A stretch of DNA of 21,811 bases. It comes from a virus. Below are positions 1-21,811 of this stretch, in pieces. A program made the position numbers and the translations under genes. Each line of letters begins with the position of its first letter. The first letter of the stretch is position 1. The stretch spans positions 1 through 21,811 of the IMG/VR virus record IMGVR_UViG_3300042294_001786; one strand, written 5' to 3'. The notes below the pieces were generated by a model. That model was not told the DNA's origin. It was given only the letters and a program-made list of their open reading frames with translations, and did no database searches.

Positions 1-179
1 TTTACACGCTTCAAGACACTCCAGAATTCTTGACTTACGAGGAACCGGTAAGCTACGCGCACGTGGAAAACAAGTTCAGAATCAAGGAATTTGACATCGA
101 TTACGATCCAGAAGTGATTGAAACTGCTAAATCAAAAGTATTGGAATGTAGAGAATATTTAAACGGTATTGGAATATGA
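1..179 (+). CDS. C-terminal fragment of an unidentified protein (cut by window edge)
   Basis: The third frame is open from the window edge to the TGA at 177-179 and gives about 58 residues, rich in Glu, Asp and Lys (for example VENKFRIKEFDIDYDPEVIE). The ATG of the next gene overlaps this stop in an ATGA junction, as seen in many gene pairs here, which supports real coding. The lysine- and acid-rich tail would suit the end of a phage PD-(D/E)XK exonuclease or recombination protein of a replication module, but no catalytic motif lies in the visible part, so this is only a guess from position. The N-terminus and most of the protein are outside the window. Confidence 0.6.
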   Translation, partial: YTLQDTPEFLTYEEPVSYAHVENKFRIKEFDIDYDPEVIETAKSKVLECREYLNGIGI

Positions 180-385
180 AAAAGCAGACGGCAGTAGAAT
201 GGATTCATGAGCAATTAACTTCCACTTGGTTTGACGGTAAGTCTTCCAAGGAAATACTAGAAATAGCTAAGTATAAAGAGAGAGAACAGATTGCAGACGC
301 TCATAGAGAAGGTGCTTGGTTCTATGCAGTAAAAACCTACGAAAGTGGTCATAATTACTACGAAGAAACCTACGGAAAGAAATGA
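176..385 (+). CDS. Small conserved phage protein, 69 aa
   Basis: A short soluble protein beginning MKKQTAVEWIHEQL, with a central helix (ILEIAKYKEREQIADAHREG) and an aromatic C-terminus (HNYYEETYGKK). The TAVEW start followed by an 'AK..E.EQI.DA' helix is a pattern I know from many small Bacteroidota phage and prophage proteins; no function is known to me. It is translationally coupled to the upstream gene by an ATGA overlap. Its stop codon is followed at once by the first poly-C motif. There are no membrane segments and no cysteines. Coding status is well supported, function unknown. Confidence 0.75.
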   Translation: MKKQTAVEWIHEQLTSTWFDGKSSKEILEIAKYKEREQIADAHREGAWFYAVKTYESGHNYYEETYGKK

Positions 386-386
386 C

Positions 387-401
387 ACCCTACCCCCCCC
401 C
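387..401 (+). repeat. Intergenic poly-C motif, copy 1 (C9)
   Basis: The core ACCCTACCCCCCC, here with nine C in the final run, lies directly between the stop of the 69-aa gene and the start of the HTH gene at 411. The same 13-base core occurs exactly at 1143-1155 and 3615-3627. It is not a Shine-Dalgarno sequence, since it is C and not G on the coding strand. The role is unknown. Confidence 0.7.
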
Positions 402-410
402 TATTAAATC

Positions 411-857
411 ATGACATCACTAAACCAGATACAAAAAGACGAGATAGTCAGGCTATATAAACTTAAAGTAATGAATAAAAATATAGCGACTATTTTAAAT
501 ATTAGTAGGCACGTAGTAAACAATTACATCTACAAAGACTACTTGCTTACCAATGAGAGAGCTAAGAACACGTGCGATTACATGAAAGATGCAGATCAAG
601 TAATTGAATTATATGTTAAAGGTCTTCCATATAAAGAAATTATGTCTATGACTGGTGTAAAATACCATCATTTGTGCGAAATCATAAAGCTAACGCCTAG
701 TAGAAGAATAGAGCCGTTATCTATAAAATTAGTACGAAAAATAGATAGAATGGTAGAGGAAAATTGGAGAACTTGCGACATAGCAAAAGAGCTGGATTTA
801 GAGTACAATAAAGTCTCACATTGGGTGAGAAAAGCACGAAAGGAGGGTGTACACTAG
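411..857 (+). CDS. Protein with three tandem helix-turn-helix units; possible origin- or operator-binding protein
   Basis: The 148 residues read as three homeodomain-like HTH units in series: about residues 6-46 (QKDEIVRLYKLKVMNKNIAT then ILNISRHVVNNYI), 60-95 (QVIELYVKGLPYKEIMSMTG then VKYHHLCEII) and 103-142 (KLVRKIDRMVEENWRTCDIA then KELDLEYNKVSHWVRKARK). Each has the 'hydrophobic helix, I/A-x-x-L/M, turn, recognition helix' layout. Such proteins bind DNA; nothing suggests recombinase or nuclease activity. Its stop codon lies inside the first of a run of GTGTACAC repeats leading into about 330 bp of non-coding DNA before the primase-helicase. An inferred role is binding these repeats, as replication initiator or as repressor of the replication operon. 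A plain transcription regulator acting elsewhere is also possible. Confidence 0.75.
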   Translation: MTSLNQIQKDEIVRLYKLKVMNKNIATILNISRHVVNNYIYKDYLLTNERAKNTCDYMKDADQVIELYVKGLPYKEIMSMTGVKYHHLCEIIKLTPSRRIEPLSIKLVRKIDRMVEENWRTCDIAKELDLEYNKVSHWVRKARKEGVH

Positions 858-1118
858 TGTACACTAAGTGTACACCTAAGTGTAAACCAAAATCGGCCTC
901 CATTGGCTCCAATCGCAATAAGTGAACACTTTGAACACTTTTTGACAAAAATGAAAAAAAATAAATTTTCACCTAGTCAAAAAAAATACATTATAAAAAA
1001 AAGTGTAAACCTGTAAACCTAGCGCAAAAAACCGCCTAAAATCCCGCTAATTTAAGCGCATTGGCACTTTAGGGGGGTTTACACTAGGTGTAAACTAAGT
1101 GTAAACTTGTGTACACTT
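847..1118 (+). repeat. Iteron-like repeats; candidate replication origin or operator array
   Basis: Copies of GTGTACACT or GTGTAAACY occur in four clusters: 847-888 (four copies starting at 847, 857, 868 and 880), 922-940 (two degenerate copies with GAACACT), 1003-1019 (two), and 1078-1118 (four, the first reading TTTACACTA). Starts within a cluster are 8-12 bp apart, mostly close to one helical turn. Between clusters lie an A/T-rich stretch at 940-1002 with several A runs, and a hairpin CGCT-AATTTA-AGCG at 1045-1058 nested inside CCTAAA/TTTAGG (1035-1040 and 1068-1073). Iterons, an A/T-rich block and a following primase-helicase gene are the classical layout of a phage or plasmid origin. An operator array controlling the primase operon would look similar. 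Confidence 0.6.
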
Positions 1119-1186
1119 TTTTGCCAAAAACAGCTGATTTATACCCTACCCCCCCTCTTTTTTTCAAACCTTTGTAAAACACAAAA
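858..1186. other. Non-coding region before the primase-helicase (329 bp)
   Basis: No plausible gene on either strand; the short frames here are low-complexity, Phe- and Leu-rich reads of A/T tracts. It holds most of the iteron-like repeats, the A/T-rich block, the nested hairpin, the only G run of the window (G6 at 1072-1077), and a poly-C motif at 1143-1155. About 30 bp of A-rich leader precede the ATG of the primase-helicase, the usual form of a Bacteroidota start. AACCTTTG at 1169-1176 differs from the -7 consensus TAnnTTTG at one base but has no clear partner, so no promoter is claimed. Confidence 0.6.
1143..1155 (+). repeat. Intergenic poly-C motif, copy 2 (C7)
   Basis: An exact copy of ACCCTACCCCCCC, followed by TCTTTTTTTC, 31 bp before the start of the primase-helicase. 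It sits 25 bp after the last iteron-like repeat, so it may belong to the same origin or control region. Confidence 0.7.
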
Positions 1187-3394
1187 ATGAACGTAACATT
1201 AGGAAGAGCAATTAATTTACTGAACTCAGGTTTCAGTGTAATGCCAATATCGGAGGGTAAAAAACCTTTGATTTTATGGAAGGAATACCAGACAAAAAAA
1301 ATAGAAAAGTCAGAATTAGAGAAGCTCGAATACAAGACCAAAGGATACGGTATTATAACTGGTTTTTACGATGTTGAATGTATAGATGTAGACTTAAAGG
1401 TATTTCCAACTATCCAAGACGGAAAGAAATTCTGGAGTGACTTTATTTCTTTTATATCAGATTATATTGATGACTTTAATAGAAAGTTTGTAATATATAA
1501 GACTATAAATTCCGGCTACCATATTATCTACAGATGCTCAAAGGTAGATGGAAACAGAAAGCTCGCTACACTCAAAGGACATTCTCAAGCCTTAATTGAA
1601 ACTAGGGGAACTGGTGGATACATTTATATCTACGATAATCAAGTATCTGATTTGTCTTATGAGCAAGTGCAGGAGATTACCGAAGAAGAAAGAGAGATTC
1701 TGTTTGGATTGTGCCGGTACTTCCATTACGATGAAGCCAAGGAGGAAACTAAGATTGAGATCACAGAATATAGTGGACTTACTCCTTGGCAAGATTACAA
1801 TCAGAGAAACAAGGTGCTAGATTTAATTGCAAATGAGTTTACTGCAGTTAAGCACCTTACGGATAGAATAGTGATAAGAAAAACTAATTCTAAGGATGCC
1901 TTGCATGGATTTATATACAAGGATAGCGGATTGTGTTATCTCTTCACTACGGCCACGATTTACCCTCATGAGACACCTTTAACTCCGTTTAGTATCTATG
2001 CTTACAAATACTTCAATGGAGACTTCTCAATGGCTGCAAAAGAGCTGTACAAGGAAGGCTATGGAGAGCGAAAGATTCGCAAGGTAGAAATAGAGAAAAT
2101 TGAGATTCCGCAAGAGGATTTAATATTTCCCATTGATGTGTTCCCAGAATCATTGCAGAGTTATATTTTGTTAAATCAGAAAACACTTAATCATTCTATT
2201 GACTACATGGGTAGTTCCTTACTTTGGCTTTTGTCTTTGTGCATTGGTAACGCTTGCAAGGTAGAAGTAAAAACAGGATGGAGGGAATCTTGCAACATTT
2301 GGATTGGATTAATAGGCAAGGCAGGACTAGGAAAAACACCAAGTATAAATGCAATAATATTCCCTATTGCTAAGAAGAATAGCTTTGAGATTAAGCACTA
2401 CCAGAACGAGTACAAAAAGTACAAGGAATTCGAGCGCTTGACTTCAAAGGAAAAAAAGGATGTAGAGGAAATTAAGGAGCCCGTAAGAAAGCAGCTAATT
2501 GTAAATGACATCACCGTAGAAGCGTTGGCGGATTTGCACGAGGAAAATCAAGTAGGTATTGCGGTATTTAAGGATGAGTTGAACGGGTGGATCAAGGACA
2601 TGAATAAATACAAGCCTGGCTCTGATCTCGAGTTTTGGCTCTCATGTTGGTCGAATCAAGCAGCGATTTTAACTAGAAAGTCTGCAAAAAGTAGCTTTGT
2701 TGCTAGTCCATTGATTCCAGTGCTAGGTGGTATACAACCTGGAATATTTTCTCAGATTTCCACCATGGAAAACAAAGACAATGGATTCCTAGACAGATTG
2801 CTAGTTAGTTATCCAGATAAGGAGATTGAACACTACAACAAGAACTCAATTGACCAAGAAATATTGGATTGGTACGAAGCTTACATTAGTCAGTTCTATA
2901 ACCTAGTCAGAAACCAAGTTTTGCAGTACAATAAATTTGGAGAAATCGAGAGTCGAATCATTCGATTTGATAGCAAAGCAGATATTGAGTGGGAGCGTAT
3001 ATTTAACAACATTACGGATTTACAGAACTCTGATGACATATCGGAATATGTAAAGTCGATGTTGAGTAAGCAGAAGGCTTATGTTCCTAGATTTGCTCTG
3101 TTGATTAATACTTTGTGGTCATTCGAGACAGGAAAGGATTTTGACTTTGTTACTAAGGAATCTTTGCTGAAGGCAGAAAAGTTAAGCAACTACTTTATTG
3201 CAATGTCTAAGAAGATTAAGATTAGCAGCTTAGAATCTAATGAACTTAGTGAGATTATCAGGTCTATGAAAAACGAGTCAATAGAAAAGAAAATCGAGAT
3301 GATTAATAAGACCATCCCAGATTTTAACCGCTCTGAGTTAGCAGAGTTACTAAATGTAAGTAGAACAACGATTTATAAACACTTAAAAAAATGA
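1187..3394 (+). CDS. Prim-Pol / DUF3987-type primase-helicase fusion
   Basis: A 735-residue replication protein. The N-terminus (about 1-180) is a bifunctional primase/polymerase domain of the archaeo-eukaryotic primase type: the metal-binding acids are visible in DVECIDVDL (D67, D69), followed by the SGYH motif (109-112) and a conserved arginine region IETRGTGG (137-144). From about 315 a DUF3987-like P-loop helicase domain follows, with Walker A GKAGLGKTPS (377-386) and Walker B GIAVFKDEL (457-465). The last 25 residues (ELAELLNVSRTTIYKHLKK) form an HTH that could bind the nearby repeats. The protein should make primers and unwind the phage DNA. Its position directly after the iterons and the three-HTH gene fits an origin-proximal replication operon. 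The end overlaps the next start by an ATGA. Domain calls are firm; substrate details are inferred. Confidence 0.9.
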   Translation: MNVTLGRAINLLNSGFSVMPISEGKKPLILWKEYQTKKIEKSELEKLEYKTKGYGIITGFYDVECIDVDLKVFPTIQDGKKFWSDFISFISDYIDDFNRKFVIYKTINSGYHIIYRCSKVDGNRKLATLKGHSQALIETRGTGGYIYIYDNQVSDLSYEQVQEITEEEREILFGLCRYFHYDEAKEETKIEITEYSGLTPWQDYNQRNKVLDLIANEFTAVKHLTDRIVIRKTNSKDALHGFIYKDSGLCYLFTTATIYPHETPLTPFSIYAYKYFNGDFSMAAKELYKEGYGERKIRKVEIEKIEIPQEDLIFPIDVFPESLQSYILLNQKTLNHSIDYMGSSLLWLLSLCIGNACKVEVKTGWRESCNIWIGLIGKAGLGKTPSINAIIFPIAKKNSFEIKHYQNEYKKYKEFERLTSKEKKDVEEIKEPVRKQLIVNDITVEALADLHEENQVGIAVFKDELNGWIKDMNKYKPGSDLEFWLSCWSNQAAILTRKSAKSSFVASPLIPVLGGIQPGIFSQISTMENKDNGFLDRLLVSYPDKEIEHYNKNSIDQEILDWYEAYISQFYNLVRNQVLQYNKFGEIESRIIRFDSKADIEWERIFNNITDLQNSDDISEYVKSMLSKQKAYVPRFALLINTLWSFETGKDFDFVTKESLLKAEKLSNYFIAMSKKIKISSLESNELSEIIRSMKNESIEKKIEMINKTIPDFNRSELAELLNVSRTTIYKHLKK

Positions 3395-3612
3395 TTGAAG
3401 CACTAGACGAAATATCAGAAATCCCATTTGATGTATTTTGGGATAAGTTTAATGAAGCAAGACCTGGGGATTATGATAAGACCTACACTCAAGGTATTTG
3501 GCTAAAAATGAGAGAAACAAATAGGGTACTTGCATTTGAATATCTATGCAGGTTTGGAACAGATTATTATTGGCCGCATCATCATTTAGATGCATTTGAT
3601 TTACCATTTTAA
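3391..3612 (+). CDS. Small protein with an SSB-like DLPF tail, 73 aa
   Basis: The protein begins MIEALDEISEIPFDVFWDKF, is rich in aromatic residues (four Trp, six Tyr or more), and ends HLDAFDLPF. The last four residues equal those of the SSB-like protein at 5293-5607 and resemble the conserved acidic C-terminal peptide of bacterial SSB (DDIPF in E. coli), which recruits partner enzymes. No OB-fold is evident. The start overlaps the primase-helicase stop (ATGA), so the two are translationally coupled and may work together. A possible role is a replication accessory that mimics or competes with the SSB tail; that is inference from four residues and position. Otherwise unknown. Confidence 0.7.
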   Translation: MIEALDEISEIPFDVFWDKFNEARPGDYDKTYTQGIWLKMRETNRVLAFEYLCRFGTDYYWPHHHLDAFDLPF

Positions 3613-3614
3613 AT

Positions 3615-3628
3615 ACCCTACCCCCCCC
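3615..3628 (+). repeat. Intergenic poly-C motif, copy 3 (C8)
   Basis: ACCCTACCCCCCC plus one further C, in the 26-bp gap between the DLPF-tailed gene and the methyltransferase. As in copy 1 it fills the space right after a stop and before an A/T-rich leader and ATG. Confidence 0.7.
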
Positions 3629-3638
3629 TTATTTTATT

Positions 3639-4781
3639 ATGAGACACGATTCTTTATTTTCAGGTATTGGAGGCTTTGATTTAGCCTCGGAGTGGATTGG
3701 ATGGGAAAATGTTTTCCATTGCGAATGGAATGAATTTGGACAAAAAGTTTTAAAATATTACTGGCCTAAATCAATAACTTACAATGATATCACCAAGACA
3801 AATTTCTCTATTCACCGAGGAACAATTGACATCCTTACAGGTGGATTCCCCTGTCAACCCTATTCATCCGCAGGAAAGCGACTCGGCAAGGAGGATGAGA
3901 GACACCTCTGGCCGGAGATGCTTAGAGCAATTCGAGAGATTCAGCCGACCTGGGTTGTGGGCGAAAATGTTCGCGGGCTTACTAATTGGAACGGAGGGTT
4001 GGTATTCGACGAAGTGCAGGCTTACCTGGAAGCTGAAGGCTACGAAATCACACCGTTTCTACTTCCAGCTTGTGCCGTCAACGCTCCCCATAGAAGGGAT
4101 AGAATTTGGTTTATTGCCTACTCCCCTAGCGCAAGCGAGAGAGCAAAAGAGTTTCGACAAATACGATCAGAGAATGGAGAGATTAGTGGAGAAGGGTCAC
4201 AAACCATTTACGATGCCACTAGACCAAATGGCATTGAGGGGACTACTTCCGACTCCGACCTGTTTCGATGCGACCAACGCATCCAACACAATGAAGTCAA
4301 CACAGGTGAAGGAAGGATCAATGCATTCAGTCACATTGACAAGGGCATTATCAATGGGGATGCTACCGACTCCGAACTCAAGGGATTACAAGGATGCACA
4401 AACACCCGAAAAGTATCAGGAAAGAAAGGAGCTTTGGGCGGAGAAGGGAATAAATTTACAACTCAGTTTGCCTCAATTGATAAAGAATCAAATGCTTCCG
4501 ACTCCGATGTCTTCGGATTGCGGGGACAAAGTAACAGGATTGGAAACTCAAGACTCATTGGTAAAAATAGCAAGGGAAATAACTGGCAAAACTTCCCAAC
4601 TGTCTCCCCAATTTGTGATGCAAATGATGGGATTTCCGACAGATTGGACTCTATTACCTTTCCTAAATGGAGAAACGAATCAATTAAAGCCGGAGGAAAC
4701 GCAATCGTCCCACAAGTAGTTTATCAAATATTTAAAGCAATTGAGCAATACAATGAATTAAATAAACAGCTTTCTATATGA
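3639..4781 (+). CDS. DNA (cytosine-5-)-methyltransferase
   Basis: A 380-residue C5-MTase with the diagnostic motifs in order: motif I FSGIGGFDLA (7-16, SAM binding), motif IV GGFPCQPYSSAG (68-79, nucleophile Cys72), motif VI GENV (108-111), motif VIII RRDRIWFIA (152-160) and motif X GGNAIVPQV (352-360). It transfers a methyl group to C5 of cytosine, probably to protect phage DNA from host restriction. The stretch between motifs VIII and X (about 161-340), where target recognition lies in this family, is unusual: low in hydrophobics, with repeated (S/T)DS units such as TSDSD, ATDSE and ASDSD. That stretch is also read in the +1 frame as a second long ORF with LPTP repeats. All catalytic residues are present, so activity is likely. 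The stop overlaps the next start (ATGA). Confidence 0.93.
   Translation: MRHDSLFSGIGGFDLASEWIGWENVFHCEWNEFGQKVLKYYWPKSITYNDITKTNFSIHRGTIDILTGGFPCQPYSSAGKRLGKEDERHLWPEMLRAIREIQPTWVVGENVRGLTNWNGGLVFDEVQAYLEAEGYEITPFLLPACAVNAPHRRDRIWFIAYSPSASERAKEFRQIRSENGEISGEGSQTIYDATRPNGIEGTTSDSDLFRCDQRIQHNEVNTGEGRINAFSHIDKGIINGDATDSELKGLQGCTNTRKVSGKKGALGGEGNKFTTQFASIDKESNASDSDVFGLRGQSNRIGNSRLIGKNSKGNNWQNFPTVSPICDANDGISDRLDSITFPKWRNESIKAGGNAIVPQVVYQIFKAIEQYNELNKQLSI
3784..4719 (+). CDS. Overprinted LPTP-repeat ORF inside the methyltransferase gene, 311 aa
   Basis: This frame, +1 relative to the methyltransferase, stays open for 311 codons wholly inside it. It is not a random read: it holds a block CRLTWKLKATKSHRFYFQLV (78-97) followed by PSTLP and GLLPTP, four LPTP repeats at residues 111, 155, 194 and 238 (39-44 residues apart), and LSPQFVMQMMGFPTDWT (273-289). 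From memory, proteins with this same succession (TWKLK, FQLVPST, repeated LPTP, MGFP-DW) are common as hypothetical or methyltransferase-associated ORFs in phages and Bacteroides. Each LPTP falls on the same bases as an (S/T)DS-type unit of the methyltransferase, so the two repeats are two readings of one DNA repeat. Whether it is translated is unknown. A start at this ATG has no special signal, and a shorter product is possible. Confidence 0.55.
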   Translation: MISPRQISLFTEEQLTSLQVDSPVNPIHPQESDSARRMRDTSGRRCLEQFERFSRPGLWAKMFAGLLIGTEGWYSTKCRLTWKLKATKSHRFYFQLVPSTLPIEGIEFGLLPTPLAQAREQKSFDKYDQRMERLVEKGHKPFTMPLDQMALRGLLPTPTCFDATNASNTMKSTQVKEGSMHSVTLTRALSMGMLPTPNSRDYKDAQTPEKYQERKELWAEKGINLQLSLPQLIKNQMLPTPMSSDCGDKVTGLETQDSLVKIAREITGKTSQLSPQFVMQMMGFPTDWTLLPFLNGETNQLKPEETQSSHK

Positions 4782-5260
4782 AACCACTAGACATTCTAAA
4801 ACAGCTCAAGCAAGATTCTATGCTAGAATCCTATCCTAATGTGCCCAAGTATGCTATTTCAGCACCAAAGTACGAGGATAAGACAGCTAATGGCCTAACC
4901 AAATGCGTCAAGGAGTTCTTAGAGCTTAGTGGATACCAAGCAGAGCGAATCAACACTATGGGTAGACCAATAGACAACCGGAAGCAAGTGACCGATGTAA
5001 TAGGCCGAACCAAGACCATCGGATCAATGACATGGGGTAAGTCAACGGCAACTAAAGGATCAGCGGATATATCAGCTACTATACTTGGTAGGTCGGTAAA
5101 GATAGAGGTAAAGATAGGAGCAGACAGACAGTCAGAACACCAGAAAATCTATCAAGAAGCTATCGAAAAGTCTGGAGGTCAGTACTGGATAGTGAAAAAC
5201 TTTGATGACTTCTATAAAAAATATGAAAATTTTCTTTTATCCAATAAATCAATAAGTTAA
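4778..5260 (+). CDS. VRR-NUC-type nuclease, 160 aa
   Basis: The C-terminal half carries the PD-(D/E)XK layout of VRR-NUC nucleases: KGSADISATILGRSVKIEVK (93-112) supplies D97, E110 and K112, and the downstream SEHQKIYQEAIEKSGGQYW (119-137) has the Gln122 typical of the family, followed by the closing beta-strand YWIVKNFDDF. The N-terminal 80 residues are less recognisable, basic and possibly DNA-binding. Stand-alone phage VRR-NUC proteins are proposed to cut branched or structured DNA in replication and recombination. Its place between a methyltransferase and an SSB-like protein fits that role. A restriction-like function together with the adjacent methyltransferase cannot be excluded, but the Q-containing motif favours VRR-NUC. 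Confidence 0.8.
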   Translation: MKPLDILKQLKQDSMLESYPNVPKYAISAPKYEDKTANGLTKCVKEFLELSGYQAERINTMGRPIDNRKQVTDVIGRTKTIGSMTWGKSTATKGSADISATILGRSVKIEVKIGADRQSEHQKIYQEAIEKSGGQYWIVKNFDDFYKKYENFLLSNKSIS

Positions 5261-5292
5261 TATTACAAGACAAAACAAAAACAAACAAAACA

Positions 5293-5607
5293 ATGGCAAA
5301 TTTATCAGAAATCTTCCTAAAGCAGGAAACACTAGAAACCCTACTTACAACCGTTAAGGCAAAGGGTTTAAAAGGAGTCTCTCTAACCATATCTATGAAC
5401 GATGAGGCCAACGATTACGGTCAGAATGTGCAATCCTATGTCTCACAGACAAAAGAGGACAGAGAGGCTAAAAAGCCTAAATTCTGGACAGGATCAGGCA
5501 AAGTATTTTGGTCTGATAATAAACCAGCAATGGTAGTAGAAAAAAAGCAGGCTCATCAATCTAAAGCTCAATATGCCGAGAAAGAAAGCAACGACCTACC
5601 ATTCTAA
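5293..5607 (+). CDS. Probable single-stranded DNA-binding protein, 104 aa
   Basis: The protein has a compact beta-rich core of about 85 residues (KGLKGVSLTISM, VQSYVSQT, KFWTGSGKVFW, PAMVVEKK), then a hydrophilic linker (QAHQSKAQYAEKES) and the terminal peptide NDLPF. A small beta domain plus flexible tail ending in an acidic DLPF peptide is the design of SSB, and the gene sits among replication genes. The leader before the ATG is almost purely A and C, the kind of start linked to strong translation in Bacteroidota. Sequence similarity to classical OB-fold SSB is not obvious to me, so the assignment rests on tail, size and context. Known partners of such tails include primases, helicases and nucleases. 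Confidence 0.6.
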   Translation: MANLSEIFLKQETLETLLTTVKAKGLKGVSLTISMNDEANDYGQNVQSYVSQTKEDREAKKPKFWTGSGKVFWSDNKPAMVVEKKQAHQSKAQYAEKESNDLPF

Positions 5608-5833
5608 GTTTATCCTCAAACGTAGGTTTATTACTAAGTTTAACGAATTTACAGATTGGCAAGATATCGGATATGGAGAGTTTCTCTCCATTGAAGATGT
5701 CCAAGACAAAATCAAGATGCTAATTCAGAACTATAAAAATAAGCACATTGAGGTACACTTTGAAATGAATGGTAAATTGCTAGATTTTAATGGAAATGAA
5801 ATATCACATCCAATTAAATTTACTCCAAAATGA
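5573..5833 (+). CDS. Small hypothetical protein, 86 aa
   Basis: A basic N-terminus (MPRKKATTYHSKFILKRRF) is followed by a mixed alpha/beta body (FTDWQDIGYGEFLSIEDVQD, KIKMLIQNYKNKHIEVHFEM). The frame overlaps the SSB-like gene by 35 bp. No later ATG leaves most of the protein intact, so initiation inside the upstream gene is the simplest reading, though a non-ATG start nearer its stop is possible. The end overlaps the next small gene (ATGA). I do not recognise a family. The position after SSB suggests an early accessory protein. Confidence 0.6.
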   Translation: MPRKKATTYHSKFILKRRFITKFNEFTDWQDIGYGEFLSIEDVQDKIKMLIQNYKNKHIEVHFEMNGKLLDFNGNEISHPIKFTPK

Positions 5834-5997
5834 AAATTCGTCTTTTGCAGTTACTTAAATTTATAAATACAGCTTTAGGTTTTATGACCTGCCTATATTT
5901 AATAAGTAAGTCTCTAGGGATGTTTGCATTGGTACTTGCTATTTTCGTCATATACTTAAACTTCAAAATTGATGAAATACTCAACGGAACAAATTAA
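5830..5997 (+). CDS. Small membrane protein, 55 aa
   Basis: A short ORF that starts MKIRLLQLLKFINTALGFMT and is almost wholly hydrophobic up to about residue 44, ending FKIDEILNGTN. Two membrane helices fit, about residues 5-24 and 29-44, with a short polar turn (SKS) and a charged C-terminus. The ATGA overlap with the 86-aa gene and the overlap with the start of the next gene place it in the same tight operon, which argues that it is real. No function can be assigned; small membrane proteins in early phage regions often act in superinfection exclusion, which is only a possibility here. Confidence 0.6.
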   Translation: MKIRLLQLLKFINTALGFMTCLYLISKSLGMFALVLAIFVIYLNFKIDEILNGTN

Positions 5998-6202
5998 AAG
6001 AGCAGTTAGATCATGCGTATGTTGCCAGAACAATGGCTTAAAAGTACATCTTGACATGGAAGATCATACAGAAGCTGGAGAGATATTCTTTAACCATTTC
6101 AGTGGCATTGTGGAGCCTAGACTTACAGAACTTCTTGAGAATACTAGATACGTTATTAAGCTACAACTTATTACTAGACACTTACAACACAATTACAAAT
6201 GA
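5972..6202 (+). CDS. Small hypothetical protein, 76 aa
   Basis: The ORF starts at the ATG at 5972 (MKYSTEQIKRAVRS); a TTG just before it would add one residue. It carries three close cysteines (C15, C17, C18 in SCVCCQNN) and a C-terminal helix (VIKLQLITRHLQHNYK). The cysteine cluster is too small for a clear zinc finger without more ligands, although His27 and His32 lie near. It overlaps the small membrane-protein gene by 26 bp and the following gene by an ATGA. Unknown function. Confidence 0.6.
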   Translation: MKYSTEQIKRAVRSCVCCQNNGLKVHLDMEDHTEAGEIFFNHFSGIVEPRLTELLENTRYVIKLQLITRHLQHNYK

Positions 6203-6390
6203 TAAAATACAAATATGAAGAATTAGACTTTCATGTCGATTCAGAATCTGGAAACTTAGTTATCGACTACGGAGAAAATATAGTTGAAATAGAAAATCAC
6301 ATTGCAATAGAGCTTGTTGAAATATTGAGGCAGAAACTCTATTTGCATAGAGAACAAAAAGAAAGTGTAATCAAACGATTCTTTAAATAA
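6199..6390 (+). CDS. Small hypothetical protein, 63 aa
   Basis: An acidic N-terminal part (YKYEELDFHVDSESGNLVID) leads into a helix (HIAIELVEILRQKLYLHREQ) with a basic end (VIKRFFK). It is coupled by an ATGA to the previous gene and by TAATG to the next. The family is not recognised; it is probably a small soluble early protein. Confidence 0.6.
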   Translation: MIKYKYEELDFHVDSESGNLVIDYGENIVEIENHIAIELVEILRQKLYLHREQKESVIKRFFK

Positions 6391-6677
6391 TGGAAGAAGC
6401 TCAAGTACTCAATCCCTTTGGATACCTATCTGCTACCAAGGTACTCGATGAAAACCGCAAACCTAGTGAGTGGTGGATTGAGTACCTCGAGTTTAACGAA
6501 ATAGTAGCTGAAAACGAATTCTATGTTCTTTTTTCAGATGGGTTACTAGTTAAAAAAGGAAGGTCTAAGTTTACTACTAGCCAGTATTTAAAATCAGAGA
6601 AGTTTGTATCCTTTAATGAATTCTATAATAAAGAAGCATTAGAAGATGATTGGGTTATGGTTGTTGGAATAATTTAA
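6390..6677 (+). CDS. Hypothetical protein, 95 aa
   Basis: A soluble, aromatic-rich protein (PSEWWIEYLEFNEIVAENEF, VLFSDGLLVKKGR, FVSFNEFYNKEALEDDWVMV) with the look of a small alpha/beta fold. The start overlaps the previous stop as TAATG. It is the last gene of the dense small-gene run before the tRNA-like region. I do not recognise a family, and no metal-binding or catalytic motif is evident. Confidence 0.65.
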   Translation: MEEAQVLNPFGYLSATKVLDENRKPSEWWIEYLEFNEIVAENEFYVLFSDGLLVKKGRSKFTTSQYLKSEKFVSFNEFYNKEALEDDWVMVVGII

Positions 6678-6683
6678 GGAATT

Positions 6684-6712
6684 TTTGGCACAATGTGACA
6701 ATTAGTGCCGAA
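6684..6712 (+). terminator. Hairpin after the early small-gene run
   Basis: TTTGGCAC at 6684-6691 pairs with GTGCCGAA at 6705-6712 (eight pairs, one of them G-T), and AAT/ATT inside extends the stem past a one-base bulge. It lies 7 bp after a stop codon. No U run follows, so it may be a processing or RNA-stability element, or a weak terminator. Confidence 0.35.
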
Positions 6713-6723
6713 GTATAGTAATT

Positions 6724-6826
6724 AATCAGGTGGCGGAATGTAGACGCGCATTGGAACTGCTTGTAAAAGTAATGGCACATTGAGATAACCTTAGATGTGC
6801 GTGCAGGATCATAGCCTGCCCTGACA
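6724..6826 (+). ncRNA. tRNA-Leu-like (class II) RNA element with abnormal anticodon arm
   Basis: The order of parts is that of a class II tRNA. TGGCGGAATGTAGACGCGC (6731-6749) is close to the D-arm of bacterial tRNA-Leu. A long variable arm pairs GCACAT (6775-6780) with ATGTGC (6795-6800). A T-arm pairs GCAGG (6803-6807) with CCTGC (6815-6819) around a seven-base loop ATCATAG. An acceptor stem pairs TCAGG (6726-6730) with CCTGA (6820-6824), the two outer pairs being mismatched. The anticodon stem CATTG/TAATG (6749-6753, 6770-6774) encloses 16 bases instead of seven. In the T-loop the conserved U54-A58 pair appears as A54-U58. No CCA is encoded. It may be a degenerate tRNA or a tRNA mimic; decoding looks doubtful. 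Confidence 0.55.
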
Positions 6827-6841
6827 ACAAAATATAAAAAC

Positions 6842-7108
6842 ATGATACCACCATTTGCAATCCAAGTAGAAGAAGTTCTTGAGCAGATTCATAAAATGCT
6901 TATCGACAAGAATCGTAAGTACGGAAACTCTGCATTAGAACCTCTCGGAGTGTTTAGTCAGTTGTCCGCAAAACAAGGACTACTGATTCGCATTGATGAT
7001 AAGCTAAAACGAATTAAAAATGGAAGCTTAGAGAAAGATGATGAGGACGTAGTAAATGACTTAATTGGTTACCTTGTCCTGCTGAAGATCAGCGATAATG
7101 TAAAGTAG
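6842..7108 (+). CDS. DUF1599 (nucleotide modification associated domain 1) protein, 88 aa
   Basis: The protein shows the pattern of this family: KNRKYGNSALEPLGVFS (23-39), RIDDKLKRI (50-58) and EDVVNDLIGYLVLL (68-81). The conserved acids and the KYGNS/DLIGYL framework resemble the helical nucleotide-binding fold of all-alpha pyrophosphatases, and the family has been linked by comparative genomics to phage nucleotide or base modification. A biochemical activity has not been shown as far as I know. It starts 15 bp after the tRNA-like element, so the two are probably co-transcribed. Length is full for the family and no frame damage is seen. Confidence 0.8.
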   Translation: MIPPFAIQVEEVLEQIHKMLIDKNRKYGNSALEPLGVFSQLSAKQGLLIRIDDKLKRIKNGSLEKDDEDVVNDLIGYLVLLKISDNVK

Positions 7109-7128
7109 TTTTTACAAAATGCACAATA

Positions 7129-7150
7129 AATGTGTAATATATTGCACATT
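7129..7150. promoter_or_regulatory. 22-bp palindrome, candidate operator
   Basis: Arms AATGTG (7129-7134) and CACATT (7145-7150) flank a central AATATATT (7136-7143), itself palindromic, with one unpaired base on each side. It lies in the 73-bp gap 32 bp before the ATG of the Cys-rich gene. Such a near-perfect palindrome suits a dimeric repressor; a short cruciform is the alternative. A half-copy (AATGCACAAT) stands at 7119-7128. Confidence 0.45.
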
Positions 7151-7181
7151 ATTAAAGTTTTTACCACTTAATGAATGAAAT

Positions 7182-7382
7182 ATGAGTCCTGATATCACCA
7201 TGTGCATGGGGACAAATTGTCCCTACAAAGAAAGTTGCTATCGATTTACCGCTAAGCCTAGCGAGTATATGCAGTCGTATTTTATGAATCCGCCTATTAA
7301 GGATGGAAAATGTGATATGTACTGGGGTGATTTAAGCGAAGCTATTTGGGGCCAGCTTCAAGACATTGTTAAAAAGAAGTAA
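7182..7382 (+). CDS. Small cysteine-containing protein, 66 aa
   Basis: The N-terminus reads MSPDITMCMGTNCPYKESCY, giving C8, C13 and C19, and a fourth cysteine C44 comes in DGKCDMYW. Four cysteines in the pattern C-x4-C-x5-C-x24-C suggest a small metal-binding (zinc or Fe-S) fold. Similar short proteins beginning with C-xx-xx-CPxxxxCYR are frequent in Bacteroidota phages, with unknown role. It is the last rightward gene before the convergence point and has its own upstream palindrome, so it may be separately regulated. Confidence 0.7.
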   Translation: MSPDITMCMGTNCPYKESCYRFTAKPSEYMQSYFMNPPIKDGKCDMYWGDLSEAIWGQLQDIVKKK

Positions 7383-7430
7383 GATTTTAGTAAAAATTCA
7401 TGCAACTGTAGACAAAATGGAGACAGTTGG

Positions 7431-7451
7431 CGACTAATATTGTCGATTTTT
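7431..7451 (+). terminator. Candidate terminator of the rightward arm
   Basis: CGAC (7431-7434) pairs with GTCG (7442-7445) around TAATATT and is followed by ATTTTT. The stem is short, so efficiency would be modest. It sits 49 bp after the last rightward stop, where two transcription units converge. Confidence 0.35.
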
Positions 7452-7511
7452 GGTACGAATTTATGTAAAAAGGTAACAAGAAATTCGGATTTTTTTCGAA
7501 TAACAACCTAT

Positions 7512-7534
7512 AAGTTCACAGATTGGGAACTTTT
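7512..7534. terminator. Second hairpin in the convergent gap
   Basis: AAGTTC (7512-7517) pairs with GAACTT (7527-7532) with a nine-base loop and four T in sequence at 7531-7534 on the + strand. It lies 8 bp from the end of the leftward gene at 7543. It could act on rightward RNA and as a 3' end hairpin for the leftward RNA. A further weaker repeat ATTCG/CGAAT stands at 7483-7501. Confidence 0.35.
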
Positions 7535-7542
7535 GTTAACCT

Positions 7543-8091
7543 TTAGAATAACTTTTTAGAAATCCCTATCTGGTGAGACCTAGTAAATGGTTGATATTGG
7601 TACTCAAAGATGTACTTGTTGTCCAAGTATGAAACTTTTGCTCCTGGTTGTAACAAAGAGTTAACCGATGCGCCTAAATAAATACCTTTGCTCTTCTTAA
7701 TTATTGTCTCGGTTTTTGTCTCGGTAATTGTGTTGATTACCACAGGTATCTTGAAATCGTTCGTAGCAGTCATTTTAAGCACTTCTCCGAGGACTTCTCC
7801 GCTTACATTGGTACTTCCATACTCCGAGGGGATGGATGTCTTAAACAGGCTAATTTGAGGCTTATAATCTACAAGGATTGTATCCCTAATAATCTGTGAT
7901 TTTATCCACTTTTTTGGCACATAAACTGTGTCCTTAACCTCCACCATCAAAGTGTCCGTTTTTGTCACGGTTTCATATTTGTAGACAGTCTCTTGCTCAG
8001 GCTTTGGGTAAATGACAAAAGTCAAAAGTACACCAATTAAAAAGGCAATTATTGCGATTCGTTTGCGCTCGTCATCTAGTAAATCTTTCAT
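7543..8091 (-). CDS. Membrane-anchored protein with amphipathic C-terminus, possible spanin-like, 182 aa
   Basis: I choose the start MKDLLDDERKR because its ATG overlaps the stop of the 47-aa gene (ATGA); a longer frame would add 29 residues that merely re-read that gene. A cytoplasmic charged head is followed by one membrane helix (about 12-27, IAIIAFLIGVLLTFVI), then about 150 residues of beta-rich, threonine-rich chain. The last 50 residues alternate polar and hydrophobic (GIYLGASVNSLL, KYIFEYQYQPF) and end in Phe (IGISKKLF), as outer-membrane strands do. Lying last in the lysis cassette, it could span the periplasm and act in the final step of lysis. That is inference; no coiled coil or lipobox is seen. 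Confidence 0.65.
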   Translation of the reverse strand: MKDLLDDERKRIAIIAFLIGVLLTFVIYPKPEQETVYKYETVTKTDTLMVEVKDTVYVPKKWIKSQIIRDTILVDYKPQISLFKTSIPSEYGSTNVSGEVLGEVLKMTATNDFKIPVVINTITETKTETIIKKSKGIYLGASVNSLLQPGAKVSYLDNKYIFEYQYQPFTRSHQIGISKKLF

Positions 8092-8231
8092 TTTTTTCCT
8101 CTGAATTGTACATAACAAATTACCAAGCGCTGATCCATGCGCGGAAATTCTCGTTCCATAACTGGGTCGGCTACACATCTAGCGACAAAATCGCTTTGAC
8201 TTTCGGCTGGTTTTGGCTTTGGTAGTGGCAT
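8088..8231 (-). CDS. Small protein like the N-terminal segment of phage prohead proteases, 47 aa
   Basis: Translation gives MPLPKPKPAESQSDFVARCV, continuing ADPVMEREFPRMDQRLVICY and ending VQFRGKK. The pattern 'P-x-P-K-P, E-x-x-x-D-F-x-x-R-C-x-x-D-x-x-M-x-x-E-F/Y-P, x-x-Q-R-x-x-x-C' is one I know from the start of many phage prohead serine proteases and from stand-alone small phage proteins. Here it stands alone, far from the head genes. TAATG joins it to the gene before and ATGA to the gene after, so translation coupling supports it although it is short. Its function as a separate peptide is unknown to me. Confidence 0.75.
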   Translation of the reverse strand: MPLPKPKPAESQSDFVARCVADPVMEREFPRMDQRLVICYVQFRGKK

Positions 8232-8452
8232 TATTGTTCAATAAATAAATTGTCTTGTTCTAATATTTTTCTTAATTCCTTACGGCAATAATCATACGCC
8301 TTGTAAGTTTCATCACTCAATTCTTTGTACTTCATCTCTGATCTTAGAAGTTGGTCAAAGTCCCAGATTGCACTTTTGTAATTATGTCCGTTAATAGCTG
8401 CCTGAAAGTCTGTGTTATCTTCAGGCAAATCAAATTCTAGTACTGCTTTCAT
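8231..8452 (-). CDS. Small conserved phage protein, 73 aa
   Basis: It begins MKAVLEFDLPEDNTDFQAAI and continues with NGHNYKSAIWDFDQLLRSEM, then a helical C-terminus (YDYCRKELRKILEQDN). 'LEF-LPED---F--A--G--Y---LWDFD--LR---KY' is a pattern shared by small proteins in many phages, including Firmicutes ones, whose function is not established as far as I know. It overlaps the metallophosphoesterase gene upstream by 4 bp and the 47-aa gene downstream by 1 bp. It is soluble, with no cysteine motif. Confidence 0.75.
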   Translation of the reverse strand: MKAVLEFDLPEDNTDFQAAINGHNYKSAIWDFDQLLRSEMKYKELSDETYKAYDYCRKELRKILEQDNLFIEQ

Positions 8453-9171
8453 AAATCCATCATTACGTTAAAAGGTAATCGCCCATAATCTAAAGTTACA
8501 CCAACACCAATTGCTGGCTTTCTACCAGCCTTAGCATAGGCCATTGCGTAACTGTCTTTATCAATTCCGCAGCCTACTTGCTTGCCAAATATCTTAAAGT
8601 TTTTTCCAACTACGAAATTGGTGTAAGCTTCGGTATGCCGGTGACCTTGAACTGTGCTAATTAAGTCCGCCTTTGCTCTAGCTATTGCTCCACCTTGTTC
8701 GCCGTGTACGTACAAAACATCATTTAAAATATGCTCTTCGGTAAATTCCCATCCTGGAGTTTCCAAGACTTCTTTGTAGCTCTTAATCCACTTTTTAGAA
8801 ATGCCAGCAGTAAAAGCTTTACGCATTACTAATCTGTCGTGATTTCCAATGATTACAACAGCTTTTGGAAAAGCATCACGCCATTTTTTTATTCTTTGAA
8901 TAGCATGGTTTAACTCATCCAAGGCACTCATGCCGTCTGGATCGCTCTCATGATAAGATGCATAGTGATTATCAATGATGTCACCGATAAAGACTATTTT
9001 TTCTGTTTTATACCTTTGCTTCTGTTCAATACAAAACGGCAAATAATCGTCTAAGCAAAAAGGCTCGTGCAAGTCGCCAATTTCTAAGACACCACCCCCC
9101 CTATTTGAATTTCTAATACCTCGAATAATTTCCCACTCTTCGCGGTTTAATCTTGGTCTGAATTCTTCCAT
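8449..9171 (-). CDS. Calcineurin-like metallophosphoesterase, 240 aa
   Basis: All metal-binding blocks of the family are visible: GDLHEP (32-37, D33 and H35), GDIIDNH (63-69, D64 and D67), GNHDR (109-113), VHGEQG (155-160, H156) and GHRHT (176-180). It should hydrolyse a phosphoester with two metal ions; the substrate (nucleotide, DNA end, RNA or protein) cannot be told. Residues 1-27 precede the catalytic core and include a Gly run (NRGGGV) coded by a G7 tract, part of the poly-C/G motif set. The 1-base overlap with the peptidase start and 4-base overlap downstream place it in the lysis cassette operon, an odd but recurring setting for this enzyme in phages. Confidence 0.9.
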   Translation of the reverse strand: MEEFRPRLNREEWEIIRGIRNSNRGGGVLEIGDLHEPFCLDDYLPFCIEQKQRYKTEKIVFIGDIIDNHYASYHESDPDGMSALDELNHAIQRIKKWRDAFPKAVVIIGNHDRLVMRKAFTAGISKKWIKSYKEVLETPGWEFTEEHILNDVLYVHGEQGGAIARAKADLISTVQGHRHTEAYTNFVVGKNFKIFGKQVGCGIDKDSYAMAYAKAGRKPAIGVGVTLDYGRLPFNVMMDL

Positions 9172-9632
9172 TACATAGCTAAATAGGTTGTTTTTCCGCT
9201 AGTTCTTATTGCTTTAAGCTTTTGCTTTCTGTTCCCTGTTTTAACAAATGATACATGAACCCAGTCAGGGTTAAAATCCGTTCCAAACTCCCAAATAAGC
9301 TGGTCAAAATCTAGCTTGTTTTTAATAAAATCAAAAACCATTCTATTGGTAACCTCGCCGTTACTTCCATCCATGTCAATGTCTATGGCTTGCCCTTTGC
9401 AATGCTGGCTTGATGAACTCCCCTTAATGAAATCATTGAGAGCCTTGCTTCTGTACCCAGAGCTGATAAAAATAGGAACACCAAAATGTTCGCGAATAGG
9501 TTCAAAGACTTTATCTGCAAGTAGCTTAAAGTTCTCAAGATGCTCTGCGGTTGGAGTATTATCTATTCCGTGTCTTTTGGCTGTATCACTTCTGGTGATC
9601 TCCGCAAGATTAAGATGTGGACTGATTTTCAT
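9171..9632 (-). CDS. Peptidase M15 family endolysin (D,D- or L,D-carboxypeptidase type), 153 aa
   Basis: The zinc ligands of M15 peptidases are seen: SSSSQHCKGQAIDID (72-86) supplies H77 and D84, and DWVHVS (123-128) supplies H126; FISSGYRS (55-62) is the conserved arginine region and Glu115 in LIWEFG may act as general base. The enzyme should cut peptide links in peptidoglycan. No signal peptide is present, so it would need the holin for export. It overlaps the holin gene by 23 bp. It is about the usual length for single-domain M15_3-type phage lysins and lacks a cell-wall binding domain. Confidence 0.88.
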   Translation of the reverse strand: MKISPHLNLAEITRSDTAKRHGIDNTPTAEHLENFKLLADKVFEPIREHFGVPIFISSGYRSKALNDFIKGSSSSQHCKGQAIDIDMDGSNGEVTNRMVFDFIKNKLDFDQLIWEFGTDFNPDWVHVSFVKTGNRKQKLKAIRTSGKTTYLAM

Positions 9633-9846
9633 TTTTGTCAGTTGGTTTTTTAAATATCTTTTCGGCTGCCGTTATACCTAAAGCGGCCGCAGATAAGGCG
9701 GCCACGGAATAAACAAGAGCGTCGTTAGGATTAAAATACAAAGTCCAACATAAGGCAATCGCAGTTAAAACACCAACAAGCCTTTTGCTCGATGCTTGCC
9801 CATGCTCGGATAAAAATCCCTTTGCCCATGTAAAAAAGTTTTTCAT
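9610..9846 (-). CDS. Probable holin, 78 aa
   Basis: The protein has two hydrophobic segments, about 22-37 (RLVGVLTAIALCWTLY) and 43-62 (ALVYSVAALSAAALGITAAE), a short basic N-terminus (MKNFFTWAKGFLSEHGQASS) and a charged tail (IFKKPTDKNENQSTS). Both termini probably face the cytoplasm, as in class II holins. Directly upstream of and overlapping the endolysin, it is the best holin candidate. Its start overlaps the stop of the small basic gene (ATGA). Expected role: timed hole formation releasing the M15 lysin. Confidence 0.75.
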   Translation of the reverse strand: MKNFFTWAKGFLSEHGQASSKRLVGVLTAIALCWTLYFNPNDALVYSVAALSAAALGITAAEKIFKKPTDKNENQSTS

Positions 9847-9971
9847 CGTCCCTGGCCTCTGTATTTTTTTGGTTTGTTTAATGCTTTGGAATAGGATTTT
9901 TTAGCTTTGCCATTTCGCCTGGTCCCAAAGGTGACCTTTATTGAGCTTGCCGCAGCTTTAGCCTTTGCCAT
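9843..9971 (-). CDS. Small basic protein, 42 aa
   Basis: The sequence starts MAKAKAAASSIKVTFGTRRN and ends in KKYRGQGR, with about a third Lys plus Arg. Proteins of this size with 'VxFGxRRxGKAKKS' and a terminal YRGQGR are ones I recall repeatedly from Bacteroidota phages; the function is unknown, though the charge suits nucleic-acid binding. The start overlaps the 64-aa membrane gene by 14 bp, and the stop overlaps the holin start by ATGA, so it is embedded in the lysis operon. Confidence 0.75.
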   Translation of the reverse strand: MAKAKAAASSIKVTFGTRRNGKAKKSYSKALNKPKKYRGQGR

Positions 9972-10152
9972 TATTTTTAAGCTTTTTGCTTTCGTTGATT
10001 ATTTTATAAACCAAATAAACTATTGATAAAATCGAAATTACCGAGGTAAAAACTACGTTTACCATTTGCAAGCCAGCCATTGCCGTAACATTTGCAAAGA
10101 TTGCTAGGAAAGTAGACGGTACGCCCAACTCATCGCTTTTCAATATATTCAT
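9958..10152 (-). CDS. Small membrane protein, second holin or antiholin candidate, 64 aa
   Basis: After MNILKSDELGVPSTF the chain is hydrophobic from about 15 to 51 (FLAIFANVTAMAGLQMV, VVFTSVISILSIVYLVY) and can form two helices, ending in a basic tail (KIINESKKLKNNGKG). It is the first gene of the lysis-like unit, just after a terminator and a -7-like promoter. Two small two-helix proteins in one lysis cassette are often a holin/antiholin pair, so this may tune lysis timing, or it may itself be the holin. Confidence 0.7.
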   Translation of the reverse strand: MNILKSDELGVPSTFLAIFANVTAMAGLQMVNVVFTSVISILSIVYLVYKIINESKKLKNNGKG

Positions 10153-10175
10153 CTAAGTAATTGTTTTTCGTTTAT

Positions 10176-10183
10176 CAAAAATA
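10176..10183 (-). promoter_or_regulatory. Candidate Bacteroidota promoter (-7 element) for the lysis cassette
   Basis: On the minus strand the bases read TATTTTTG, a full match to the Bacteroidota -7 consensus TAnnTTTG, 24 bp before the ATG of the 64-aa membrane gene. A TTTG lies upstream, but only 13 bp away, shorter than the usual -33 spacing, so only the -7 is supported. The position just after a terminator makes a promoter here plausible. Confidence 0.4.
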
Positions 10184-10201
10184 AGGCATTTTAAAGCAAA
10201 T

Positions 10202-10226
10202 AAAAAAGGGCTAAAATTTAGCCCTT
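10202..10226 (-). terminator. Rho-independent terminator after the tail operon
   Basis: AAGGGCTAAA (10206-10215) pairs with TTTAGCCCTT (10217-10226), a ten-pair stem with a tight A/T loop. On the minus strand a run of six T follows (10202-10207). It lies 10 bp beyond the stop of the 95-aa gene and separates the structural unit from the lysis cassette. The read-through level is unknown. Confidence 0.8.
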
Positions 10227-10235
10227 GTATTACCC

Positions 10236-10523
10236 TTACTTTTCCTTTAAAGCCTCGTAAAGCGGCCCTAAAACAAGCACAGTAAAGCCTTTAGCCTTGA
10301 CCTTTTCCTTTACTAAATCCGCGTCCGATTTGCTTAGCTCAATGTCGCCATCGGAATAGTAAATTTTCTTTGCCAGCTCGTAAAGTCTAATCGGGTCGTC
10401 CTTTTCCTCGGCTGAAAATAAGGCGTTTCCGACCATCTTAGACAAGTACATAAACTCGCCGTTTTCGCTTGTAATTTTGTTGCCTTCGATGTCTTGCAAG
10501 GCAATTGCTAGGTTTACAATCAT
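10236..10523 (-). CDS. Conserved small phage protein, 95 aa
   Basis: A soluble protein with beta-rich N-terminus (MIVNLAIALQDIEGNKITSE), a middle KMVGNALFSAEEKDDPIRLY, and the close LVLGPLYEALKEK. The pattern 'VGNAL ... K-Y--L-K--Y ... ELS-SDADL-KE-V ... V-GPLYEAL' recurs in small proteins near structural genes of diverse phages; I know no proven function. It is coupled to the preceding 94-aa gene by a 4-bp overlap and ends the structural operon before the terminator. Confidence 0.7.
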   Translation of the reverse strand: MIVNLAIALQDIEGNKITSENGEFMYLSKMVGNALFSAEEKDDPIRLYELAKKIYYSDGDIELSKSDADLVKEKVKAKGFTVLVLGPLYEALKEK

Positions 10524-10804
10524 GCTATAAGTGTAAGGTTTAATTTTTCGGCAATATAAACATACGCCGCCTCATTAGAATTATCCCAAGCCAAATAATT
10601 TTCGCCATCCATTAATATGTTGCCCTCTGCAAGGTTTTGGCCAATTACCAAAGGCATTGCCTCTGTTCCTTCGCCGCTTGCACAAAGTGAATAGTAAAAC
10701 GAGCAAGACGATTCTAAGTTGTCGTTAACAATGTAGGCGTTTAGCAAATTAGCCTCTTGGCTTTCGCCATTTTTCCAAATGGTTACTGGTTTAATTTGTT
10801 TCAT
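10520..10804 (-). CDS. Conserved small phage protein next to tail fibre, 94 aa
   Basis: Starts MKQIKPVTIWKNGESQEANL, then LLNAYIVNDNLESSCSFYYS, and ends YVYIAEKLNLTLIA. The pattern 'VTIW-NGE---A--LNAYIV-DNL---A-FYY-L' with 'G-NL--G-Y-AWD' is one I recognise from Bacteroidota phages, always near tail genes. The likely fold is beta-rich. It begins 4 bp after the tail fibre stop, so it may be a fibre-associated or assembly protein; that is inference from position. Confidence 0.72.
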   Translation of the reverse strand: MKQIKPVTIWKNGESQEANLLNAYIVNDNLESSCSFYYSLCASGEGTEAMPLVIGQNLAEGNILMDGENYLAWDNSNEAAYVYIAEKLNLTLIA

Positions 10805-10808
10805 GATA

Positions 10809-13289
10809 TTAATTTTTTAAAATGTCGATTTCTTGTTTTAATTCTTTTATTGCCGCAACTAATAAAGGTATAACTTCAGTATAGCTTAGTCCCATATAAC
10901 CTGTTGATTCATTGGTTACCACTGCTTCAGGTAGTACTTTTTCAACATCTTGAGCAATTAAGAATGAACGCTTTTTATCTTCTGAATCTGACAGATACCT
11001 ACCGATTACAGAACGCAAAGAAGATACTTTTTCTAATCCGTTTTCAATATCTACTAAATCAGTTTTTAATCTTTCATCTGAAGCTGCTAACCATGCAATA
11101 CCTCCTGATGCTAAATAAACACCACCACTACCACCTGACCTTATGTTTAATTCTGTAGTTGCTCCAGTAGTGCCCCCCATAAAAATTTGGGAAAAAGCAC
11201 CGCTTCTAGTTAATGCTAATTGGTTTCCTCCAGAATCAGCCTCAATACTAACTGGATAACTGCTAGACGAACCACTAATATTTAATTTTGCTCCTGTATC
11301 TGTTGTCGTTCCAATAAGTACATTTGATGTATCAGCTACAATTGTCATCATCGATGTTACCTGATTGCCATAACCTTTTGCTCCTTTAGCAAAAACAATT
11401 CTTCTACCGCCAACAGTATTACTATTATCAACTGCTATAGTCATATTAAAATAAGAACTTATAACCGCATTATCTGAATCAGTAAATTCAATCGTTGATG
11501 GACCTGATGAACTAGTTGAAGGTCGAATTGACAAAATTGATAAAGGACTAGTCGTCCCAATCCCAACGTTGCCGCTGGATAGAGTCATAGTTGGAGCAAA
11601 AGTATTAGCACCAGTTGCTCCAAAAGATAAAGTACTATTATTTGAGTGTATAAAAGGCGTTCCACTATTTACACCTATAAACATGGCAGCAGTTGCTCCG
11701 TCTGTAAATCGTGTAAATCCAGTCGTCCCTCCAGTCCCTTGAACTAATAACCTTTGACCTTGGTCTGTTGGTGTGCCAACAAGTAGGTTGCCGCCGCTTG
11801 TTAGGGTCATTGGTTGACTATATACAAATTCGCTGCCAGCACTACCGCTCCCTATTGTTCTCCAAGCGTGTTGCCCATTTTCCTGATAATAATCACTAGC
11901 AAAACCTGTATTTATACGAACCCATGAGGTAGCGGAAACATTTAGATAAGCATTATTTGATAGGTAAAAAGACCCTATTCCACTTGCTGTACTTGTTAAA
12001 GAGGCACCACTACTAAATTGAAATAATTTATAAGATGAATTAGTTGTGTTTGGAGTAATGCCAAAACCAATTGAATAAGTACCCTCTTGAATAATGCTAT
12101 TTCCAATCGTGCTTGCTCCTGTAAACTTTGGCAAGTAGTTAGTAGTTCCTGTTCCCGTGACTGGGTTAGTCAAAGCGTTTTGTTTGCCGTTAAATGTTGT
12201 CCAATCGGTACTCGATAACAAGCCATTTTGCGAGCCGCTGGCCGTTGCAATTGCTAAGGTAATAGTTCCGCTTGTTGTTATCGGAGTTGAGCCAATAGTG
12301 ACGCCGCTAGTCGCCGAGGATAAGCCGACAGAGGTAACCGTTCCAAGATTAGAAGTTTTGTTATTAAAAGTCGTCCAATCCGCCGAGCTTAAAGCGCCTC
12401 GATTTGTCGCGCTTGCCGTTGGTAAATTAAACGTATGAGTATCTGTTACGCTAGAAATTGCAAAGTCCGTTCCGCTAGTCCCAACCGTTAAATATTGCAC
12501 TTGGCTAGTAAGTCCGTTTAATGCAGTCAAGCCACTTGTAAACGTGGTTATAACTTGGCATAAATGATTATTCTCAGTATGTAAAGTAATTGTCCTACCT
12601 GAATGCGTCACATAATATCTAAGCGCCAATCTATCTGTTAAAGCTAGGACTGTCTCGGGAACTGCTAACGCGCTAAAATATGGGTTTAAGTTAGTTCCAA
12701 AAGCGATTAATTCAGGAGCCGAGCTGCTAGACGCAATTAATGTAAAGGTTGTGCCATTGTACTTGTAAAGCTCGATATAAAAGGACGGCGAGCCACCATT
12801 ACTTGACGCGCTAAAATAGGTTTCAAAATTCCAATTTCCAGCTGGAATAAGTAGTTTATTAGGGTCGCCAGCATCTGTAATAAATGAGGCAATATATCCA
12901 TCTGCGTTTATGCTTATGTCAGTTCCAGCGCCAAATATTGGCGTTTTGTTAAGTTCCTTATAAGCAACTCCTCCGATTGTGCCTTGCGAAACAGAACCAT
13001 TCAAATAGTAACTAACCGAAGAGCCTCCGCCCGTAGTTGCTGGAAAGTCAGCCAAAGAGCCGTCGCCTCTAATATATTGTCCAACCGTGCCAGCGCCTCC
13101 TAAAACTTGAGCGTCTGTAATAGACAACCCAGTTGAGGCAGTTGCAATGGTTACTGGCAAATGGTTTTGACCGCTTCCACTTGGGTCGACGGGATTTTGT
13201 CCCTCGGAAACAACAAAGCCTGGAGAGGCTGGAGTTGAGCCAGCTCTAACAACTTGCGCTCTAAATTTGCTAATATTTACGTCTTCCAT
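10809..13289 (-). CDS. Tail fibre/spike with C-terminal S74 self-cleaving chaperone, 826 aa
   Basis: The C-terminus (737-826) is an intramolecular chaperone: SDERLKTDLVDI carries the Ser737/Lys742 dyad for autocleavage, followed by AQDVEKVLPEAV and a final helix (IPLLVAAIKELKQEIDILKN). The long middle is Gly/Ser/Thr-rich with phage-fibre repeats, including two close units LSSADWTTFNNK and LSSTDWTTFNGK, GTVTSVGLSSATSG, and GNVGIGTTSPLSILS. The N-terminus (about 1-60) should attach to the baseplate. Trimerisation and cleavage of the chaperone are expected from the family. A C6 run on the + strand codes MGGTT here. It starts one base after the hub protein's stop and should bind the host receptor. 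Confidence 0.9.
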   Translation of the reverse strand: MEDVNISKFRAQVVRAGSTPASPGFVVSEGQNPVDPSGSGQNHLPVTIATASTGLSITDAQVLGGAGTVGQYIRGDGSLADFPATTGGGSSVSYYLNGSVSQGTIGGVAYKELNKTPIFGAGTDISINADGYIASFITDAGDPNKLLIPAGNWNFETYFSASSNGGSPSFYIELYKYNGTTFTLIASSSSAPELIAFGTNLNPYFSALAVPETVLALTDRLALRYYVTHSGRTITLHTENNHLCQVITTFTSGLTALNGLTSQVQYLTVGTSGTDFAISSVTDTHTFNLPTASATNRGALSSADWTTFNNKTSNLGTVTSVGLSSATSGVTIGSTPITTSGTITLAIATASGSQNGLLSSTDWTTFNGKQNALTNPVTGTGTTNYLPKFTGASTIGNSIIQEGTYSIGFGITPNTTNSSYKLFQFSSGASLTSTASGIGSFYLSNNAYLNVSATSWVRINTGFASDYYQENGQHAWRTIGSGSAGSEFVYSQPMTLTSGGNLLVGTPTDQGQRLLVQGTGGTTGFTRFTDGATAAMFIGVNSGTPFIHSNNSTLSFGATGANTFAPTMTLSSGNVGIGTTSPLSILSIRPSTSSSGPSTIEFTDSDNAVISSYFNMTIAVDNSNTVGGRRIVFAKGAKGYGNQVTSMMTIVADTSNVLIGTTTDTGAKLNISGSSSSYPVSIEADSGGNQLALTRSGAFSQIFMGGTTGATTELNIRSGGSGGVYLASGGIAWLAASDERLKTDLVDIENGLEKVSSLRSVIGRYLSDSEDKKRSFLIAQDVEKVLPEAVVTNESTGYMGLSYTEVIPLLVAAIKELKQEIDILKN

Positions 13290-16200
13290 TTATGTCGTTG
13301 GTTCTATTCCTAAATCGTAAAGCTCAATTCTCGCCGTTCCTTTTCTGCAATCAAGTTCGTAACTCATTAGCGCCCAATATCGTCCGTTAAACAAGAAACT
13401 TCTAAAAGGGTCGATTGGTCTTCGCTCAATCGTTGCTAAAACTCTGTAATTCGTTCGGCCTTTCAAGTTAGCTAATTCTTGCACGATAATATCTAGCAAA
13501 GGTAACTCTTCGACTCCATCTCGTGTCCAATCCGTAGAAACTGCATTGTCAAAATCTAGCAATCTAATCGCTGAAACTGAGTTGCTCGTAATTGCGTCTC
13601 CAATGTATGTATTGTAATCGGGATGCACGTTGGCATAAGGTGAGCCAGTAACCGCTTTAACTCCTAACTTTGACAAAGATAAGCCATCCGTTTTCTCAAT
13701 CTTTAAAGAGAGATTTTCATACCTTACAACGTATCTGTTAGCCGTTCCTCCGTTGCAAATTAGTTGATGCAATCGAATCTCAACCTCGCCGTCAACTGGG
13801 ACTAAAACGTTATTTATTGCAATGCTATTCCAAACAGAGCCAGCCGTAACCGCGAACTCCATGACCGTACTTGTGCCAGTCCAAGCAAAGGTTGTTGCTC
13901 CGCTTCTTGACAAGTATTGGTTGCCAATTTTAATCATTAATCCAACGGCATGAGCCGCTGGAGTAACCGCATAACTCGTGCTTACTCTTTCTACCATGTA
14001 TTGAAAGGTCAAAGAAATAGTATTAGCCGTCTCTTCTGCAATTGTAATGGCTCCTCCAGTTGTATTCGTGCTTGCTCTAATCCAAGATAATTCAGGATCA
14101 TCTATTCCATCCGTTGTGGTTGTTGTCCATATTTGCACATACTCCCCCCCTCCAGATACGTACTGCACCAATGCCGTACTTCCACTTGGAACGCTTGATG
14201 GCTGGTTACTTGGGATTGCCTTGTGATAATCCCAAAGCTTTAGTTGATAAATTCCGTTATAAGTAGAGCCTACTCCGTTTAAATTCCACTCCTCAATCGC
14301 AAACTTAGCGTCAAATATTCCGCCTTGGCTATTTGGGTCTAATACTCCAAGATTTAGATAAGAGTTAAATTCTGTAAATACTCTTCTAGCAGTTTCTTCC
14401 GGAGAGTTAATATCCGCATTTAGATCATCGCCGTTAACAATTGTAGTTGTTGCCGTTAAACTTAGGTCGGGCAAGAATTCGTACATTTTATAAGATAACT
14501 TGCCTAACTCGGTCAATCTCACAACATAAAATTGATTTTTCCACAAAAAAACTCGGCAAAGGAAAGGGTTAACCATTCTCTCAATCGTATCTTTTAAATA
14601 CAATTGCTCGTTTTCAATCCTTACGCCGTTGCTAAATTTAGCGTCTAGTCCATCGGTAAAGATTGCGTTTTGTGGCACGTTAAATTGACGGAAAACGCTT
14701 TCGTCATAATCCATTCTAGCCTCGTGTACTTCGCAACCAATAAAGACAGGTCTTTGATCTACAAATGATTGATTCAAAGCGCCAACAACTCCAGACAAAG
14801 CCTGTGTTCTAGGGTCAGGCCAAGAGGTAAAATTTGAGCGTATAGAATCAAATCCTTTTAATCCATCAACCGCAGTAAAAGAGAAAAGCTTTGGCCCACT
14901 CTTATATGGAGAGGTAATAAAGTCAGGCGCTATGTAGCCGCTAAAGAAAGATTGTATGCCTTCAAATTCTAAGTAATTAATTTTACTTGTTCCACTTGTT
15001 GCTCCAATTACAAAGGTATTATTTCCAAACGCAATCGATTCAAAAGTAGCAACTGAAGCCGCTGGTATTGCAGTCCAATTTATTGCGTTTGTAGAGTAAG
15101 CTATTCGGTTAGTTCCACTACTTCTAGTTGCAACAAAATATCCGTTTCCATAAGCTATTGACTCTGGAGAAAATGGTATTGAATTACTTATCCAAGTTAA
15201 TCCATCAACTGAATATCTTGAGCCAGTAGTAAATTTACCATCTGCAAAAAAAATTGTCGTAGAGTTAAAAACTGTTGCTTGCTCATCCCAATTTAAACCG
15301 TCATAAGAAGTAAAAGTTGTCCCTCCTGAAGATGCGCTACAAACCGCGACCCAAATTCCATTACCATAAGCAACACCGCTAAATGATGGATTTATACTTG
15401 TTGTTCTTGATGTCCAAGTAATTCCATTTGGTGATGTCATTATACGATTAGTTCCAGTACTAGCAACCGCAACATATAATCCATTTCCAAATGAAATATC
15501 TTGAAAAGTCATTACCTCACTAGGAGTTCTGCTTGTCCATGTTATTCCATCTGGTGAGGTATTAATATATGATGTTGGAACTCCTGAAGCAATTACAAAA
15601 CCAATGGCTACAAATTGACCATTTCCATAAGTAACGTGTTCAGCACCTAAATAACCGCCACTTGTCCAAGTAATTCCATCCGAAGAATATTGCACATTTG
15701 CAAAAACACCAACAAAAAACCCATTTCCATAAGCCATGCCTCTAAAACCTCCAGTTGGAGAAGCGGCTTGCCAATCAGTAATATCGTTGTTTGCGCTAAC
15801 TTGATTTAACGCAACTCTCCAAGTCCGATTGCCACCAACAAGAAACTCGTTAAAATCTCCAGTCTCGCCAGCAATTGTAAAGTCAACCGAGGAGCCAATA
15901 ATTGTCTCTAATGGGTCGTTTCCAGTATTACCCCAATTGTATGTAATATCGTTAATCAGCAAAGGTGTAACCGCTCCTGAATAGCCAGTTCTGAAAATTT
16001 GCAAGTTCCAAACATTGCCTCCGTAGTTTGTAGCATACCCCCCCTCATATTTTAGACCGTAGTCATTTACAGGCGCGTTTTGGCCTGTTAAAACAACATA
16101 GGCTTTAACATCCTCACTAGGCATCGTGTAGCTAAACGACAAACTAGAAGACAAGAAAGTATTGCCTGGCGAAGTATACCACATTGCGGTATGATAACCA

Positions 16201-16328
16201 GAGCCTGGCGCAACTGCAATTGTCAATACATCGCCTTCGGTATAGAATTCTAAAGGAGTAACCCCGTTAACCGTAATCGTGCCAAGACCTTCTCGAACTG
16301 CAAGGAGTAATCTATAATCGTTAGCCAT
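13290..16328 (-). CDS. Baseplate/tail hub protein with inserted beta-propeller, 1012 aa
   Basis: A large protein between tape measure and fibre, the place of the tail hub. In order: about residues 10-80 resemble a divergent InlB B-repeat (GTITVNGVTPLEFYTEGD, then AVAPGSGYHTAMWY), an Ig-like fold; 85-175 is a first hub part ending GGNRTWRVALN; 178-455 is a propeller of seven repeats (YGNGxFVxV then SPDGITWTS); 456 onward returns to hub sequence, FFSGYIAPDF and FTAVDGLKGFDSI; the rest is beta-rich to the end (ARIELYDLGIEPTT). In relatives as I recall them, the WRV strand runs nearly straight into the F-x-G-x-x-x-PD strand, so the propeller looks like an insertion. C7 runs at 14144 and 16038 code Gly pairs. 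It should close the tail tube and carry host-binding parts. Confidence 0.82.
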   Translation of the reverse strand: MANDYRLLLAVREGLGTITVNGVTPLEFYTEGDVLTIAVAPGSGYHTAMWYTSPGNTFLSSSLSFSYTMPSEDVKAYVVLTGQNAPVNDYGLKYEGGYATNYGGNVWNLQIFRTGYSGAVTPLLINDITYNWGNTGNDPLETIIGSSVDFTIAGETGDFNEFLVGGNRTWRVALNQVSANNDITDWQAASPTGGFRGMAYGNGFFVGVFANVQYSSDGITWTSGGYLGAEHVTYGNGQFVAIGFVIASGVPTSYINTSPDGITWTSRTPSEVMTFQDISFGNGLYVAVASTGTNRIMTSPNGITWTSRTTSINPSFSGVAYGNGIWVAVCSASSGGTTFTSYDGLNWDEQATVFNSTTIFFADGKFTTGSRYSVDGLTWISNSIPFSPESIAYGNGYFVATRSSGTNRIAYSTNAINWTAIPAASVATFESIAFGNNTFVIGATSGTSKINYLEFEGIQSFFSGYIAPDFITSPYKSGPKLFSFTAVDGLKGFDSIRSNFTSWPDPRTQALSGVVGALNQSFVDQRPVFIGCEVHEARMDYDESVFRQFNVPQNAIFTDGLDAKFSNGVRIENEQLYLKDTIERMVNPFLCRVFLWKNQFYVVRLTELGKLSYKMYEFLPDLSLTATTTIVNGDDLNADINSPEETARRVFTEFNSYLNLGVLDPNSQGGIFDAKFAIEEWNLNGVGSTYNGIYQLKLWDYHKAIPSNQPSSVPSGSTALVQYVSGGGEYVQIWTTTTTDGIDDPELSWIRASTNTTGGAITIAEETANTISLTFQYMVERVSTSYAVTPAAHAVGLMIKIGNQYLSRSGATTFAWTGTSTVMEFAVTAGSVWNSIAINNVLVPVDGEVEIRLHQLICNGGTANRYVVRYENLSLKIEKTDGLSLSKLGVKAVTGSPYANVHPDYNTYIGDAITSNSVSAIRLLDFDNAVSTDWTRDGVEELPLLDIIVQELANLKGRTNYRVLATIERRPIDPFRSFLFNGRYWALMSYELDCRKGTARIELYDLGIEPTT
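14964..15797 (-). repeat. Seven-blade beta-propeller repeat region inside the hub gene
   Basis: Repeats begin near residues 195, 230, 275, 316, 357, 388 and 429, each of about 30-45 residues: 'F-x-x-(V/I)-x-(Y/F)-G-N-G-x-(F/Y/W)-V-A-V' then 'Y-S-x-D-G-I-T-W-T-S'. The SPDGITWTS units are Asp-box-like. The last blade lacks its TW strand, and an unmatched DITDWQAAS strand precedes the first, which would close the ring by velcro strand exchange. The blades are also visible in DNA as recurring CCATTTCCATAAGC-type words. Sialidase active-site arginines are not evident, so binding is likelier than catalysis. Confidence 0.75.
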
Positions 16329-18325
16329 TAGCCTTTATTTATCTTATTGTTTGCCTGTCCTAAAACATAAACCAAATCATTGCCTTTTACTACAAACTCG
16401 CCGCTTACATCTCTGTTTTGAGCGAATAAGCCTCCTTGTCCACCTCCAGCAAAAGAAGTTCCTCCGCCAACACCTGAGGTTCCAACAGATGATCCACCAC
16501 CACCTCCTCCTCCTCCTCTTGAACTACTTCCCAAACTTTTAGCTTTATTTGATACAAAACCAGCCAATGCAACTAAAGCTACACCAGCAGCAATTGCTAC
16601 AGCTGGATTAAGACTTGTCAAAGCCTTTTTTATACCTTCAACTGCAAGACCAGTTGCAATGGCTAATTGTCCTAGTTGATTTAAAATACCAGCTAATCCT
16701 CCAAGCAATGCACCTCCAGCTGCTTTAATTACGTTGCCACCACTTGCCAAAGCGTCACCAATTGCGAAAGCCATGTCACCAAGTGTATTTTCTGCGCCTT
16801 GTTCTAAAATAGCAAATGTTTCATTAACAAAAGCTTGAGTTTCTGACAATCTGCCAATAAATGAATCTAATGAAGTAAATCCTTCAGCAGCACCGTTTGC
16901 AATTGCCGCGTAAAATTGCTCAACACCTATTCCACTTCCTTTTAATGCTAGATTTAAAGCATCAAGAGCTTGAATTTGGCTTTGAATGTTTTCTAAATTA
17001 GCCTCTGGTAGTTCAAATTTATTTCTATCTGGAAGAATTGGATCAAATGAAACTGTAGGGAGCTTCAAATCAATATTTTGTATTTCTTCAAAACTTCTTT
17101 TTAGTTTATTACTTGATTCGCTGCTTTTCTCTGATAGTTGAAAAAAGTCAGTTAATTCCAAATTAAGATTAAAAAACTCATCTTTCAATTGGCTTGTAGC
17201 CGTATTATTTTTAACTAACTCACTTTGAGTTTTAGGTGCAACAACATTTCCTAGTAAATTTAATTCCTTATTTACGTTTATAATTGCATCTCCTAAATCA
17301 ACTAAAGCGAAATCAACTGTTCTGTCTCCAAAAATTTGCGCTAGAGTTGTTCCATTTTTATTAATTTGGATTCCTCTTTCTGATATTTTTCCTAATAAAT
17401 CTTCTCTTTGCTTTAATAAATTGTTTTGTAAACTTACCTCATTTTGCTCTTTTTGAATTATTTCAAATCTTTCTTTAGCTAAATCAACTAACTTTTCCTC
17501 AATTGCAATTGCAGCTGCTCTTTGTGTAATTGCACTAACCACTTTTAGATAAGCATCTCCAAGACCATTTGCCAAAGCTTTTTCTTGAGTAATATTACTT
17601 AAAATAGTAGGATACTCCTCTTTTAGCTTTTTATATGCCGCAATTCTTGTTGATTGAGGTTGATTTGTATCGTTTAAAGCCTTATTTAATAAATCTAATT
17701 GTACTAATTCATTTGCTGTTCCTTTAGATCCTGCTAATCTAGCTTGCTGAACTGCACCTAAAGAATCTATTACCTTTCTTAAAGTTTGGTCAAAAGTTTG
17801 GGTTTCTTTTTCTAAATCCTTTGTCTCTTCTTTTGAATCAAAAACCCCCATTTGATAGGCAGTTAATGCGGTAGTAATTAAAGAAACTACTAAAAATAAA
17901 GCATTTCCAGGAGAAATTATTTGTAAAAAAGCCTGTTTAAGAGCAGCTCCTGTTGAAGTACTTGTATTCCTTAATTCTTGAAAAGAGAAAGCTAGTTGTT
18001 GAATGTTGTTACCAACACCAATAATTCCAAAAGGAGCATCTTGAATAATTCTTGCAAAGTCTACTCCAACAGCGTTGTAACTTCTTGTAGCTTTAGTTAA
18101 AGGCTCAATTCCAGTGCTTTTTAATTTACTTATTGCTGCTTGAGTTTGAGCAAGCTTTACGTTTAAGTTAGCAATCTCTGGCAAATCAGTTGCAGCTCTT
18201 AAAGCCTTATCTAAATCTAAAGCTTGCTTTTCAAGGGCTCCAATAATTCCAATTGATTGTCCAAAGCCTTTTTTAAGCCCATCAATTACCGCTCCAATTT
18301 CAACGTCTATTCTTGGATTTGCCAT
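16328..18325 (-). CDS. Tail tape measure protein, 665 aa
   Basis: The layout is that of a tape measure: a helical N-terminal part with heptad character (about 28-80), a hydrophobic segment (about 139-158, GNALFLVVSLITTALTAYQM), long helical stretches (220-480), and hydrophobic helices near the C-terminus (about 505-590, e.g. AVAIAAGVALVALAGFV). Then comes a Gly-rich linker with eight Gly in a row (about 604-611) and a terminal FVVKGNDLVYVLGQANNK motif. It sets tail length; by the usual rule of about 1.5 angstrom per residue, 665 residues suggest a tail near 100 nm. It overlaps the tail chaperone frame by 26 bp and meets the hub gene by a 1-bp overlap. Confidence 0.9.
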   Translation of the reverse strand: MANPRIDVEIGAVIDGLKKGFGQSIGIIGALEKQALDLDKALRAATDLPEIANLNVKLAQTQAAISKLKSTGIEPLTKATRSYNAVGVDFARIIQDAPFGIIGVGNNIQQLAFSFQELRNTSTSTGAALKQAFLQIISPGNALFLVVSLITTALTAYQMGVFDSKEETKDLEKETQTFDQTLRKVIDSLGAVQQARLAGSKGTANELVQLDLLNKALNDTNQPQSTRIAAYKKLKEEYPTILSNITQEKALANGLGDAYLKVVSAITQRAAAIAIEEKLVDLAKERFEIIQKEQNEVSLQNNLLKQREDLLGKISERGIQINKNGTTLAQIFGDRTVDFALVDLGDAIINVNKELNLLGNVVAPKTQSELVKNNTATSQLKDEFFNLNLELTDFFQLSEKSSESSNKLKRSFEEIQNIDLKLPTVSFDPILPDRNKFELPEANLENIQSQIQALDALNLALKGSGIGVEQFYAAIANGAAEGFTSLDSFIGRLSETQAFVNETFAILEQGAENTLGDMAFAIGDALASGGNVIKAAGGALLGGLAGILNQLGQLAIATGLAVEGIKKALTSLNPAVAIAAGVALVALAGFVSNKAKSLGSSSRGGGGGGGGSSVGTSGVGGGTSFAGGGQGGLFAQNRDVSGEFVVKGNDLVYVLGQANNKINKG
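16494..16518 (-). repeat. Triplet repeat coding the Gly run of the tape measure protein
   Basis: On the + strand CCA and CCT triplets repeat about eight times, coding GGA/GGT glycines on the minus strand. Such a microsatellite can change length by slippage in steps of whole codons, altering a flexible linker without breaking the frame. Confidence 0.6.
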
Positions 18326-18617
18326 TTCTTTCTAGTTTACTTGCAATTTCCAACAATTTCTTTGCTTTAGCAAAGTCTTGCGGTGTTGTCTCCAATGGCT
18401 TGCCAAAGTTATCCCAAGGCAATGGCCAAAGTTTTAAAGGGTCTAAATTAGCTCCTTTCTTTAAATGTGGTTGTAATCCTATTATTGCATGAGTTCTCAT
18501 TGCCTCAACCATGTCTTTTTGGTCAATCTCGTGTCCTTTTATCAATGCCTTTAACTCTTTCCTACTTAAACAAAAAAGCTGCTCATAAGGGAGTTTTGTC
18601 CTACCTACGAGCAGCAT
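18300..18617 (-). CDS. Tail assembly chaperone, distal part (T-like), probably made only by -1 frameshift
   Basis: The frame holds 105 residues from its first ATG (MLLVGRTKLPYEQLFCLSRK ... IASKLERNGKSKNRR), but it is open without a stop back to 18665, inside the end of the upstream chaperone gene, and lies in its -1 frame. An A9 run there gives a perfect slippery heptamer. A shift would join about 107 residues of the first protein to 121 of this frame, near 228 residues, just as gpG-gpGT of lambda-like phages. So independent initiation at this ATG is probably not the main route. The fusion would recruit tail tube subunits to the tape measure, whose gene follows with a 26-bp overlap. Confidence 0.8.
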   Translation of the reverse strand: MLLVGRTKLPYEQLFCLSRKELKALIKGHEIDQKDMVEAMRTHAIIGLQPHLKKGANLDPLKLWPLPWDNFGKPLETTPQDFAKAKKLLEIASKLERNGKSKNRR

Positions 18618-18626
18618 TAAATTTTC

Positions 18627-18671
18627 GCGAGCTGAATAATCCTCGCTTTCGTCTTCACTTATGTTTTTTTT
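18627..18671 (-). promoter_or_regulatory. -1 programmed frameshift site (slippery A-run and downstream hairpin)
   Basis: The minus strand reads G followed by nine A, in frame as GAA AAA AAA ACA; the heptamer A AAA AAA (18665-18671) fits the X XXY YYZ rule exactly. The zero frame ends at TAA (18659-18661), only two codons later. A possible stimulating stem GCGAG/CTCGC (18642-18646 with 18627-18631) starts 18 bases after the slip, further than usual, so its role is uncertain. Confidence 0.75.
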
Positions 18672-18985
18672 TCTTGGCTTTCGCCAACGCCTAACTCTAA
18701 AAGTAAGTCGGATAAAACATTGTTAAACAATTTCATTACATCCTTGCCCTCAATCCAAACTTTTAACTCGTCTAAGCTTACTGAATTTGTTGACTTACGC
18801 AAGCAAGCAACTTTGTGGCATTCATGTAGTAAAGCGTAAATGTAATCTAGCTTAGGTATTGAACTTCCTGTAAAAGCTTCTCCAATTCCTAGTCCTGTAG
18901 AATCTTCAAAGTTTGCCAAAGACCCAAGATTTGGGTAAAAGAAAATCTCTCCTTCTTTAAAAGGAGCTGAATGGTACTTAGCCAT
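18659..18985 (-). CDS. Tail assembly chaperone, proximal part (G-like), 108 aa
   Basis: Soluble, alpha/beta, with YIYALLHECHKVACLRK and a C-terminal helix (VMKLFNNVLSDLLLELGVGE) before the ending SQEKKT. Its place between tail tube and tape measure genes and its end in a slippery A-run followed by an open -1 frame are the hallmarks of the shorter tail chaperone in long-tailed phages, even though sequence is poorly conserved in this family. The ratio of short to extended form should be set by frameshift rate. It starts 9 bp after the tail tube stop. Confidence 0.82.
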   Translation of the reverse strand: MAKYHSAPFKEGEIFFYPNLGSLANFEDSTGLGIGEAFTGSSIPKLDYIYALLHECHKVACLRKSTNSVSLDELKVWIEGKDVMKLFNNVLSDLLLELGVGESQEKKT

Positions 18986-18994
18986 ATATTTTGT

Positions 18995-19411
18995 TTAGGT
19001 TGGTATTACGCTAATAACAGGAGCGCCAGCAAAGTCGAAAGTTCCTGAGAATGAAACTTGAGAGTTTCTTTCAGCGGTAATTTCAATTGAGTTTAACTGA
19101 GCATCAACTGTAATGATTTTATCTCCTGAGTCAGTACCTCCAAAAACCAATTCAAATACTTTTCCGATGTCTTCCATCAAGTCAAAAGCTGAAAGGTTAG
19201 ATACTCCAGTAGATGCAAAATCTAGGTCTCCTGAGAAAGAGAAAGAACCTGATTTGTCTCCGCCTTCAAGTCTAACTCCATAGTCTCCGGTGCAATCGTT
19301 TCTAACGGTTACAGATTCGTTGGAGATGGAAACTGAAGCGGAAGTTTTACAAACGACAGGAAGAGAGTTCCACTCGAAAGTAAAGAAATTGCCTAATTGA
19401 TATGTTGCCAT
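18995..19411 (-). CDS. Major tail tube protein, 138 aa
   Basis: Short beta-rich protein: MATYQLGNFFTFEWNSLPVV, VSISNESVTVRND, SGSFSFSGDLDFAS, and EITAERNSQVSFSGTFDF. The repeated pattern of a 'strand, G-D-K-S-G-S-F-S, strand' sandwich followed by a closing SFSGTFDF unit fits TP901-1/lambda-type tail tube proteins, in size as well. Hexamer rings of it stack to form the tube. A good promoter candidate precedes it, which agrees with the need for high expression. It is followed closely by the two chaperone frames. Confidence 0.82.
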   Translation of the reverse strand: MATYQLGNFFTFEWNSLPVVCKTSASVSISNESVTVRNDCTGDYGVRLEGGDKSGSFSFSGDLDFASTGVSNLSAFDLMEDIGKVFELVFGGTDSGDKIITVDAQLNSIEITAERNSQVSFSGTFDFAGAPVISVIPT

Positions 19412-19427
19412 TGCTTATTCGTTTTAA

Positions 19428-19455
19428 CAAATATACATAAAATTTTAATTATCAA
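19428..19455 (-). promoter_or_regulatory. Bacteroidota-type promoter before the tail tube gene
   Basis: The minus strand has TATATTTG (19428-19435), an exact TAnnTTTG -7 element, with TTG (19453-19455) 17 bases upstream as a -33 candidate. The start codon lies 16 bases downstream, in an A/T-rich leader. This gap of 40 bp is one of few in the structural operon, and it precedes the most abundant tail protein. Confidence 0.55.
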
Positions 19456-19901
19456 GACACGAAGAAAATATCCAATGTGTAGGATAATATTTTTTGGTAA
19501 GCTATTTGGCTACTTCCTTGCTCAATTTGAGTTCTGCTAAAGTTCTTTCTAATGTTTATTACTTGCAAATCGTCTGGTAATGTTAAATAATCCAAAGTCA
19601 TTTTTTGTTGAATAGCATTTGAAATATTTTCCGATAATTTCTTGCCTCCGCTACCTTGTGGAAACTTGGTAACGATATTAATTTGAATGGTTGCGTTTTG
19701 TCTAATCGAACAATCATTGTTTGTTGTTTCTGCTTCGTTTTGGTCTGTTATAAGAACAAAAGCAGCTGAATTAACATAATTAGCTGGATTAATTGTTGGC
19801 GGTAATTCCGTATCGTAAATTGGAATAGTAACTCCGCTTAGAGTCAGAGGCGTGATTGCATTAATTACGGCAATTCGTATGTCGGTGGCTATTTCTCTCA
19901 T
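19452..19901 (-). CDS. Tail terminator / DUF3168-like protein, 149 aa
   Basis: MREIATDIRIAVINAITPLT opens a helix typical of this class, followed by a strand-loop SGVTIPIYDTELP, SAAFVLITDQNEAET, and TIQINIVTKFPQGSGGKKLS, ending ILSYTLDIFFVS. This order (N-terminal helix, variable loop, 'Y/F-V-x-I', 'x-I-x-I-V-T', helix, strand) suits the tail terminator that caps the tail tube and joins the head. Context between gp10-like and tail tube genes agrees. It overlaps the gp10-like gene by 4 bp. Confidence 0.7.
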   Translation of the reverse strand: MREIATDIRIAVINAITPLTLSGVTIPIYDTELPPTINPANYVNSAAFVLITDQNEAETTNNDCSIRQNATIQINIVTKFPQGSGGKKLSENISNAIQQKMTLDYLTLPDDLQVINIRKNFSRTQIEQGSSQIAYQKILSYTLDIFFVS

Positions 19902-20377
19902 TTTAAATCCTTATTTATTTCGTTTTCGATTTCTTGAACCAAGTTTGCTGTATTTCTAAAGAAAGCTGGCATTAAATAAGGCTGCCCAATTATACGACCT
20001 TTACCATTTCTATAATACGTCCTAGCAATAGTTCGAACCTCTTGAGAATATTGTGGATTTGATAAAATCTCTCTTGCACTTAATCCTGTGCCAAATTCCA
20101 TCCAAGCCTCCCATTGTTCACCAGTTGTTGGAACGCTTAAACCAACATTCCAAAGTAATCCATTTTCAAAAACTTTTTTATCAATTTTTTGCTTAATAAA
20201 ACTTAAATTAATTGTTGCATCTCCAATTTGATATGAATTTGGTGCATTTCTAATTGCCTCAATTTCAATATCTGTTGCCGTACTTGACAAAATATCTTTT
20301 ACGGCATCAATTACAATCTGCTCTTGCTTGTCTAAGTCCTTTAAAGCAGCGTCCAATCCTTTTATCTTTACGCTCAT
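19898..20377 (-). CDS. HK97 gp10-like head-tail / minor tail protein, 159 aa
   Basis: The N-terminus MSVKIKGLDAALKDLDKQEQ and the following helix (VIDAVKDILSSTATDIEIEA) with AIRNAPN are the typical start of the gp10 family; WMEFGTGLSA in the middle and IGQPYLMPAFFRNTANLVQE near the end are the conserved 'E-(F/Y)-GT' and 'P-F(L)-P-A' signatures. The family acts in the head-tail or tail-completion complex. It overlaps the gene on each side by 4 bp. Confidence 0.85.
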   Translation of the reverse strand: MSVKIKGLDAALKDLDKQEQIVIDAVKDILSSTATDIEIEAIRNAPNSYQIGDATINLSFIKQKIDKKVFENGLLWNVGLSVPTTGEQWEAWMEFGTGLSAREILSNPQYSQEVRTIARTYYRNGKGRIIGQPYLMPAFFRNTANLVQEIENEINKDLK

Positions 20378-20700
20378 ACTCCAACCATTTTAATTATGTA
20401 CTCTTTGTGCTGCCGTTGGTCATCTAATTGAACGCCAATTATTTTGTAATAGCGGTTACGATAATATACCTGATAATTTTCGCTAGGAACAAAAGAAACT
20501 CGATGTTGAATTGCAATTGTATAAGTATTTGGCAAAACCATTTCCCCAGCCTCCAAAGCGTTTCCACCGTTTGTTTGATTTACAGATGCAAACGTAGACA
20601 AAGAAGTTGATTGACTTATAATTGTTCCGCCAGCTCCGTCTGTTACAGGCGAAAAAGTTATAAACTCAACCTTTTGATCATACTTGCCAAAATTTATCAT
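20374..20700 (-). CDS. Head closure / head-tail adaptor protein (SPP1 gp16-like), 108 aa
   Basis: The protein MINFGKYDQKVEFITFSPVT, then DGAGGTIISQSTSLSTFASV, is the beta-barrel start of head-tail joining proteins, where 'D-x-x-G-G-x-x-x-x-W/F' is usual. The later YQVYYRNRYYKIIGVQLDDQ, with 'I-x-G-V-x-x-x-D-x-R-x-x-Y', is diagnostic of the family. It should close the portal side of the filled head and offer the docking site for the tail. It is coupled by 4-bp overlaps on both sides. Confidence 0.85.
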   Translation of the reverse strand: MINFGKYDQKVEFITFSPVTDGAGGTIISQSTSLSTFASVNQTNGGNALEAGEMVLPNTYTIAIQHRVSFVPSENYQVYYRNRYYKIIGVQLDDQRQHKEYIIKMVGV

Positions 20701-21164
20701 ACGAATAAGTCTGCTCTATATTTTAACTCTGTTGAAATACTAGCCTTTTGTGCATATTGCTCCTGAACGCTAATCATGTTTTGTCTAAATGCAAAATCAG
20801 TTGCAATCCTTTTTAGCATAGCTACATGAAGGTCTTGAGGCAAAGGATTTGAGTTATTAAATCCAGCAGTATAGGTGTAATTTTCTACTTCTGTTTCGTC
20901 AGTTGTCACATCCGCCACCCAAGGGCCAATTGGATAAATTCTTTGTCCAGTTTTATTATTTGTTACAACCACATTTCTTTCTACGTAAAGCATTCCGCTT
21001 GCCTTCTCACTTTCGTTTCTAGCCGCTGGAATAAGTTCGTTAGTGATTAGTGTATCCCAATCTGAGAAATCTATTTGCATCCATGCCTTAGCTTCTGCCA
21101 AAGTAATTGGCTCAGTAGCAACCGAAAAGGAATATCTAATGTCGAGGGGTCTTACTACGCTCAT
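20697..21164 (-). CDS. Head-tail connector (gp6/gp15-like), 155 aa
   Basis: I set the start at MSVVRPLDIRYS because its ATG overlaps the stop of a 46-aa gene; a 12-residue longer frame would re-read that gene. The part ATEPITLAEAKAWMQIDFSD followed by WDTLITNELIPAARNESEKA is the classical 'P-x-(S/T)-L-x-E-x-K-x-x-L/M, D-x-L-I-x-x-L-I-x-A-A-R-x-x-x-E' of connector proteins; the close VAMLKRIATDFAFRQN is a usual helix. Twelve copies would form a ring below the portal. Family assignment is firm. Confidence 0.87.
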   Translation of the reverse strand: MSVVRPLDIRYSFSVATEPITLAEAKAWMQIDFSDWDTLITNELIPAARNESEKASGMLYVERNVVVTNNKTGQRIYPIGPWVADVTTDETEVENYTYTAGFNNSNPLPQDLHVAMLKRIATDFAFRQNMISVQEQYAQKASISTELKYRADLFV

Positions 21165-21301
21165 TTCGTTTTTATTTCTTGTTTGTCCATTTTGACCCAA
21201 ATTGCTAACCCTTTGTTAACTAGGTAAGTGTCGTAAGTCTTGCCTACGCTTATTACTTCGTCTTTATGAAATGGTGCTAGGTCAACTAATAATTTTATCA
21301 T
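21161..21301 (-). CDS. Small protein before the head-tail connector, 46 aa
   Basis: The translation MIKLLVDLAPFHKDEVISVG followed by KTYDTYLVNKGLAIWVKMDK ends QEIKTK. Similar short beta-rich proteins ('L---G--Y---G----V----A--LV--G-A') commonly stand just before the connector gene in phages; their role is unclear. The ATGA overlap at its end supports it and decides the connector start. It starts 11 bp after the glycosyltransferase stop. Confidence 0.7.
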   Translation of the reverse strand: MIKLLVDLAPFHKDEVISVGKTYDTYLVNKGLAIWVKMDKQEIKTK

Positions 21302-21312
21302 AAAGATACTAT

Positions 21313-21811
21313 TTATTTCATTAAATGTTTTTTCTCATTCCAAGGCTCGAAATCAGTCCAAGGTCTGTAAGAATGGAAAACATAAAGTGACCTAATCAAT
21401 CCAACCTTTAATCCAAGCTCCTTAACTCTCATGGAAAACAAAGAATCAAAAGCCAAGCTATTTTCAGTAAACTTAATTTTCTTCCAAGTCTTATACTGAA
21501 ATGCCATGAAGAATCCGGCAATATAATCTTTGATTTCTTCTACCCCACCCCCCTCATATGACATGGCGATGTTGTAATGGTTTCTAATGTTTAAATCGTT
21601 GCTAAACGCTTTTGCATGCAGTTGGTGCTTTGATCTTAGCCGATTGGTATAGCATCCCACCAAGCCAAATTTGTCTCCATCTACAGACAAAGCATCATGT
21701 ATTCTCTTCCCCCAATCTGGAGTCAGATACAATATGTCTCCGTCTTGCATCACTATCCAATCGTCATCATTTGCATTTATGCTGGCCAAGTATTCATTGT
21801 AGGCTTTGCCA
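21313..21811 (-). CDS. GT2-like glycosyltransferase (C-terminal part, cut by window edge)
   Basis: The frame runs to the window edge, beginning GKAYNEYLASINANDDDWIV; the start lies outside. MQDGD holds the metal- and nucleotide-sugar-binding DxD type motif of GT-A folds, followed by LTPDWGKRIHDAL. A later AGFFMAFQYKTWKKI with a final FDSLFSMRVKELGLKVGLI gives the acceptor-side 'G-x-F-x-x-x-(R/K)' and 'D-x-x-x-x-x-R' elements. It should transfer a sugar from an activated donor, perhaps to a virion protein, since it lies in the head-tail operon. A Gly run (YEGGGVEE) is coded by a G6 tract of the poly-C/G set. Confidence 0.8.
   Translation of the reverse strand, partial: GKAYNEYLASINANDDDWIVMQDGDILYLTPDWGKRIHDALSVDGDKFGLVGCYTNRLRSKHQLHAKAFSNDLNIRNHYNIAMSYEGGGVEEIKDYIAGFFMAFQYKTWKKIKFTENSLAFDSLFSMRVKELGLKVGLIRSLYVFHSYRPWTDFEPWNEKKHLMK

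Follow-up and report, generated by a model that had tools for sequence, protein, structure and literature searches.

A tRNA-framed RNA element with a replaced anticodon arm in a viral genome belongs to a large family with variable inserts

We identified an RNA element with the layout of a class II tRNA at positions 6723–6827 of a 21.8-kb viral record of the IMG/VR class, the whole of which is referred to here as the window. The window carries phage replication, methyltransferase, endolysin and neck genes. The element sits in an intergenic gap flanked by ORFs at 6390–6677 and 6842–7108, and it lies on the same (+) strand as both. Further along, at 7382–7543, the coding strand flips from + to −, with early-type genes on one side and the structural module on the other. 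At the site of the element, neither an intrinsic terminator nor a sigma-70 promoter rises above shuffled sequence in a scan that does not cover Bacteroidota promoters.

The gap also contains an inverted repeat at 6684–6712 (+ strand) that the initial annotation had described as a stable hairpin preceding the element. The hairpin is strong (fold z −3.53) and shows one compensatory change, in relative L016. However, it is retained in L002, a relative without a tRNA-like element, and is thus not part of the element. The repeat may be an operator or a promoter-spacer repeat, for example an operator between Bacteroidota promoter boxes.

The element extends from position −1 to discriminator base 73, with C74 at 6828, and all of its parts are on the + strand. 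The 5' strand of the acceptor stem, AATCAGG (6724–6730), faces 6820–6826 with its two outer pairs mismatched, and the 3' strand together with A73 occupies 6820–6827. The D arm (6733–6747) reads GCG-GAATGTAGA-CGC and has a shortened D loop without G18G19; the middle pair of its stem is UA in 19 relatives and CG in 7. The place of the anticodon arm is taken by a hairpin at 6749–6774, which consists of an outer stem (CATT/AATG), a one-sided bulge of six nucleotides (6753–6758; GGAACT, or GGAACU in the RNA) and an inner hairpin (6759–6770; GCTT[GTAA]AAGT, or GCUU[GUAA]AAGU in the RNA) with a GUAA tetraloop. A long variable arm follows at 6775–6800 (GCACAT/ATGTGC, conserved loop TGAGATAACCTTAG), in which five of the six pairs show two-sided changes. 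The T arm (6803–6819) has the loop ATCATAG, with A54 and U58 instead of U54 and A58. All four arms of the class II layout first noted from the sequence are therefore present. The 16-base 'swollen anticodon loop', by contrast, is not a loop, as RNAalifold folds this region in 26 relatives as the bulged hairpin described above.

Relatives were gathered from viral contigs through the downstream protein (L001–L080), the frame sequence AGTCAGGTGGYGGAAT and the 17-nt insert motif GAACTGCTTGTAAAAGT; a search for the latter returned 60 stretches, mostly inside such elements. Among the 26 distinct relatives aligned (set A4), the 29-pair cloverleaf is paired in 99.2% of cells, and 13 of its 29 pairs show two-sided compensatory changes, a count reached in none of 500 shuffles and in no slid control. 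RNAalifold recovers the same acceptor, D, variable and T arms when the proposed structure is not supplied. The outer stem of the insert also covaries, occurring as CAUU/AAUG, CAUC/GAUG and AAUC/GAUU, and in the L133 clade as ACCC/GGGU around the same motif. The T stem covaries as well. At positions 54 and 58 of the T loop we find UA in 16 relatives, AU in eight, CG in one and an unpaired combination in one, which supports the proposal that the A54-U58 swap is compensatory. The motif GAACTGCTTGTAAAAGT is conserved across the window subfamily, with a variant in L160; its invariance within the 26 relatives is partly ascertainment, as relatives were found by searching for that 17-mer.

Standard tRNA detection does not find the element. 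ARAGORN predicts no tRNAs in the window, and a search of its whole length against Rfam yields nothing at E≤1; a search with a short stretch produced a chance match only (E 8.3). Relative L006 passes the Rfam tRNA model (34.2 bits), as do other family members, whereas nothing in the window does. A covariance model (R1) built from 33 other family members, with the window not among them, finds the window element with 33.9 bits and an E-value of 4.6e-6. A second R1 match at 13228–13296 on the minus strand (E 0.034) was taken as chance, since it lies almost wholly within coding sequence.

The acceptor stems of the relatives read AGTCAGG/CCTGACT or AGTCATG/CATGACT. The outer acceptor pairs of the window copy are both broken (A-A and A-C), as had been pointed out, and the two mismatches occur together only there; the outermost is shared with L016 and the other relatives pair normally. 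These two lost pairs, a drifted elbow and the habit of annotation pipelines of labeling such genes 'Undet' would fit a decaying or pseudogenized phage tRNA. However, compensatory change maintains the stems in many copies, which largely refutes decay as an explanation, and the insert motifs are conserved between phages, so that we regard this reading as very improbable. The initial annotation had weighed a tRNA mimic against a tRNA remnant. Stems that covary in relatives and a conserved non-decoding domain in the anticodon region favor the mimic, and apart from the two acceptor pairs lost in the window copy the remnant finds no support. The elbow has drifted in the window branch, with the GG of the D loop (G18G19) and the TTC of the T-loop consensus both lost, while the insert motif is kept. 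This places the constraint on the insert, and it suggests, from sequence comparison, that in this branch function resides in the insert, for which the frame serves as a scaffold. Given the two lost acceptor pairs and the lost elbow motif, the window copy itself may be in decay or a poor substrate for processing.

The window element, first seen as a single odd tRNA-Leu-like RNA, turns out to be one of a large family whose middles are interchangeable, and IMG/VR viral contigs contain at least about 200 distinct relatives with the tRNA frame in common. At least 209 loci yielded 207 elements (201 distinct), with middles of 8–221 nt. The common frame consists of an acceptor stem that is mostly AGUCAGG/CCUGACU, a Leu-type D arm, a T arm, the U8-A14 and A15-U48 contacts and C74. 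Among the matches listed, U8-A14 is found in 177 of 195 elements and the Levitt pair 15:48 is A15-U48 in 157 of 195, with G15-C48 in five of the six cases that have G15. C74 is present in the 3' flank of 193 of 198 elements among the matches listed, compared with 65 of 65 genuine tRNAs on the same contigs. In 33 members chosen to be diverse, the frame is 99% paired and has two-sided changes at 11 of 15 pairs (0 of 500 shuffles). Other acceptors retain intact pairing (AGCAAGA/TCTTGCT, AGCCAAG/CTTGGCT and AGTCAAG/CTTTGACT), and in L303 an insert also found in AGTCAGG members sits on an entirely different acceptor, AACAGAG/CTCTGTT. Most loci came from an AGTCAGG search and the dominance of this acceptor is therefore partly ascertainment, although loci found through neighboring genes carry AGTCAGG too.

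The middles are highly diverse. The 198 distinct elements that remain after filtering, among the matches listed, fall into 24 middle clusters and 135 singletons, or about 160 unrelated middles; these are counts of sequences rather than of independent events, and the contigs are fragments. A second subfamily, whose insert is unrelated, shows two-sided changes at 13 of 23 pairs, including the closing stem of the insert. Overall the middles fold somewhat better than shuffled sequences (mean z −0.68, with members not all independent). A stem of at least 5 bp occupies the position of the anticodon stem in 64 of 154 members, compared with 41 ± 6 expected, and closes loops or domains of 3–67 nt. A canonical anticodon arm was found in five of 154 members, where about one is expected from shuffles, and at least one of the five is real, a tRNA-Ile in L006. 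The family grades into ordinary tRNAs without a clear border, since the anticodon hairpin of some elements is close to normal and a small number of genuine tRNAs have the frame. A second hairpin resembling a T arm (N5-TTCRANT-N5) is present in several middles (L101 2389, L159 13263, L131 5643, L191 2913, L196 726 and L206 3671), which look as if built from tRNA pieces. Extra hairpins also occur in the D loop (L041 2811, L173 4211, L111 483 and L163 7082), which seems to be a second place of insertion.

The position of the insert is that of tRNA introns, and a group I intron is present elsewhere in one array (L211). The elements could accordingly be tRNA genes in which excision of part of the middle restores an anticodon arm. 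However, many middles are only 8–25 nt long, too short to hold both an anticodon arm and an intron, Rfam identifies no intron in any element, and the covariation in two subfamilies runs through the middle. The arrays examined also already have tRNAs for nearly all amino acids, and we give intron-bearing tRNAs almost no weight. RtcB-dependent splicing or repair was rejected, with RtcB in none of 32 records.

Up to 11 elements occur per genome, often within phage tRNA arrays. In G006, G007, G008 and others all copies are on one strand and mostly in one region. In these three genomes the elements are interleaved, on the same strand, with real tRNAs, which number about 20 or more and between them serve almost every amino acid. 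The array of G007, a 94-kb record (L211), also holds a tmRNA, a group I intron and a GOLLD RNA. The tmRNA lies at L211 309–803 (Rfam 68.5 bits); the GOLLD RNA (9192–9618, 239 bits) is directly followed by a TROVE/Ro60-domain protein (9690–11240), and a GOLLD-Ro60 partnership is possible in this phage. ARAGORN calls some elements odd tRNAs (L212 6324–6404 and 9270–9355; L213 14348–14441 and 17555–17641; L215 9117–9195; L216 9139–9228), and its labels on such elements include several A34 anticodons (Ile-AAT, Pro-AGG, Ser-AGA, Tyr-ATA, Leu-AAG) and one Glu-CTC. Many elements may be annotated wrongly as tRNAs in public records.

Related phages carry different elements at one intergenic site. At the site of the window element some have an element of its type, some another type, some a tandem pair, and L002 has none. 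Constant ends, variable cargo, presence or absence and exchange at one site would all fit a mobile or recombination cassette whose ends are conserved as DNA sites, the RNA fold being incidental. However, the ends vary with base-pair compensation (AGTCATG/CATGACT, AACAGAG/CTCTGTT, AGCAAGA/TCTTGCT), and the tRNA tertiary pairs that are kept would be superfluous for DNA sites. We therefore consider a purely DNA-level role improbable, while cassette exchange may be the way in which inserts spread.

The exact 3' frame is found in only eight GTDB contigs and the exact 5' frame in two of 395 Bacteroidota genomes, so the frame is essentially a viral feature. The few host contigs with the frame are mostly from Bacteroidota MAGs, which points to Bacteroidota as the hosts. 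BLAST against named phages and plasmids gave no full-length match, and no description was found in the open-licence literature, though a subscription paper or preprint could exist. This large family of virus-encoded tRNA-framed RNAs is thus apparently undescribed so far. An analog is present in an isolate, Tenacibaculum phage pT24 (LC168164), in which two 'tRNA-Undet' genes (L281 17033–17111 and 17400–17478) lie in a small tRNA cluster. Both have normal acceptor, D and T arms, and the hairpin TTCG-C-GGGT-ATATT-ACCC-T-CGAA replaces the anticodon arm. However, their acceptor is GGTTGTA/TACAACC and their frame is class I. These genes have been reported only as tRNAs (PMC5502841). The same phage has an odd 'tRNA-Pro' with a 6-bp stem and a 5-nt loop (L281 17190–17268) and an amber-suppressor-like tRNA (L281 16521–16594).

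Several known RNAs resemble the elements in part. Class II tRNAs such as tRNA-Leu share the acceptor, the Leu-type D arm, the T arm, the long variable arm, U8-A14, the 15:48 pair and the C74 flank. The acceptor, D and T stems that a functional tRNA-Leu would need are supported by covariation in the window subfamily and across the family, although the window copy itself lacks its two outer acceptor pairs. However, the window element and its subfamily lack the 5-bp anticodon arm with a 7-nt loop and U33, having instead the bulged hairpin with its GUAA tetraloop, and at standard thresholds no tRNA model (ARAGORN or Rfam) matches the window. The family further differs from tRNA-Leu in its hypervariable inserts and in its many copies per genome with unrelated middles. 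The tmRNA (RF00023), of which phage copies exist, also joins a tRNA-like acceptor and T domain to another domain in place of the anticodon arm. The elements are only about 100 nt long, and in the main frame their third acceptor pair is not the alanine identity pair G3-U70 but U-A; nearly all members have U-A or C-G there. No element matches RF00023, the single match being the separate locus in L211. Apart from generic tRNA, the elements match no Rfam family.

YrlA mimics a tRNA with its D, T and acceptor-like arms and plays no part in decoding (PMC8394870), and the elements could in principle be bacterial Y RNAs of this type partnered with a Ro60/Rsr protein. One record does have a TROVE protein beside GOLLD in its array. 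Against this, TROVE occurs in only two of 38 records searched (Rsr could be host-encoded), and the ends of the elements form a complete 7-bp acceptor stem that runs on into the T arm instead of a separate Ro-binding end stem. Rfam finds no Y RNA in the elements, which also occur in multiple hypervariable copies, and the chance that they are Y RNAs seems to us close to negligible. GOLLD and ROOL are phage non-coding RNAs near tRNA islands, with function unknown (PMC12286853). Both are much larger, with an unrelated fold and no tRNA frame, although GOLLD shares the G007 array. Functional tRNA, tmRNA, YrlA, intron-bearing tRNA and cis antisense RNA each differ from the elements in a defining feature. 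The window element joins a tRNA frame to a non-decoding, family-specific middle, as indicated by the R1 match and the subfamily covariation. A constant tRNA frame with open-ended, exchangeable and covarying inserts matches no tested family; tRNA mimicry itself is old.

With the code-reading arm replaced, the elements cannot serve as normal tRNAs. We think it reasonably probable that the window element is one of a family of phage-encoded RNAs that have a tRNA frame, do not decode and act in trans through an interchangeable structured insert. The constant frame (acceptor, D arm, T arm, elbow contacts and tRNA-like 3' flank) would hold an interchangeable domain in place of the anticodon arm, and often of the variable arm too. 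The frame, together with the elbow contacts and the flank, points to processing of the tRNA type; the transcript would most likely be trimmed, CCA-tailed and stabilized as tRNAs are. The insert most likely bears the activity and would bind a host protein or RNA in trans. An arms race or conflict is suggested by the diversity of inserts, the multiple copies in one genome and the exchange at a single site, and the elements are probably viral tools inside bacterial cells. A role as antisense or guide RNA against the phage's own contig was rejected, as inserts have four complementary matches there and four in shuffles. The 17-nt motif was likewise considered as a mimic or targeting sequence for a recurrent host sequence; in 60 host-family genomes it has only scattered one-mismatch matches, in no conserved gene or rRNA.

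A specific form of this trans-acting role, and the likeliest single one, is that of a decoy for, or inhibitor of, host antiviral factors that bind or cleave tRNAs. Each insert would then present an anticodon-like hairpin, either uncleavable or sacrificial, on the tRNA body and so titrate anticodon nucleases or similar factors. Hypervariability fits an arms race of this kind, and the phages that host the elements carry near-complete tRNA sets, one of them also a tmRNA. T4-type RNA ligase is found in five of 32 records, and pT24 combines its non-decoding tRNAs with Pnk and RNA ligase. However, RNA ligase is absent from most records and RtcB from all 32, the inserts are often large domains rather than loops, and the window branch has lost elbow features that a tRNA-binding protein would read. 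We therefore see the decoy role as possible but on the unlikely side. Somewhat easier to entertain, though still tentative, is a broader proposal: that Bacteroidota phages have a natural tRNA scaffold system displaying open-ended RNA effectors, matured by host enzymes and swapped as cassettes, directed against host factors or competing phages.

If the trans-acting reading is correct, tRNA finders have kept an entire class of phage non-coding RNAs out of sight, either missing them or labeling them odd or undetermined tRNAs. An isolate with analogs, Tenacibaculum phage pT24, makes the idea testable now. Biotechnologists use the tRNA body as a display scaffold, and nature would be using it as a general one. 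The family would then add new structured RNA domains by the hundred, with possible targets in bacterial defence, translation or tRNA metabolism.
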